64,000 nucleotides of DNA from Methanolacinia petrolearia DSM 11571 (GTDB lineage Archaea > Halobacteriota > Methanomicrobia > Methanomicrobiales > Methanomicrobiaceae). The notes under the pieces were generated by a model that worked only from the letters and a program-made list of their open reading frames with translations, was not told the DNA's origin and made no database searches. The position numbers and the translations under genes were made by a program. The stretch covers positions 1,736,001 through 1,800,000 of the forward strand of contig NC_014507.1 of assembly GCF_000147875.1 (NCBI RefSeq), given 5' to 3'. Every line of letters starts with the position of its first letter. The stretch's first letter is position 1. Of the stretch, positions 1 to 64,000 are shown in pieces.

Positions 1-807
1 GCAGAGATCATGGATGACGAAGCCGCAAAAGCATTCGGGATCGAAAAGGACCAGATATGTTTCATGATCCACTGCGGTTCAAGAGGGCTCGGGCACCAGG
101 TCTGCACGGATCATCTCGGGACCATCGAGAACGCGACGAAGAAATACGGGATAAAGATTCCCGACCGGCAGCTCGCATGTGCACCGGTGAAGAGCCCGGA
201 GGGAGAGGCGTACTTCGGGGCGATGGCAGCCTCGGCAAATTATGCGTGGGCCAACAGGCAGATGATCACCCACATGGTGAGGGAGGTCATCGAAAGGGAC
301 TTCGGCGTGGACTACAACGAGATGAAACTTGTCTATGACGTAACCCATAACGTGGCCAAGATCGAAACTCATGTTGTCGACGGAAAAAAGATGGAGCTAT
401 GTGTCCACCGCAAGGGCGCCACGCGTGCATTCGGCCCGGGTTCACCTGAAATACCCAAAGATCTGAGTGCGATCGGACAGCCCGTGATCATCCCGGGGAG
501 CATGGGGACGTCGTCGTATCTCCTTAAGGGAACGCAGACTGCCATGGAGAAGACGTTCGGGAGCACATGCCACGGGGCAGGAAGGCTCGCGTCGAGATCG
601 AGTGCGAAGAAGAGCCACAGCGGTGCGGATATCAGGCAGGACCTCCTCGACCGGGGGATCTTCGTGAGGGCGACAAGCAACAAGGTGATCGCCGAAGAGG
701 CGCCGGAGGTCTATAAGCCGAGCAGCGAAGTGGTGGATATTGTTCACAGGGCCGGCCTGTCGATGAAGGTGGCAAGGCTCGAACCAATCGGAGTGATTAA
801 AGGATGA
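1..807 (+). CDS. rtcB: RtcB-type tRNA-splicing ligase, 3' part
   Basis: The reading frame is open from base 1, so the start lies before the window and 268 C-terminal residues are visible. RtcB joins 2',3'-cyclic phosphate and 5'-OH RNA ends through a guanylated histidine and seals tRNA halves after intron removal. The family signatures HCGSRGLGHQ (visible residues about 24-33), DVTHNVAK and CHGAGR are present; the CHGAGR histidine is the one expected to carry GMP. The stop overlaps the next start by four bases. A functional link inside the window is the intron-containing tRNA-Met at 11625, whose spliced halves would be a substrate. Family assignment is secure; the missing N-terminus cannot be judged. 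Confidence 0.95.
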   Translation, partial: AEIMDDEAAKAFGIEKDQICFMIHCGSRGLGHQVCTDHLGTIENATKKYGIKIPDRQLACAPVKSPEGEAYFGAMAASANYAWANRQMITHMVREVIERDFGVDYNEMKLVYDVTHNVAKIETHVVDGKKMELCVHRKGATRAFGPGSPEIPKDLSAIGQPVIIPGSMGTSSYLLKGTQTAMEKTFGSTCHGAGRLASRSSAKKSHSGADIRQDLLDRGIFVRATSNKVIAEEAPEVYKPSSEVVDIVHRAGLSMKVARLEPIGVIKG

Positions 808-1382
808 TAAAAAAGGCGGGGGTAATATGGGACTGCGACTGTTACATCAACAAATACATCTGCGACAACGACATCGGCGGCGAGATCATTACGCCGCAGA
901 TGCTCGCGACGCCTTTTTACAAGGGGAGGCTTGTTGCGGTACTGATCCCGACCGGGTTCGGGAATCCCGCGTATTCGGGGCTGATGCCCGCACTTAAGGC
1001 CACATCGGGCAGGATACGAAAATTCGTCGAGAAGGGCGGCCGGGCGCTTGTCTTCGGTGCGATGTATGAAAAAGAGGGATGCTACGACTGGCTCCCGTTC
1101 AAAGTGAAATACACGCACGAGTACTTCAATTCGCCTGTCATAACGAAAGGGGATTCGGATTATTGCGGTATCGTAAAGGATTTCAACGAGAACGGGATCG
1201 AATGCGACGGCTACTTCCCGGAGTACGAGGGTGAATGCATTGCGGAGACTGCGGACGGCAGGTGTATCATGATCGAGAAGAAGATGGGTGACGGATTCTT
1301 TATCGTGACTTCCATACATGAGTTTCCTTCACGGGATTTTCTGACCGGGATCTGTTCGGGAGATTCGGAAATTATTTTTTAA
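804..1382 (+). CDS. Conserved-looking hypothetical protein, possible GATase-like fold
   Basis: A soluble protein of 192 residues with no signal peptide or membrane segment. I do not recognise the family. The N-terminal stretch (VIWDCDCYINKYICDND) followed by VLIPTGFGNP and a later GGRALVFGAMY resembles the alternating beta-alpha layout of class I amidotransferase-like domains, but no Cys-His-Glu triad can be pointed to. Its start overlaps the rtcB stop (ATGA), so translational coupling with rtcB is likely. It is followed by a DUF2111-like gene and birA, all on the same strand. The BPL_N domain that precedes some biotin ligases is also amidotransferase-like, so a link to birA is imaginable but unproven. 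Confidence 0.6.
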   Translation: MIKKAGVIWDCDCYINKYICDNDIGGEIITPQMLATPFYKGRLVAVLIPTGFGNPAYSGLMPALKATSGRIRKFVEKGGRALVFGAMYEKEGCYDWLPFKVKYTHEYFNSPVITKGDSDYCGIVKDFNENGIECDGYFPEYEGECIAETADGRCIMIEKKMGDGFFIVTSIHEFPSRDFLTGICSGDSEIIF

Positions 1383-1417
1383 TAACAGCATAAATACACA
1401 ATACACAGGTGATCCGG

Positions 1418-1837
1418 ATGGGTGAATATATAATCTCGGCCGATTCAAAGGCCGCCGATTTCAAACCTCTTGCGATGGCGATAAATGCAATGATAAAAAT
1501 GCCTGTAACAGCAAGATCGAAGAACCGGAAAGGGATACGCGTCGAGGAAGGAAAGATTGTCGACGAGGAATACAGCGGCCCGGTTCTCGAAGAGGTTATA
1601 CTAAAAAACATGATGATGAGCGTGACCCCGGCCGAAGGCGGATTTAAGGGGGTTCCCGTTATCGTCGCACCGATCAGAAACGAAGCAGGGGATGCGATTG
1701 GTGCGTTCGGGATTGTGGACTTCACAGGTGTCTTCGATCTCGCCACCCTCATGGAGCACCAGTCAGAGATAATCAAACAGGTATGCGGAACCGACCCGTG
1801 CCCGCTTCCGGGGGAAGCAATCGATGCGAAAAGGTAA
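1418..1837 (+). CDS. DUF2111-like archaeal protein
   Basis: A soluble protein of 139 residues counted from the ATG at 1418. That start is preferred over an in-frame GTG at 1409 because the ribosome-binding sequence AGGTGA lies five bases before the ATG and would overlap the GTG. The pattern SADSKAADFKPLAMAI, VTARSKNRKGIRVEEGKIVDE and a Gly-rich GDAIGAFGIVDFTG matches what I recall of the methanogen family DUF2111; function is unknown. It ends immediately before birA (four bases between the stop and the birA ATG), so the two are probably one transcript. The family name rests on memory of the pattern, not on a search. Confidence 0.65.
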   Translation: MGEYIISADSKAADFKPLAMAINAMIKMPVTARSKNRKGIRVEEGKIVDEEYSGPVLEEVILKNMMMSVTPAEGGFKGVPVIVAPIRNEAGDAIGAFGIVDFTGVFDLATLMEHQSEIIKQVCGTDPCPLPGEAIDAKR

Positions 1838-1841
1838 TCCT

Positions 1842-2822
1842 ATGAATGAGACTTCGGAAAAAATACTTGAGATTCTGGAGAGGCAGAGCGGCCCTATCTC
1901 CGGGGAAAAGATTAGCGAGATGACAGGAATTACCAGGTCGGCAGTCTGGAAGAATATCAACGAGCTGAAGGAACTCGGATACTCGATCGAATCAACCAAG
2001 TCGAAAGGATACGAATTGAAAGAGTCTACCCCGAAGCTGCTTCCGCACGAGATTAAGAAGTACCTGAAGACGGATTTCATCGGGAAGGATATCAGGTACT
2101 TCAAGAACACGCCTTCAACCACATGGGTTGCGAAGGATCTCTGCTCGAAGAAGGATGCGGAGAACTTTAACGGGACCATACTTATAGCCGAGGAGCAGAC
2201 GGGAGGAGTAGGAAGACTGGGCAGGGCGTGGTTTTCGCCTTCCGGCGGGATATGGACGACGATAATCCTGAAGCCGACGATTCCCATCGATAAATTGTTC
2301 TTCGTGACGATGTCCGCGTCGATCGCGGTCGCAAGAACCATCCGGCGGATGTACGATATCGGCGCCCTCATTAAATGGCCGAACGACATCTATATCGGCG
2401 ACAAGAAAGTGTCGGGGATTCTTCTCGAACTTGCGGCAGAGGCGGACCAGATCCATTACTGCCTTCTCGGGATAGGGATCGATGCGAATATCAAGCCGGA
2501 GGACCTCCAGTGCTCGCTCCAGACCCCGATCACTTCGCTGAATATCGAGATCGGGCATGACATCGACAGGGCGAAGTTCCTTGCGACGATGCTCGGCGAG
2601 TTCGAGAGGAGGTACAAACTTGTCGAGGAAGGAGAATATAAGGCGATTTCCAGGGAATGGAAGAGCCTTTCGCTGACGCTTGAAAAGAGAGTCCGGATCA
2701 CGACACCGAGGCGCACTTTCGAGGGCGAGGCGATAGATCTCGACGAATACGGTGCACTGATTATAAAGAAGGACAATGGAAAGGTCGAACGCATTCTCTC
2801 CGGGGACTGCACTCCTATTTGA
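1842..2822 (+). CDS. birA: Biotin protein ligase and biotin repressor
   Basis: BirA attaches biotin to the carrier lysine of biotin enzymes and, in its bifunctional form, represses biotin genes. The 326-residue protein has an N-terminal winged helix-turn-helix (about residues 1-60, with SGEKISEMTGITRSAVWK) and a catalytic domain with the GRLGRAW motif near residue 124 and KWPNDIY near 180. An SH3-like C-terminal domain follows. The ATG at 1842 is chosen over an upstream in-frame ATG at 1824 because AGGTAA sits just before it. The DNA-binding domain fits the perfect BirA-type operator before bioY at 3553-3584. Its expected substrate is PycB, encoded 3.2 kb downstream. Confidence 0.95.
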   Translation: MNETSEKILEILERQSGPISGEKISEMTGITRSAVWKNINELKELGYSIESTKSKGYELKESTPKLLPHEIKKYLKTDFIGKDIRYFKNTPSTTWVAKDLCSKKDAENFNGTILIAEEQTGGVGRLGRAWFSPSGGIWTTIILKPTIPIDKLFFVTMSASIAVARTIRRMYDIGALIKWPNDIYIGDKKVSGILLELAAEADQIHYCLLGIGIDANIKPEDLQCSLQTPITSLNIEIGHDIDRAKFLATMLGEFERRYKLVEEGEYKAISREWKSLSLTLEKRVRITTPRRTFEGEAIDLDEYGALIIKKDNGKVERILSGDCTPI

Positions 2823-2848
2823 TTTTTTTTTGGATTGTATTATTGTGG

Positions 2849-3445
2849 GGGCATAAGCCCCTTTCAAAGTTTTGGAATATATACAGGGAGGGGGATGATT
2901 TCCCCCTCCCTTGAACCCTCCCCCTCATGGCGATAGTCACCGTCGGGATGGGCAAGCATCCCTCCGGCTCCGTTTTTTTGGGCTGCTTCTTATAACTTGT
3001 TTTACGTTTTCTGATAGATCTCTCCCCCCGGCCGGGGCTACCCGGATGGGTAGCGCCCAGGACGGGCTATCATCTTTGCGAAAGTTCGCGTAGCGAACTG
3101 AGCACCGGGTTGCCCCAAAGGGGCTTAGGCCCTCTCAAAGTTTTGGAATACAGGGAGGGGGATGATTTCCCCCTCCCTTGAACCCTCCCCCTCGTCGCGA
3201 TAGTCACCGTTGGGATGGGCAAGCATCCCTCCGGCTCCGTGAATATTTGGACCACCTTCTAAAACTTATTTTACGTTTTCCAAAAGTTTTCTCCTCCCGG
3301 CCGAGACTACCCGGAGGGTAGTGTCCAGGCCGGGCTATCACGATTGCGAAAGTTCGCGTAGCGAACTGAGCAGTGGGTTGCCCCGAAGGGGCTTAGGCCC
3401 TCTCAAAGTTTTGGAATACAGGGAGGGGGAGGACTTCCCCCCCGC
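2849..3445 (+). repeat. Repeat family A: two tandem units plus a partial third
   Basis: A GC-rich unit of about 270 bp is repeated head to tail: the marker TCAAAGTTTTGGAATA begins at 2864, 3135 and 3403. Each full unit contains a stem CTACCC/GGGTAG nested inside CCCGGCC with GGCCGGG (unit 2; one mismatch in unit 1). It also carries AGTTCGC/GCGAACT (3083-3089 with 3093-3099 in unit 1) and GCCCC/GGGGC hairpins, and a CCCCCTCCC run. Related copies lie inverted at 15711 and 56525. The array fills the gap between birA and the bioY operator. Short open frames inside it have no credible start or composition and are not genes. Confidence 0.85.
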
Positions 3446-3552
3446 CGGGGCAAAAGAAATCTCGATCGTTACAAATCTCAAAGCCCGACAATTTGAATTC
3501 ACAGCAACCGCAAAAATTCCAACATCCATAAATCCATAAAGAACAAATCCTC

Positions 3553-3584
3553 TTGTCAACCAATTTAAATTTAGAGGTTGACAA
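3553..3584. promoter_or_regulatory. BirA-type operator upstream of bioY
   Basis: TTGTCAACC (3553-3561) and its exact reverse complement GGTTGACAA (3576-3584) are separated by 14 bases. This matches the described BirA signal layout (TTGTAAACC-N14/15-GGTTTACAA class, reported for bacteria and archaea). The right arm ends two bases before the bioY ATG at 3587 and includes the only ribosome-binding-like bases (GAGGT), so a bound repressor would cover the start region. The window also encodes a BirA with a DNA-binding domain. Binding itself is inferred. Confidence 0.85.
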
Positions 3585-3586
3585 AC

Positions 3587-4105
3587 ATGTACGGCGACGA
3601 GGAACGGACAAGAACCATAACCTATACCGGGATCTTTATCGCATTGTTTGCAGTAGGGGGCTACATTACAATACCGATGATCCCCGTGCCCTTCACACTT
3701 CAGACACTCTTCGTTATTCTCTCCGGCGCGGTAATGAGAAAGAAAGCCGTCATTCCCGTACTCCTCTATATTATTCTCGGGACTCTCGGCCTCCCGGTAT
3801 TCCACCAGTTTACCGCAGGGCCGGGTGTTCTCCTGGGACCGACCGGCGGGTACATGATAGGATTCATATTCGCCGCTCTCATTGTCGGGTATCTCTACGG
3901 GAGCCCGAACAGGTTCGTCAGGGCGGGATGCTTCTTCGCCGCATCTTTCGTCATCCTTCTTGCAGGCGTATTATGGCTCTTCATCTCCACACCGATGGGT
4001 CTTACCGAATCATTCCTCCTCGGAATGGTTCTCTTCATCCCGGGCGACTGCGTGAAATCGGCCGCTGCATTCCTTATCGCAGAGAGGATCAATGATAGAA
4101 TTTGA
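3587..4105 (+). CDS. bioY: Biotin transporter substrate-binding subunit BioY
   Basis: BioY is the membrane S component that captures biotin for an energy-coupling factor transporter. The 172-residue protein is almost wholly hydrophobic with about six predicted membrane segments. It carries the family pattern IPMIPVPFTLQTLFVILSGA and the GPTGGYMIGF stretch. The ATG at 3587 follows the BirA operator directly; an in-frame TTG at 3578 lies within the operator and is less likely. The gene overlaps the next one by 14 bases, and the order bioY, two ATPases, EcfT is that of a dedicated biotin transporter. Regulation by BirA is strongly suggested by the operator. Confidence 0.95.
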   Translation: MYGDEERTRTITYTGIFIALFAVGGYITIPMIPVPFTLQTLFVILSGAVMRKKAVIPVLLYIILGTLGLPVFHQFTAGPGVLLGPTGGYMIGFIFAALIVGYLYGSPNRFVRAGCFFAASFVILLAGVLWLFISTPMGLTESFLLGMVLFIPGDCVKSAAAFLIAERINDRI

Positions 4106-4769
4106 TGACGTATCGTTCAGGGACCTCGAAATTCCACATTTAAAAATACCGGAAGGTGTCTGCGCAGTCTTCGGGCCGAACGGCTCGGGGAAGAGCACCT
4201 TCTTAAAACTCCTTTCCGGAATGGAACTGCCTGAAAAAGGATCGATTCTCATCGACGGATCTGTTCCCCGTAAGACCGAGAGCGGATACCTCTCCGAATT
4301 CCCGGATAAGAACATCCTCTTTGAAAGGGTCGCCGACGAGATCGCATCCCCGCTCAAATTCAGGCATACCGACTGTTCAAAGACAAATGAGATTGTAAAC
4401 AGGGTTGTCGAAAAACTAGGAATAACGCACCTGTACAATAAAAATATAAAAAAACTTTCAGGCGGGGAGAAGGTACTCGTCGAACTCGCCACCGCAATCG
4501 TAGCCGACCCGGATCTCCTGATCCTCGACGAACCGGACTCGCACCTCGACCCCTTTACGGCCGGGGAGATATTCGGCATAATAACCGAACTCGAAATCAC
4601 GCACGTCGTATTCTGCACCCAGAACATGGAGAGAGCCGGGGAGATCGCCGGCTATGCGGTATACATGGAAGACGGAAGAGTCGCTGCTTCGGGAACACCT
4701 GCATCGGTCTTTGAAGAACTCAAAGGGACCTGTTTTTATCCTGAAAATTTTCCTGCCGGGACGGGGTGA
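4092..4769 (+). CDS. ECF transporter ATPase, first subunit of the biotin system
   Basis: A 225-residue ABC ATPase that would power biotin uptake from the cytoplasmic face. It has Walker A GPNGSGKS near residue 30, ABC signature LSGGE near 122 and Walker B LLILDEPDSHLDP near 140. It overlaps bioY by 14 bases and is followed after three bases by a second, more divergent ATPase, so the two probably form the heterodimer typical of ECF modules. The length is short for EcfA proteins, which often exceed 260 residues; the C-terminal regulatory tail is reduced. Confidence 0.9.
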   Translation: MIEFDDVSFRDLEIPHLKIPEGVCAVFGPNGSGKSTFLKLLSGMELPEKGSILIDGSVPRKTESGYLSEFPDKNILFERVADEIASPLKFRHTDCSKTNEIVNRVVEKLGITHLYNKNIKKLSGGEKVLVELATAIVADPDLLILDEPDSHLDPFTAGEIFGIITELEITHVVFCTQNMERAGEIAGYAVYMEDGRVAASGTPASVFEELKGTCFYPENFPAGTG

Positions 4770-4772
4770 CGA

Positions 4773-5342
4773 ATGGATATCTCATGCAATAATATCGAAT
4801 TCTCCAGGGACGAGTTCACTCTCGGGGCTGACGCAAGGTTCTCCGAAGGGCTCCATATCGTCACCGGAAGGATCGGAAGTGGAAAATCTACCCTTGCAGC
4901 ACTCCTTGCAGGTATCGGGAAGCCCGATAAGGGAACAATCACGACCGAAGGGATCGGATCAAGGATATTCTCGATGCAGTTTCCCGAATACCATCTCACC
5001 CACATGACCATCGGAAAAGAGATCGAATCATGGGACCTTGATCTCGAACCAGTGATGAACACCGCCGGCCTCCGCTACAAAGAGAACAGGGACCCGATGA
5101 CTCTCTCCCGCGGGGAGCTGAAGAGACTCCATCTTGCATGCATAATCCAAAAAGAATACGATCTCATGATCCTCGACGAACCCTTCAGTTCGCTCGACTG
5201 CATATGGAAGAGAAATTTCAGGGATATGCTTGACGAAATTCGCGGCGGCGTCAGGATCATCTTCACGCACGAATCAAAGATCCTCCCCGATTACGACCAC
5301 CTCTGGAACATCTCGGACGGAATCCTCTCGAAGACAGAGTGA
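4773..5342 (+). CDS. ECF transporter ATPase, second (divergent) subunit
   Basis: A short ABC ATPase (189 residues) with Walker A GRIGSGKS near residue 32 and a Q-loop-like MQFPEYHL. The signature LSRGE is degenerate, with Arg in place of the first Gly, and Walker B is LMILDEPFSSLD. It lies between the first ATPase and EcfT with minimal spacing. Its small size and altered signature suggest that one of the two ATP sites in the heterodimer is weaker, which is common in asymmetric ABC pairs. Function in biotin uptake is inferred from the operon. Confidence 0.88.
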   Translation: MDISCNNIEFSRDEFTLGADARFSEGLHIVTGRIGSGKSTLAALLAGIGKPDKGTITTEGIGSRIFSMQFPEYHLTHMTIGKEIESWDLDLEPVMNTAGLRYKENRDPMTLSRGELKRLHLACIIQKEYDLMILDEPFSSLDCIWKRNFRDMLDEIRGGVRIIFTHESKILPDYDHLWNISDGILSKTE

Positions 5343-5361
5343 CGAACAGGAGAGGTATGGT

Positions 5362-6003
5362 ATGAAAGATCCGCGAATAAGAATGGCCTCGATGATAATG
5401 CTTTCATGCGCCGCCTTCGCAGGCATGGAAGCGGCGCTTGCATCCGTACTCTGGGTCCTGGTATTCTCGGACAGGAAATTCAAAGTCCCCTCGCTTCCCG
5501 CTTTCCTTGGGCTGTTCGTTATTATCTCGGTTATTGCTATCCTTTCGATAGGTGATGCGTCCGGCGGACTATCATATTTCGTCAGGATGTCTGCGCTGAT
5601 CGTCATCGCGGTCTGGGCCTACTCGGCGATCAGGCCCGGTGAAATTCTCGATACGCTCGTGTGGCTTTTCGGAAATAAAACCGGTTTCGAACTCGGTTTG
5701 ACTGCGGAGATCGCCATGACCGAGATCAGGAGGATACCTGAAGATTACAGTATGGCACGCATCGCCATGGATTTCAAGGGAAAGAAGATCCGGATTCGCG
5801 ACTACATCCCTGTATTAGGGAATATACTGATAATCACGCTGAAACGGGCGGAGGAGCATGGAAAAATCCTCGCCGGAAGAGGGTATATACGCGGAGGGAC
5901 GCACCGCCCCGAATTCGTAACCGAAAAAAACGACTGGCTGGCTTTATTTTTCTCTATAATGATAGTATTTATTGTTTTCCTCCCTTTAGTGAGATATTTA
6001 TAG
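5362..6003 (+). CDS. ECF transporter transmembrane coupling protein EcfT
   Basis: EcfT links the ATPases to the S component. From the ATG at 5362 (GAGAGGT lies seven bases upstream) the protein has 213 residues, with hydrophobic segments at the N-terminus, middle and extreme C-terminus. The cytoplasmic coupling region contains the AGRGY motif, matching the second Arg-containing signature of EcfT proteins. The first signature (SMARIAMDFKG) is divergent. A longer in-frame extension back to 5230 overlaps the preceding ATPase gene and is low in hydrophobicity, so it was not used. The gene completes the bioY operon. Confidence 0.85.
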   Translation: MKDPRIRMASMIMLSCAAFAGMEAALASVLWVLVFSDRKFKVPSLPAFLGLFVIISVIAILSIGDASGGLSYFVRMSALIVIAVWAYSAIRPGEILDTLVWLFGNKTGFELGLTAEIAMTEIRRIPEDYSMARIAMDFKGKKIRIRDYIPVLGNILIITLKRAEEHGKILAGRGYIRGGTHRPEFVTEKNDWLALFFSIMIVFIVFLPLVRYL

Positions 6004-6066
6004 TTCGGTGAGAAATTTAATAGAGACTGAAAAAATTAATCAATCCTGGCTCCTTGGAGGAAATTT

Positions 6067-7799
6067 ATGAGCGTTGCCAATACTGTAAAAATAACAGATA
6101 CTACCCTCAGGGATGCACATCAATCCTTAATCGCTACCCGGCTTAGGACCGAGGATCTGATCCCTGTTGCAAGACAATTAGATAAAATAGGTTTTTTTTC
6201 GGTAGAGGCCTGGGGAGGCGCCACCTTTGACAGTTGCATACGGTACCTGAACGACGATCCATGGCAGAGGCTCCGTGATATCAAGGCCGAGATGAAAAAC
6301 ACAAAGGTCCAGATGCTTCTCCGCGGCCAGAATCTGGTAGGATACAAGCATTATCCCGATGACGTTGTCGAAAAATTCATCGAAGCCGCAGGAAGGAACG
6401 GGGTCGATATATTCAGGGTCTTCGATGCATTAAACGACATCAGGAACATGGAAAAATCCATGGAGGTTGTAAAGGATATTGGAGCACACCTCCAGGGAAC
6501 GATAAGCTACACTACAAGTCCGGTCCACTCGGTCGCCGGATTCATAGATCTTGCCGAAGATCTCTATTCAAAAGGCAGCGATTCGATCTGCATCAAGGAT
6601 ATGGCCGGGCTTATAATGCCGAAAGATGCGGCGGATCTTGTTGCCGGAATCAAAAAGAGGATCGACATACCTGTAAACCTCCACTCGCATTCGACAAGCG
6701 GAATAGCCCCGATGAGCTACCAGGCGGCAATAGAGGCAGGAGTAGATATCCTTGATACGGCCATGTCGCCGTTTGCAATGGGAACCTCCCAGCCTGCAAC
6801 CGAGAGCGTGGTTGCGAGCCTCATAGGAACGGAGAGGGATACGGGCATCGATCTGATGCGCCTCCGGGATGCAAAGATCAAATGCCTTGTAGTCAGGGAG
6901 AAATACGGGGCGCTTATCGACCCGATATCGGAGAGGATCGATTCCGATGTCCTGATATACCAGCTCCCCGGCGGAATGATCTCGAACCTCGTCTCGCAGC
7001 TCAAGGAGCAGGATGCGCTCGACAAACTCGAATCTGTTCATAACGAGATCCCGAAGGTCAGAAAGGATCTGGGATATCCCCCGCTTGTCACCCCGACGAG
7101 CCAGATCGTGGGAACACAGGCCGTGCTGAACGTCCTTATGGGCGGGGAGAGATACTCCAATGTCACCCAGGAGGTCAAGGACTACGTAAGGGGCCTCTAC
7201 GGCAAACCCCCGGGAACAATACCTGAAGAGATTCGCGAGAAGATCATCGACGGTGAGAAAGCCTTCGAAGGAAGGCCCGCGGATCTCCTGGAACCCGTAT
7301 ACGAGACGATGGCAAAGGAGGCCGGTGAAGAGGGTCTTGTAAAGAAGGACGAGGACATCCTGACATACATCCTCTATCCCGCAATAGCGCCATCGTTCCT
7401 CAAAGGAGAGAGAAAGGCCGAGACGATCCCGACCTTATCCCAGTCCAGGAAGCAGGATTCAGGAAACATTCCGAGCTTCATGGAGGTCGAGGTCGACGGC
7501 GAGATCTTTGCGGTCAGGATTCTCTCTGTAGAAGGAAGTGAGGTCACGTCCTCCGCGTCCATCGGCGAGAAGAAGATCCCGAGGAACATCAAGGGCGGAG
7601 TCAAGAGCAACATGCAGGGAATGGTGCTCAAGGTCGAGACGTGTCTCGGGGCCGAGGTGAAAGTTGGAGACACTCTCGTGGTTCTCGAGGCCATGAAGAT
7701 GGAGAACCCGATTAAATCGATAAAGGCCGGGAAGGTGACCCAGATCTTTGTCGATGCAGGCGACACCGTGCAGAGCGGTGACGTCTTGCTGGTGATTGA

Positions 7800-7803
<4 letters not shown>
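6067..7803 (+). CDS. pycB: Pyruvate carboxylase subunit B (carboxyltransferase and biotin carrier)
   Basis: PycB transfers CO2 from carboxybiotin to pyruvate to give oxaloacetate, the entry to the partial TCA pathway of methanogens. The 578 residues comprise a TIM-barrel carboxyltransferase domain ([11 protein letters not shown] at 11-21, CIKDMAG with Lys177, metal-binding NLHSHSTSG), a PYC_OADA-type domain, and a C-terminal biotinyl domain whose AMKMENP places the biotin lysine at residue 544. GGAGG precedes the start. A possible TATA element GAAATTTAATAG lies near 6011. The stop overlaps pycA (ATGA), so the subunits are translationally coupled. An oxaloacetate decarboxylase alpha subunit is the alternative, but the pycA partner argues for the carboxylase. 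Confidence 0.95.
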
Positions 7804-9278
<1,475 letters not shown>

Positions 9279-9314
9279 GAACTATTTTTATCACATGACA
9301 GTTATCTGATAGTT

Positions 9315-10304
9315 ATGAAGAAGATACTCCTTCATGCCAGGCGTGAGGATTACAAGAATCTTAAACCATTGCTGGAGGATCTTTATCATATAGATGTGGA
9401 CGAGGGGGATTTCGTCCAGGTCAAAATATTCGCACCCGATTCTGAGGTTAACAATATAATTGACAAAATCCGGGAGCCTCTTGATTTAAGGTACAAAGAG
9501 AACCTTATCGAAGTCTCGACCCCCGATTTCGTCATCTCGTCCACTCTCTCACGGGCGGAGAAAACTGCCCCGAAGCACGAAAAGACTCCTGTAGAGGAAC
9601 TGCTTAATTCGGCGAAGAATTATAGTTCGATCGATTCCTGGATTCTTCTACTGACAACGATCGCCGGACTTATAGCGCTCACGGGCCTCTTCCTGAATAA
9701 TGTGGCGATTATTATCGGGGCGATGCTCCTTGCACCTATTCTCGGGCCGATCCACTCTTTTGCGATCTACGCTGCGACGGGGAGAGCTAAGGATGCTTTA
9801 ATGAGCGTTTTTGCTCTTTTCATCTACCTTGTCACGATATTATTCGTATCGGTAGTAGCGACTTACACGCTGAACCTGATGGAGGTATCGATGCAGGCAG
9901 GTCTCTACACCCTTGAGATAACACAGGAGATCCTTCTCAGGACGACTACGAGCCCGATATACATTCTCATGGCAGTTCTGCTCGGTCTTGCCTCGATGAT
10001 AGCTGTTTCAAAGGGTTTTTCCGAGTCCATAGCCGGAGTTGCGGTCGCAGCAGCCTTGCTTCCTCCGACTGTTGTTGCAGGAATTTCAATTATCATGATC
10101 CCCGACGCGATCACCGGAGCACTTCTTCTTACACTGGATAACGTGATCGGGCTTATCGCAGGCGCACTCATCGGAACTTTGATTATAGGAGTTGCGCCAA
10201 GAACGGGATCGGAAGCAAGGGTTGCAAAAAAATTTGTGAAAAGGACAATTGCCCTGATTATATTGTTTATCACTGTTCTTACGGTTACATCACTGGCATT
10301 CTGA
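9315..10304 (+). CDS. DUF389 family membrane protein
   Basis: A 329-residue protein with an N-terminal soluble domain of about 100 residues (MKKILLHARREDYKNLKPLL) followed by seven or eight membrane segments. It carries the recognisable DUF389 core SIDSWILLLTTIAGLIALTGL and GAMLLAPILGPI. The family is widespread in archaea and bacteria; its function is not established. The start has no ribosome-binding sequence. A TATA-like ATTTTTATC lies about 28 bases before the ATG, consistent with a leaderless transcript. The gene is convergent with the following aminotransferase; the two stops are almost adjacent. Confidence 0.85.
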   Translation: MKKILLHARREDYKNLKPLLEDLYHIDVDEGDFVQVKIFAPDSEVNNIIDKIREPLDLRYKENLIEVSTPDFVISSTLSRAEKTAPKHEKTPVEELLNSAKNYSSIDSWILLLTTIAGLIALTGLFLNNVAIIIGAMLLAPILGPIHSFAIYAATGRAKDALMSVFALFIYLVTILFVSVVATYTLNLMEVSMQAGLYTLEITQEILLRTTTSPIYILMAVLLGLASMIAVSKGFSESIAGVAVAAALLPPTVVAGISIIMIPDAITGALLLTLDNVIGLIAGALIGTLIIGVAPRTGSEARVAKKFVKRTIALIILFITVLTVTSLAF

Positions 10305-10305
10305 A

Positions 10306-11487
10306 TCAGTAATACAACTCTTTTATGACATCTGCCACTACCCCGATTCCGTATTTGATCTCTTCTTCGTCCGAATTCGTGAAGTTGAGCCTCGCCGTTT
10401 TGTCTCCTTTTCCGTCGACGTAGAACGGCATTCCGGGGAGTATGACGACATTCTTTTCCGAGGCCTTTTCGAATATCTTCATCGAGGACATGTTGTCGGG
10501 GAAGCGGAGCCAGACGAACATTCCGCCTTCGGGCTGAGTGCAGGTGATCTCGGGAGGAAGCTCGGAACGGATTGTTTTGACCATGAGGTCCGCCCGCTTC
10601 TTGTATTCCGCACGTATCTTTTCGATATGGGTGTCGATGTTGTTTTCTTCGAGATACTGGTATAGTATCCTCTGGCTGAGATAGTTCGAGTGAAGATCGG
10701 ATGCCTGCTTTGCGATTATGACCTTGTCGAGGACTTCGGGAGTGGCACAGACCCAGCCGAGCCTCATTCCCGGTGAGAATATCTTGGAGAACGAGCCTGT
10801 CATTATGCCTGCTTCGGGCATGTAATATTTGACCGGCTTTATGGCTTTTCCGTCGAAGCGAAGCTCCCCGTAGGCGTCGTCTTCGATAAACGGGACTTCG
10901 GCTTCGTTGAGTATTTCTGCGACTTCCTTCCTCTTTTCGTCGGAGTATGTTATCCCGGTGGGGTTCTGGGAGTTGGGTATTCCGTAGAAGAAGGCCGGAA
11001 GTTCTTCGGATAATACGGACGAGAGTTCGCCGGTGTCGGGGCCGTCGTCCTGGAGGGAGACTGAATGAAATTCGGGTTCGTAGAGAGAGAAGGACTGGAT
11101 CGCACCGAGGTATCCGGGCTTTTCCATCAGGACGGAATCGCCGTTGTTGATGAATACCTTCCCGAGAAGGTCGAGGCACTGCTGCGAGCCGTTGGTTATC
11201 AGGATCTCGTCGGCGCTGACGTCGAGGTTGTATCTCTTCGCGTAACGGTCGGCGATATATTGTCTGAGGGGTTCGTATCCTTCGGTGGTTGAGTACTGGA
11301 GGGCGGACCTGCCGTCGCTTTTTATGATATCCGATGCGGCTTTCCCGATCCCTTCGGTATCGATGAGGGAAGGGTTTGGAAGACCGCCGGCGAAGGAGAT
11401 AACGTCGGGGTTTTCCGTAACCTTGAGTATCTCGCGTATGAAGGATTTCGGGGTGTTCTGAATCCTTCTCGAGAACATAAATTTCAT
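10306..11487 (-). CDS. PLP-dependent aminotransferase, class I/II (2-aminoadipate type)
   Basis: A fold-type I aminotransferase of 393 residues resembling the LysN/AroX group without a GntR domain. The PLP pocket includes NGSQQCLDLLGKVFINNGD, the YGIPNSQNPTG stretch that holds the substrate-side Asn, and the Schiff-base lysine in GSFSKIFSPGMRLGW. The C-terminal substrate Arg is expected in DKTARLNFTNS. Substrate cannot be told from sequence: branched-chain, aromatic and 2-aminoadipate activities all occur in this group. Two in-frame ATG codons (11487 and 11478) are possible; neither has a clear ribosome-binding sequence. It is convergent with the DUF389 gene. Confidence 0.88.
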   Translation of the reverse strand: MKFMFSRRIQNTPKSFIREILKVTENPDVISFAGGLPNPSLIDTEGIGKAASDIIKSDGRSALQYSTTEGYEPLRQYIADRYAKRYNLDVSADEILITNGSQQCLDLLGKVFINNGDSVLMEKPGYLGAIQSFSLYEPEFHSVSLQDDGPDTGELSSVLSEELPAFFYGIPNSQNPTGITYSDEKRKEVAEILNEAEVPFIEDDAYGELRFDGKAIKPVKYYMPEAGIMTGSFSKIFSPGMRLGWVCATPEVLDKVIIAKQASDLHSNYLSQRILYQYLEENNIDTHIEKIRAEYKKRADLMVKTIRSELPPEITCTQPEGGMFVWLRFPDNMSSMKIFEKASEKNVVILPGMPFYVDGKGDKTARLNFTNSDEEEIKYGIGVVADVIKELYY

Positions 11488-11624
11488 GTATCTGATATTC
11501 GTTTTTTTAAGGGAAAAAACTGCATGATGTTATCTCCGGTAGTCATATCATAAGGTTTAATAGCGTATCCGTCCTTTTTATTATGCACTTTGTTGTGCGA
11601 ATAACCGACGAAAAAATTTCACAT

Positions 11625-11738
11625 GCTGTCGTGGCCTAGTCGGTTAGGGCGCCAGACTCATAGGGTTTTGTAGCACATTTCGGGGCGCTTGATATCTGAG
11701 ATATCTGGAGGTCGCGGGTTCGGATCCCGTCGACAGCA
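11625..11738 (+). tRNA. tRNA-Met (CAU), intron-containing
   Basis: Acceptor arms GCTGTCG (11625-11631) and CGACAGC (11731-11737) with discriminator A at 11738; no CCA is encoded. The D arm is GCCT with GGGC. The anticodon stem CCAGA (11652-11656) pairs with TCTGG (11704-11708), and the T arm is GCGGG with CCCGT around TTCGGAT. The anticodon CAT is at 11659-11661. An intron of about 40 bases (11663-11702) follows position 37, the usual euryarchaeal tRNA-Met intron site for the splicing endonuclease. The mature loop reads CTCATAA, typical of elongator Met, although a CAU tRNA later modified to read Ile AUA cannot be fully excluded. The AT-rich island begins just behind this gene. Confidence 0.93.
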
Positions 11739-11969
11739 TTTTTGTTTTTAAACACATGCAGTTCATGTAGGGTTTTAAAAAGGTTACCAGATTCGATAGT
11801 AAAAATTCACAATTTTACAAGTATAGCAGAACTTACAATTTTAGCAAAGCAACAAAATTTTTTTTAAAAAGAACATCTAATAAAAACAAAATAAGGGAAA
11901 ATAATAATTTTATTCATTTTTAACGAATAAACAAAATTAATATAAGAACCCATCCATATAAAATAAAAT

Positions 11970-12167
11970 ATGGCTCAGGAAACATCATTAAATTCTAATG
12001 ATGATGTATTAGCAGCAATTTTAGGTGCTGTTATCGGGATAGTGGGGGGATTTTTCTTAATATCCTTATTAGAGGGGAAAAAGCAAAAGTGCCCGGTATG
12101 CAACAACAACATTGAGCAGGGTGTGGGGGTATGTCCACATTGCGGCGCCGTTCTTCAATGGAGTTGA
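11970..12167 (+). CDS. Small membrane-anchored zinc-ribbon protein
   Basis: A 65-residue protein with one membrane segment (LAAILGAVIGIVGGFFLISLL) followed by a C-terminal zinc ribbon with two CxxC pairs, CPVCNNN and CPHCGA. No ribosome-binding sequence precedes the ATG. The upstream bases AATATAAG near 11939 would serve as a TATA element for a leaderless transcript. The surrounding DNA is strikingly AT-rich compared with the flanks. It overlaps the next gene, which is also a membrane protein with a C-terminal zinc ribbon, so the two probably act together. Function unknown. Confidence 0.65.
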   Translation: MAQETSLNSNDDVLAAILGAVIGIVGGFFLISLLEGKKQKCPVCNNNIEQGVGVCPHCGAVLQWS

Positions 12168-12502
12168 TCCAAATGGACATATGTACCCCTGATATTTTAC
12201 GACAAGCATATACCTATTCTTTAAAATGGGCAGAAGGCGCTTTTATTATTGTAATTGTCCTTCTTACTTTTAATTATTGGAACGTATTTTTGCTTGAAAA
12301 TTGTCCTTTTCCGCATTTTGTATCCATACTGTATGTTTATTTAATCCTTAATGGTATATTTTTATATAGACGATACACAATAAACGTAAAAAGTTCAGTT
12401 GCATCTGGAAAAACATGTGCATTTTGCGGAAGCCCCTTATTAATTAACACTTATATTTGTTCAAAATGCGATGCAATAGTCAAGAAACCTGAAAAAAAAT
12501 AG
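12158..12502 (+). CDS. Membrane protein with C-terminal zinc ribbon
   Basis: About 114 residues from the ATG at 12158, or 109 from the ATG at 12173. Longer forms reaching 12131 lie deep in the preceding gene. Two hydrophobic segments (AFIIVIVLLTFNYWNVFLL and HFVSILYVYLILNGIFLY) precede a zinc ribbon with CAFCGSP and CSKCDA. The gene overlaps the upstream zinc-ribbon gene by ten bases, suggesting coupled translation. No family recognised. Codon use is AT-rich like the rest of the island. Confidence 0.6.
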   Translation: MELIQMDICTPDILRQAYTYSLKWAEGAFIIVIVLLTFNYWNVFLLENCPFPHFVSILYVYLILNGIFLYRRYTINVKSSVASGKTCAFCGSPLLINTYICSKCDAIVKKPEKK

Positions 12503-12531
12503 ATTTATACTTTATTTTTTCTTCTCTTAAA

Positions 12532-13467
12532 TCAATTATTTATTGAAATATAATATTCATTTTCCCATTCCGCAAGCCATTCCTTTAATAATTTTTCCAT
12601 TTCTTCCAAAAAATTGAATAACTCCTGATCCTTCTCATTTAGTTGATGTATTATACCATCTACTGACTCGCTATTCTCTCTAAGTATATTAACATCTGAG
12701 ATAATTTGGTTGTATATTTTAGATCCATCATTATCAAATAATTCAGTTCTATCCCACATTTTCCCATAAAATATTACTGTAAATAAATTATCCATAGATA
12801 GTATGGGAATACCATAAGGATCAACCAAAGGAACCTTTGATTGCTTCCAATTATTTTTATCAGAAATATTAAAATACATTTTAATTGTATCAATTTTTGG
12901 AATAATATCATTAAAGATATTTAAAGCAAAAACCTGATAATTCATTACCTTTTCATTATACTTAGTAAGTAAACCGTTTAATTTTGGATAATAATATTTA
13001 AACGTACTTTCAATAAAATTAGGGTTTACCAATATTTTATTTGAATTATGTAAAAATGAATAATTTAGATCAAACACATTTCCCTTATCAAAAGACCAAT
13101 CAAATAATTCCAATTCAATGTTTTGATATTCATCACCATTTTTAGTAGTAACATGAGATTTCCGATTCATCGAATGCTTACATTCTTCAATTTGTATCCG
13201 CAAAGGATTTAAGCAAACGCTTGTTATTTCCTGAATTCTTTGCCTTATTCTGTCTTTTTCTCCTGAATTCAGAATTTGTTTTGTTGAATAAGCATAATAA
13301 GCTGTAATTCCGACCAATATAATATTAACACCAATTATTATCCAATTTGTTTCATTAGAGAGAAAACCCCTTCCAACAGAGTAAATCACAGCGTAAATTG
13401 AAAACGAACAAATTAGACCCACAAAGAGTCCTTTGATAAAATTAGATAGATTTTTTTTTAGTTTCAT
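12532..13467 (-). CDS. AT-rich hypothetical protein with two N-terminal membrane segments
   Basis: A 311-residue protein that begins with a Lys-rich stretch. Two membrane segments follow (residues about 13-35 and 42-63), then a large, mainly helical soluble domain ending in a Glu/Lys-rich coiled-coil-like tail (FNFLEEMEKLLKEWLAEWENE). No known motif or catalytic pattern is visible. Composition is strongly AT-rich with many Asn, Ile and Lys codons, unlike the housekeeping genes of the window, which suggests recent acquisition. It is convergent with the zinc-ribbon pair. Orphan accessory proteins of this build are common in archaeal islands. Confidence 0.6.
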   Translation of the reverse strand: MKLKKNLSNFIKGLFVGLICSFSIYAVIYSVGRGFLSNETNWIIIGVNIILVGITAYYAYSTKQILNSGEKDRIRQRIQEITSVCLNPLRIQIEECKHSMNRKSHVTTKNGDEYQNIELELFDWSFDKGNVFDLNYSFLHNSNKILVNPNFIESTFKYYYPKLNGLLTKYNEKVMNYQVFALNIFNDIIPKIDTIKMYFNISDKNNWKQSKVPLVDPYGIPILSMDNLFTVIFYGKMWDRTELFDNDGSKIYNQIISDVNILRENSESVDGIIHQLNEKDQELFNFLEEMEKLLKEWLAEWENEYYISINN

Positions 13468-13667
13468 TTTTTCAGCCCTTGCATTTCCTTTTTCAATGAC
13501 CTCAGTCTCTTCAACATATCATCAATCATGTTCAATATACATCAAAAAATGAAATATATTTTTTCTTGGTAAATATTCAAAATGATATTCCAAAAGAATC
13601 AATATGTAAACCAGCAGGCATCATGGAACGGCAATGGAGGTATTGAGACTTCCCATTATTGTGGATC

Positions 13668-13702
13668 AGGTGTTGCCTGATGATCCAACACCTCCTTTTT
13701 TT
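13668..13702 (+). terminator. Hairpin with T-run, terminator-like
   Basis: AGGTGTTG (13668-13675) and CAACACCT (13686-13693) form an eight-base stem with a ten-base loop, followed by a run of seven Ts. No plus-strand gene ends nearby: the last one ends at 12502. It may close a short unannotated RNA or be a remnant; on the minus strand it would lie upstream of the 12532 gene. Confidence 0.4.
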
Positions 13703-13766
13703 ATTACTTCATACAAGTAATTTATGTTGTCTTTTCATAGCCGGATGACTTCCAACGGAGTAACAA

Positions 13767-14504
13767 ATGAGTAAACAAATTTTAATAATCGTTCTCATTC
13801 TCGGGATGGCATTTACTTTGGGTTGTCTTGACAATTCCATTAAGGAACCAAACGAAGACGATATTATTTCGTCATTTACCAGCCACCAGATGTCTATTTG
13901 GAATTATTCTGGAGAATTGTTGATAGAATCAGGTATCAGCGGCATTTTGCCTGAGGAATGCAGAATTTTTGTCAAGTACCCCTCTAAGATTAAAGCTGAG
14001 TACATTCAATCTTCAACGCGAAATAACGGGACGATCTCAATTCTGAATGGAAGCCGGTTGATCGAATACTATCCTTTAAGCAACAGGACGCTGGTATTCG
14101 AAACAAATCCGGATGGTAATTCTCTTACAGCACTGGATTACCCGGGTCTGCTGAAAAAGATCATACCAGAGGGTAATCTTAGCTATCAGGGAGTTGAATA
14201 TATTGATAATAAATCGACTTATGTTATTGATATAAGTCCGGAAAATCCTGATGAACTTTTCATAGAAAAATATTCAACTTACCAGATATCACTTGCCAGA
14301 GTATGGATAGATTCGGAATCGTGGATTGTAAAAAAAATAGAGTTGTATGGTAAAGAGGTTTTAAGCCCTATTGTTACTGTTAATTACCGGAACTTAACAG
14401 TGAATGGAGATATCCCTGACGATGTTTTCAATTCAGAGCAGTATTTACAATATGAGATCATTACTCCGCCGTCTCATCCTCCGGTGATTTACGAAACCGG
14501 TTAG
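13767..14504 (+). CDS. Secreted lipoprotein, possibly LolA-like
   Basis: A 245-residue protein with a signal peptide ending in a lipobox (FTLGC, Cys20), so it is expected to be lipid-anchored outside the membrane. The region MSIWNYSGELLIESG followed by ECRIFVKYPSKIKAEY and SRLIEYYPLSNRTLVF matches the curved beta-sheet layout of the LolA/LppX-like lipoprotein-binding superfamily, which is frequent in methanogens. The start has GGAG seven bases upstream. It stands alone between two non-coding stretches. Ligand and role are unknown. Confidence 0.7.
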   Translation: MSKQILIIVLILGMAFTLGCLDNSIKEPNEDDIISSFTSHQMSIWNYSGELLIESGISGILPEECRIFVKYPSKIKAEYIQSSTRNNGTISILNGSRLIEYYPLSNRTLVFETNPDGNSLTALDYPGLLKKIIPEGNLSYQGVEYIDNKSTYVIDISPENPDELFIEKYSTYQISLARVWIDSESWIVKKIELYGKEVLSPIVTVNYRNLTVNGDIPDDVFNSEQYLQYEIITPPSHPPVIYETG

Positions 14505-14749
14505 ATCCGCTATGTGGAAACCCTATCATTTTTTAAAAGTCATGTTAATGAAACTATTTTGATCTTTTGGATGGTTTGAAATGTGGAACCGAAGTGTACA
14601 TCCATATAATCTGAAGAAAATTCGAAGAGAAAAATCTCCGGGTTTGATCTTTACCGAAGATGTTGGCATTAATTTTTTTTAAATAAAATCCGGTACATTT
14701 TAAGAAGAGATATTATTTCAGACAAACGTCAAATTGTAAATTAAAACTT

Positions 14750-14925
14750 AAATCAGGCGAAAATACGACCGAAACGCCAATTTTAGAATCCACACAGAAG
14801 TCCGAGATTCCACGATCTCCACCTCAGACGATATGTGCATCGCCTGAAAAAAAGAGGGCGATAACGGGCAGTTATATCGATGCAATCCGGGCTTTAATCC
14901 CTCCAAAAACTACTATTATCTAAAA
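14750..14925 (+). repeat. Repeat family C, copy 1
   Basis: About 175 bases related to 42365-42545 on the same strand. Shared blocks include ATCCACACAGAAG, TCCACGATCTCC, a hairpin-like CGATATGTGCATCG and GTTATATCGATGCAATCCG followed by GCTTTAATC. It occupies most of the gene-free stretch 14505-15001; the rest of that stretch shows nothing recognisable apart from the promoter at its end. No coding potential is seen. Confidence 0.7.
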
Positions 14926-14970
14926 AGGATCAGAATGAGAAATATTCCCTTTCCTAAAAAATCCAAGCTT

Positions 14971-14980
14971 TTTTTATATC
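14971..14980 (+). promoter_or_regulatory. TATA element for the QueG-like gene
   Basis: TTTTTATATC centred about 27 bases before the expected start of a leaderless transcript near 15000. The ATG at 15002 has no ribosome-binding sequence, which fits leaderless expression. Confidence 0.5.
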
Positions 14981-15001
14981 GCAAGTAACAAACCACAAAC
15001 A

Positions 15002-15676
15002 ATGAAAATCCCCGAAGAAGCAATAAAAAAAGCCCTCGAACTCGGTGCGGACGTGGCGGGATTTGTCCCTGCAAAGAAGATGATCGGCTGCCCTTCCGAG
15101 CTGAGCGCCGGGCCGCAGGGATTTTCAAATTCTAAAGGATCGTTTCTCGTCCTCGGCCTCTATCACGACCCTGAAAAACCGGAGATGGACTGGTGGGAGG
15201 AAAAGAGCAGCACACCCGGCGACAGGATCCTTCACCGGATAACGACAGAAATCAGCAGGTGGCTCGGGGAAGTTCACGGGATCGATGCCCACGACATCCC
15301 GTACCAGATCCACGATGGCGGAATATACCTTAAAGACGCCGCAGTTCTTGCCGGTCTCGGCAAAATCGGGAAGAACAATCTTGTAATCGTCCCCGGCTTT
15401 GGTCCGAAGGTCCGGTTCCGGGCGTTATGGGCCGATCTGGAAGTCCCGGAACCAGGTATCATCAAAGAATTCCTGTTCTGTGAAAAATGCTCTCGGATCT
15501 GTCATAGAAAATGCCCGATGGACGCATTCCCAAACGATAGTTACAGCCGTGAAAGATGCCTGAAAAGAATAGATCTTGACAAGAGCCTTGCAGCGGAAAC
15601 CGCCCGGAATACCGGAAAAGGCACCCTCGTCGATCACTGCCGGACCTGTGAGCTTGTCTGTCCTATGGGCAGGTGA
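15002..15676 (+). CDS. QueG-like iron-sulfur protein (epoxyqueuosine reductase family)
   Basis: A 224-residue protein with the central motif KDAAVLAGLGKIGKNNLVIVPGFGPKVRFRALWAD, split here by description: a Gly-rich KIGKNN loop and a RFRALWAD strand typical of the QueG family. A C-terminal ferredoxin region with two cysteine sets (CEKCSRICHRKCP and CRTCELVCPMG) follows. It lacks the long cobalamin-binding N-terminus and HEAT tail of true QueG, being about 100 residues shorter than the bacterial enzyme. It is therefore better described as a family member of unknown reaction; archaea do not make queuosine by the bacterial route. It is transcribed alone and is convergent with the HD gene. Confidence 0.75.
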   Translation: MKIPEEAIKKALELGADVAGFVPAKKMIGCPSELSAGPQGFSNSKGSFLVLGLYHDPEKPEMDWWEEKSSTPGDRILHRITTEISRWLGEVHGIDAHDIPYQIHDGGIYLKDAAVLAGLGKIGKNNLVIVPGFGPKVRFRALWADLEVPEPGIIKEFLFCEKCSRICHRKCPMDAFPNDSYSRERCLKRIDLDKSLAAETARNTGKGTLVDHCRTCELVCPMGR

Positions 15677-15710
15677 ATCTCCCCTCCCTTCTATCACAGG
15701 TTTTTTAATG

Positions 15711-15892
15711 CCATAAGCCCCTTCGGGGCAGGCCAGTGCTTAATTCGCTACGCGAATTTACGCAATGAAGATAGCCCGGTCTGGACGCTACCCATCCGGG
15801 TAGCCTCGACCGGGAAAGATCTATTTCAATATAAGAAAACAGGAGCGAGGAAGGATGCTCGTCCATCCTTCTCGCGACTTATCACAATCAAA
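15711..15892 (-). repeat. Repeat family A, inverted copy
   Basis: This reads in reverse orientation to the tandem units at 2849-3445. Its hairpins are GCCCC/GGGGC, AATTCGC/GCGAATT (15742-15748 with 15752-15758), and CCCGGTC/GACCGGG (15775-15781 with 15808-15814) enclosing GCTACCC/GGGTAGC. The stem bases differ from the other copies but stay complementary. With the repeat-D element that follows, it fills the 300-base gap between two convergent genes. Confidence 0.85.
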
Positions 15893-15944
15893 GGTGACCG
15901 AAGGTCGCCCATAGGTTTCGAAAGGGCGATAGCCCTTCGGTAGG
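15893..15944 (+). repeat. Repeat D, copy 1 (inverted partner at 16865)
   Basis: A 52-base element built from ACCGAAGG...CCTTCGGT with an inner CGCCC...GGGCG. Its reverse complement occurs almost unchanged at 16865-16916, so the two copies bracket the HD-domain gene in opposite orientation. Confidence 0.8.
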
Positions 15945-15976
15945 GAAAAACTCGTCCATCCATCCCACAACCGATC

Positions 15977-16600
15977 TCAATTTAGATAACTGAAGGTCGC
16001 CCCTTCTGTCACATTTCCGGCACTTATGGTCTCATCCTCCAGTGCTTCGGCAAACCGTTGCAGTAGTCCATGCCTTTCTTCAGCGATCGCTGCTGCGGTG
16101 TCAGTGTACATCAGATCTCTGAGGTTTAGCAGTTTTTCATGGATATGAGCATTGGCATCTTCAATACCATCGCCATGTTCTCCGGCCTGCATAAAAGTCC
16201 GTGCAATCCCGATCGCCCCCATAGCATCGAGTTTGTCGGCATCAGACAGGACCTTTGCCTCCAGAGTTTCAGGTTTTGTGCCTGTGCTGTAACGATGTGA
16301 GCGTATTGCGTGGGCGATCGCCCGGATGCGGGTTTCATCGCAGCCATTTGACCTGAGATATTCCTCTGCAATCCGTGCACCTTCCTCTTCGTGCCGAATT
16401 CCGGTTTCCTTCTCCAGCGGACGGGCAACATCGTGAAAGAGAGCGGCAGGAATGAGGATCTGCATATCCGCACCTTCTGCGTTTCCGATCTCTACACAGA
16501 GGCGGATGACACGAAGAGTATGATCAAGACCATGTGATCCCGACTGTCTGAAGAAGGTTTCAACAAAGTTCAGTATTCGCTCAATCCCGGTTTTTTCCAT
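15977..16600 (-). CDS. HD-domain phosphohydrolase
   Basis: A 207-residue protein with the metal-dependent HD signature: GSHGLDHTLRV near residues 19-29, the paired ALFHDVARP near 52-60, a later His in AHAIRSHRYS, and a final Asp in VLSDADKLDAMG. This order is that of the YedJ/YpgQ-like nucleotidase and phosphodiesterase branch. The substrate (a nucleotide or cyclic nucleotide) is not predictable. It is transcribed alone and bracketed by inverted copies of repeat D. The stop lies about 30 bases beyond the first copy. Confidence 0.85.
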   Translation of the reverse strand: MEKTGIERILNFVETFFRQSGSHGLDHTLRVIRLCVEIGNAEGADMQILIPAALFHDVARPLEKETGIRHEEEGARIAEEYLRSNGCDETRIRAIAHAIRSHRYSTGTKPETLEAKVLSDADKLDAMGAIGIARTFMQAGEHGDGIEDANAHIHEKLLNLRDLMYTDTAAAIAEERHGLLQRFAEALEDETISAGNVTEGATFSYLN

Positions 16601-16864
16601 GTTAAGAGAGATTGTCGCTGAGCGGAAATAAGGGATTTGTCATATGCAGTTCTTATTGTGGGGCAACTACAACTTCAATTGAATGAATATTTGTCGTTTT
16701 ACATAAGCTCCTCTCCAAAACTATACCTGAGGCACTATATAACCTGCTAAAAACTCACTTTCGCACCCCGTATCACTCCCGGTTAAATACCCTCAACAAG
16801 AATCTTTGATCATCTCAGGTACGGAAAAGATGTATGGCAATTGTCACTCTCCAAACTTTTTATG

Positions 16865-16916
16865 CCGACCGAAGGGCTGTCGCCCTTTCGATTCCCGGGG
16901 CGACCTTCGGCCACCT
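16865..16916 (-). repeat. Repeat D, copy 2 (inverted)
   Basis: The reverse complement of 15893-15944 with only a few differences: ACCGAAGGGC...GTCGCCC and GGGGCGACCTTCGGCC. It lies in the 427-base gene-free stretch 16601-17027. The remainder of that stretch shows no gene and no clear structure other than a ribosome-binding sequence at its end. Confidence 0.8.
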
Positions 16917-17027
16917 ATGAATCAGGTCAGTTTTCAATGGAGATTTTCAAGCCGCTTACAGGGACGAGAACATAAATGCATTGAAAAATAACGGGTGTAT
17001 TATTTAAAAATCAAATGGAGGAAATTT

Positions 17028-17666
17028 ATGTTTACAATCTATGTTTACGTTCTGGATACTTTAGCCGACTGGGAACCGGGGCATGTTATCTCGGAGCTGA
17101 ATTCCGGCCGGTTTTTCAAAAAGGACGAGGAACGTGTATCGCTCAAAACGGTAAGTTATTCTAAAGAGCCAATCAATACAATGGGCGGGATGACAATAGT
17201 GCCCGATTGCTTAACTGATGATATTGTCGTGAGTGAAACAAGCGTGTTGCTATTACCGGGCGCAGACACATGGAACGACCCAAAGCATAGCGCTATTATC
17301 GAAAAAGCAAGCGAATTTCTCTTATTAGGCGCGACTGTGTGTGCCATCTGCGGGGCTACCGTTGCGCTTGCCAACTTTGGGCTATTGGATAAGCGTCCGC
17401 ATACAAGTAACGGACCGGGATTTCTTGAAATGTTTTCTCCTGGTTATAAAGGGCAAAATTTTTACATAGACCAGCCATCTGTAGCGGATAACAACCTTAT
17501 TACTGCAAGTTCCACCGGAGCTTTGTTGTGGGCTAAACAAATTATCGAGCATTTAGGTGTTTTTCAATCAGACACACTGGAATCCTGGTATGAATATTTT
17601 AGTACCGGTGAGCCAGAACATTTCTTTGCCCTCATGCAAACTTTGCCGTCTGGCGATGAAAACTGA
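17028..17666 (+). CDS. DJ-1/PfpI-type glutamine amidotransferase-like protein
   Basis: A 212-residue protein of the DJ-1/PfpI superfamily. The nucleophile elbow is VCAICGATVALANFGLL, with the second Cys in the expected position, and LLLPGADTWND forms the typical strand before the elbow. TGGAGGAAAT about six bases before the ATG at 17028 fixes this start over an upstream in-frame codon at 16995. Proteins of this exact style are common in Firmicutes, and the codon use is more AT-rich than in core genes, so transfer is plausible. The reaction (deglycase, amidase or stress role) is unknown. Confidence 0.82.
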   Translation: MFTIYVYVLDTLADWEPGHVISELNSGRFFKKDEERVSLKTVSYSKEPINTMGGMTIVPDCLTDDIVVSETSVLLLPGADTWNDPKHSAIIEKASEFLLLGATVCAICGATVALANFGLLDKRPHTSNGPGFLEMFSPGYKGQNFYIDQPSVADNNLITASSTGALLWAKQIIEHLGVFQSDTLESWYEYFSTGEPEHFFALMQTLPSGDEN

Positions 17667-17941
17667 TCCACCTTTGTCATAAACAGAACGGGGAGATAGA
17701 CCATATGGGATGCCTGACAAACAATCCTGAAAAATAGTTGCCGATGACGAAGCAGCACTGGTTATCGATTACGGACAGGTCGATCCCGGTCATCGCATAC
17801 AGGAAGGCAGAACCGTCCCTTCTATCACATCCTGTTTGCTAAGGCCAAAAGCACTTTCTGCATCCAAAAACCAATAAATTTTCAGATACAAAAGAATGAT
17901 GACAGAGAACCAATATAAGATAAATTAAGCAGAGGTGGGAT

Positions 17942-18238
17942 ATGACAAAAACACAAATAGATTCGGCGGTCAGGGAGACAATCCTCTCTATACTGAAAAG
18001 ATACGGTGCCACCAAAATTGCGATATTCGGTTCATATGCAAGAGGAGAGGAGAGAAAGAACAGCGATATCGATATTCTTGTTCGTTTCGATTCTCCAAAA
18101 AGTCTCTTTCAGCTTGTACGAATCGAAGACGAACTCGAAGAGGCATTACAAAGACCAGTGGATCTAATAACGGAAAAATCGGTCAGCCCCTATCTCGCCG
18201 ATCCGATTCACCACGACGAAGTGGTGATATTCGGATGA
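17942..18238 (+). CDS. mntA: MntA-type nucleotidyltransferase antitoxin
   Basis: A minimal nucleotidyltransferase of 98 residues with GSYARGE at 30-36 and the catalytic SDIDIL aspartates at 42 and 44, matching the GSX10DXD motif. MntA antitoxins AMPylate a tyrosine of the partner HEPN toxin and neutralise it. AGAGGTG lies shortly before the ATG. The stop overlaps the hepT start (ATGA), which is the standard arrangement of the type VII HepT-MntA module. Confidence 0.92.
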   Translation: MTKTQIDSAVRETILSILKRYGATKIAIFGSYARGEERKNSDIDILVRFDSPKSLFQLVRIEDELEEALQRPVDLITEKSVSPYLADPIHHDEVVIFG

Positions 18239-18582
18239 ACTCCCGGGATGTTGCATACCTAAAGCACATTCTTGAAGCGATATCATATATCGAAGACTTC
18301 TCAGAAAAGATCGGTTCCGCAGATGAATTAAAGAGTCACCCGCTTGAAAGAGCAGGTATCGAAAGAATGCTCACCATCATCGGGGAGGCGGCTAAGAACA
18401 TCTCACCAGATATGAGGAAAGAATTCTCTAACCTCCCCTGGAGAGAAATCACAGGAATGCGGGACAAAATAATGCATCACTATTTTGGCGTTGATTACGA
18501 AGCCGTCTATGAAACAGTTATCCACGATATCCCGGAACTTAAGAAAGAGATCGCCGGCATTCTGAAAGAACTGGAAAAATAA
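18235..18582 (+). CDS. hepT: HepT-type HEPN toxin
   Basis: A 115-residue all-helical HEPN protein with the complete RX4HXY motif (Arg76, His81, Tyr83 in RDKIMHHYF). Arg and His form the RNase centre of HepT toxins, and the Tyr is the known AMPylation site for MntA. All three are intact, so the toxin should be active. It is translationally coupled to mntA. A longer fused reading to 17935 is only an alternative frame through mntA and was rejected. Confidence 0.92.
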   Translation: MNSRDVAYLKHILEAISYIEDFSEKIGSADELKSHPLERAGIERMLTIIGEAAKNISPDMRKEFSNLPWREITGMRDKIMHHYFGVDYEAVYETVIHDIPELKKEIAGILKELEK

Positions 18583-18627
18583 GATAATTTCTGAGAGCCA
18601 CGAATAAAAAGTCAAAAATTTATAACA

Positions 18628-18695
18628 AAACAGGAGTGCGGCTCGTCCATCCCACCCCGCGAATTATCGCAATTGAAAAGGAGAGTCAAAGGAAG
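18628..18695 (-). repeat. Repeat family A, short fragment
   Basis: The blocks AACAGGAG, CTCGTCCATCC and CGCGAATTATCGCAAT match the distal end of the family A copy at 15838-15895. The core hairpins are absent, so this is a truncated remnant next to the toxin-antitoxin pair. Confidence 0.6.
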
Positions 18696-18730
18696 AGAAA
18701 TCCAACCTTACTGTCAAACTCCTGCGAAAA

Positions 18731-19981
18731 CTAACTATTTTCCTCCTTCCTGCTCTCCATCTCAGCCTCAATTTTCTCGATCAATTCACTGGTATTATCC
18801 GCATCTGTAATCTTCAACAAAACTCCGGCGGACTCAAAGACATATTCGGCCGATTTGCCGGTCAATTTCTGTTTGGAAAATACCAGATCAGGCTTATATT
18901 TCAGTAAAAATTCTGCAGAACGCATTCCTTTCTGCTTATCTAATCCGGCAGCCGGATTCTGCAGTATTTCTTTTCGCAGCAGTTTTGCGTCCCTGAAATT
19001 GAAATCCAGAATTGCGAAATATGGCGCCTCGCCAAAATGAGGACTAATATCCCCGTCCCTGTTCTCAAGAGGTACAGCGTACCGGATGAAGCTTCTCTCC
19101 TTTGGCTCATAATGTATGACAACTCTTTCAACATTGGGAACAAGGTCGCGAATCTTTGATTCAATCCTTTCACTCGCAAGATGCGCCTTTGAAAGGTCGG
19201 TTTTTTTCATGTTTACAACCGCTTCAACGAAGATATATCGCCCGGAATTTCTGGCGTTGAGCTCTTTGGTGCAGATCACGACCGGGTCCGAATTAATTGC
19301 GGATTTTATCAGGTCCCTTGTTTTGTAATCAATCGATGCATCAAGAAGAGTTTTCATGCTGTCCTTTAAGATCTCCCATCCCGAATATGCAATGAAACCT
19401 GCAACTATTATCGCTCCGATACTGTCCACCGGAACTCCGAAATACTGGGCGAAGAGTGCAAAAAATACAACCAGTGTCGAAAGAACATCGACCTTATGCT
19501 GTTTTCCGTCCGCAATTAATCCAGGGGAATTATATTTTTTCCCGATTTTAACTTCATATGTTCCCAGGAGATACGGGACAGATGCAAGTCCTGCAACCGC
19601 CGGCAGCACCCATCCGCTAAACCCCAGTACCGTACTGTCTTCATATATTGCATTGATCAGGATCTCCCAGGCTGTCAAAAAGACAAGGAAGGCGATAAGG
19701 ATAGATACAAAATTCTCGATTTTATAGAGCCCGTATGGAAATTTGTTGCTTTTAAGACCTGAAAGCCATATCCCGGCGATCAGGGCGAGGGAAGCGAAAA
19801 TATCAATTAATGAATTGATTGCATCTGCTTCCAGTGCAAGGCTGCCCGAAATCCATGCAAGATAGAGCTTGACGATTACAAGGAAAGTATTGACCACAAG
19901 CGAATAAAAGGCGACTTTCCTGATAACGGAATCCTCTTTTTTCCTTTTCGAAATCAGATCATTCTCTTTTTCTTCCGGCAT
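18731..19981 (-). CDS. Cation diffusion facilitator fused to a NifX/NifB-like C-terminal domain
   Basis: A 416-residue metal exporter. Residues about 20-225 form six membrane segments with the CDF metal sites ALEADAINSLID and GKQHKVDVLSTL (HxxxD). A cytoplasmic ferredoxin-like domain (about 226-305) follows. An extra C-terminal domain of about 110 residues is of the dinitrogenase iron-molybdenum cofactor biosynthesis (NifX-like) type, with SPHFGEAPYFAILDF near 320. AGGAAG precedes the start. The transported ion (Fe, Zn, Mn, Co or Ni) is not predictable. The NifX-like tail may sense a metal or metallocofactor; fusions of this kind occur in some methanogens. Confidence 0.85.
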   Translation of the reverse strand: MPEEKENDLISKRKKEDSVIRKVAFYSLVVNTFLVIVKLYLAWISGSLALEADAINSLIDIFASLALIAGIWLSGLKSNKFPYGLYKIENFVSILIAFLVFLTAWEILINAIYEDSTVLGFSGWVLPAVAGLASVPYLLGTYEVKIGKKYNSPGLIADGKQHKVDVLSTLVVFFALFAQYFGVPVDSIGAIIVAGFIAYSGWEILKDSMKTLLDASIDYKTRDLIKSAINSDPVVICTKELNARNSGRYIFVEAVVNMKKTDLSKAHLASERIESKIRDLVPNVERVVIHYEPKERSFIRYAVPLENRDGDISPHFGEAPYFAILDFNFRDAKLLRKEILQNPAAGLDKQKGMRSAEFLLKYKPDLVFSKQKLTGKSAEYVFESAGVLLKITDADNTSELIEKIEAEMESRKEENS

Positions 19982-20174
19982 GGCGTCTTCCTTTTAGTGA
20001 TGTAAAATACCAGGGCAATTTCAAAATTTTCGATTATCCAGTTCTCTATTTACTTTTTAAACCGACAATACTGAATAATTTATCCCCCGTAATTCCCTGG
20101 CACAAAATCTTATAAATCGATCCCTATTAATTCTATAATCTGCATAATAATGAAATACCAGGGGATTACCGGAA

Positions 20175-21068
20175 TTGCCACGACTTGATGATTTTCTTGA
20201 GCCTTTAAACGAGGGAGTGTGGGAGGTTGCGATACCGAAAGAGTCGGTTACAGTTCCGCTCGATGCCGGGTGGAAGAAATCGGCTCTCAATGTCCCGTCT
20301 CCCGGGACCATAGCAAGCTACAGGAAAGGACAATATCACGTCCACGAAACGAAGGACGAATGGAAGGTCCACCTCGACAGGTACGATCCGGATAAACACC
20401 CGGTAATGCATCTCCTCGACGACGCCCCGCTTCTTCTCATGATCGGCGATACGTTCATCACGCTGATATCGAATATGAGAAGGGACGAATCCGGCGACAC
20501 GAGGAAGATCCTTGAAACACAGGATAAGGAGTGGCATCTCCAGTTCATTACCGGAATTTTTCTCATACTCGCCGGACTGGATATTGCGCTGGACCCTCTC
20601 GGCGCCTTCCTCGGAACCATGAGCCTAATTTTCCCTATGGGAATCGTGATCCTCGGAATACTTGTCATGTTCGGGAAATTATGGAAAACACGTGACGAAC
20701 CCTTTATCGAGGGAGATATCTTCAGGGGTCTTGTAATAATAGTGGCAGGAGTTCTTTCGTTCTCCATCCCACCCGATTTCTGGATTCTTATTTTCACGGC
20801 CATTCTCTCCCTCTGGATGTTTGCAAGTGCAATCATTCTTTTAAAGAGAGTCAGGAAAGGAAGGTCCGCCGTCCCGGAAGGGTTTGTCAGCCGCCTGGCA
20901 ATTGGCATTTTTTCCCTTTTAATAGTAATTGGATCATTTTTCACCCCGATATACCTGATTGCCATATTAACGTTAGTGGTCGGAATCCTGCTAATCCTCA
21001 TAGGGATCATGCTCGTTATCAACGGACTGAGGCTGAGAGGAATGATGAAAGCCCCGGTTTCAGGCTGA
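20175..21068 (+). CDS. Hypothetical membrane protein with soluble N-terminus
   Basis: A 297-residue protein beginning at a TTG codon, preceded by GGGGAT about 12 bases upstream. The first in-frame ATG (20407) would remove a region that looks genuinely coding. About 110 soluble residues rich in charged groups precede six or seven membrane segments arranged in short pairs (ITGIFLILAGLDIALDPLGA, LIFPMGIVILGILVMF and so on), a layout like DUF308/HdeD proteins. No catalytic motif is seen and the function is unknown. It lies between two divergently read accessory genes. Confidence 0.65.
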   Translation: MPRLDDFLEPLNEGVWEVAIPKESVTVPLDAGWKKSALNVPSPGTIASYRKGQYHVHETKDEWKVHLDRYDPDKHPVMHLLDDAPLLLMIGDTFITLISNMRRDESGDTRKILETQDKEWHLQFITGIFLILAGLDIALDPLGAFLGTMSLIFPMGIVILGILVMFGKLWKTRDEPFIEGDIFRGLVIIVAGVLSFSIPPDFWILIFTAILSLWMFASAIILLKRVRKGRSAVPEGFVSRLAIGIFSLLIVIGSFFTPIYLIAILTLVVGILLILIGIMLVINGLRLRGMMKAPVSG

Positions 21069-21100
21069 ATATCCCGGCAGGGCGGCCTAAAAATAAAATT

Positions 21101-21907
21101 TTACAGGGAGTTCTCTTCAACCCGAAGATGCTTTTCAGACATCCTCGAAAGGACATTGTCAAAGACTTCGGGGATCTCCTTTTCTATGACATCCAGACCT
21201 TCGGCGGTGATACCACCTTCAGTAGCTACCCCCGATATAAGGGAACTGAAATCATAATCATTCCCGGATAACAGTTTTGCGGTTCCGGTAAATGTCTCCC
21301 GGACCAGGAATTCTGCATCTTCTATCGATATTCCGCCTCTCCGGACTCCGGCAAGTGCATACTGCTGCATGATCGAGGCAATTATCGCCGGCGAACTGCT
21401 CGTAAGATCCGACAACAATGAAATCTTGTCTTCCGTTGTTACATAAGACCTGCTAATTGAACCGAAGAGGGATAATATCTCTTCCCTGGCAAACTGCGGC
21501 ACTTCTTCCCCGAATACCAGAACAGATACGCCTGCCCCGTATTCCGAAGTGATGCTCGGAATAACCCTCACGACATTAACACCCGACAATTCCGAGAGTT
21601 TTTTTAACGGGACATCAGATACAATCGAGACAATAAGTTTTTTCCCATCAAGAAAAGGCCGGATTTCAGGAAGGACATCTTTTACTTCGTCAGGCCCGAC
21701 ACAAAGAAATATGATATCCGATCTCCCGGCGACCTCGCCGTTTCCGGCACACCCGATTGCCCCGTAATTATTTACCAGATCGTTCATCTTTTCCGGCGTC
21801 CTGTTGTAAATAAAAACATCGCCGGGAGAAACCTTCCCTGATTCGATAAACTTGCGTGTAAGCATACTCCCCATGCTGCCGGTTCCGATTATACCGATAC
21901 GAGACAT
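21101..21907 (-). CDS. proC: Pyrroline-5-carboxylate reductase family protein
   Basis: A 268-residue protein with the N-terminal Rossmann motif GIIGTGSMGSML and the ProC C-terminal dimer domain containing GVATEGGITAEGLDVI, the equivalent of the family TSPGGTT stretch. ProC reduces pyrroline-5-carboxylate to proline with NAD(P)H. Conservation in the C-terminal signature is looser than in typical ProC, and no other proline gene is nearby, so a related imine or keto reductase is possible. It is divergent from the flavoprotein gene, with a 111-base intergenic region. Confidence 0.8.
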   Translation of the reverse strand: MSRIGIIGTGSMGSMLTRKFIESGKVSPGDVFIYNRTPEKMNDLVNNYGAIGCAGNGEVAGRSDIIFLCVGPDEVKDVLPEIRPFLDGKKLIVSIVSDVPLKKLSELSGVNVVRVIPSITSEYGAGVSVLVFGEEVPQFAREEILSLFGSISRSYVTTEDKISLLSDLTSSSPAIIASIMQQYALAGVRRGGISIEDAEFLVRETFTGTAKLLSGNDYDFSSLISGVATEGGITAEGLDVIEKEIPEVFDNVLSRMSEKHLRVEENSL

Positions 21908-22018
21908 TCTTCATCTTATACGAAACCGGAAATGAAAAAATTATCTGGACGTATACCAGTTCATTAGTCGCCCGGCACGGACCAAAATAATTTAACGAGT
22001 CATCAAAAACAATTACCC

Positions 22019-22600
22019 ATGAAGATCCTCGGCACAGGCGGAAGCCCGAGAAAAGGAGGTAATACAGATATAATCCTGAAAGAGATCCTTCGGGGTGCAG
22101 GAGACGCCGGCCACGAAACAGAGGCCGTCTTTCTCCGGGATTACACAATCAATTCATGCACCGGCTGCGAGAAGTGCAGGAAGGATTTGACATGCACACG
22201 GTTCAACGACGGAATGAACCTGATATACCCGAAGATCGAAGAAGCCGATGTAATGATACTCGCATCCCCGGTATATAACTACAATGTCACGGCCATTATG
22301 AAATCCTTCATCGACCGCCTTTATCCCTATTATATATTTTCAGATGACCGGCCAAGAAAATACACCTCAAGACTCATGGACAGGAAAAGATTAGCGGTAG
22401 TCTTTTCGGTCTGCGAGCAGACCGACTCAAGAGAAATGGGATTTGCAGAAGAGGCTATGTCAAGACCGCTTGAGGCACTGGGCTACCAGATATACCTTTC
22501 ATTTCCAATATGCGGATTTTTTGACAGGAAAGCGGTTCTTGGAGATGAAAATATCCTGAAGGAAGTGTATTTGATGGGCAAAAATCTTCCGGACAGGTGA
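22019..22600 (+). CDS. Iron-sulfur flavoprotein of the Isf family
   Basis: A 193-residue flavodoxin-fold protein with the N-terminal FMN-binding GSPRKGGNT and the compact cysteine cluster SCTGCEKCRKDLTC (C-x2-C-x2-C-x4-C), the [4Fe-4S] motif of Methanosarcina Isf. Isf proteins pass electrons from ferredoxin and may reduce oxygen species. SPVYNYNVTAIMKSFIDR is the typical second FMN loop. No ribosome-binding sequence is present. A TATA-like AAATAATTTAA near 21985 suits a leaderless transcript. Confidence 0.85.
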   Translation: MKILGTGGSPRKGGNTDIILKEILRGAGDAGHETEAVFLRDYTINSCTGCEKCRKDLTCTRFNDGMNLIYPKIEEADVMILASPVYNYNVTAIMKSFIDRLYPYYIFSDDRPRKYTSRLMDRKRLAVVFSVCEQTDSREMGFAEEAMSRPLEALGYQIYLSFPICGFFDRKAVLGDENILKEVYLMGKNLPDR

Positions 22601-22711
22601 TTCGCAATTTCATGATCACAACAGGAATCGACTATTTGTAATCATTACTGGCAGGAAATTATCCGGTTTAAGCGGAAGAAAACAGGTGCAAAGATCAAAT
22701 TTCAATAATTT

Positions 22712-23011
22712 TTATTTTGGATTATTCAATTCTTTTTTCAACTGTTTGAGTTCATCTTCCAGGGAATCGACTTTTTCTTCAAGGGTCCTGATATCATTCT
22801 TAATTCCGGGATAAACCGAATTCGGCTCATAAACTCCTATTTCATTCTCTTTTTCCGAATTGCCTATGGCATCGGAGATCAATTTAAGAGCTAATTCATT
22901 CTTCGATATAGTTACTCCTAACTGCTTCTCTTTCTCGATTCTCAGCTTTTCAAATTTCTTAAACAAATCCTTTGGAAAATATAAGGACACTTTTGTCTTA
23001 ATATCAGGCAT
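22712..23011 (-). CDS. Ribbon-helix-helix-like regulator with coiled-coil tail
   Basis: A 99-residue protein. Residues 1-55 (DIKTKVSLYFPKDLFKKFEKL and KNELALKLISDAIG) look like a ribbon-helix-helix DNA-binding domain, with a beta-strand followed by two helices. The C-terminal 35 residues form heptads (LEEKVDSLEDELKQLKKEL), suggesting oligomerisation. The ATG at 23011 is preferred because the TATA element at 23038-23046 would start transcription around 23016, beyond the alternative GTG at 23026. It probably represses its own promoter or a neighbour, such as the divergently placed flavoprotein; this is inference. Confidence 0.65.
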   Translation of the reverse strand: MPDIKTKVSLYFPKDLFKKFEKLRIEKEKQLGVTISKNELALKLISDAIGNSEKENEIGVYEPNSVYPGIKNDIRTLEEKVDSLEDELKQLKKELNNPK

Positions 23012-23037
23012 TTCTGCTATAATCACAGTTTTAAAAA

Positions 23038-23046
23038 TTTATAAAT
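23038..23046 (-). promoter_or_regulatory. TATA element of the RHH gene
   Basis: TTTATAAAT (near-symmetric, read on the minus strand) lies about 26 bases before a predicted start near 23016, leaving a leader of about five bases before the ATG at 23011. Confidence 0.6.
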
Positions 23047-23126
23047 ATAGCAACTTAAGGCACAGTAACTTACGTTAAAATTGAGATTTCCGGATTTATT
23101 TTAATTTAGAGTGCAGAACAGAAAAA

Positions 23127-25220
23127 TCAGAACTCTTTGACTTTTTCCCGGGCACGGGACTCTTCTCTCCTGAGACGTGATATCTCGGCCTCGATATCCT
23201 TTTCATCAAAAAACCCTTCCTCTTTCATATCGAAAAGCATCTTCTTCGCACCCGAGATCGCGATCCCCGATACAAGATAATCATAAAATGAATTAACCGC
23301 TCCAGGGGAGGAGTCTGCAAGTGACCTGAAGCCCGCCTTTGCGGATTCGTGCATCCTCCCGTACTCCTCGACAACAGGATCGATGATTGTTCTTCCCGAA
23401 CCCGTTTCATCGGCAACATCAAGGACCCAGTCACGGGTTTCGGAAGCGGAAACGGATACGGCATACATCAGGAAAAGTTCGTCGAGAAGTTCCTCCTTTC
23501 GATCTCCTGCGTATAATTTGCCGAATAAAGGTGAAATGTCCTTTTTAAACCGTGCACCAATCTTTAATACCGGAGAATAATACCTGGTGCCTGAAGGATA
23601 GATGCCTTCGGACTGGATCTTGTCCACGCGTGTATCGGCGTCATAAAGAAGACGTTCAAGTACGCCCGGGGATACAAGTCCCGCATCATACATACGCCGG
23701 TAGCACTCCTGTTCATGCTCGATCGCCTTTATCCAGAAGAGTTCGCGGATTGAATCACCACCGGGGCAGTCCCTCCAGAAATCTGCAAACTTTTCCCTGA
23801 GGTCTTTAACGGCGGTATCATACTCCGAGGATGCACTATCAAGAGTATCAGCCGGAATGTATCCCTTATCTTTCATCCCTAAAAGCGCCTTCCTGCTCTC
23901 ATTAGCCGACCTGACCGAAAGCCACAGCCTCTCGAACTCAAGGACGTTGTCGGGCCTTTGCAGCTTAAAAAATCTGATAAGGGGGCCTGTGGTCGTTCCC
24001 TGGACAATAATTGTAAAGACGACGACGACAACGGTAAATGCCGCTATCATATCGCGATACGGAAATTCCTTCGGAAGCGAAAGTACAAGCGCAAGACATA
24101 CCGCACCCCTCAGGCCGCCCCAGAAGATTACCGTCTGGTATGATCGTGACACGGACCTGTCTCTCTCGATAATATTTGTAACCGAATAAAGACCATAGAC
24201 CGATACCGCCCGTGCGACAGCCACTGCGACGATTACGGCTCCCGCCAGAGCTACAAAACCCCATGAAAATATTAACGGTTCACCAAGACTGGTAATTGTT
24301 ATTCCGACAAGAAGGAATATCATGCTGTTTGCCAGGAATCCGATATACTCCCAGAATTTATACAGGTCCTCACGGACAGCGGGGCCGAGCCTCCTGGACG
24401 TCATCCTGTTGACAATAATTCCCGCGGCCACAACCGCTACGACCCCTGAAAGATCAAAAACAGCTTCCGATACAAGAAAAGCCGAATATGCTATCACGAG
24501 CGAGACGGTCTGGTGGAGGTGGGGATGATCCGGAGACGCCCTGATCGTCCCGTATATTGCAAAAGCCATGATCGACCCGATAAAAATACCACCGGCAAAG
24601 GAAAAAAGGAGAGAGTATGTAAAGAAAACCGATATCTCCTCTATTGAAGATGCACCCCCGGAATATGCCTGGAGTGCAACAATTCCCATGATAATATTGA
24701 ATGTCACAATTGCAGACGCATCATTCAGAAGACTTTCTCCTTCGACAAGCGTGAAGAGTCTTTTCGGAACGCCCAGATCCTTAAAAAGTGCAATTACTGC
24801 GACGGGATCTGTAGCGGATATCAAAGCCCCGAAAACGAGAAGATAAATCAGAGGGATCGGAGTAAGGTAAGATAAAAGAAGGCCGATGACAAACACCGAT
24901 ATTACCAGTCCCGCTATCGCCATTACCAGAACGGGAACGATGTTCTTAAAAAGGAGCCGCGAATTTAATGCTATCGCCGATTCGAAGATCAGGGGGGGCA
25001 GAAAAATATACAGGATTAAGTCACTGTTCGGAACGTAGCCCGAGATAGGAGATAGAAAACTGACATTAGGTGCAATAAAATAAGCCAGGACAAACCCGAT
25101 TATGAAAAGACCGATAGTGTAAGGAAATTTAACTCTTCGGAGTATAATTGACATGACTATGGCAATCGCCAGGAGAAGAATGATGATTCCTTCTTCACTG
25201 AGAATGACGGATTCGGGCAT
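23127..25220 (-). CDS. Na+/H+ antiporter, CPA1 (NhaP) family
   Basis: A 697-residue antiporter from the ATG at 25220. About 12 membrane segments occupy residues 1-410, with the CPA1 signature VEGESLLNDASAIV, whose Asn-Asp pair carries the exchanged ion, and WGGLRGAVCLAL with the conserved Arg. A long cytoplasmic C-terminal domain of about 280 residues follows, rich in charged helices and probably regulatory. An upstream in-frame extension of 52 residues reaching 25376 is translated repeat-B sequence and is excluded. It exports sodium to keep pH and ion gradients; methanogens couple methyl transfer to sodium. Confidence 0.92.
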   Translation of the reverse strand: MPESVILSEEGIIILLLAIAIVMSIILRRVKFPYTIGLFIIGFVLAYFIAPNVSFLSPISGYVPNSDLILYIFLPPLIFESAIALNSRLLFKNIVPVLVMAIAGLVISVFVIGLLLSYLTPIPLIYLLVFGALISATDPVAVIALFKDLGVPKRLFTLVEGESLLNDASAIVTFNIIMGIVALQAYSGGASSIEEISVFFTYSLLFSFAGGIFIGSIMAFAIYGTIRASPDHPHLHQTVSLVIAYSAFLVSEAVFDLSGVVAVVAAGIIVNRMTSRRLGPAVREDLYKFWEYIGFLANSMIFLLVGITITSLGEPLIFSWGFVALAGAVIVAVAVARAVSVYGLYSVTNIIERDRSVSRSYQTVIFWGGLRGAVCLALVLSLPKEFPYRDMIAAFTVVVVVFTIIVQGTTTGPLIRFFKLQRPDNVLEFERLWLSVRSANESRKALLGMKDKGYIPADTLDSASSEYDTAVKDLREKFADFWRDCPGGDSIRELFWIKAIEHEQECYRRMYDAGLVSPGVLERLLYDADTRVDKIQSEGIYPSGTRYYSPVLKIGARFKKDISPLFGKLYAGDRKEELLDELFLMYAVSVSASETRDWVLDVADETGSGRTIIDPVVEEYGRMHESAKAGFRSLADSSPGAVNSFYDYLVSGIAISGAKKMLFDMKEEGFFDEKDIEAEISRLRREESRAREKVKEF

Positions 25221-25304
25221 TTGCCTGAATTTTATAGATATTATGATATATAGATATTTTTTTCTCCCGGGAGATGTGGTATATCTCAACACATCTTTGA
25301 CAAC

Positions 25305-25515
25305 CCCTCGCCGCCAACCGCTTCGCAGGATGGCGGATCGGCCCCGGCCCCGGGGCCTCTCATTGCGATAAGCCACTCAGGGGACAGGCGAGTATCCCCT
25401 GAGCGGCGAGACGTGGTAAATCGATGACGACTATGGGAACGGAATTATGTCACAGAAAACTAAATTCAACAGCCCGGGGGACCCTTGCCGGTCCCCGGGG
25501 TTGCCGGAGTATGAG
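25305..25515 (+). repeat. Repeat family B, copy 1 (short form)
   Basis: A GC-rich element with three stable hairpins: GGCCCCG/CGGGGCC (25341-25358), a long stem GCCACTCAGGGGACA with TATCCCCTGAGCGGC (25372-25386 with 25393-25407, two mismatches), and GGGGACC/GGTCCCC (25477-25483 with 25490-25496) around the loop CTTGCC. It lacks the distal 90 bases present in copies 2-4. It lies in the 480-base divergent gap between the antiporter and the HEAT gene. The remainder is AT-rich and holds the HEAT promoter. Confidence 0.88.
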
Positions 25516-25653
25516 ATGTATGTGAAGATGTTCACCCACGTAAAACAACTAAGAACAAATTTTTGTACTTGATGTTACAAAAAATAAATAATAATTTTAA
25601 AAGTATTACAAATTACACTTATTTTCATAAATAGGGGCCAATTCTGTCATTTT

Positions 25654-25665
25654 TGGATATATTTA
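25654..25665 (+). promoter_or_regulatory. TATA element of the HEAT-repeat gene
   Basis: GGATATATTTAA would start transcription near 25686, giving a leader of about 15 bases before the ATG at 25701. This supports the ATG over an upstream in-frame GTG at 25674. Confidence 0.55.
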
Positions 25666-25700
25666 AGTAACCTGTGATCTCATTCTCATTGTGGCCGGAG

Positions 25701-26339
25701 ATGCAGAATCCCACAGACCATCCTTCAGAAAAAATCTCTCCTGATGAAGATACCAAAAAGAAAAGGCAGGAAAATATCCGGAAGCTCATAAGCTACCTGA
25801 GGAGCAGCGATCTCACCTTCAGGTGGAAAGCCGCGGAGATACTTGGGGATATGCGTGCAAAGGAGGCGGTCGAACCGTTGATAGAGGCCCTTTCCGATGA
25901 ATATGTCGACGTAAGCTGGATCGCGGCCAAATCACTCGGTAAGATCGGGGATAAAAGGGCGACTCTGCCATTGATAAGATGCCTCGAAAGCGAAGAGCAA
26001 TGGCTGAGAAAAGGTGCAGCAATCGGTCTGGGAATGCTCGGGGACAAAAGAGCGGTCAAACCTCTCATAAAACTACTCGACGATGAAAAGACCAAAGTCA
26101 GGATAGAGGCCGTGAAAGCTCTTAAGGAAATAAAAGACGACAGGGCAACAGGCCCTGTAATTGAAAAACTAAAAGATCCGCAAAAAAAAGTCAGGTCGGA
26201 GGCTGCCGACGCACTCGCCGTACTCGACGGTGAAGAGGCTGTCCAGGCCTTAAAAGATCATCTTTCGGATCCTGAGATCAAAGACAAAATATCAGAGGCA
26301 ATTGAAATCCTCGAAAAGAAGAACAACAACAAAAAATAA
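25701..26339 (+). CDS. HEAT-repeat (PBS lyase-like) protein
   Basis: A 212-residue soluble protein. After a charged N-terminal tail of about 35 residues, five or six HEAT repeats of about 31 residues run to the end, each with the pattern DxRAxxPLIxxLxDExxxVRxxAAxALGxIGD (for example KAAEILGDMRAKEAVEPLIE). Such solenoids bind other proteins; no catalytic residues are expected. The C-terminus is Lys/Asn-rich (EKKNNNKK). It stands alone behind its own promoter and upstream of the glutamate synthase. The partner is unknown. Confidence 0.88.
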   Translation: MQNPTDHPSEKISPDEDTKKKRQENIRKLISYLRSSDLTFRWKAAEILGDMRAKEAVEPLIEALSDEYVDVSWIAAKSLGKIGDKRATLPLIRCLESEEQWLRKGAAIGLGMLGDKRAVKPLIKLLDDEKTKVRIEAVKALKEIKDDRATGPVIEKLKDPQKKVRSEAADALAVLDGEEAVQALKDHLSDPEIKDKISEAIEILEKKNNNKK

Positions 26340-26370
26340 TGCAATTTTCATGAACCTAATACGGACAAGA

Positions 26371-26380
26371 TATTTATAAA
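26371..26380 (+). promoter_or_regulatory. TATA element of the glutamate synthase gene
   Basis: TATTTATAAA lies about 27 bases before a predicted start near 26400. AGGTGA at 26400-26405 then precedes the ATG at 26412. Confidence 0.6.
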
Positions 26381-26411
26381 TTAATTTTAAATCAGTCATA
26401 GGTGAAATCCC

Positions 26412-27899
26412 ATGACTCTTTATCGCTGCAATATATGCAATGTTTTTGAATACAACCCGAAAAGAGGGGATTCGGTTACAGGCATAAACCCGGGTACGGA
26501 CCCCGACGAATTCCCGGAAGACTGGAGATGCCCGATCTGCCATTCAAACAGGACGCATCTTAAAGAGATCGAAACTCACAGGCAGCCTTCCCAGACCATG
26601 CAGATCTTTACATGCCCGGTCTGCGGTGCAAAGAGCGAGATCAGCCTGACGGAGATAACAGGGCCTGAAAAGTCAGGATATCTTGAAAAATGGGAACGAA
26701 AGACCGATAATATCGAGAAAGATATGGAGCTCATCCATAAGATCTCGGCATCGGGAGAACCTGTAACAGAGCCGATGAGAACAAAGAAGAGCGTTCCTTC
26801 GTGGGACGATATCATAATCGCGGGAGCCCAGCTTGCAAAAATTCCCAAAAACAAAGACAAAGACGTAAAGACTGCAACCGTAATAGGGCCCAATGCAAAA
26901 TATCCCCTGGTAATTGAGACACCAATATACGTAACTCACATGTCGTTCGGGGCCCTTTCACGGGAGATGAAGATCGCTCTCGCAAAGGGAAGTGCGGCAG
27001 TTAGAACGGCAATCGGCTCGGGCGAAGGAGGAATTCTCGAAGACGAACGAAAGGAGGCATACAGGTACATCTTCGAGTATGTCCCCAACCGGTACAGCGT
27101 CAGCGTGGAAAATCTCAGGTCCGCTGATGCAATCGAGATAAAGATAGGCCAGTCGACAAAACCGGGAATGGGAGGAGAACTTCCGGCCGAAAAGGTTACC
27201 GAAGAGATTGCCGCGATAAGAGGATTTCCCCAGGGAACCGACATCATAAGCCCCGCCTCCTTCGGCGACATCAGGAACAGGGATGACCTGAGGGAGAAAG
27301 TCGACTGGCTCAGGGAGACCTCCGGGGGACGGCCGGTCGGGATAAAAATTGCCGCAGGAAACATAGAGGCCGATATGAAGGTTGCAGTATACGCAAACCC
27401 GGATTTTATTACGATCGACGGAAGACCCGGCGGGACGGGAGCCGCGGACGTGATCATCAAGGACGCCACATCGGTTCCAACCATATTCGCCCTTCACAGG
27501 GCCAGGAGATATCTCGATGAAAACGGAAGAGGGGATATCTCCCTTGTGATCACAGGAGGACTGAGACTTGCATCCGATTTCGCCAAAGCGATAGCCATGG
27601 GTGCAGACGCCGTCGCAATAGGAACCGCCGCCCTCATGGCAGCGGCCTGCCAGCAGTACAGGGTCTGCAATACAGGCGAATGTCCCGTGGGAGTTACGAC
27701 ACAGAATCCCGATCTCAGGAAAAGACTTAAAATAGAGATATCCGCAAAAAAGCTCGAAAACTTCCTTAAGGTATCGACAGAAGAGCTGAAGGATTTTGCA
27801 AGACTGACCGGCAACAACGATATACACGATCTCTCGATTGAGGATCTATATACTACAAGTTCTGAAATTTCAGGGAATACCCTGATAAGGCACGTATAA
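26412..27899 (+). CDS. Archaeal glutamate synthase-type FMN protein with N-terminal rubredoxin
   Basis: A 495-residue protein. The first 50 residues form a rubredoxin-like domain (YRCNICNVFEYNPKRGD then WRCPICHSN). A second, half zinc-ribbon (FTCPVCGAKSE) follows, and from about residue 120 comes the FMN-binding GltB core with GALSREMKIALAKGS, GSGEGG, IKIGQSTKPGMGGELP, FITIDGRPGGTGAAD and the Fe-S cluster cysteines in CQQYRVCNTGECPVG. It lacks the glutaminase domain, as is normal for archaeal GltB, where separate subunits supply ammonia and electrons. The rubredoxin probably delivers electrons. Other subunits are not in the window, so a different oxidoreductase substrate remains possible. Confidence 0.88.
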   Translation: MTLYRCNICNVFEYNPKRGDSVTGINPGTDPDEFPEDWRCPICHSNRTHLKEIETHRQPSQTMQIFTCPVCGAKSEISLTEITGPEKSGYLEKWERKTDNIEKDMELIHKISASGEPVTEPMRTKKSVPSWDDIIIAGAQLAKIPKNKDKDVKTATVIGPNAKYPLVIETPIYVTHMSFGALSREMKIALAKGSAAVRTAIGSGEGGILEDERKEAYRYIFEYVPNRYSVSVENLRSADAIEIKIGQSTKPGMGGELPAEKVTEEIAAIRGFPQGTDIISPASFGDIRNRDDLREKVDWLRETSGGRPVGIKIAAGNIEADMKVAVYANPDFITIDGRPGGTGAADVIIKDATSVPTIFALHRARRYLDENGRGDISLVITGGLRLASDFAKAIAMGADAVAIGTAALMAAACQQYRVCNTGECPVGVTTQNPDLRKRLKIEISAKKLENFLKVSTEELKDFARLTGNNDIHDLSIEDLYTTSSEISGNTLIRHV

Positions 27900-27956
27900 A
27901 AAAGTGGGTCCTCTGCTAATCTACATTGTTGTGAAGATTATATTTCGCTACTTTTG

Positions 27957-28238
27957 ACAACCCCTCGCCGCGAGCCGCACAGAAGGCTCGCGGACCGGCC
28001 CCGGCCTCGGGGCCTCTCATTGCGATAAGCCACTCAGGGGACAGACGAGTGTCCCCTGAGTGGCGGGACGCGGTGAATTCATAGCGTGTACGGAATGGAA
28101 TATGCCCCAAAAACTAAATTCAACAGCCCGGGAGACCCTTGCCGGTCTCCGGGGCGTGCCGTGAGAAGAGAATCTCAAGGCAAGGCCCCTGGGCAGGGGC
28201 CGTCCGGCGGCACGGCCGCCGGTGCCGGGGTCGCCAGA
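27957..28238 (+). repeat. Repeat family B, copy 2 (full length)
   Basis: The best-preserved copy, about 280 bases. Hairpins in order: CCGCGAGCC/GGCTCGCGG (27968-27976 with 27985-27993); GGCCCCG/CGGGGCC; a perfect 15-base stem GCCACTCAGGGGACA/TGTCCCCTGAGTGGC (28029-28043 with 28050-28064) with loop GACGAG; GGAGACC/GGTCTCC (28131-28137 with 28144-28150) around loop CTTGCC; GGCCCCT/AGGGGCC; and GGCGG/CCGCC. It separates the glutamate synthase gene from the convergent rpo-nusA operon. No gene is seen in the surrounding gap 27900-28380. Confidence 0.9.
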
Positions 28239-28380
28239 ATTGATCTTTAAGAAAAGTACAACAATACCATGTGAGGAGAAGAAAATAAAAAGCATTTCCG
28301 AGCTCTGAATGTACGTGAGCACGTGTGCCATCCCGAAATTATATACACACGTGAAATAAGCGAAAAATCAAAAAAAGTGA

Positions 28381-28851
28381 TTAAGCCAGATCCCCGGCTT
28401 CTTCATCTTCGGCATTCGTAATAATCTGGACGTTGGCTATGTCGTGCTGCCTTTCGGCAAGCTTGTTCGCCTTGAAAATATTCTTTCCCCCTTTTCCGAT
28501 GGCGATACCCATATCCTCTTCTTCCACATCGACGAAAGCTTCGAACTCTCCTTCCGCGTTCTCCCTTATGTCAACGGAGATAACCCTTGCAGGAAGGAAG
28601 CAGTTCTTGATAAACTGAACGGGGTCGTTCGAAAATTCGACAACCTCGATCTTCTTCCCCAGCTCATCGGATGCCTTCTTGATGCTGACACCGCTCTTGC
28701 CGATCGCACGGCCCATGTCACCGGGATTGATAACGAAGATTAAGCGCTCATTCTTTTCGTCGACAACACAGTCGCGGCTTCCCGCACCTGTGATGTCTTC
28801 GAAGCTCTTCATCAGCTGAAGTGCCCTTTCATTGAGTACAATCTCTGACAT
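28381..28851 (-). CDS. nusA: NusA-like KH-domain transcription factor
   Basis: A 156-residue archaeal NusA, consisting of the two KH domains only. Both GxxG loops are visible, in GRAIGKSGVSIKKA and GIAIGKGGKNIFKA. It binds RNA and is thought to assist transcription elongation or termination. It lies two bases after rpl30e at the end of the RNA polymerase operon, the usual euryarchaeal position. An acidic C-terminal tail (NAEDEEAGDLA) follows the second KH domain. Confidence 0.95.
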   Translation of the reverse strand: MSEIVLNERALQLMKSFEDITGAGSRDCVVDEKNERLIFVINPGDMGRAIGKSGVSIKKASDELGKKIEVVEFSNDPVQFIKNCFLPARVISVDIRENAEGEFEAFVDVEEEDMGIAIGKGGKNIFKANKLAERQHDIANVQIITNAEDEEAGDLA

Positions 28852-28853
28852 CT

Positions 28854-29141
28854 TTATTCCTTCTTAAGAGTAAGGATGTCGGATTCCCCCGCATCCTCGA
28901 TTGAAAGAGCACTTACCATAAACGGATTGCCTGATGTTTTTCCGAGCTGAAAGCTGGAATCATTTGATTTGTATACGAAAATATCCTTTTCCGAAAGATA
29001 ATTCCTAAACTCTTCAGGACAGTTGCCTGCGATAATTACCATCTTTGAATTTCCACTCTCTACGGAGTTTTTGGTTTCATTTTGACCGAAAATTACTTTT
29101 CCGGATTTAATTGCGCGTCTGAGCGATGTTTCAAAATCCAT
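28854..29141 (-). CDS. rpl30e: Ribosomal protein L30e
   Basis: A 95-residue member of the L7Ae/L30e RNA-binding family. SGKVIFGQNETKNSVESGNSKMVIIAGNCP, described by its parts, shows the typical G-Q/N-E-T recognition stretch and the following strand. The position between rpoA2 and nusA is diagnostic for archaeal L30e. It binds kink-turn rRNA in the large subunit. The sequence is more divergent at the C-terminus than usual. It is separated from rpoA2 by 55 bases. Confidence 0.93.
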   Translation of the reverse strand: MDFETSLRRAIKSGKVIFGQNETKNSVESGNSKMVIIAGNCPEEFRNYLSEKDIFVYKSNDSSFQLGKTSGNPFMVSALSIEDAGESDILTLKKE

Positions 29142-29196
29142 TTGATTTCACCTGAATTTGGTATAGTTTTCCTTAGTTAATTTTACATCTATAAAT

Positions 29197-33007
<3,811 letters not shown>

Positions 33008-33020
33008 ATTTTCGGCCCCC

Positions 33021-34850
33021 TTATACCTGATCCTCCAGGTGAAGCCTGGGTGCAATACCCATACTCTTCATCTCATCAAGGAGCAGTTTGAATGCGTAAC
33101 TCATCTCGACCGAGTAGATATCGGTCTCGTTGCCGCATGCAAGACACCTTGTCACATTGCGGTTGTGGTCGAGGAACGCGATCATACCGCACTTTGCACA
33201 GACATACTGCTGGACTTTGTCGGACTCATCGAGGAGACGCTCCTTTAAGGCCATCGCAGCGCCGTGTCCTATAAGCACATCACGCTCCATCTCTCCGAAC
33301 CTCAGACCTCCTTCACGTGCACGACCTTCTGTCGGCTGGCGTGTGAGAACCTGAACAGGTCCGCGTGAACGTGCGTGCATCTTGGAAGATACCATATGAT
33401 ACAGCTTCTGGTAGTAGATTACCCCGACATAGATGTCTGCCTTGAACTGCTTTCCCGTGATACCGTCGTACATCACTTCACGGCCGTTGTGGGCGAACCC
33501 GAGAGCCTGGAGCGAGTCCCTGAGCGTATCCTCTTCTTCCCCGGAGAAGGCGGTCGCCTCGATTCTCCTTCCTTCGAGCGAACCGACCTTTCCTCCGAGC
33601 ATCTCGAGCATATGACCGACTGTCATACGGGATGGAATCGCATGCGGGTTGACTACAAGATCGGGAGCGATTCCGGCTTCAGTGAAGGGCATATTCTCCT
33701 GCGGGATGATAAGACCGACAACTCCCTTCTGACCGTGTCTTGATGCGAACTTGTCGCCGACTTCAGGAACACGGATGTCACGTGTCCTGACCTTCACGAG
33801 ACGCGAGGAGTTCTCTCCTTCGGTAAGAATAACAGTATCGACGATACCGCGCTCGTTGCTCCTCATCGTTACCGAGGTGTCGCGGCGCTTCTCTACAGAG
33901 ATCAGCTCTCCGCTGGGCTCTTCAAGGAAACGCGGCGGAGATGTCTTTCCGATAAGAACGTCCTTCTCCCTTACGACCGTCTCGGGATTGATTATACCGT
34001 CGGAATCGAGGTTCTGGTAGGACTCCGCACCGTGCGAACCCGAAACTTCCTCGTCAGGCACCTCGATCTTGTCGATCTGTCCTCCCGGATAACGCCTCTC
34101 TTCGCCGTCATATGTCCTGAAGAAGTGCGATCTTCCTACACCGCGCTCGATGGAGGCCTTGTTGAAGATGAGAGCATCTTCAATGTTGAATCCTTCATAT
34201 GAAAGAACGGCGACTACGAGGTTCTGTCCTGCGGCACGATCGTCCGACCCGATAACCTTCGAGGTCTGCGTGTGGACAATAGGCTTCTGGACATAATGCA
34301 GAAGATGACCTCTCGTATCCGGCCTGAGCTTCATGTTCGATGCGCCGAAACCAAGCGCCTGCTTGATCATACCGGCACCCATCGTAACACGCGGAGATGC
34401 ATTGTGCTCGGGGAACGGAACATGTGCTGCACCGATACCGAGAATCAGCGAGGGATCGATCTCAAGATGGGTATGCTCAGGAGTGAGGTCCTCCTCTCTT
34501 ATTGCAATAAAGAGGTCCTCTTCTTCCTCCGCGTCGATGAACTCGATCAGTCCGCTGGATATGAGATCAGGGAACTCTATATCGTTCGTCTCCAGTTTCC
34601 TGATATCATCGTTGGTGATGAGGGGTCTCCCGTTCTCAACGACGATCAACGGGCGTCTTGCACGGCCCCTGTCGGTATGAACGATAATATCCCCGTTAAA
34701 TTCCTTGTATGAGATATTGATCTCGGTGGAAAGTTCCCCGCGCCTTCGCATCTTCCTGACGTTCTGGACGAGGGCGGTGGGATCCTCGCAGAGCCCGATG
34801 AGTGCTCCGTCTACAAAAACCCTTGATTTTTTAACAATATTTGCGCTCAT
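33021..34850 (-). CDS. rpoB1: DNA-directed RNA polymerase subunit B'
   Basis: The C-terminal half of the second-largest subunit (609 residues), separate from B'' as in methanogens. It carries the hybrid-binding regions [11 protein letters not shown] and [20 protein letters not shown], and ends in a zinc site CAKCG with CLACGNETD. The start ATG overlaps the rpoB2 stop by four bases, so the halves are translationally coupled. Confidence 0.97.
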
Positions 34851-36415
34851 AGAAACTCCTGTTTTAACTCCTCGACGCCGAGATTGTACAGCACTCTCAT
34901 GACGACCTGCTCGTCCTTTACGCCCTTGGATATCTCGACCATCTGGGCGAAGTTCTTAACAAGACCACAGTTAGGACCTTCAGGAGTCTCTGACGGACAG
35001 ATCCTTCCCCACTGTGTCGGGTGAAGATCACGAGCTTCGAAATGCGGCTGCGAACGTGAGAGAGGAGATATTACACGCCTCAGGTGAGAGATAACCGCCA
35101 TGTGATCGACGCGGTCGAGAAGCTGGGATACACCAGTCCTTCCGCCGACCCAGTTTCCTGTTGCAAGAGGGTGCAGGAGACGCTCGGTAAGAACGTCGGC
35201 ACGAACTGCGGTGCTTATCGAGAGATCGCGGTGTCTCATGCTCGCACGTTCGAGCTGGTATTTTACATCCCTTGTGAGCCTGTTGAGTGAAATACGGAAG
35301 AGATCCTCCATAAGATCTCCCGCAAGCTTCAGGCGCTTGTTGGAGTAATGATCCTTGTCGTCGATCTTCCTCTTGTCCAGGACGAGATCGAAGCAGGCCT
35401 CCGCCATCCTTCCGAGGAAATGGGCCTTTGCGAGCCTTACACTCTGGACATGGGCGGCATAGCCGGGATCTTCCTCTTTTATGCCGTCGGGCATGAGTTC
35501 GTTTAAGTGCGGAAGAAGATAATTGTCAAGAACAAACTCCGCACGCTTCCTCTGGTAATCGCGTGTCTGGTTCGGTGCGAGCTTCTTTCCGACATACATT
35601 ATGCCCTCTTCGACAGTGTCGCATTCTCCCTCTTCGAGATTCTGGAGCATGAATGTAAGGATATCTTCGTCCGTCGAGACCGCGTTAACGATATCGTGGT
35701 CGCCGGTAAGCCCCAGCGATCTCATGAGATCGACGAACTTCAGGTGACCTGCCACGGACGGGAACGAAACCTCAAGAAGGTTTCTCTTGTTCCTCTCGAC
35801 GATAACAAGCGCACGGTACCCGCGATACTGCGAGAACACCTTGGCTACAAAGATCTTTTCATTGTAGCGTTCGGTAAACTCGGTCATGATCTTGTTGGAT
35901 GCGAGATCCTCAAGCGTCATCAATACGCGCTCGGAACCGTTGACAATGAAATATCCACCCGGATCGTGCGAGTCCTCACCATGCTCGATCCTCTCCTCAT
36001 CGGACATCCCGTGCAGGTTGCAGGCCTTCGAGCCTACCATCACCGGAAGCTGACCGATTGTAGTCGTTACAGGATCGCTGCGGGCATCGCCCTGGACAAG
36101 GACCATGTCAAGCAGTATGGGAGCCGCATATGTCAGGTTTCTCAGTCGTGCCTCACTTGGGAAAAGGCTCGACTGGGAACCGTCCGCTTCACGGACAACC
36201 GGTTTTTCAACCCTGATATTTCCTAATTCCACCCACACGGGGTCATTGTCCTTGCCCCTCTGGGCAATATCTGTCTCAATGACCCTCTGTTCATCAACCA
36301 CTTTCTGGAGATTGTATTCCAGGAAATAGTTGTATGAATCAAGCTGATGTCTTGCGACGTGTTCTCTTGAAAAGTAAGATTTTGATAATGTCTTTCGATC
36401 TAACAAAAAGACCAC
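34847..36415 (-). CDS. rpoB2: DNA-directed RNA polymerase subunit B''
   Basis: The N-terminal half of the second-largest subunit (522 residues), with the protrusion and lobe domains. [19 protein letters not shown] marks the conserved beginning. [20 protein letters not shown] and the C-terminal [25 protein letters not shown] are conserved polymerase blocks. The start is uncertain: a GTG at 36415 or a TTG at 36406, the latter behind GGTGGTC, which could pair with the 16S rRNA tail. Eleven bases separate the GTG from rpoH. Confidence 0.96.
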
Positions 36416-36426
36416 CCGGATAGTTT

Positions 36427-36678
36427 TTATTTCTTAGGCCTTTTTACAACCTGACGATACGCTTCAGCACGCCCCGCAGTCTGACTGTTGCGAACAATTC
36501 TGATTACATCATTGATCTTTGCGCCAATTTCCTTTACCGCCGGATCATCATGGTAAATCTTAGGAAGCTGGTCGCGGGTGATCTTGTAGGAGTTCAGAAG
36601 CTCTTCTACTTCCTCCACGCTCATAATCTGATGGTCTGGAACCATCATGTGTCCAATAACAGAAAAATTGGTGCTCAT
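36427..36678 (-). CDS. rpoH: DNA-directed RNA polymerase subunit H
   Basis: Subunit H (Rpo5) of 83 residues. [17 protein letters not shown] and the conserved [21 protein letters not shown] are diagnostic. It matches the C-terminal domain of eukaryotic Rpb5 and sits in the polymerase jaw. It is the first gene of the rpoH-B2-B1-A1-A2-L30e-nusA operon. AGGGG lies seven bases before its ATG, and the tRNA-Lys gene lies about 90 bases upstream on the same strand. Confidence 0.96.
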
Positions 36679-36766
36679 CTTTTGCCCCTGCCATATGTAT
36701 TAATCTTTTTCAGATGTATCACCGCTAAAAAAACATGTACTCAGCCACACGAGTAAATCGTGTTAA

Positions 36767-36840
36767 CGGGCCCGGAGGGATTTGAACCCCCGACCACCTG
36801 GTTAAAAGCCAGGCGCTCTGCCTAACTGAGCTACAGGCCC
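36767..36840 (-). tRNA. tRNA-Lys (UUU)
   Basis: On the minus strand the acceptor arms are GGGCCTG and CGGGCCC with discriminator G. The D arm is GCTC...GAGC, and the anticodon stem GCCTGG/CCAGG... encloses the loop CTTTTAA with anticodon TTT. The T arm holds GTTCAAATC. It is 74 bases long, without intron or encoded CCA. Confidence 0.95.
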
Positions 36841-37046
36841 ATTAGTATCTCCAATCAGCATTATTACAATGCATTGAAAGCACTTAAACTTATCCCCGCA
36901 TTAAATATTAAAAATGTGAAACGACGGGTTTTTGAGAATCCTTCCGCGCAAGAAGGCATTAAAAACGACTTTCCAGGTGCTGAAAAAAATATACGTGGAT
37001 TGAAAAAATCAGAGGTAAAAAGAGACATATAATAAAAAATCGGCAT

Positions 37047-37667
37047 TCAGGGGATAAATGTCTTTTTTATCTGCTTCAGTCGTTCTTCCTGGAGATTGAT
37101 CGACATCTCCATACTTTTTATCGCCTGCGCGATATTTTCGCCGACCTTTAGCTCGTCGTTGCTGATATTGTAGGTAGACTCGAGTATTTTCAGCAAACGG
37201 CGGGATACATCGACACTCTTGCTGAGACGTTCATATTCCTCGATAATCCTGTCCTCGATCCCGGCTTCTTTTGCCTCTTCGATCTTCTGGGAGATCTCGT
37301 CCTTTCTTTTGAGAATATATTCTATTGCTTCGTATAGCTGACGGTGAGTGGTGGGCTTCATCACGTAGTCTTCTATATATGCACCGTACTCCTGCGCCTC
37401 TTCGGGGGTGAGCTGCTTTGCGGTGAGCATCATAACGGGAATATCCCTCGTATCCGGGTTCGTCTTTATATTTTCGAGGGTCTCCCAACCGTCCATCGGC
37501 TCCATCATGATATCAAGAAGGATCAGATCCGGTTTCATATCCTTCAAAATCTCAAGACATTCAGGTCCGCTGTAGGCCGCTGTAGGCCTGTATCCCCCTC
37601 GCTCCAGCATTGCGACAAAAACATCGACAATCATCGGGCTGTCGTCCACCACAAGAATATCGTACAT
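37047..37667 (-). CDS. Response regulator, receiver domain with helical C-terminus
   Basis: A 206-residue protein. Residues 1-120 form a receiver domain with acidic pocket Asp8 and Asp9, phospho-acceptor Asp52 in LLLDIMMEPMDGWE, Thr in MMLTAK and Lys in VMKPT. The remaining 85 residues are long charged helices (EISQKIEEAKEAGIEDRIIEEYERL) likely to form a coiled coil, with no DNA-binding domain. The start lies one base beyond the stop of the roadblock gene, so they form one operon. It is probably a signalling adaptor; the cognate histidine kinase is not in the window. Confidence 0.9.
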   Translation of the reverse strand: MYDILVVDDSPMIVDVFVAMLERGGYRPTAAYSGPECLEILKDMKPDLILLDIMMEPMDGWETLENIKTNPDTRDIPVMMLTAKQLTPEEAQEYGAYIEDYVMKPTTHRQLYEAIEYILKRKDEISQKIEEAKEAGIEDRIIEEYERLSKSVDVSRRLLKILESTYNISNDELKVGENIAQAIKSMEMSINLQEERLKQIKKTFIP

Positions 37668-37668
37668 G

Positions 37669-38049
37669 TCAGAGATCCTCCCCTACTTTTTCAGATATTG
37701 AAGCAAGTTTATTTTTGAATGAAGATATATCGACGGATTGATTAATAACTGTGGCGATGATATTTCTTTTACCAGCCCTTTTTATTACCATAAGTCCGTC
37801 ATTTTCCATCGTCTCTACCACAATAAAATCGGGGCGGCTTATATGAAATGTACCGAACGCCGCTTCAGACGAGGCAAATATCGTTGCACCGGTTATACCA
37901 AGAAAAGGAGAAGGAAAATCCGAATTATTGGATTTACCGACTATTTTTCCGTCAGTAGAAACTATGACACTTGCAATCACACCGTTCAGCGATTGTATTT
38001 CATCAATATATCCCCTGATTTTAGTCTTCAAAGGGTTTTCATCAGTCAT
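37669..38049 (-). CDS. Roadblock/LC7 domain protein
   Basis: A 126-residue protein made of a single roadblock/LC7 domain: a helix (IRGYIDEIQSLNGVIASVIVSTDGKIVG), then the GATIFASSEAAFGTF helix and strands with FIVVETMENDGLMVI. Such MglB-like proteins regulate small GTPases or cluster with signalling complexes. It is the first gene of a pair with the response regulator and divergent from a MinD-type ATPase. Confidence 0.85.
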   Translation of the reverse strand: MTDENPLKTKIRGYIDEIQSLNGVIASVIVSTDGKIVGKSNNSDFPSPFLGITGATIFASSEAAFGTFHISRPDFIVVETMENDGLMVIKRAGKRNIIATVINQSVDISSFKNKLASISEKVGEDL

Positions 38050-38247
38050 CTCGAGTATACCTCAGAAATAATATATACTGATTGTTAATATTCTTCTTTA
38101 AGGTATTTATCAAATTCTAATTATTATTTGGGCAGAATCATATATTTTATTCAATTCATAACAGGCATTTATAATAACGATTTGGTCAGATAAATTAGAT
38201 TAAGAATAAAATTCAGACAGGGGTAAAGAGACGGACTCTGCACAACC

Positions 38248-39039
38248 ATGGTTACTACATATACTATAGCATCTGGAAAGGGGGGTACCGGAAAGACAAC
38301 ACTATCAGTAAATCTCGGAACGGCCCTTGCATCTTTCGGAAAAGAGACCTATATCCTTGATGCTGATATGGGAATGGCCAATCTGGGCATAGTCCTCGGT
38401 CTTGAAAATGTTCCGGTTACGCTGCACGAAGTGCTTGCGGGAAAGGCACATGTATCCGACATTATATATGACGGTCCGGAAGGCGTCAAAGTTGTTCCGA
38501 GCGGCATATCGCTGCAGGGTTTCCAGGATGCAAATCCTGAGCGTCTCAGGGACGTGATGAAAGAGATCATCAACCACTGCGAGATTCTTATCATCGACGC
38601 ACCTGCCGGCATAAGCAGGGACGGGGTAATCCCGCTGGCAATTGCTGACGAGGTGATTCTTGTGATCAATCCTGAACTCTCGTCGATGGTCGATGCCCTG
38701 AAGACGAAGATTCTTACAGAACTCATCGGGGGAAAAGTCAAAGGGTTTATATTGAATCGTGCGACATTTGAAAATACCGAGGTGAGTGTAAAGAAGATTC
38801 GGGAGGTTCTGGATCTGGATCTTATCGGGGTCGTCCCGGAAGATCCGAATGTAAGGAGATCCGCGGCCTACCGCCAGCCGATTATTATCAGGTACCCTGA
38901 TTCGCCTGCATCCGTCGAGATAAAGAGGATTGCGGCCAGGCTGGCGGGAATGGAATTTGATGCGGATAGTTTAAAAAAGAAGAAAGAGGACAAGTTCCTC
39001 GACAGACTGGCACGTTCTATGACAAAAAGAGGGGATTAA
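38248..39039 (+). CDS. MinD/ParA-type ATPase
   Basis: A 263-residue P-loop ATPase with the deviant Walker A KGGTGKTT (residues 11-18), IDAP for Walker B, and an amphipathic C-terminal tail (KKKKEDKFLDRLARSMTKRGD) that could bind membrane. MinD proteins position cellular machines at the membrane. Archaea have several paralogues, and some place chemotaxis arrays or archaella. It is followed after three bases by a small membrane protein that may be its anchor, and is divergent from the roadblock-receiver pair. Confidence 0.88.
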   Translation: MVTTYTIASGKGGTGKTTLSVNLGTALASFGKETYILDADMGMANLGIVLGLENVPVTLHEVLAGKAHVSDIIYDGPEGVKVVPSGISLQGFQDANPERLRDVMKEIINHCEILIIDAPAGISRDGVIPLAIADEVILVINPELSSMVDALKTKILTELIGGKVKGFILNRATFENTEVSVKKIREVLDLDLIGVVPEDPNVRRSAAYRQPIIIRYPDSPASVEIKRIAARLAGMEFDADSLKKKKEDKFLDRLARSMTKRGD

Positions 39040-39042
39040 AAG

Positions 39043-39246
39043 ATGGAGTTTGAGTTTGTTTCGTACCTGATCATTCTTTTCGGAATCGTAATTGTATTTC
39101 TGCTGTTTCTGCTATACCTGATGCAGAGGAGAATCTATCAGCTTCTGGATGAAGTTGACGAGCTGAACAATACGATGACCGTAACCTGCGGGGAGATCGA
39201 AGCGCTTACAAAGAATGTAAACGACTTCAAGAAAAATAAAATTTAA
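39043..39246 (+). CDS. Small membrane protein with coiled-coil tail
   Basis: A 67-residue protein with one strong N-terminal membrane segment (residues about 7-29) and a short heptad stretch LLDEVDELNNTMTVTCGEIEAL. It starts four bases after the minD-like stop, so the two are surely cotranscribed. It may act as a membrane partner of the ATPase; this is inferred from position. No family recognised. Confidence 0.7.
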   Translation: MEFEFVSYLIILFGIVIVFLLFLLYLMQRRIYQLLDEVDELNNTMTVTCGEIEALTKNVNDFKKNKI

Positions 39247-39313
39247 TTTTCTTCTGAAACGAAAAGATAAGTTAAATAAAGAGTTTCATCTAATATATAC
39301 TGTCAAAGATTAA

Positions 39314-39388
39314 GGGGCCATAGGGTAGCCTGGACCATCCTAGGAGACTGGGGGTCTTCTGACCTGCGTTCGAATCGCAGTGGCCCCA
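39314..39388 (+). tRNA. tRNA-Pro (GGG)
   Basis: Acceptor arms GGGGCCA (39314-39320) and TGGCCCC (39381-39387) with discriminator A. The anticodon stem GGAGA/TCTTC encloses the loop CTGGGGG, giving anticodon GGG. The T loop is TTCGAAT. It is 75 bases long, with no intron and no encoded CCA. Confidence 0.92.
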
Positions 39389-39456
39389 TTCGTTTTTTTA
39401 ACAGATTATTGCAGAGATTTTATGATACGTACCATTCAATAGAACAAGTGAATTAC

Positions 39457-40323
39457 ATGCTGATGTCAGAGAGATGCTCCGAATGCCTGCTGGGGAGGAT
39501 AGAATATGAATGCAGGCTGGTTACAGACGACGAAAACGTCATCAGGCAGGCGGTTGAGGATTGCAGAAGAATGGTGTCCGAAGCAAAAAAACATGCAGGA
39601 CCCGCACCGGAAATCTCGAGCGCACTCCACCGCCACGCGTGCAGTATTCTCGGCAATTCCGATCCTTACAGGAAGATCAAGGAGATGAACAATAAAGACG
39701 CCCTTGAACTCGAGGAAAAAATTGAAAAAGAACTTGTTTCACTGCACGACTATTGTCTGGCTGCATCCATAGGGAACACCCTGGACTACGGTTCGCTTGA
39801 GCATGAGGTAACGGGCAATCTCTATGAGTTCTTCCGGGAGGAATTTTCAAAGGGTTTTACTGTAGAGAATATTGCGGACTTCGAACCTCTCTGCAGGAAT
39901 ATATTATATCTCTGCGACAACTCGGGCGAGATTGTCTTCGACAGGCTTCTTATAAAATATCTTAAGGAGAACGGCGCAAGAGTTGTCGTCGTTGTCAGGA
40001 GAAATCCGATAATCAACGATGCGACAATGAAAGATGCCATTGAACTCGGCCTTGATAAAATCGCAGACAAAGTCCTGACAAATACGGAAGAGATCGCTGA
40101 ACTCGGGGTGAATCTCTCGTTAATCCCGAAAGAGCTTGAAGAAGAGATCGGGAACGCGGATCTCATAATCTCGAAGGGCATGGCGAATTACGAATCTCTC
40201 AGCGAGCTTAAAAAGACCCATAGTCTTCCCCCTGTAGCTTATCTCATGATGGTCAAATGCGAACCGATTGCAGAGGATATCGGCATCCCGAAAGGATCGA
40301 GGATCGCCTGCCTTGTGAAGTAA
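39457..40323 (+). CDS. DUF89 (ARMT1-like) damage-control phosphatase
   Basis: A 288-residue protein from the ATG at 39457. The family normally starts close to its Cys-rich motif, here SERCSECLLGR, so an earlier TTG at 39409 is less likely. GTGA lies upstream. The metal-binding signature LYLCDNSGEIVFDRLLIKYL and the later NADLIISKGMANYESLSE match DUF89 proteins, which are metal-dependent phosphatases that remove damaged sugar phosphates. The specific substrate is unknown. Confidence 0.88.
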   Translation: MLMSERCSECLLGRIEYECRLVTDDENVIRQAVEDCRRMVSEAKKHAGPAPEISSALHRHACSILGNSDPYRKIKEMNNKDALELEEKIEKELVSLHDYCLAASIGNTLDYGSLEHEVTGNLYEFFREEFSKGFTVENIADFEPLCRNILYLCDNSGEIVFDRLLIKYLKENGARVVVVVRRNPIINDATMKDAIELGLDKIADKVLTNTEEIAELGVNLSLIPKELEEEIGNADLIISKGMANYESLSELKKTHSLPPVAYLMMVKCEPIAEDIGIPKGSRIACLVK

Positions 40324-40371
40324 AACAGAGCGGGACGAGACTTAATATATCCTGCTAATACATTATCTTTG

Positions 40372-40830
40372 ATGATGATTGACATTAGCATCATTGGATG
40401 GACGATCATAGCGATCGGCCTTATATTACTGTTAATCGAAGCCTATAATCCGGGTTTTTTTCTTGCGGTCCCCGGAACCACACTGATTATTCTCGGGGTA
40501 ATCGCCCTGCTTTTTCCGGGAATCTTCCAGTCGTCGATGATTATTATTATAGGAATTATAATCGTAATTGTCTCCAGCGCCATCTCCATATGGATATACA
40601 GCCATCTTACCCCTGAAGGAGTTGTTCCGATAACGATAAGCAGGGACTCGCTCACGGGAAAAACCGGCATTGTCAGGGAGACTGTAATACCGGACTCAAT
40701 CTCCGGGAAGGTCGAGATCGACAACGTTGAATGGAGCGCAAAAAGCAGGGAGAATATAATCGAAAAAGGAAAAAAAGTCCGTGTAATCTCCTCGGAAGGA
40801 GTGCACGTGATAGTTGAAGAGGAAAATTAA
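40372..40830 (+). CDS. NfeD-like membrane protein
   Basis: A 152-residue protein of the short NfeD type: three or four membrane segments (residues 7-75) followed by an OB-fold C-terminal domain with LTGKTGIVRETV and GKVEIDNVEWSAKS. NfeD proteins pair with stomatin-like proteins in membrane microdomains. The stop is immediately followed by the stomatin start. TTAATATAT near 40342 would start a leaderless transcript close to the ATG. Confidence 0.9.
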   Translation: MMIDISIIGWTIIAIGLILLLIEAYNPGFFLAVPGTTLIILGVIALLFPGIFQSSMIIIIGIIIVIVSSAISIWIYSHLTPEGVVPITISRDSLTGKTGIVRETVIPDSISGKVEIDNVEWSAKSRENIIEKGKKVRVISSEGVHVIVEEEN

Positions 40831-41922
40831 ATGCTTGATAATTTATTGTTCATAATCATATTTGCACTTGTAATTATCCTGATTGCAGCAAAAGGAGTCG
40901 TGATAATTCAGCCGTACGAACAGGCACTACAGATAAGACTGGGCCAGTACATCGGCCGGCTCAATCCCGGGTTCAGGTGGGTCATTCCGTTTATCACCGA
41001 AGTGATAAAGGTCGACCTGAGGACCCAGGTTATGGATGTCCCGCAGCAGGAAGTCATAACAAAAGACAATTCGCCGACAAATGTTGATGCTATAGTATAT
41101 GTCAGGGTCGTCGATCCCGAGAAGTCAGTCTTCGAAGTATCCAATTATAAGATGGCCACCGTCGCGCTTGCACAGACAAGCCTCAGGGGAATTATCGGCG
41201 ATCTCGAACTCGACGAAATTCTCTACAACAGGGAGCTTATCAACAACAGGCTGAGGGACTCTTTGGACAGGGAGACCGACCAGTGGGGAGTCAAAGTCGA
41301 AAGGGTCGAGATCAGGGAAGTAGATCCGGTCGGGGCGGTCAAGCAGGCAATGACCGAGCAGACTGCTGCTGAAAGAGAGAGGAGAGCCGCAATATTGAGA
41401 GCGGACGGCGAGAAGAGAGCAGCCATCCTCAGCGCCGAAGGTAAGCGCCAGTCGATGATCCTGGAGGCTGAAGGAGAACGGCAGAGCAAGATCCTTCGTG
41501 CGGAAGGAGAGAGAAAATCAAAGATACTCGAGGCACAGGGACAGGCGCAGGGTCTCAGGATACTCTCACTGGGATCGCGGCCGCTCGACAAGAAGGCAAT
41601 TACTGTTCTCTCCCTCGACGCTCTCAAGCAGATGGCTGACGGGCAGGCGACGAAGATCATCTTCCCGTTCGAGCTCTCGGGACTGATCAGGCAGAGCGCA
41701 AAATTCCTGGGAGCGGAGGAGGAAGAGTTCACGGACGAAACGTGGAAAGAGTACAAACTTGACGACTCGATCCTCGGAAAGCCGCCCTCGGATGTCGAGG
41801 TAGAAGATGCGACCGAATTTGTAAAGACAATCGAGAGTACGATCAAAGAGATCAGGACGGATGCGGTACCCGAGGTCGAAGATCCCATAGGGTCGGATAA
41901 GCCGGAAGAAGATAAATCCTAA
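40831..41922 (+). CDS. Stomatin/prohibitin-family (SPFH) membrane protein
   Basis: A 363-residue protein with an N-terminal membrane anchor (residues 4-26) and an SPFH domain (IIQPYEQALQIRLGQYIGRLNPGFRWVIPF seen in part, then VDLRTQVMDVPQQEVITKDN). A long Ala/Glu/Arg-rich helix with repeated AEGER and ADGEK units (about residues 185-235) follows, then an acidic tail. It oligomerises on the membrane; partner NfeD is encoded directly upstream. GAGGAAAAT precedes the start. Confidence 0.93.
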   Translation: MLDNLLFIIIFALVIILIAAKGVVIIQPYEQALQIRLGQYIGRLNPGFRWVIPFITEVIKVDLRTQVMDVPQQEVITKDNSPTNVDAIVYVRVVDPEKSVFEVSNYKMATVALAQTSLRGIIGDLELDEILYNRELINNRLRDSLDRETDQWGVKVERVEIREVDPVGAVKQAMTEQTAAERERRAAILRADGEKRAAILSAEGKRQSMILEAEGERQSKILRAEGERKSKILEAQGQAQGLRILSLGSRPLDKKAITVLSLDALKQMADGQATKIIFPFELSGLIRQSAKFLGAEEEEFTDETWKEYKLDDSILGKPPSDVEVEDATEFVKTIESTIKEIRTDAVPEVEDPIGSDKPEEDKS

Positions 41923-41974
41923 TCTTTTTTTAAACCCTGTTACATACCTGCACTGTTTTATTGTTTACATATCT

Positions 41975-42325
41975 TACTCAGGCAACCGGGCTGTTGATTC
42001 TTTTTGCTATCTTATGTCTTCCTCCGGCGGCGACCCCGGGCACCACCGGCAGCCAGGCCGCCGGACGGCCCATGCCCAGGGGCCTTGCCTTAAGATAATC
42101 TTCCCACTGCACGCCCTTGGGACCGACAAGGGCCCCCCGGGCTGTTGAATTTAGTTTGCTAAGTACATTCCGTTCTGTACACGCCATGAATTTACCGCGT
42201 TCCGCCACTCAGGAGATACTCGTCTATCCCCTGAGTGGCTTATCGCAATGAGAGGCCCCAAGGTCAGGCCGACCTGCGAGCCTGCTGTGCGGCTCGCGGC
42301 GAGGAGTTGCCAAAAATTGTGAAAC
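41975..42325 (-). repeat. Repeat family B, copy 3 (inverted)
   Basis: Opposite orientation to copies 1 and 2. The key stems are CCCTTGGGACC with GGCCCCCCGGG around GACAAG (42114-42124 with 42131-42141, three mismatches), GCCACTCAGGAGATA with TATCCCCTGAGTGGC (42204-42218 with 42225-42239, one mismatch), and CTGCGAGCC with GGCTCGCGG (42274-42282 with 42291-42299, one G-T pair). It begins the 1.3-kb gene-free stretch 41923-43254. Confidence 0.9.
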
Positions 42326-42364
42326 CTGTTTTTTTTATATCTGCCAAACTGGTAAAGTAAAGCT

Positions 42365-42545
42365 TAAATAGGCCATAAAAATCGGCAAAAACACGGTTTT
42401 CGGCATCCACACAGAAGCCTCAGAATCCACGATCTCCCTTTGATCCGATGTGAGCATCGTCCGGAAAAAACAGGCCAATAGCATGCCGTTATATCTATGC
42501 GATCCGTGCTTTAATCACCGTAAAAACTCCATATTGGCGATATTT
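42365..42545 (+). repeat. Repeat family C, copy 2
   Basis: The partner of 14750-14925 on the same strand. The conserved blocks are ATCCACACAGAAG, TCCACGATCTCC, the hairpin CGATG-TGAG-CATCG and GTTATATCTATGCGATCCG followed by GCTTTAATC. It begins about 40 bases after repeat B copy 3. Confidence 0.7.
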
Positions 42546-42639
42546 ATTTTTGACCTTCAAAACTCCGTGTAAAAAGCAAAAAAAAGCCTAAATTGCAGGT
42601 TTTCAGGCCGCATCTAGATCTCAAAAAAGGGGTAATGAT

Positions 42640-42686
42640 CTCCCGGTGATCATGTCTGATCTGATAAGGAATGACATTGCCGGGAG
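42640..42686. other. Interrupted long hairpin
   Basis: CTCCCGG (42640-42646) pairs with CCGGGAG (42680-42686), and inside it ATGTC (42652-42656) pairs with GACAT (42673-42677). Twelve base pairs with an internal loop. No gene is near; the strand of any transcript is unknown. Confidence 0.5.
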
Positions 42687-42911
42687 TAATGAAGAAAAAG
42701 AGTCTTCCTTCGGTGTTTCAGAAGTCATGATATAGTATTCCTTGAAGTCTTTGAAATAGCATCCGCGCAGAAAAAATTTCAAGAACATATCCCTATTATT
42801 AATACAAAAAAAAGTCTATTTAGTATTAATTTATAATATGAATATTAAAATCTTTTAATCAAACATTATTCTCTGGTTATTATCATTAATTGTTCAAGAG
42901 CATGGTGAAAG

Positions 42912-42921
42912 TTTTTATAAG
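42912..42921 (+). promoter_or_regulatory. TATA element before the structured RNA region
   Basis: TTTTTATAAG is centred 29 bases before GGGGACCGGG at 42945, where the structured region begins, the spacing expected for archaeal transcription. Confidence 0.55.
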
Positions 42922-42944
42922 AGAGTTTTTGCCAATTCTTAATT

Positions 42945-43165
42945 GGGGACCGGGTGTCAGAACAATCTTTCACCCGAGCTTTCCTGAAATATTAACTCGT
43001 CGGAAACATTAGGGAAGAAAGGTCAGAGCAGTCAACTTCGTTCCTTATCTCCCCATTAGTCCGCCGGCAAATGCAACCGGCATTCATCTTTGTCAGCGTC
43101 AATGCTGATTAAAGTTTGCATACCTGTTGTTCTGTTCAGGGAATTACCCCGCAGGAACCTGAAAT
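42945..43165 (+). ncRNA. Candidate structured RNA or long 5' leader
   Basis: Six helices can be drawn: GGGGA (42945) with TCCCC (43050) closing a junction; CGGGTG (42951) with CACCCG (42971); CTTTCCT (42979) with AGGGAAG (43011, one G-T pair); GCCGG (43063) with CCGGC (43077); TCAGC (43093) with GCTGA (43104); and TTCAGG (43135) with CCTGAA (43158). A TATA element is correctly spaced upstream. It lacks the conserved RNase P sequences and the SRP helix 8 pattern I would expect, so I do not recognise it. It may be a free RNA or the leader of the protease gene. Confidence 0.45.
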
Positions 43166-43254
43166 CTCAGAGGATGCCTAAGACTTCACATGATCACACA
43201 AGTCCAATTTCCCTCTATTTTTCCGGGTTCTAATTTATGAATGGAGACGAAAAA

Positions 43255-44622
43255 ATGAAAGCAAAGAAAGGAATGCGGGCTTTGAGCCTGCTAATTGTAT
43301 TGGCACTCGTAGGGGCGATGATAGTTCCGGTTGTTAGTGCAGAAGAACAGAATGAAAGTATAGAAGAACCGACTAATTCTCAAGCAATTTTTGAAATAGT
43401 CGGTTATACCAATGATTTTCAGAATAATGTGTTATCCAGTAGCAAAACTGCCGATTCATTGGCAAAGGAATATGGGAAGTTAAACATTCCCTCAAGAATT
43501 GAAAGGTACGATATCGTCCAATTCGATCAGGTTGCTATGAAAACCGATCAAAAAAATTCGTTGAAAGTGACAATTTACGATAAAGAGTATACAATGACTC
43601 TTGGAAGAATGAATTTTGAAAATATTGATGATGGTATCGATTCATACTCCGGAAGTATTGAAGGGTTAGATGATTCGGTTGCGATATTTACATTTGATAA
43701 AAATCTTGTTTATGGTACTATCCAGCTTCAAGATGAAATCATCTATATAAAACCTGTACAGAATAAGGAATATGCTATGAAGACAGCAATGCCTCTACAT
43801 ATAGTGTATTCATCAAAGGACGTAAAGCAGGCCGAAAAACCATCCCGTATTGATTTAGATGTAACACCACTTCCAAACATAAATTTATCTGGAACATATC
43901 AACCTGTAGAAAATACAGAATCAACGAGTTCAGCTAAAAGCTGGGCATATGTATATGTACTTGTTGCAACAGACGAAGAATTTGATGAACTTGAATCAAA
44001 CTGGGTTTCTGCTGCACAAAGTTACATGGCTCAGGCAGCATATCAGTATGAAAGGCCGGATATTGGTGTATACCTGAATGTTGTAAAGTATGATTCGGAT
44101 TCAGTTAAAATGGCAAGTTTATCCGGTGATAACAGAAAATATTCAGATCCTCTTGGTTTATTTTTTGAAACGTTCACTCCATCATATCTTGATAGCGAAA
44201 ATGCTGATATTGCGATATACCTCGGCGGAAACGACAGAAGCGGAGGAGTACAAGGTGCAGCGTGGGGCTATGATAATTATGCAAACCCGAATACCCGCAA
44301 TTACTGTCGGTATGCCTGGTCGCAGATGGTAGGTGACTCCAGCGATTTCACTTATGACGGTTCATATCATGCGAGAGTCTATTGCATGATCCATGAATTT
44401 GGACATATCTTCAACGCAAATCATGAAAATTCAGGTGGGACGAATCAGGCTTACTTCTGGTATGAAAATCATATTGGAAAATGGACTGTTATGCGTAGTC
44501 TTTACATAGGGAATCCTCAAAACACCTGGGAATATTCATCCCCAAGCTATCATGGCGACACAGATTGTAATAATGCAGGAGCGATAAATGAAGTAAAAGG
44601 CAATATTGCCGGTCTGGCTTAG
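43255..44622 (+). CDS. Secreted metzincin-like zinc metalloprotease
   Basis: A 455-residue protein with a signal peptide (about residues 1-29: Lys-rich start, LSLLIVLALVGAM core, VSA before the cut). A propeptide-like region and a catalytic domain with HEFGHIFNANH near residues 380-390 follow, matching HExxHxxxxxH. Met413 in WTVMRS is a plausible Met-turn. The second half also has Cys residues that may pair outside the cell. The ATG at 43255 is preferred for GGAG eight bases upstream; an ATG at 43237 would add six residues. It is exported and probably degrades protein outside the cell or matures surface proteins. Family assignment below metzincin level is not possible here. Confidence 0.85.
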   Translation: MKAKKGMRALSLLIVLALVGAMIVPVVSAEEQNESIEEPTNSQAIFEIVGYTNDFQNNVLSSSKTADSLAKEYGKLNIPSRIERYDIVQFDQVAMKTDQKNSLKVTIYDKEYTMTLGRMNFENIDDGIDSYSGSIEGLDDSVAIFTFDKNLVYGTIQLQDEIIYIKPVQNKEYAMKTAMPLHIVYSSKDVKQAEKPSRIDLDVTPLPNINLSGTYQPVENTESTSSAKSWAYVYVLVATDEEFDELESNWVSAAQSYMAQAAYQYERPDIGVYLNVVKYDSDSVKMASLSGDNRKYSDPLGLFFETFTPSYLDSENADIAIYLGGNDRSGGVQGAAWGYDNYANPNTRNYCRYAWSQMVGDSSDFTYDGSYHARVYCMIHEFGHIFNANHENSGGTNQAYFWYENHIGKWTVMRSLYIGNPQNTWEYSSPSYHGDTDCNNAGAINEVKGNIAGLA

Positions 44623-44717
44623 AATGTGATAGAACAAAAAAGATAGAATTTGTAATCTGAACTATTTTGTTCATTACAAATTCATTTTAATCAGCATATG
44701 AGGATGTGAAGCAAACA

Positions 44718-45107
44718 ATGGAAGGCAGAACAAAAATTGCCGTAACGATTATCGGTGTTTTATTCGTTGCTCTGGTGGTTTATACCTATATGGTGCCGAT
44801 AATTTGGTTGGTTTTAGGTGATCCGTACCAGGTGGATCTGATCGAGATAAACAGCAACCTGACTGATGTAGAGAACAGAACATTGACCTATTTAACGGAA
44901 GAAGATTTCAAAAAATCTCCTGAATTAAGAGAACTGTTTAAAGGTGTGAATCCTATCGGCGAAGAAGGGTTTGACGGCGCTGAAACAAAATTTGTAAATA
45001 GTATAAGTGTAGGATCAAATAAAGCCGAAGAAATACGAAAAGAGTATTCAAATAAAACACTTTACTGGGATGGAGGTTATTACGGAATATTGATCCAAAT
45101 CCCTTAA
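44718..45107 (+). CDS. Hypothetical single-pass membrane protein
   Basis: A 129-residue protein with an N-terminal membrane segment (about residues 6-32) and an outer soluble domain with LTEEDFKKSPELRELFKGVNP and a hydrophobic end (WDGGYYGILIQIP). No family recognised. It follows the protease gene by 95 bases on the same strand and could be its partner. An upstream GTG at 44706 is an alternative start. Proteins of this size and layout are common in Methanomicrobia. Confidence 0.6.
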   Translation: MEGRTKIAVTIIGVLFVALVVYTYMVPIIWLVLGDPYQVDLIEINSNLTDVENRTLTYLTEEDFKKSPELRELFKGVNPIGEEGFDGAETKFVNSISVGSNKAEEIRKEYSNKTLYWDGGYYGILIQIP

Positions 45108-45247
45108 AATCTGTTAATCCTCCGGATAACCGATTCTATTTTGCGATATAAAAGATCCTAAAGTTCTTATAAGGACTCCACGGACGTTTTCTATAATCCG
45201 TAAGCAGACAGATCGATAATAAGAAAAGAGTTGTATTTTTCCCAGGA

Positions 45248-46585
45248 TCAGACTGAAAACGATATCCCTGCATCGGCCAGTACACCAATGAATATCGTTC
45301 CGATCAGTGCGAAGAGCACGATAAATATTACAGCACCAGAGATGACCTTCCCGAGAGACGGACGGCCGATCCTCTCCGCAAACCTGTCGGCAGCCTCGCG
45401 AAGAATGTACCCGCCGTCGAGTGGGACGAGCGGAAGGGCGTTGAATGTTCCGAGAACAAAATTCCACCAGAACAGCCAAAAGACCACCTGCAGAACCTGG
45501 AAGTATCCAGGGAATGGCTCGTTCCACGCAACCTGATAGGGCCTGTCTATCAGGAGGAAACCGAGACCCGAGGTATCGTCGCCCATGAATACGTTGATCG
45601 GGATGTAACTCAGGAACATCGGCCCGAGAGGACTGAGAGTGTATGCACTGAATGTGTCACTGATTACCTGGTTGTTATAATACGAGATTCCCATGAATCC
45701 CGAATCCTTTGCGCCTGAACCTTCGGGCCATTCGGAGAGAGTAATATTGTATAACGACTCCTCCCCTGAATTCAGGATCGACAGGGAGATCGTATCACCC
45801 GGACTCGTGCCGTTCAGGATTCTGCTCACGTCCATATAGCTGGAGACTGTCTCCCCGTCGATCGCAAGAATCAGCGAATCGGGAGGAACAGATGCATTAT
45901 AGGCAGGATACCCGGTATGAACGCCGTAGATGTACGCCGAATCCGAAGGAGTAAGCATACCTACAAGGCCTGCGAGCAGGACGAGGCAGATCAGGGAGAC
46001 GACGAGATTGTTGGTGATACCTGCCCCGAACATTCTTATCTTCGGCATTCCTCTCGACTTCTCGACATCTTCTTCGTCAGGTTCGACGAACGCCCCGATA
46101 GGAATGACGAAGAATAGCAGCCCGGTGCTCTTCACCCTCATATCCTCGACCCGGGCAAGGATACCGTGGCCGAGTTCATGAATCGCCATTGCAAAGACAA
46201 GCCCGAATATCACCGCGAATGTAAGAGGAATGAAATCGTTCACTCCCGGAATCGCGAGGAGATTTGTAGCATGGAAGATCTCGGTGTTAGGCGGTGTCTC
46301 CTTCAGGTAGAACAGGAATGAAAAGATCATCAGGACCGAGAAGAATACGGAGACCACCGCGACAACAATGGCCCCGATTGTTCCGTATATCCTGAAGAAA
46401 CCGGTATAGTTCCTGAACCAGTCCAAAAAGCGGACATTATCGGTCTTCAACGCGAGAAAAGGCCCGAAGAAAGTGATATGCTTCTCCCACAGGTTATTGG
46501 ATTTGATATATGAGATCACTGCAAGATACAGCGCCACAATGAATAAAATTATGAATATCCAGTTAAGTGTTATCAGGTCGCTCAT
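45248..46585 (-). CDS. Site-2 type intramembrane protease (M50) with PDZ domain
   Basis: A 445-residue membrane protein. Zinc ligands are HELGH near residue 137 and the distal NALPLVPLDGG near 395. A PDZ domain lies between (about residues 225-300, with VPPDSLILAIDGETVSSYMDV). At least six membrane segments are seen. Such proteases cut membrane-bound substrates within the bilayer. It is convergent with the small membrane protein gene at 44718. Substrate unknown. Confidence 0.92.
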   Translation of the reverse strand: MSDLITLNWIFIILFIVALYLAVISYIKSNNLWEKHITFFGPFLALKTDNVRFLDWFRNYTGFFRIYGTIGAIVVAVVSVFFSVLMIFSFLFYLKETPPNTEIFHATNLLAIPGVNDFIPLTFAVIFGLVFAMAIHELGHGILARVEDMRVKSTGLLFFVIPIGAFVEPDEEDVEKSRGMPKIRMFGAGITNNLVVSLICLVLLAGLVGMLTPSDSAYIYGVHTGYPAYNASVPPDSLILAIDGETVSSYMDVSRILNGTSPGDTISLSILNSGEESLYNITLSEWPEGSGAKDSGFMGISYYNNQVISDTFSAYTLSPLGPMFLSYIPINVFMGDDTSGLGFLLIDRPYQVAWNEPFPGYFQVLQVVFWLFWWNFVLGTFNALPLVPLDGGYILREAADRFAERIGRPSLGKVISGAVIFIVLFALIGTIFIGVLADAGISFSV

Positions 46586-46691
46586 CTTATCATTAATGTT
46601 TTAATTCCATTCTGAAATAGTTTGGCAGGATGCAAAGAAGAGAACATATAATATTTTCCTGCCGGCGGAATTTCCGGTACATTCGCAGATC

Positions 46692-47288
46692 TCAGGATCT
46701 TTTGAGATTGACTCCGGAAGGGAGATGCCGGGTGATGAAATCCAGCACTTCTTCATAATTTTCATCGGTGCAGAAGAGACCTACCGGGCTTATCAGGGAC
46801 TTCCTGTACGCGACTATCGTCTTCTGGGAATCGTAGGCGGTGATCTTTTTAACGTCGCTCCATGCCATAGATTCCGATTCCCTTGAGATATTAATCATGC
46901 TTCCGCCGAGAAGCGCCGGGGAGCCCGCCATGATTCCGCCCGTCATCGTAATCTTATTCAGAGCCCTGGAGTTTTTGCCGGCATCGTAGTACATTCCTTT
47001 ATCATCAAGACTGAAGGTGGCTGAAAGCCCTCCCTTTGTAGCTGCATGGATCATCCCCATTGCGATGACGGTAAGTACTGCAAATATTCCGAGCAGGAGA
47101 ACGAATACCATAAATGCCTCCACGATCATATCCGGGTCAAGGACAATCAGGAAGATCATTAAAAAAAATGCCGGAATAATGATAACCATTGCGAGCTGTT
47201 TTATGACTACGGTATTTGAAAACAACGGGATCTTTTTCTCCCAGACGATCTTCTTCACCGGTGCTTCACTAATCAAATCTTCGGACAT
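46692..47288 (-). CDS. Hypothetical protein with two membrane segments
   Basis: A 198-residue protein from the ATG at 47288. Two adjacent hydrophobic segments (LAMVIIIPAFFLMIFLIVL and FMVFVLLLGIFAVLTVIAMGMI) are followed by a soluble domain with a PH-like pattern (WSDVKKITAYDSQKTIVAYRKS). The in-frame extension to 47489 is translated repeat B and excluded. It is separated by 106 bases from the site-2 protease gene on the same strand. Function unknown. Confidence 0.7.
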   Translation of the reverse strand: MSEDLISEAPVKKIVWEKKIPLFSNTVVIKQLAMVIIIPAFFLMIFLIVLDPDMIVEAFMVFVLLLGIFAVLTVIAMGMIHAATKGGLSATFSLDDKGMYYDAGKNSRALNKITMTGGIMAGSPALLGGSMINISRESESMAWSDVKKITAYDSQKTIVAYRKSLISPVGLFCTDENYEEVLDFITRHLPSGVNLKRS

Positions 47289-47394
47289 TCTATACTCATC
47301 AGTGATTTTTGTTGATTTGCTATAAAAATCAGAGTTTGGACCCTTTAGATCCCACACCCAAATTTCAACAAACTTTTTGGCTCTTTGCTGTCTC

Positions 47395-47797
47395 AGATCT
47401 TTCTCAGGCGACCCCAGGCACCACCGGCCAAAAGCCGTCGGACGGCCCCTGCCCAGGGGCCTTGCCCTAAGATAATCTTCCAACGGCACGCCCAGGGGAC
47501 CGGCAAGGGTCCCATGGGCTGTTTATTTGGTTTTGTCTGGAAATCCTGATTGAGATTCTTTAGATCCCTTGTCCTGAATTCATTTTTCAGGAATAATATT
47601 CCCACATAATTCCACCACCGGCACATGAAAGAATTCCTCTGGGAGAAAGACGCCCGGCAAGTGTTATGAGCTTACCGCGTCTCTCCGCTCGGGGGACACT
47701 CGCCTGTCCCCTGAGTGGTTTATCGCTATAGAGAGGCCGCGAGGCCGGGGCCGATCCGCGGGCCTGCCTGGCGGCCCGCGGCGAGGGGTTGCCAGCG
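47395..47797 (-). repeat. Repeat family B, copy 4 (inverted, expanded)
   Basis: Stems: GGCCCCT/AGGGGCC; CCCAGGGGACC with GGTCCCATGGG around GGCAAG (47491-47501 with 47508-47518, one mismatch); CCGCTCGGGGGACA with TGTCCCCTGAGTGG (47685-47698 with 47705-47718, two G-T pairs); and a perfect CCGCGGGCC/GGCCCGCGG (47756-47764 with 47773-47781). The central spacer is about 100 bases longer than in copy 3 and contains a further CCTGAA/TTCAGG hairpin. It fills the gap 47289-47838. Confidence 0.88.
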
Positions 47798-47838
47798 ATG
47801 TGTCTGAGCGAAGAAACATTTCCACAAACTACCTGAAA

Positions 47839-48477
47839 TCAGAACTCAAATAATTTCTTCTGGTTTTTTTTAGCCATCATATTCGAGATCGTCTTCCAGC
47901 TCATTCGTGCTATTGACGGAGGCTCCCCTCTTTCTTCGATATAACGCTTAAGGAAGGCAATGGTATCGGGATCGGACGGGTAACCACTGCCGATATTACC
48001 CCATTGGGATTTCAGGTCTTCGATCATCCTGTCGCGGGTGACCTTCGCAACGATGCTGGCCGCACTCACGACTGCATAGAGATCGTCCGCCTTATGCTTC
48101 GACACTATGGCAATGTCGTTCTTCAGGAAGCCCGAGATCGTCTCAGCGTACCTTACCTCATTTACATCGCAGGCGTCGACATATGCCGTATCAGGCATGA
48201 GATCCGTAATCGCACGTGCATGCGAACGGGCAACAATCTCGTTCATTGTCATGGAGGAACGGAGTTCGTCTATCATCGCCGCAGACAGAACGACCGTCGT
48301 TGTTTTAAATTCCGCAACAATCTCTTCGTAAAACTGCTCGCGCCGCCGGGGAGAGAGAGTCTTCGAATCGGCAAAACCCTTCTTCACGAACTCTGAGAGA
48401 TCTTTTCCTGCAACCCCGCCGATTACCATCGGACCCAATACCGAACCTTTTCCGGCTTCATCTATCCCACAAATCAC
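47839..48477 (-). CDS. rnhB: Ribonuclease HII
   Basis: A 212-residue RNase HII that cuts RNA in RNA-DNA hybrids and single ribonucleotides in DNA. The active-site residues are visible in GIDEAGKGSVLGPMV (Asp5 and Glu6), in YVDACDVN and in KADDLYAVVSAASIVAKVTRDR. The length is typical for archaea. It starts 62 bases from the divergent TrkA gene. An aberrant N-terminal Met codes MICGIDEAG, standard for the family. Confidence 0.96.
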   Translation of the reverse strand: MICGIDEAGKGSVLGPMVIGGVAGKDLSEFVKKGFADSKTLSPRRREQFYEEIVAEFKTTTVVLSAAMIDELRSSMTMNEIVARSHARAITDLMPDTAYVDACDVNEVRYAETISGFLKNDIAIVSKHKADDLYAVVSAASIVAKVTRDRMIEDLKSQWGNIGSGYPSDPDTIAFLKRYIEERGEPPSIARMSWKTISNMMAKKNQKKLFEF

Positions 48478-48539
48478 TTAAATAGTAATATTTGATTTCA
48501 TAGATTATATCTATGGTCACGGAGAATATGTGAATTGAG

Positions 48540-49205
48540 ATGTATATCATAATTATCGGCCTTGGCGGAATCGGGAAAAACCTTGTCGCAACAGCAGCCG
48601 AGCACGGCGACAGCGTCGTCGTAATCGACAAAGACGAGGAGAGATGCAACGAAATTCTCGAGCATTACGATGTCCTGGCAATTACAGGTAATTCAACGAA
48701 CAGGGCGATCCTGGAAGATGCAGGAATCGACCGTGCCGATGCGGTCGTAACCACTACGAGCGACGATGCCGTCAATCTCATGACATGCTGGCTGGCCAAG
48801 AGATTCAATGTAAAGAGCCTGATCTCCATCGTAAACGAGATCGAGCACTCCGAATTATTCAAGGAAGTCGGCGTGATTATCAGCGAGAATCCGGACGAAC
48901 TTGTCGCAAAAAGGCTCTACTACTGGTCAGAAAACCCTGACATGCAGCAGCTTGCGTCAATACCCGGCGGAACGATATTTGAGATTACGGTCGAAAAGAA
49001 TGCACCGTTCGTAGATCACGAGATTAGAGAATTAGAGGTCAAGGATTTTGTCTTTATTGCAATCAAGAGAGACGGGAAAGGCCTGATAATTCCTAGCGGC
49101 ACGATCACCATTCAGCCGGACGACACGATTATCGTGTTCACCAAGAAAGACTCCGAAGAGAAGTGCATGAAGATCCTTAACAAGCAGCTGAAAGGAACGA
49201 AATAA
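48540..49205 (+). CDS. TrkA-type potassium channel regulator (RCK domain)
   Basis: A 221-residue protein with an N-terminal Rossmann RCK_N domain (IIIIGLGGIGKNLVATAAEHG, then VIDKDEERC and GNSTNRAILEDAGI) and a TrkA-C domain (residues about 135-215, with LEVKDFVFIAIKRDGKGLIIPSG). It binds NAD(H) or ATP and gates a TrkH-type potassium transporter that is not in the window. It is divergent from rnhB. Confidence 0.93.
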   Translation: MYIIIIGLGGIGKNLVATAAEHGDSVVVIDKDEERCNEILEHYDVLAITGNSTNRAILEDAGIDRADAVVTTTSDDAVNLMTCWLAKRFNVKSLISIVNEIEHSELFKEVGVIISENPDELVAKRLYYWSENPDMQQLASIPGGTIFEITVEKNAPFVDHEIRELEVKDFVFIAIKRDGKGLIIPSGTITIQPDDTIIVFTKKDSEEKCMKILNKQLKGTK

Positions 49206-49256
49206 TACGGTTTTTTAATTAATAACAGAATAAAAAAATATTTTTCAGGATTTTAT

Positions 49257-50456
49257 TTATTCAAAATATTTCTTAAGCCCTTTAAGATCCTTAAGCACCT
49301 TGGGATTGAGCCTCATCAGCTCCTTGATCAGGGTAAGAGTAGAGAACTCCTTCATCGCGAGATTGTTGACCGAATTCAGGATTGCATTTAACTGGTTGTC
49401 GTCAAGTTTTACAAAGATCTCCTTAATCTGGTAGTTGCGCTGGAGAGCCTTTCCAAGCCTTGATTCACGCCAGGTTTCATCATATTTCATAAGAGCATCC
49501 CTGCTCCAGTCATTATTCGCAATACACTCTGCCGCAACCTCGGCTGCAAGTTTACCCGAATACATTGCATTGTATATGCCGCCGCCTGTTATGGGGTCGC
49601 TGAGCCTTGCCGCATCACCGACGACTATAAGCCCGTTTGCAACAGTGCACTCAAGGGGTTCGCATACCGAGACACCGCCGATTATCAACTCGATGACCTT
49701 TCCTTCGGGGAAGTTCTCCTTAACGTACTTATCGAGGTAATCCTTCGCCCTTTTTCCGTCTTTGGACTGGGTTCCCGAGATGCCTATGCCGACATTCGCG
49801 GATCTCTCGCCCTTCGGAAATATCCAGATGTAGCCTTCGGGAGCCACATCTCTTCCGACATAGAAGACCGTTACACCGGGCTCGATATCGATATTGGTCA
49901 TGAGATACTGTGCACAGGTTTCAAGTTCCCTGAGCGGAACAGTCGTATCGATCCCGCAGTACCTTGAGAACTTCGATTCGACACCGTCAGCCGCAATTAC
50001 GACCTTCGCACGGACCTCGTATCTTTCTCCCCCGTATTCGATGACAGCGCCCTTTACATAGCCGTCCTCGACAATCGCATCCACAGCACGGGCCCGCACA
50101 TAACATTCGGCACCCGCATCTACAGCCTGCCAGACAAGATCGCGATCGAAAAATTTACGATCCAGAACATATCCCACTTCATTGCCTGCCATTGCAGGGT
50201 CCAGGTAGAAAGAAGAGCCATCCGGAGCGATTATCTTGGCCCGTTCGATCTTTGCCGAGATCCACTTGGGGTCTACTTCATCGAAAAATTCCGAGATCAA
50301 ATCCTCCCCGATACCCTCCGCACACCTGACAGGTGCGCCGATTGCCGGTCTTTTTTCGATAATACAGGCGGTAAGTCCGGATTCGACTGCGGTCTTTGCA
50401 GCGAGCGCCCCGCCGGGTCCCCCGCCAATCACCAGGACATCATATTCACTCTTCAT
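49257..50456 (-). CDS. Geranylgeranyl reductase family flavoprotein
   Basis: A 399-residue FAD protein. [20 protein letters not shown] is the dinucleotide-binding motif, [13 protein letters not shown]-like ligand residues (seen as [13 protein letters not shown]) match archaeal GGR, and [18 protein letters not shown] is the second FAD motif. GGR saturates the isoprenoid chains of archaeal membrane lipids. The preceding gene on the same strand is a 2[4Fe-4S] ferredoxin that overlaps it by 11 bases. In Methanosarcina a neighbouring ferredoxin serves as electron donor to this enzyme. Confidence 0.93.
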
Positions 50457-50625
50457 CCGAAACCCCCAGTGCACCGAGAGGGCAGACCCTTACGCAGATC
50501 CTGCAGTTTTTACACTTTTCCGCATCGATTTCAAGATATGCATCAACAAGTTCCAGCGCAGCCTCAGGACAGACTGAAACACAGGCTCCGCAGTATCCGC
50601 AAATCTCCCTACGAATTACGATCAT
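50446..50625 (-). CDS. 2[4Fe-4S] ferredoxin, probable donor to geranylgeranyl reductase
   Basis: A 59-residue ferredoxin with two complete clusters: [12 protein letters not shown] and [12 protein letters not shown]. The ATG at 50625 gives the typical short N-terminus; an ATG at 50640 would add five residues. It overlaps the geranylgeranyl reductase start by 11 bases, which fits coupled translation and direct electron transfer. Confidence 0.92.
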
Positions 50626-50760
50626 TCTTATATTATACATCAGATAATGCCTTTAACCTTTACCAATTGTTAGAATTGCAAAAAGCAATTATACCACGTC
50701 ACCGAAATCTTCACACGAAAGCCAACAATTTAACTCATTCAGGCCGATATTATATTATCA

Positions 50761-51285
50761 ATGGGACTCAAAGGCGGACCGACCCAGGACGAAATAATGG
50801 CAGTTTCTCTTTTTAAGCTCAACATTGAAGAGGGGGACGTTATGGCCGATATCGGATGCGGCACTGCGAAGATATCTATTGAAGCATCAAAAAAGTGCAG
50901 CAACGTATATGCAATAGACAGGAGAGCCGAAGCTGTAGATTACGCAAAATCTGAGATCGAAAAGGCAGGAAGGGAAAATATCATCCTGATCCACGGGGAG
51001 GCGTCCACCGCCCTGGAAGACATAGGAGCTCTCGACTGTGCCTTTGTCGGGGGGTCCGGAAATATCGAGATTATTCTTGAAAAACTTAAATCTGTTGTAT
51101 CCGGAAGAATTGTAGTAAACGCAGTCCTCCTCGATACAGTTTCAAGGACCGTAAATAAGATGAAAGAGCTTGAAATTTTCAGGGAAGTCGTACATGTTCA
51201 GGTGTCAAGGTCATACGAACTTGTGGGCGATATCATGTTCAAACCGATCAATCCTGTATACATCATCGTCGGAGAGGTAGAGTAG
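50761..51285 (+). CDS. cbiT: Cobalt-precorrin-6B C15-methyltransferase (decarboxylating)
   Basis: A 174-residue class I SAM methyltransferase. GDVMADIGCGTAKISIEASK is motif I, followed by YAIDRRAEAVDYAKSEI. It methylates C15 and removes the C12 acetate carboxyl group in the anaerobic corrin pathway. It is the first gene of an eight-gene operon, fused to no partner, with cbiE at the far end. A small inverted repeat AATTGC/GCAATT at 50674-50690 precedes it. The next gene starts at the base after the stop. Confidence 0.93.
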   Translation: MGLKGGPTQDEIMAVSLFKLNIEEGDVMADIGCGTAKISIEASKKCSNVYAIDRRAEAVDYAKSEIEKAGRENIILIHGEASTALEDIGALDCAFVGGSGNIEIILEKLKSVVSGRIVVNAVLLDTVSRTVNKMKELEIFREVVHVQVSRSYELVGDIMFKPINPVYIIVGEVE

Positions 51286-51894
51286 ATGCTCGTTGCGGTG
51301 GGTATCGGCCCCGGAGATCCCGAACTTCTTACTGTAAAGGCCGTACGGCTGATCCAGGAAGCGGATCAGGTCTTTGTTCCCGGAAAGGTCGCAAAGGAGA
51401 TAATATCACCTTACAGGAAGGACCCGGTGGTGCTCTCGTTCCCAATGACCGACGACCAGGAATATATCAAAAGATGCATCGAGGAGAATGCGGATAAGAT
51501 CGCTCCCGTGGCAAAGAACGGCCTTGCGGTATTCTGCATACTCGGGGACCCGAATTTCTACGGAACCTTCGGAAGACTATGCAGTGTCCTTGACGAAAAG
51601 TACCCGGAGATCGAATACGAAACGGTCCCGGGCGTCAGTTCGATTACGGCACTGGCCTCTGCCGCCGGGATCTATATAAACGGAGGAATCGAGATCTCGG
51701 ACGGTTCGGAGACGGACTGCAGGATCCTGCTTAAGGTGAGAAAGCCCCGGCAGAAGGCCGAAGAACTGAAAAAGGAAGGTTACAGCAATTTCATCCTTGC
51801 CGAGAGGATGTACATGAGCGGCCAGAGGATCTACAGGAACGATAGCCTTCCGGAAGAAAGCGCCTATTTCAGCGTACTTTTTGCCGGGAAGTAA
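51286..51894 (+). CDS. cbiL: Cobalt-factor II C20-methyltransferase
   Basis: A 202-residue class III (tetrapyrrole) methyltransferase. GIGPGDPELLTVKAVRLIQEADQVFVPG is the typical N-terminus, and VFCILGDPNFYGTFGRL and ETVPGVSSITALASAAGI form the SAM and substrate pocket. CbiL is normally about 230 residues; this one is short at the C-terminus but keeps all core motifs. It catalyses the first ring-methylation step of the branch after sirohydrochlorin. Confidence 0.92.
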   Translation: MLVAVGIGPGDPELLTVKAVRLIQEADQVFVPGKVAKEIISPYRKDPVVLSFPMTDDQEYIKRCIEENADKIAPVAKNGLAVFCILGDPNFYGTFGRLCSVLDEKYPEIEYETVPGVSSITALASAAGIYINGGIEISDGSETDCRILLKVRKPRQKAEELKKEGYSNFILAERMYMSGQRIYRNDSLPEESAYFSVLFAGK

Positions 51895-51928
51895 ATAAGA
51901 AAAAGCGAAAACACGGAAAGTGAAGAAA

Positions 51929-52645
51929 ATGCCGAAGATCTATATCGTTGGTGCGGGATGCGGAGATCCCGGCCTTATTACAGTTAAAGGGAAAGAACTG
52001 CTGGACAATGCCGATCTCCTGATTTATGCAGGTTCGCTCGTGAATTCGCAGCTTGTCGACGAATGCCCGGCACCGGAGAAATACGACAGCTGGGGCATGA
52101 AGCTTGAGGTCATGACCGAGATCATGATACGGGCCGCAAAAGAGGGAAAGAATGTCGTGAGACTTCATTCCGGGGACCCCGCTCTCTACGGGGCGATAGT
52201 AGAGCAGGTAGAGATACTGAAGAAGGCAGGAATTGAGACCGAAAGGGTACCCGGGGTATCTTCGATGTTCGGTGCAGCAGCCTCGCTCGGCATCCAGTAT
52301 ACACTCAAAGGAGTCTCCGAATCGGTGATCATTACGCGGCCTGCAGGGAAAACACTCGATACGGACCAGATTGCGGAGATGTCGAGACTCGGTCAGACGA
52401 TGGTGATCTTCCTCGGTACGGAGCATATGGAAGAGATATTCGAAAAGGTTGAATGCCCTCCCGATACTCCTGCCGCAGTCGTCTATCATACAACATGGCC
52501 TGACGAAAAGATCGTAAGAGGGACCGTCTCCGATATTGCACAAAAGGCACGGGAAGCCGGAATAGAGAAGACGGCCCTCATTATAATCGGCGAGGTTGTG
52601 AATGCCTCGGGACCTGAATACGTAAATTCGCACCTGTACGGATGA
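51929..52645 (+). CDS. cbiF: Cobalt-precorrin-4 C11-methyltransferase
   Basis: A 238-residue class III methyltransferase with [32 protein letters not shown] (N-terminal motif, in parts), [18 protein letters not shown] and [16 protein letters not shown]. The ATG at 51929 has GGAAAGTGA upstream. An in-frame GTG at 51920 overlaps that sequence and is less likely. The stop overlaps cbiG by four bases. Confidence 0.93.
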
Positions 52646-53517
52646 AGGATACTGTCGTAATCTCCCTGAATAAGTTTGCTCCGGGGGCAAAGGAGCTGGC
52701 AGAGAAGCTGAATGCAGACTTCGAGCTTTATTCAAAGGAAACTTTCGGCGATATTTTCAGCAGGTACAAAAGAATAGCTGCAGTAATGTCCGCAGGAATA
52801 GCAGTCAGGGCCGCAGCCCCGTACCTTGAGGACAAGTGGACCGATCCCAGCATTGTCGTAGTCAGCCCGGACCTGAGATACGCAATTCCGGTAATCGGCG
52901 GGCATCACGGCGGAAACGAGCTGGCAAGGGAGCTCGGGAAATTCGGCATCCATCCGGTGATTACTACCGCGACGGAGACCCGTGGTCTCCCTTCTGTCGA
53001 AGGAATCGCGGAAGAGAGAGGTCTTGAGATAATCAACAAGGACTCTACACGGGCGGTCAACTCATCCATCCTTGACGGAGAGACGACAATTCAGATCATC
53101 GATCCGCCCGCCATCGCAATCGTTCCCCCGGGTGTATCTGTCCTGCTTGAAAATGGGGAATATATAGTAGGTGTCGGGTGTCGAAAGGGGATTTCGAAGG
53201 AAGAGGTCCTCGGTGCGATCAACTCCGCATTATCGGATGCAGGAATCGGAAGAAATGAGGTTCTTGCGTATGCAACAACATGCCTCAAGAAGAACGAAAG
53301 GGGCCTTATAGATGCGATCGGGGAGATTAACGGAAACCTGATCTTCCTGGACGATGAAACACTGAAAGAACAGAATCCCGAATCGCCGTCAAGAGCACAG
53401 GACAAACTCGGCCTTCCCGGGGTTGCTGAACCGGCGGCTCTTGCATTGTCAAAGAGAAAGGAGATCATAATGAACAAACGAAAATACGGAGGAGTGACAG
53501 TTGCAGTCATCAGGTAA
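52642..53517 (+). CDS. cbiG: Cobalt-precorrin-5A hydrolase
   Basis: A 291-residue CbiG that opens the ring lactone and releases the two-carbon fragment. The N-terminal domain contains AVMSAGIAVRAAAPYLEDKWTDPSIVVVSPDLRYAIPVIGGHHGGNELA, noted by its parts PVIGGHHGGN and AVRAAAPYL. The C-terminal domain has GVGCRKGISKEEVLGAI. The coding end overlaps the next gene by 17 bases. Both domains are complete, without fusion to CbiH. Confidence 0.93.
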   Translation: MKDTVVISLNKFAPGAKELAEKLNADFELYSKETFGDIFSRYKRIAAVMSAGIAVRAAAPYLEDKWTDPSIVVVSPDLRYAIPVIGGHHGGNELARELGKFGIHPVITTATETRGLPSVEGIAEERGLEIINKDSTRAVNSSILDGETTIQIIDPPAIAIVPPGVSVLLENGEYIVGVGCRKGISKEEVLGAINSALSDAGIGRNEVLAYATTCLKKNERGLIDAIGEINGNLIFLDDETLKEQNPESPSRAQDKLGLPGVAEPAALALSKRKEIIMNKRKYGGVTVAVIR

Positions 53518-54283
53518 CGATAACAAAGGGAAATTATTCATTGTCGGAACAGGACCAGGTAAAGACACACAGCTTACCGGAAGGGCGATAGAGGCGATCC
53601 GAGAATCGGATATAATTATCGGGAACGACTTTTACCTCGATCATATACCCGAATGCCTGGAAGGCAAGGAAGTTATTCGAAGCTCGATGGGCAAAGAAGT
53701 CGACAGGGCAAAGAGATGCGTTGAGCTTGCAGAAACAAGGAAAGTCTGTATGGTCAGCGGGGGCGATCCCGGAATCTACGGTATGGCAAGCATCGTCCTT
53801 GAGGTAATCGCTCACGAAAATTCTTGCATAGATTATGAAGTCGTACCCGGTGTTACTGCCGCGACTGCAGCAGCTTCTCTTGCCGGATCCCCACTCTCGG
53901 GCGACTATGTCACGATATCACTCTCGGATCTCTTAACTCCGCTGGAGATTATCGAAAAGAGACTTGACCTCGCATTTCAGATAGGGATTCCGGTTGCGCT
54001 CTACAATCCGAAAAGCAGGGGCAGACCCGCAAATCTTTCACTCGCCTTATCGATCGCCCTGAAATATAAAAAAGAAGAGACGCCCGTTGCCGTTGTCAAA
54101 AATGCATACAGGGAGAACGAGGATAAAAGATTTTTCACGCTGAAATCGCTCTTCGACGACGACAGCTTTGTGGACATGAGTTCTATAGTGATCATCGGCG
54201 GTGAAGAAACCCGTATACAGGATGTATGCGGAAAAGAGATTATGATTACTCCGAGGGGTTATGACAGGAAATACGTATATTGA
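53501..54283 (+). CDS. cbiH: Cobalt-factor III / precorrin-3B C17-methyltransferase
   Basis: A 260-residue class III methyltransferase that contracts the ring. GTGPGKDTQLTGRAIEAIRES, VSGGDPGIYGMAS and VPGVTAATAAASLAGSPLSGDYVTISLSD are diagnostic. The start is a TTG at 53501, three bases after the strong ribosome-binding stretch GGAGGAGTGA (53488-53497), inside the end of cbiG. The gene overlaps the following cbiC by 23 bases. Confidence 0.92.
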   Translation: MQSSGNDNKGKLFIVGTGPGKDTQLTGRAIEAIRESDIIIGNDFYLDHIPECLEGKEVIRSSMGKEVDRAKRCVELAETRKVCMVSGGDPGIYGMASIVLEVIAHENSCIDYEVVPGVTAATAAASLAGSPLSGDYVTISLSDLLTPLEIIEKRLDLAFQIGIPVALYNPKSRGRPANLSLALSIALKYKKEETPVAVVKNAYRENEDKRFFTLKSLFDDDSFVDMSSIVIIGGEETRIQDVCGKEIMITPRGYDRKYVY

Positions 54284-54896
54284 TCCAGGAGCGGACACAA
54301 AAGAAGGCTACCAGATCTCGTCGACGAGCAGGGGCCTTGCAAGGATGGTAGTTGGAGACGAAACGCCTGAGGACAGGATACGCCAGAGATGCGCAATCTC
54401 GGTGGGTGACTTCATCATGGCCGATCTCATGGCCTTTAAGAATAATCCGATCGATGCCGGCCTTAAGGCTCTCGAATCCGGGGCACCGATCATCACCGAC
54501 ATCAGGATGGTCCAGACGGGAATCAGAAAAAAGGAGCATAACTCGGAAGTCCTGTGCGTACTGGACTATGAGGCCGAGGTTTCCAAAAACAAAGAGATAA
54601 CCAGGAGTTCTGCGGGCTTTATCGCGTTGAAAGACAAAATAGGGGGCTCGATTATCGTAATAGGCAACGCACCGTCGGCCCTGCTTATGGTCTGCGACTT
54701 TATCGACAAGGGTATAAAGCCGGCACTTGTCATCGGAACCCCGGTGGGATTCGTGAATGCAAAGGAATCCAAGGAAATTCTCCGTACAAAAGACGTCCCG
54801 TCCATCTCGAACAGGGGAACACGTGGAGGAACTCCTCCTGCTGTCGCCTCGATGAACGAGATAATCACGATGTTTATTGAAAAACAGCAGATCTGA
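54261..54896 (+). CDS. cbiC: Cobalt-precorrin-8 methylmutase
   Basis: A 211-residue CbiC that shifts the C11 methyl group to C12. SSTSRGLARMVVGDETPEDRIRQRCAISVGDF carries the conserved start, ITDIRMVQTGI follows, and the C-terminal GTPVGFVNAKESKE is the family hallmark. GAGGGG lies five bases before the ATG. The stop overlaps the cbiD start. Confidence 0.94.
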   Translation: MTGNTYIDPGADTKEGYQISSTSRGLARMVVGDETPEDRIRQRCAISVGDFIMADLMAFKNNPIDAGLKALESGAPIITDIRMVQTGIRKKEHNSEVLCVLDYEAEVSKNKEITRSSAGFIALKDKIGGSIIVIGNAPSALLMVCDFIDKGIKPALVIGTPVGFVNAKESKEILRTKDVPSISNRGTRGGTPPAVASMNEIITMFIEKQQI

Positions 54897-55906
54897 TGAA
54901 GGTAATTGATCCCGTAACCGGTTTTGAGTATCCCGAAGACTGGGTCAGGCTTTGTAAAGATAAAGAGACCCTGGAACTTGTCAGAAGGGGTCTTGCAATA
55001 CTTACCTCGACGGGAGAGATACTTAAAAGAGGATTTACTACGGGAACGACCGCTGCCGCCGCATGCAAAGCGGCAGTTCTGTCCCTCGGGACGCCTGTAT
55101 CGGAAGTCGATATTATGCTGCCGTGCAATCTCCGTTTTGAAGTAAAGGCCGAAGGAAAAGACGGGAAAGGGACTGCACACAAATATTCCGGGGATTACAA
55201 AAACGATATAACATCCGGCCTTCAGTTTTCCGCTAAAGCTGTTGAGACCGGATCAGGAATTCATTTTACCGCCGGAGAAGGGGTCGGCCGTTTCGAGAGG
55301 GAAACGCCGAGATACAAAATAGGCGATCCTGCAATAAGTCCGCCGGCGATGAATATGATCCTTCGATCGATAAAAGAGGCGGCAGAGATCCTAGATCTTA
55401 ATGGAGTTTCCGTCGAACTCAGCATTCCTAAGGGAAGGGAGATCGGCGAACAGACTCTCAACCCGAAGGTCGGGGTGATGGGTGGTATTTCGATTCTCGG
55501 GTCTACCGGACTTGTTGAACCGTGGGACGATCACCTCTCGGAAGACGTGTTCGAAAGAATCAGAAACACAGACACCCCGGTTCTGACGACCGGAAGAACA
55601 GGCCTCAGGTATTCGAGGATGCTCTTCCCTGACAACGAAGTGGTCCTTGTCGGGAAATTCATGGGAAGAGCGATCGAGGCGGCGAACGGCAGGGCAATAC
55701 TCTGCGGACTCCCGGCGCTTATTCTCAAGTTCATCAATCCGGCGATTCTTGACGGGACGGGATACAAGACGGTTGAGGAACTGACGATGTCGGATAAATG
55801 GGAATCGATTCTCAAAGAAAACCTTAATGATTATAAGAAGAAGATGCCTGGTATGAGAGTCGTGATCATCGGACGCAACGGTGAAATTATCGGAGATTCA
55901 GGATGA
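54896..55906 (+). CDS. cbiD: Cobalt-precorrin-5B C1-methyltransferase
   Basis: A 336-residue CbiD. LKRGFTTGTTAAAACKAAVLSL near residue 41 is the signature, together with VGVMGGISILGSTGLVEPWDD near 190. Its fold differs from the other methyltransferases of the pathway. It overlaps cbiC and cbiE by one and four bases. The length is typical. Confidence 0.95.
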   Translation: MKVIDPVTGFEYPEDWVRLCKDKETLELVRRGLAILTSTGEILKRGFTTGTTAAAACKAAVLSLGTPVSEVDIMLPCNLRFEVKAEGKDGKGTAHKYSGDYKNDITSGLQFSAKAVETGSGIHFTAGEGVGRFERETPRYKIGDPAISPPAMNMILRSIKEAAEILDLNGVSVELSIPKGREIGEQTLNPKVGVMGGISILGSTGLVEPWDDHLSEDVFERIRNTDTPVLTTGRTGLRYSRMLFPDNEVVLVGKFMGRAIEAANGRAILCGLPALILKFINPAILDGTGYKTVEELTMSDKWESILKENLNDYKKKMPGMRVVIIGRNGEIIGDSG

Positions 55907-56484
55907 AGATTGTCGGTGTTGGATGCGGACCGGGAATGCTTACGGAAGAAGCCATCAGTGCCATTGAGAGTGCTGATCTTATCTACGGCTCGGAAAGAGC
56001 ATTGGAACTGGCATCCGCACACATAGAAAAAAAATGCGATGCCCGGATTATTTCGGATTACAAGAGTCTCAGGACGTTAACCGATAATGCAGTGATTCTT
56101 TCGACAGGAGATCCTATGCTCGCGGGTCTCGGGTATCTTGACGGCGAGATAGTGTCGGGGATTTCATCTTACCAGTACGCCTGTGCGAAACTGAAGATCG
56201 CGATGACAAAGACGACTATCGTAAACGCCCATGCAAAGGATCACGACAAGGCGTTCGATGAGATCTGCTTCGACGTTTCAAGGGGAAAGATCGTATTTAT
56301 AATCGCAGACCCGGAATTCAGTACTGAAAAACTTGCAGAAAAGCTGGAGGAGGAATCGCCAGATTGCAAAATCGCTGTTTGCGAAAGGCTTGGATACCCT
56401 GACGAGATCATTCAGAAAGGGGATGTCAGGAATCCTCCTTCTCCCCGGAGTGGTTTGTTCGTTCTTTTTGCCGGGGATTTTTAG
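55903..56484 (+). CDS. cbiE: Cobalt-precorrin-7 C5-methyltransferase
   Basis: A 193-residue class III methyltransferase with GVGCGPGMLTEEAISAIESADLIYGSERALEL and VILSTGDPMLAGLGYL. It completes ring methylation with CbiT, with which it is fused in other organisms. It is the last gene of the rightward operon; the repeat-A element and the convergent transporter operon follow. The reductase gene cbiJ is not found here. Confidence 0.92.
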   Translation: MKIVGVGCGPGMLTEEAISAIESADLIYGSERALELASAHIEKKCDARIISDYKSLRTLTDNAVILSTGDPMLAGLGYLDGEIVSGISSYQYACAKLKIAMTKTTIVNAHAKDHDKAFDEICFDVSRGKIVFIIADPEFSTEKLAEKLEEESPDCKIAVCERLGYPDEIIQKGDVRNPPSPRSGLFVLFAGDF

Positions 56485-56524
56485 GCGGGCAGAAGTCTCT
56501 TTTCTTAAATTTTCTGTGAATTAT

Positions 56525-56755
56525 AGGGCATAAGCCCCTTCGGGGCAGCCCGGTGCTCAGTTTGCTGCGCAAACTTTCGCAAATTGCGATAGCCCGGCCT
56601 GGACGCTACCCATCCGGGTAGCCTCGGCCGGGGAGAAAAAAACAAAGGGGTACCGGAGCCGGAGGGATGCTTGCCCATCCCGAAGGCGACCTATCGCCAT
56701 GTGGGGGAGGGTCACAGGGAGGGGGAACCTTCCCCCTCCCTTAATCCGAATATTT
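56525..56755 (-). repeat. Repeat family A, inverted copy between two cobalt operons
   Basis: Stems: GCCCC/GGGGC; AGTTTGC/GCAAACT (56559-56565 with 56569-56575); and CCCGGCC/GGCCGGG (56593-56599 with 56626-56632) around GCTACCC/GGGTAGC. A distal block GGAGGGATGCTTGCCCATCC and GGGGGAACCTTCCCCCTCCC follows. It fills most of the 319-base gap between the convergent cbiE and cbiO genes. Confidence 0.88.
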
Positions 56756-56803
56756 TTTCAGGATAGATCCAACTTCTCTAAATCAAAAAAAAGGTGAAGA
56801 AAT

Positions 56804-57982
56804 TTACTCAGAAAATTCGTCTATAGAAACAACATCGACCTGTTTCCCGCTCTCCTCGCAGAACTCATTGACACGATCAATTACTCTTTTGATCATCCCG
56901 CCGGTTGTAATAATCATGCTGTTCTGGCCGGATATTGCCTTTAGCAGGCATTTATCGATGACACCATATGTGAAATTAAGATCGATCCCATCGGATTCCG
57001 CCTTCTTCTTGGCATAAGAACCCATCGCACCGACAAAATCAACAGGAATGGATTCAAGACAATCCTTCAGTGATTTGTCACCAAGCCTGTCTGCATCCAC
57101 GAGATATATGGAACCGCAACTTTCACTCTTGCCTTTACTAATTGATCCGTTCCCCCTCTCCACCAGGTGAACAAAATCAAGAACCGATCTCGGGGGTTTT
57201 TCCGCTTCGGGAAGCATTCCCATCTCAAAGAGGGAAGAATAGAGTTCAAGTAGAACAGGTCTCGACAGTTTTGCGTCCCTGAGCATCTTTCCGTCGGAGA
57301 AAGCGTCGGCAGGACTGCTGCAGGTAAGTATCATGCCGTCGTTCATCAGGATGATCCTGTCGGCCCACGGATATGCCAGTTCGACGTCATGGGTCGAAAT
57401 TATGGTGGTCTTTCCTTCATGATTCAGTTCTTCGAGCAGCTCCATGATCCCTTCGGAACTAGCCGGATCAAGGGCGCTTGTCGGCTCATCGAATACGAGC
57501 ACTTCGGGTTCCATTGCCAGAACACCGGCTATCGCCACCTTCTTCTTCTCTCCCCCGGAAAGCTGGTGGGGCGGGCGGCGTTCGAAGCCCGAAAGATCCA
57601 CGTACATCAGTGCCTCGGAAACCGACCGGTTTATCTCATCCTCAGTATAGTCAAGATTCACAGGGCCGAATGCCACATCCTGGAATACAGTAGGGGCAAT
57701 TATCTGGTGGTCGGGATTCTGGAATACGAATCCGACCTTCTTTCTCAGGTCCCTTAATTCACTGCGGTTATATGAAACAGGCTCGCCCTTAAAAAAGACA
57801 GTGCCCGCATCAGGCTTCAGCATTCCGTTCAGCATAAGAAGGAGGGTTGATTTTCCTGCACCGTTAGATCCGACGAGGGCGATCTTTTCTCCCTCAAAGA
57901 TCTCCAGATTGATTCCCTTAAGCGCTTTCTGGCCGTTGGGATAGCTGAATTCAACATCTTTTAACCGGATGATACTTTTCAC
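56804..57982 (-). CDS. cbiO: Cobalt ECF transporter ATPase with extra C-terminal domain
   Basis: A 392-residue ABC ATPase. Walker A GSNGAGKS near residue 38, signature LSGGEKKK near 140, and Walker B VLVFDEPTSALDP near 160 are complete. ATPase-plus-tail proteins of this family usually have about 275 residues. From about 280 on there is an additional domain of about 110 residues with IYLVDADRLGDKSLKDCLESIPVDFVGAMGSY (in parts) and MIITTGGMIKRVIDRVNEF, without known motifs. It powers cobalt uptake with CbiM, CbiN and CbiQ; its start overlaps the cbiQ stop. Confidence 0.92.
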   Translation of the reverse strand: MKSIIRLKDVEFSYPNGQKALKGINLEIFEGEKIALVGSNGAGKSTLLLMLNGMLKPDAGTVFFKGEPVSYNRSELRDLRKKVGFVFQNPDHQIIAPTVFQDVAFGPVNLDYTEDEINRSVSEALMYVDLSGFERRPPHQLSGGEKKKVAIAGVLAMEPEVLVFDEPTSALDPASSEGIMELLEELNHEGKTTIISTHDVELAYPWADRIILMNDGMILTCSSPADAFSDGKMLRDAKLSRPVLLELYSSLFEMGMLPEAEKPPRSVLDFVHLVERGNGSISKGKSESCGSIYLVDADRLGDKSLKDCLESIPVDFVGAMGSYAKKKAESDGIDLNFTYGVIDKCLLKAISGQNSMIITTGGMIKRVIDRVNEFCEESGKQVDVVSIDEFSE

Positions 57983-58782
57983 GCGATCACGCCTCCATAA
58001 AAATTAAAACCGTCCGTCATGATCATCACTACTAAAAAGAAAGACAGGAAGATCACCGACAGAAACAAAGCTGGACAGAAAAAACTACTCTGTTCTCCGA
58101 TGATCGAAAATTTACCGTTATAGCACCTTGCATCCATTGCACCTATAAGCCTCTCCCCCGCCTCCCAGGAGTTGATGAAAAGTGCTCCCGCCATCATTCC
58201 GAAAGAGTAGATCGAACCCTTTCTCCTTCCGTATGCAAGCCGCATAACCTGTGCACTGTGTATCATCTCCGCCTGCTCGATCAGGATGAAAATGAACCTG
58301 TAGATGAGCATCGAAAGTTCGAGGAGAAAATCCGGAACCCTGCATTTCTTCGCAAGCGTAAAGGTTTCCGTCGTCGGGGTAGTCAGCGAGATGAAAAACA
58401 GCGAGCACATTCCACCGAAAACACGGGAGAATACAAGAATGCCCTCGTTCAGGCTCCCTTTCGTCGCAGTCAGAGTAAGAACTCCGAACAGGTTGTATGA
58501 AAAGACTACATCACCGCTGTTTCTTAGAAAAATTATCACGATGACACTGAATATTGCGAATCCCAGAGGAATCAGGAGCAGCTTGAGGTAAAAACGCGGA
58601 CTTATACCGCCGATGAATATCGTAACAAGGCTTATCGACACTGCTATCAAAAGCGGAGTCAGAAAGCTGTTGGAAGATATGCAGATAAGTATGCAGCCGA
58701 GACCCAGCACCAGTTTGACTGCAGGATTTACATCCCTTATTCGACTTTCCTGCGCTATATCTTCCAGCAATTCGTAATACAT
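57979..58782 (-). CDS. cbiQ: Cobalt ECF transporter coupling protein
   Basis: A 267-residue EcfT-family protein with five or six membrane segments. The cytoplasmic coupling part includes AQVMRLAYGRRKG and IGAMDARCYNGKF, the two Arg-containing helices that grip the ATPases. It overlaps cbiO by four bases. The cobalt assignment comes from the neighbours cbiM and cbiN. Confidence 0.9.
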   Translation of the reverse strand: MYYELLEDIAQESRIRDVNPAVKLVLGLGCILICISSNSFLTPLLIAVSISLVTIFIGGISPRFYLKLLLIPLGFAIFSVIVIIFLRNSGDVVFSYNLFGVLTLTATKGSLNEGILVFSRVFGGMCSLFFISLTTPTTETFTLAKKCRVPDFLLELSMLIYRFIFILIEQAEMIHSAQVMRLAYGRRKGSIYSFGMMAGALFINSWEAGERLIGAMDARCYNGKFSIIGEQSSFFCPALFLSVIFLSFFLVVMIMTDGFNFYGGVIA

Positions 58783-58804
58783 CAGTTCACAATTCTAAAA
58801 ATAG

Positions 58805-59116
58805 TTAATTTGTAGTCTTTTTAATTTTTCTCTCCGTGTACCACGAGCCGAAAATCCAGCCGATCAAAAGACCGCCGAATGTAGCCTGAAGTGCGAAGAG
58901 ACAAGACTCAATCTCTCCCGACGGAGGAGTGAACGTGTAGTCGGAGTTGTCAATCCAGGGCACATATCCCTGCGCCTCGATCATCTCCGAGCCTACGCCA
59001 TCGGTTCCTGCCCAGCCTTCCTCGCCCGAAGCCTGAACCATGGTATCCGTATACAGGAATATACCGATGAAAACGATAATCGCGATCACTGCAATTGTCT
59101 CGTATAGATATTTCAT
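58805..59116 (-). CDS. cbiN: Cobalt transport protein CbiN
   Basis: A 103-residue protein with one membrane segment near each end and a loop between, containing EEGWAGTDGVGSEMIEAQGYVPWIDN and FTPPSGEIESCLFALQATFGGLLIG, noted in parts. This is typical of CbiN, which gates metal entry into CbiM. The presence of CbiN rather than NikN/NikL favours cobalt over nickel. It overlaps cbiM by four bases. Confidence 0.92.
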   Translation of the reverse strand: MKYLYETIAVIAIIVFIGIFLYTDTMVQASGEEGWAGTDGVGSEMIEAQGYVPWIDNSDYTFTPPSGEIESCLFALQATFGGLLIGWIFGSWYTERKIKKTTN

Positions 59117-59811
59117 TCTTCAATTCCTCCCTTAACTTTGTTCATCTTCTCCTGCGTCATGACTTTCATTTTAACCAGGAGTTCGGGCTTGAGTATGATG
59201 ATGTACTTGAAGATAACCACGAACACGAAACCTTCGACAATCGCAAGCGGAACCTGGGTAATTGCAAAGACACCAAGGAAAGCTGCGAAGGATGCCAGGA
59301 GTCCTCCGGCGGTCGCCGGGAATGCAAGTGCAAGCTCAAGCGATGTTACACAGTAAGTGATAAGATCACACAGGAATGCGGCAACGAATACGTTTGCAAA
59401 GAAGTTGAAGTTAATCTTGTCAAGACCTTTAAATACCCAGTAACCGACAAACGGACCTACGATTGCCATCGAGAACATGTTGGCCCCGAGTGTTGTGATA
59501 CCCCCATGCGCAAGGAAGAGCGCCTGGAAGAGCAGAACAATAAAACCGAGCACGGTTGTAATCCACGGGCCGAACGATATCGCAGAAAGTGCCGTTCCGG
59601 TAGGATGCGAACAACTGCCTGTAACGGACGGAAGTTTAAGAGCAGAAAGAACGAATATGAAACCTCCTGCGACTCCGAGAAGCGGAAGAACCTCGCGATT
59701 CTCCTCCATCAGTTTCTTCAGTTTATAACAACCGTATATCAGACACGGAAGTGCAAGAATCCACCAAATCTCCCACCAGGGACTTGGAAGAAAACCCTCC
59801 ATAATATGCAT
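59113..59811 (-). CDS. cbiM: Cobalt transport substrate-binding protein CbiM
   Basis: A 232-residue membrane protein starting MHIMEGFLP; the N-terminal amine and His2 of this conserved start bind the metal. GSCSHPTGTALSAISFGPW and the LFLAHGGITTLGANMFSMAIVGP region (in parts) complete the family pattern. It is the first gene of the leftward cbiMNQO operon. The 176-base divergent region before it contains a palindrome and possible operators. Confidence 0.95.
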   Translation of the reverse strand: MHIMEGFLPSPWWEIWWILALPCLIYGCYKLKKLMEENREVLPLLGVAGGFIFVLSALKLPSVTGSCSHPTGTALSAISFGPWITTVLGFIVLLFQALFLAHGGITTLGANMFSMAIVGPFVGYWVFKGLDKINFNFFANVFVAAFLCDLITYCVTSLELALAFPATAGGLLASFAAFLGVFAITQVPLAIVEGFVFVVIFKYIIILKPELLVKMKVMTQEKMNKVKGGIEE

Positions 59812-59845
59812 TTTTCATTACCTCCTCAATAAGAAATTACCAAAC

Positions 59846-59858
59846 CCAATTAAATTGG
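59846..59858. promoter_or_regulatory. Palindrome in the cbiM/cbiA divergent region
   Basis: CCAATTAAATTGG is a perfect 13-base palindrome 35 bases from the cbiM start. Just beyond it the sequence GGATCTAAC and GGGTCTAAA form an imperfect direct repeat. It could be a metal- or cobamide-responsive operator; no cobalamin riboswitch is visible. Confidence 0.35.
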
Positions 59859-59987
59859 ATCTAACAAAAATTATTTGGGTCTAAAACTATTTATTTTTAC
59901 TTTTTTAGGAATCCTCAAAAAACCCAAAATCAGTTAGTTATGCAAAAAAACAAAAGAATAATACCATACCGGCGATAACTGATCCTA

Positions 59988-61301
59988 ATGATCCCCGCCA
60001 TAATTGTTGCAGGCACCCACAGCGGATGTGGAAAAACCACAATTGCAGGTGCTCTTATGTCTGCACTTGTAAAGAGAGGACTTATAGTACAGCCATTCAA
60101 GGTAGGTCCTGATTTCATCGATCCCACACATCATACTGCAATCTGCGGGCGGTACTCAAGAAACCTCGATCCGTTCATGATGGGGGAAGACGGGGTAATA
60201 GATACATTTGTCAGGGCATGTGAAGGAGCCGATATAGCTGTTATAGAAGGTGTGATGGGCCTTTATGACGGGCTGGAAGGTGAGGATTACGGAAGCACCG
60301 CACATGTCTCAAAGATACTCGGCTGCCCCGTAGTCCTTGTTGCCGATACGAAAGGAAGCTCCAGGAGCATAAACGCGGTTGTGAAAGGCTTTGACATATT
60401 TGACAGAGACATAGATATCACCGGTGTCATCTACAACAGGATCGGGAGTCCCCGCCACAGGGAGATGATCGAATGTTCGATCGTTAAAAAAGCATACGGG
60501 TGGATCCCTTTCGAGAAGGGTAAAAGTGTGGAAAGCCGTCACCTCGGAATACAGATGGCCTATGAAACCAGTTCGATCTCGGAGTTCGGAGATGTTCTGG
60601 AAGAAAACTGTAATATAGATGCAATTATTGAAGATGCAAAAAGCAACTTAGATTATAAGGAAATCGTTGGAGAGAAAACAGACGCTGACTGTAAAATCAG
60701 GATCGGAGTAGCCCATGACAGGGCATTCAACTTTTATTATGCGGACAATTTCGATCTTCTAAGGCGTAACGGTGCAGAACTGATCTTCTTCAGTCCCATA
60801 TCCGACAGGCTGCCGGAGGTGGATGCACTATATTTCGGCGGGGGCTATCCTGAACTTTTCGGAGAAGAGCTTGAAGTATCGAAATGCAGGGAGGATGTCA
60901 AAAAGGCTGCAGACTCGGGAATGCCTGTATATGCCGAATGCGGCGGCCTGACATATCTTACCGAAAGAATAGAGATAGACGGCAAAAAATCAAAGATGTG
61001 CGGACTTATTCCTGCAGAGACCATAAAGATGGACAGGTTCCAGGCACTCGGATATGTCGACGCCGAATGTACTGTTTCAGACTGTATAATACCTCAAGGC
61101 ACATGCTACAGGGGGCATGAATTCCATTACACAAAACTGACCGGACTTGAGGATGTTAAATATGCGCTAAAACTGAAGAGAGGCAGGGGAATAGAAGACG
61201 GAAAAGACGGGATCTATACCAGTAACATCCTCGCCGGATATACTCATGCTTATTTTACCGATAAATTCACAAAAACCCTGATTGAGACCAAATTCCAATA
61301 A
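59988..61301 (+). CDS. Cobyrinate or Ni-sirohydrochlorin a,c-diamide synthase
   Basis: A 437-residue protein with an N-terminal P-loop domain (THSGCGKTTIAGALMSALVKRG, residues 9-30) and a C-terminal glutaminase domain whose nucleophile is Cys near residue 318 in VYAECGGLTYL, with the His in YTHAYF. It amidates the a and c acetates of the corrinoid (CbiA) or of Ni-sirohydrochlorin in coenzyme F430 synthesis (CfbB). The paralogues are very similar, and the cobalt-operon neighbourhood favours CbiA only weakly. It is divergent from cbiM. Confidence 0.88.
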   Translation: MIPAIIVAGTHSGCGKTTIAGALMSALVKRGLIVQPFKVGPDFIDPTHHTAICGRYSRNLDPFMMGEDGVIDTFVRACEGADIAVIEGVMGLYDGLEGEDYGSTAHVSKILGCPVVLVADTKGSSRSINAVVKGFDIFDRDIDITGVIYNRIGSPRHREMIECSIVKKAYGWIPFEKGKSVESRHLGIQMAYETSSISEFGDVLEENCNIDAIIEDAKSNLDYKEIVGEKTDADCKIRIGVAHDRAFNFYYADNFDLLRRNGAELIFFSPISDRLPEVDALYFGGGYPELFGEELEVSKCREDVKKAADSGMPVYAECGGLTYLTERIEIDGKKSKMCGLIPAETIKMDRFQALGYVDAECTVSDCIIPQGTCYRGHEFHYTKLTGLEDVKYALKLKRGRGIEDGKDGIYTSNILAGYTHAYFTDKFTKTLIETKFQ

Positions 61302-61358
61302 AACAAGCCATTACCATTTATTATATAAACTTTAAAAGGGCAAATAATTCAAGCATAT

Positions 61359-61550
61359 ATGATCTCGAAAAAGATCCTTGAAGACGGTGAAACGTTCTCC
61401 CTTATTATACAGCTTACTGATATAGCAACGGCCGCCCACGAAAGAGGAGATCTTGAAACCAGGGACAAGGCGCTTGAAGAGATCAAAGTAATAAGAAAGC
61501 AGATTCTCGGGCAGATTAAGGAAAGCAATCATAATCTGAACAATCAATAA
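61359..61550 (+). CDS. Small hypothetical helical protein
   Basis: A 63-residue, mainly helical, charged protein with no Cys cluster or membrane segment. TATATAAAC at 61322-61330 suits a start shortly before the ATG. It lies between cbiA/cfbB and the convergent endonuclease gene. I do not recognise it. Its content (ETFSLIIQLTDIATAAHERGD) suggests a small helical bundle. Confidence 0.55.
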   Translation: MISKKILEDGETFSLIIQLTDIATAAHERGDLETRDKALEEIKVIRKQILGQIKESNHNLNNQ

Positions 61551-61582
61551 TAAAAATTATATTAAAAAAGGATTCGACCGGA

Positions 61583-62713
61583 TTAATTTAAAACCAGATC
61601 AAAACCGCCGTACTTCCCGCCACCACCGGGATGAAGCACGACATCTTCGTTTCTGAATTTTAGTATTGCCTCTGCCGTCTTCTCATCCACGGAAGAGAGC
61701 CTTTCGTAAGGAATATCGATCAGGATCGAAATTTCATCCCCGAGACTGTCGATAAATGATTTGTAAAGACCTGCACATTTCTTTGTACCGGGAGACGAAG
61801 CACCCACGGTCTTCTGTATTATCTCCCCGAGAGGAATAATATGCATGTAAGGGGGCCGGTTCCCGTGTTGAGCACTCTCGTTGCTGTGAGAGAGAGCCCT
61901 GTCACGGACGCCCATCTTGATGCTCCCGCCGTCATCCGGGCATCTCCATGAAAGTCCCTCAGCCTCCGGAACTGAAAACTGCCTGTAGCAGCGGGTGCAT
62001 GCGGTCCGATTGTATTTTCCCTCCTCCGGGAAGAAACCGGCATTGAGCACGATCTTTCCCCTGAACACGGCATCGAGAACGGACTTTATGCTTCGACAGG
62101 AGATGTCGAGCCTGTTGAACTCCCGCCCAAGTTTATGGAGCTGCGGGCTGTGGGCGTCCGAGTTTGAGAGGAAGGGAATTCCCAAGAGCTCAGGTATTCG
62201 TTCTCCATACGTCGTATCCGCACTGAGGCCGAGTTCAAGAAAATCGACCGGCTCACCGCCGTAGCATTCATGAAGGGAATCGAACCTCCCGTACATGCCG
62301 GTCCAGGGAGTGAAGGCATGAGCCGGACCGATATATGCACCGGCATCATGCACGATCTTTGCAATCCTCCCGCCGTCAAGATTCACGTGCGGCCTGCCGT
62401 CGGAGTCGATATTTTTAGAATAAGGCCTGAACTCTTCGGCGATAGTTTGTGCCTGGTCGAAATCCTCCATCAGGATCAGGTGATGAACTCTTCCTTCGGC
62501 CTGAACCTCTGTAGTCGGGATAACCGTTACATCCTTATCGTCGGGGCCGTAATCATCCCACATCTTTCTCCAGACTGGATGTAATGCATCGCCCGAGCCG
62601 AGAATATCAAGACCCTTGATCAGGCACGAATCGATTAAATTTTCAGGAGTAGTGTTCCTGGACGAAGCCATCGAAAAAAGAGAATGTATATGGAAATCCG
62701 CATTGCAGATCAT
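61583..62713 (-). CDS. Endonuclease Q family protein (PHP domain)
   Basis: A 376-residue protein. The PHP metal-binding start DFHIHS (residues 6-11) is followed by GSGDALHP, the GPAHAFTPW and SNSDAHSPQLHKLGREF sites, and a C-terminal zinc-ribbon-like CTRCYRQF with WRCPDDGG. Endonuclease Q nicks DNA 5' of uracil, hypoxanthine and abasic sites in Thermococcales and some methanogens. The fourth zinc ligand (usually Cys) is replaced by Asp here. It is the last gene of the aIF2-alpha, nop10, PAC2 cluster, three bases after the PAC2 gene. Confidence 0.88.
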   Translation of the reverse strand: MICNADFHIHSLFSMASSRNTTPENLIDSCLIKGLDILGSGDALHPVWRKMWDDYGPDDKDVTVIPTTEVQAEGRVHHLILMEDFDQAQTIAEEFRPYSKNIDSDGRPHVNLDGGRIAKIVHDAGAYIGPAHAFTPWTGMYGRFDSLHECYGGEPVDFLELGLSADTTYGERIPELLGIPFLSNSDAHSPQLHKLGREFNRLDISCRSIKSVLDAVFRGKIVLNAGFFPEEGKYNRTACTRCYRQFSVPEAEGLSWRCPDDGGSIKMGVRDRALSHSNESAQHGNRPPYMHIIPLGEIIQKTVGASSPGTKKCAGLYKSFIDSLGDEISILIDIPYERLSSVDEKTAEAILKFRNEDVVLHPGGGGKYGGFDLVLN

Positions 62714-62716
62714 ACA

Positions 62717-63472
62717 TCACCCGATATAGCTCAGCTCATCCTCTGTCTTCATCTGTTCCATTGTCTTGAGCCTTTCAAGGAAGACTTCCATCTCGGACGC
62801 CCTCTCCTGGAGTTTTGCAGAGTCGATGCTTATACCGAGCATCTTTGAAAGAACGGCAAGGAGACAGTTAGAACTCTTCGGATCGACGATATAGCCGGAT
62901 GTCTCTCCCATCAGGCAGATACCCTCCATTCCGCGTTTCGCCCCGAGGCCGAGAAGGAGGCCGGAAGCACCGATGATACCTCCGCCGGGTTCGTCCTGTG
63001 CAAAAACAGCGCCGGAATTTGTGACCTCTTCCTTAAGTTTTTCGTCATTGACGGCCGCGATGACACGGATGTCCTGGATGAGATGGCCCACGCCATATCC
63101 CCCGAGAGTGTAGATCCGCTTTATACCAAGTTTTTCCGCAATATCGAGATATGTATCGGTAAGAATATAGTGACCTTCAGCAGAGCCGCTCTGGAAATCG
63201 CCGACCAGAAACATTATTCTCACTTTTTCGTCGGCGTACCTGTATATCTCGTTTTTAGGCAGATGTGCGACTCCTGCCGCATCGACGAGAACCTGGGGAG
63301 GGAAAAAAATGGACCTGATCTCTGCGATCTTCTCAGCACCAAGCTCTTCCATCATGTGTTCGGCAGCAAGTTTCCCTACCTGCCCCACACCCGGAAGCCC
63401 CTCGATCATAATGTCGCATGAAAAGTCATCGGAATCGCTGCCAAAAAAATCTACAGATATATCTTCAATCAT
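62717..63472 (-). CDS. PAC2-family proteasome assembly chaperone-like protein
   Basis: A 251-residue protein of the PAC2/DUF75 family (IEGLPGVGQVGKLAAEHMMEELGAEKI, in parts; VGDFQSGSAEGHYILTDTYLDIAEKLGIKRIYTLGGYGVG). Archaeal members next to aIF2-alpha and nop10 are conserved in euryarchaea and resemble chaperones of 20S proteasome assembly. It overlaps nop10 by eight bases. Confidence 0.9.
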   Translation of the reverse strand: MIEDISVDFFGSDSDDFSCDIMIEGLPGVGQVGKLAAEHMMEELGAEKIAEIRSIFFPPQVLVDAAGVAHLPKNEIYRYADEKVRIMFLVGDFQSGSAEGHYILTDTYLDIAEKLGIKRIYTLGGYGVGHLIQDIRVIAAVNDEKLKEEVTNSGAVFAQDEPGGGIIGASGLLLGLGAKRGMEGICLMGETSGYIVDPKSSNCLLAVLSKMLGISIDSAKLQERASEMEVFLERLKTMEQMKTEDELSYIG

Positions 63473-63620
63473 CTTTTATCTCCCTCCTGTATTTCCCGTA
63501 GGCATCCTGTGGAGAATACCGGGGAGGATGTGCATTAAATGTTTCCTTCCCGCATACAGGACATATTGAGGAAAGGGTATAATGCCCGTCATCGGGGCAT
63601 TTTCTGATCCTCTTGCTCAT
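63465..63620 (-). CDS. nop10: Ribosome biogenesis protein Nop10
   Basis: A 51-residue Nop10 with the Cys motif KCPDDGHYTLSSICPVCG and the conserved NAHPPRYSPQDAYGKYRRE. It is a core component of H/ACA RNPs, which pseudouridylate rRNA. The ATG at 63620 is used. An extension upstream would run into the aIF2-alpha gene. Confidence 0.96.
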   Translation of the reverse strand: MSKRIRKCPDDGHYTLSSICPVCGKETFNAHPPRYSPQDAYGKYRREIKDD

Positions 63621-63621
63621 A

Positions 63622-64000
63622 TCAGTTCTTACCGGACTTCTGCTTACGGACAAACTCGCCGTAGCCCTCGGCTCTCTCAACAACTCCAATAGCTGCTTTT
63701 GCGACTTTGTTTATAGCTTTTTCAGCCGATTTGTAATCGGGAGCCGTAACCTTTACCCGGTATTTTGGCGCACCGACATAGAAAAGTTCGATCTCGACAT
63801 CTTCTTCCACTTTGGGGTTTGCACTCCGGAGCGCCCTGCGAATTACATTTACCCCGTCGGGTTTGTTCGATGTCAGAATCAGCGTGCCTGAAATTGTAAC
63901 TTTGGGAAGTTTAACATTATCGTTTGCAATCGACACCAGCGAATCGGCGACCTTCTTCTCCAGATCGAGCTTTTTGAGCGTCGTCTCTTCGTCGATCAGG
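63622..64000 (-). CDS. Translation initiation factor aIF2 alpha, C-terminal part
   Basis: About 126 C-terminal residues are visible and the frame stays open to the window edge, so the start lies beyond it. The visible part is the alpha/beta domain that binds the gamma subunit, with TISGTLILTSNKPDGVNVIRRAL and VTAPDYKSAEKAINKVAKAAI. The stop lies one base before the nop10 start. With gamma and beta, aIF2 brings initiator tRNA-Met to the ribosome. Confidence 0.95.
   Translation of the reverse strand, partial: LIDEETTLKKLDLEKKVADSLVSIANDNVKLPKVTISGTLILTSNKPDGVNVIRRALRSANPKVEEDVEIELFYVGAPKYRVKVTAPDYKSAEKAINKVAKAAIGVVERAEGYGEFVRKQKSGKN

Follow-up and report, generated by a model that had tools for sequence, protein, structure and literature searches.

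Does a dispersed repeat whose stem bases change in pairs between copies betray a working RNA, or can a mobile element leave the same trace? The question is raised by a multi-hairpin element in a 64,000-nucleotide stretch (the window, bases 1,736,001-1,800,000) of the single 2,843,290-bp contig that constitutes the complete genome, here labelled G000, of Methanolacinia petrolearia, formerly named Methanoplanus petrolearius SEBR 4847T (PMC3035365, PMC4149034). An earlier note on this DNA had described four copies of the element in the window and had read their paired stem changes as a sign that a fold, most likely of RNA, is under selection. The four copies are indeed present, two on the plus and two on the minus strand, and both the paired changes and the dispersed multi-hairpin family are genuine. 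The RNA reading as worded is not upheld, because the copies constitute a transposon family with no fixed gene orientation, many of them are truncated, and a tree-aware test finds no significant pair. Instead, the family very probably represents old non-autonomous ISL3-derived elements (MITEs), which carry a palindromic multi-hairpin core as a passenger and have lost their driver.

The reference copy (copy 2) contains a near-palindromic multi-hairpin core of 287 bp at 27952-28238 on the plus strand (profile match 1-287), almost exactly as previously delimited, but homology of its arms to other copies extends the whole element of left arm, core and right arm to about 27907-28369. Complete elements measure about 0.45-0.5 kb, and their arms end in GGCTCTTCG... 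inverted repeats. The core is made up of two halves placed head to head, each with three or four hairpins, and is closed by P1, whose left end at 27956-27964 (GACAACCCC; family consensus GGCAACCCC) is an inverted copy of its right end at 28227-28235 (GGGGTCGCC; family consensus GGGGTTGCC). On the plus strand half A comprises P2 (9 bp; 27968-27993), the nearly invariant P3 (7 bp; 27997-28014) and P4 (15 bp; 28029-28064), whose loop GACGAG reads CTCGTC on the minus strand; half B comprises P5 (12 bp with one mismatch, loop CTTGCC; 28126-28155), P6 (28157-28182), P7 (7 bp, loop GGGC; 28184-28201) and P8 (8 bp; 28204-28222). Each half matches the other in inverted form, the profile recovering its own reverse strand in other copies with E-values down to 2.7e-13. 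Outward from the A/T-rich centre, each half begins with its long hairpin (P5 on the plus strand, P4 on the minus strand), continues with a GGCCCC hairpin whose loop has four bases (P7, P3) and a GC-rich outermost hairpin (P8, P2), and then closes with GGGGTTGCC; P6 is an extra hairpin restricted to half B. The near-constancy claimed for the loop applies to both halves, where it reads CTYGYC when each is followed outward. The centre itself varies and may include additional palindromic inserts. Folding of the core lies far above that of shuffled sequence (z = -9.5 and -9.4 for the two strands). A long-range P3-P7 pairing offered by fold prediction was dropped in favour of local hairpins, as the seventh pairs agree locally (G-C in half A, T-A in half B). 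The remaining window copies are copy 1 (core 25300-25505, plus strand; right arm to about 25556), from which P6-P8 are deleted and whose orthologue in the sister species G001 (C32:180548) is full-length; copy 3 (42029-42315, minus strand; orthologue G001 C32:163648), with a full core and a mosaic right arm; and copy 4 (47406-47794, minus strand; profile match), with a full core and an enlarged central spacer.

The ends of the element tie it to a known transposon family. In complete copies the left arm begins with GGCTCTTCGYTAATCTGTGTGGGTATAAAAGCAAGTTTCACTACTTTT and the right arm finishes with TATTTACCCACATGAAACAGCGAAGAGCC, and the inverted repeat GGCTCTTCGYT... occurs at 17 sites in the genome, nearly all flanking a core, with none for the reversed control. 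Just outside these repeats the best-preserved copies show A/T-rich target duplications of 8 bp, which are exact in three well-preserved cases (AATTTTAT at 997654, AAATAAAA at G001 C31:86353 and ATATTTTTT at 2096062), match at 6-7 of 8 positions in other copies and are not visible in several degraded ones. Both ends of copy 2 are degenerate (left-end inverted repeat GGTCCTCTGCTAATCT..., right end ...TATATACACACGTGAAATAAGCGAAAAATC), and its duplication AAAAAGTG is a candidate of uncertain register. Intact ISL3-family insertion sequences of 1292 and 1351 bp are found in the related genomes G012 and G007, respectively, the G012 element with a 404-aa transposase ORF, and all four copies examined have exact 8-bp duplications. 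The two ends of these insertion sequences differ from each other, and our element reproduces this difference: its left end matches one ISL3 end at 23 of 27 positions and the other at 19, and its right end matches the second at 24 of 27 and the first at 20-21. The published ISL3 element ISArsp7 (PMC6305408) likewise combines ends of the form GGCTCTTCGCG... with an 8-bp repeat, so that inverted ends of the type GGCTCTTCGC..., the 8-bp duplication and the left/right difference are features shared with the ISL3 family as represented by ISArsp7 and the G007 and G012 copies. Unlike those elements, ours has no transposase gene and contains an unrelated near-palindromic hairpin core, and its host keeps no ISL3 transposase. 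As nothing in the G007 and G012 ISL3 elements matches the core, it does not derive from the ISL3 element.

The two distinguishable ISL3-type ends and the 8-bp duplications identify the element as an ISL3-derived MITE, and its short length, multiple copies, intergenic positions, missing transposase gene and an empty site in a relative are those of a MITE. Since the ISL3 transposase (PF01610) is found in G007 and G012 but absent from G000, G001 and G002, the case for mobilisation by ISL3 is built on the ends and duplications; an old MITE family does not strictly need a cognate transposase in its own genome. We propose that an ISL3 transposase supplied in trans would have recognised the ends and placed the element in A/T-rich DNA between genes, with the core of two head-to-head hairpin modules as a passenger between the arms, and that the enzyme would since have been lost, leaving mostly old copies. 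Many copies lack one or both ISL3-type arms, and the existence of a second left-arm type and of tandem arrays implies that simple ISL3 transposition did not produce every copy. A sequence of about 330 bp in G007 (L144:512-870) has the same ISL3-type ends around a different A/T-rich interior and lies immediately before an intact ISL3 copy; it is likely another MITE of the same ISL3.

A whole-genome search returned 54 matches to the element in G000. Fuller counts than those of the first search, in which scoring was limited to 40 candidates, come from genome pattern scans with the half signatures, which located half B at 50 sites and half A at 44, against none for the reversed-pattern controls; combined with the profile search they give about 50 loci, some of which are tandem arrays of up to five copies. 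Each of the 42 loci examined lies between genes (15 convergent, 20 tandem and 7 divergent by rough ORF calling), and many copies are truncated, inverted or deleted. The orientation of the element relative to genes is not fixed, with 7 in the same and 13 in the opposite direction in tandem contexts. A role as 3'-UTR or terminator was dropped, because the gene context, as far as rough ORF calling defines it, shows no consistent orientation. The distribution of the approximately 50 loci is far from random: the pattern scans place every copy within G000:C1 470,873-2,297,230 and none in the stretch of about 1.02 Mb that runs across coordinate 0 (36% of the genome, from 2.297 Mb round to 0.471 Mb), and if this coordinate lies near the replication origin the family would avoid the origin side. 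Tandem arrays at G000:C1 1681744-1695976 and on G001 C39 contain three to five cores with a common spacer, AAGATCTGAACATACTAACATGGCCAAATCAG, and define a subfamily in which two P4 pairs are disrupted by symmetric A-to-C changes on both arms. A short palindromic module of a separate kind, GTTTCATGNACTGTTTCATGTAAATCACAACGTGATTTTCATGT, turns up repeatedly in the core spacer and in the arms (the 765788 and 1887052 loci, the flank of G001 C2:9223 and several central spacers), and at an orthologous G001 site (C32:54.6 kb) it stands alone.

Comparison with relatives allows the insertions to be placed in time. The element occupies the orthologous site in the sister species G001 at 31 of the 42 loci examined, with flanks mostly 88-98% identical. 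No copies of the family were found in G002, of the same genus, where the convergent genes around copy 2 are separated by only about 20-30 bp, that is, by an empty site. On this comparison most insertions are older than the split of G000 and G001 and younger than that from G002, unless the family was lost in G002. Individual loci have not been stable since, undergoing inversion in place, deletion of hairpins and exchange of sequence: at 778920, 1037234 and 1663855 the core lies in opposite orientations in G000 and G001, indicating in-place flips; at 765788 the whole element is flipped and the core deleted between the two; and at 522048 only the element ends remain in G001. An exact-pattern scan of about 85,000 species gave no match, and a covariance model of half A, run against 199 genomes of the order, detected, besides G000 and G001, just four half-A copies, all of them in G009, an absence elsewhere that is provisional given the stricter filters of Infernal and the poor automatic structure of model R1 (two misaligned G009 rows). 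The elements of G009, a member of another genus, contain half A only, measure about 270 bp (L048, L050, L052 and C1:312431) and have different inverted ends, G(C/T)(A/T)GTATCCCRAAWTYATTTGACA, with a possible 9-bp duplication, TAAAAGATT, at L052. The matching left-arm type is present in some Methanolacinia copies as well. Counting the ISL3-type arms, the half-module has thus travelled with two or more types of arm.

The paired changes themselves withstand scrutiny. The CTTGCC-loop stem does read GGAGACC/GGTCTCC in one copy and GGGGACC/GGTCCCC in another, CCGCGAGCC/GGCTCGCGG of copy 2 does correspond to CCGCGGGCC/GGCCCGCGG of copy 4, and the long stem does end in ACA/TGT or ATA/TAT. The G-T pairs by which copy 4 was said to keep pairing exist on the plus strand of the window only; the element's own plus strand is the opposite one, where they are A-C mismatches, so that these examples favour no one strand. 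Across 55 copies there are 3303 Watson-Crick cells against 3189 +/- 7.5 in shuffles. The percentage paired, the doubly changed cells and the covariation score surpass all 500 shuffles in both halves, the count of doubly changed pairs does so in half B and is reached by 28 of 500 shuffles in half A, and slid registers score far lower than the true one. An R-scape-like form of the covariation check that had been suggested, which takes a tree into account, gives no pair at E<0.05 genome-wide among 40,755 column pairs. The null of this test preserves the rates of the sites and presupposes a tree, an assumption broken by recombination between copies, and it is therefore probably conservative; the highest-ranking of the 40,755 column pairs is a predicted P5 base pair, and predicted pairs take 6 of the first 50 ranks, where 0.09 would be expected. 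The paired stem changes are real, yet alone they are no proof of a working RNA.

Template switching between hairpin arms at DNA replication is documented to yield the same compensatory pattern, restoring stems and flipping loops (PMC8794818). This raises the possibility that the changes are purely mutational, produced by template switching, arm-to-arm correction and gene conversion with no selection on the fold. The in-place flips, the hairpin deletions and the G-C to C-G exchanges, which occur in P2 and P8 without intermediates, fit template switching, and in the stems of orthologues 17 double changes preserve pairing and 2 break it, compared with 6-11 double changes in slid registers. Taken together, the inversions, deletions and flips suggest that correction between arms at the DNA level acts alongside selection. 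A mutational account on its own is opposed by the divergence at orthologous loci, where not only the stems (8.1%) but also the unpaired core and linkers (11.6%) and the loops (9.4%) are conserved relative to the spacer (24.7%) and to fourfold sites in neighbouring genes (17.8%); the core is under constraint, to which gene conversion between copies could contribute. It is also opposed by the stronger depletion, on the outward strand, of A-C cells (35 against 84 in shuffles, or 42% of expectation) than of G-T cells (168 against 226, or 74%), a difference that arm correction alone does not predict. Both observations suggest some selection on a single strand, and we regard the purely mutational account as tenable, though not as the probable one. 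As part of the MITE model, pairing would be kept by a mixture of forces that these data do not separate: template switching or arm-to-arm correction, gene conversion between copies, and a degree of selection acting on the folded strand, for which the simplest purpose would be to propagate the element and not to serve the host.

The core might instead be a structured non-coding RNA, or a divergent pair of RNAs, that serves the host or acts in regulation, is disseminated by transposon arms and is selected for its fold. The covariation above shuffles, the conserved CTYGYC loops and linkers, the divergence of stems and unpaired core below that of fourfold sites, and the preponderance of wobble over A-C cells when the halves are read outward from the centre are all consistent with such an RNA, as is a TATA-like box, a possible promoter, seen about 25 bp before the core in no more than 19 of 41 left arms. 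On the outward strand the wobble bias is a lead only, driven by few columns and expected in part from composition, as the shuffled counts indicate. Among the Rfam models run over the window only tRNAs reach gathering scores, with no match for the element; the variable gene orientation, the many copies that are truncated or differ in orientation between sister species, the missing family in G002 and the tree-based result likewise argue against this alternative, which from the available sequences appears unlikely. A similarly unlikely reading is that the two halves of the core each form an independent functional module, a structured RNA or a single-stranded DNA that reads outward, and that two or more transposon backbones have taken it up, the ISL3-type in Methanolacinia and the other arm type in G009; were this so, the transposon would serve to carry a structured nucleic-acid parasite or regulator of a new kind. 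Finally, a REPIN-like inverted doublet of palindromes, mobilised in single-stranded form by a Y1 (RAYT-type) transposase, is very improbable: although REPINs share the general plan, an intergenic head-to-head pair of inverted hairpin modules multiplied within a genome (PMC3116915), and the present family is likewise genus-specific with singlets of one half, its half-modules of about 130 bp with three or four hairpins are much larger than the short REP palindrome, its ends are ISL3-type and not RAYT-type, and it has 8-bp target duplications, which REPINs lack.

The elements also resemble prokaryotic MITEs with structured transcripts, such as Correia, ERIC and QMITE (PMC10969869), which are also non-coding and intergenic, with terminal inverted repeats, target duplications and predicted stable folds. 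They differ from these in having seven hairpins in a GC-rich core in place of a simple A/T-rich stem, in sharing a core half with a second arm type, and in being archaeal and genus-specific. The family is a new one of ISL3-derived MITEs, a known kind of element, and has an unusual palindromic multi-hairpin passenger. It indicates that a mobile element, and not a cellular RNA, can yield convincing compensatory stem changes across repeat copies. The 31 sites common to two species, with a third species without the family, offer a natural series for following inversion, deletion and paired change of hairpins in place. To our knowledge the MITEs of methanogens are little described, and a large genus-specific family, tied to ISL3 through both of its ends, is here added to them.

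The window also contains a second dispersed multi-hairpin family, unrelated in sequence to the element studied here, at 2849-3441 (partly in tandem), 15681-15814 and 56525-56636, with the motifs CATAAGCCCCTTCGGGGC... and GATAGCCCGG...GCTACCCATCCGGGTAGC.
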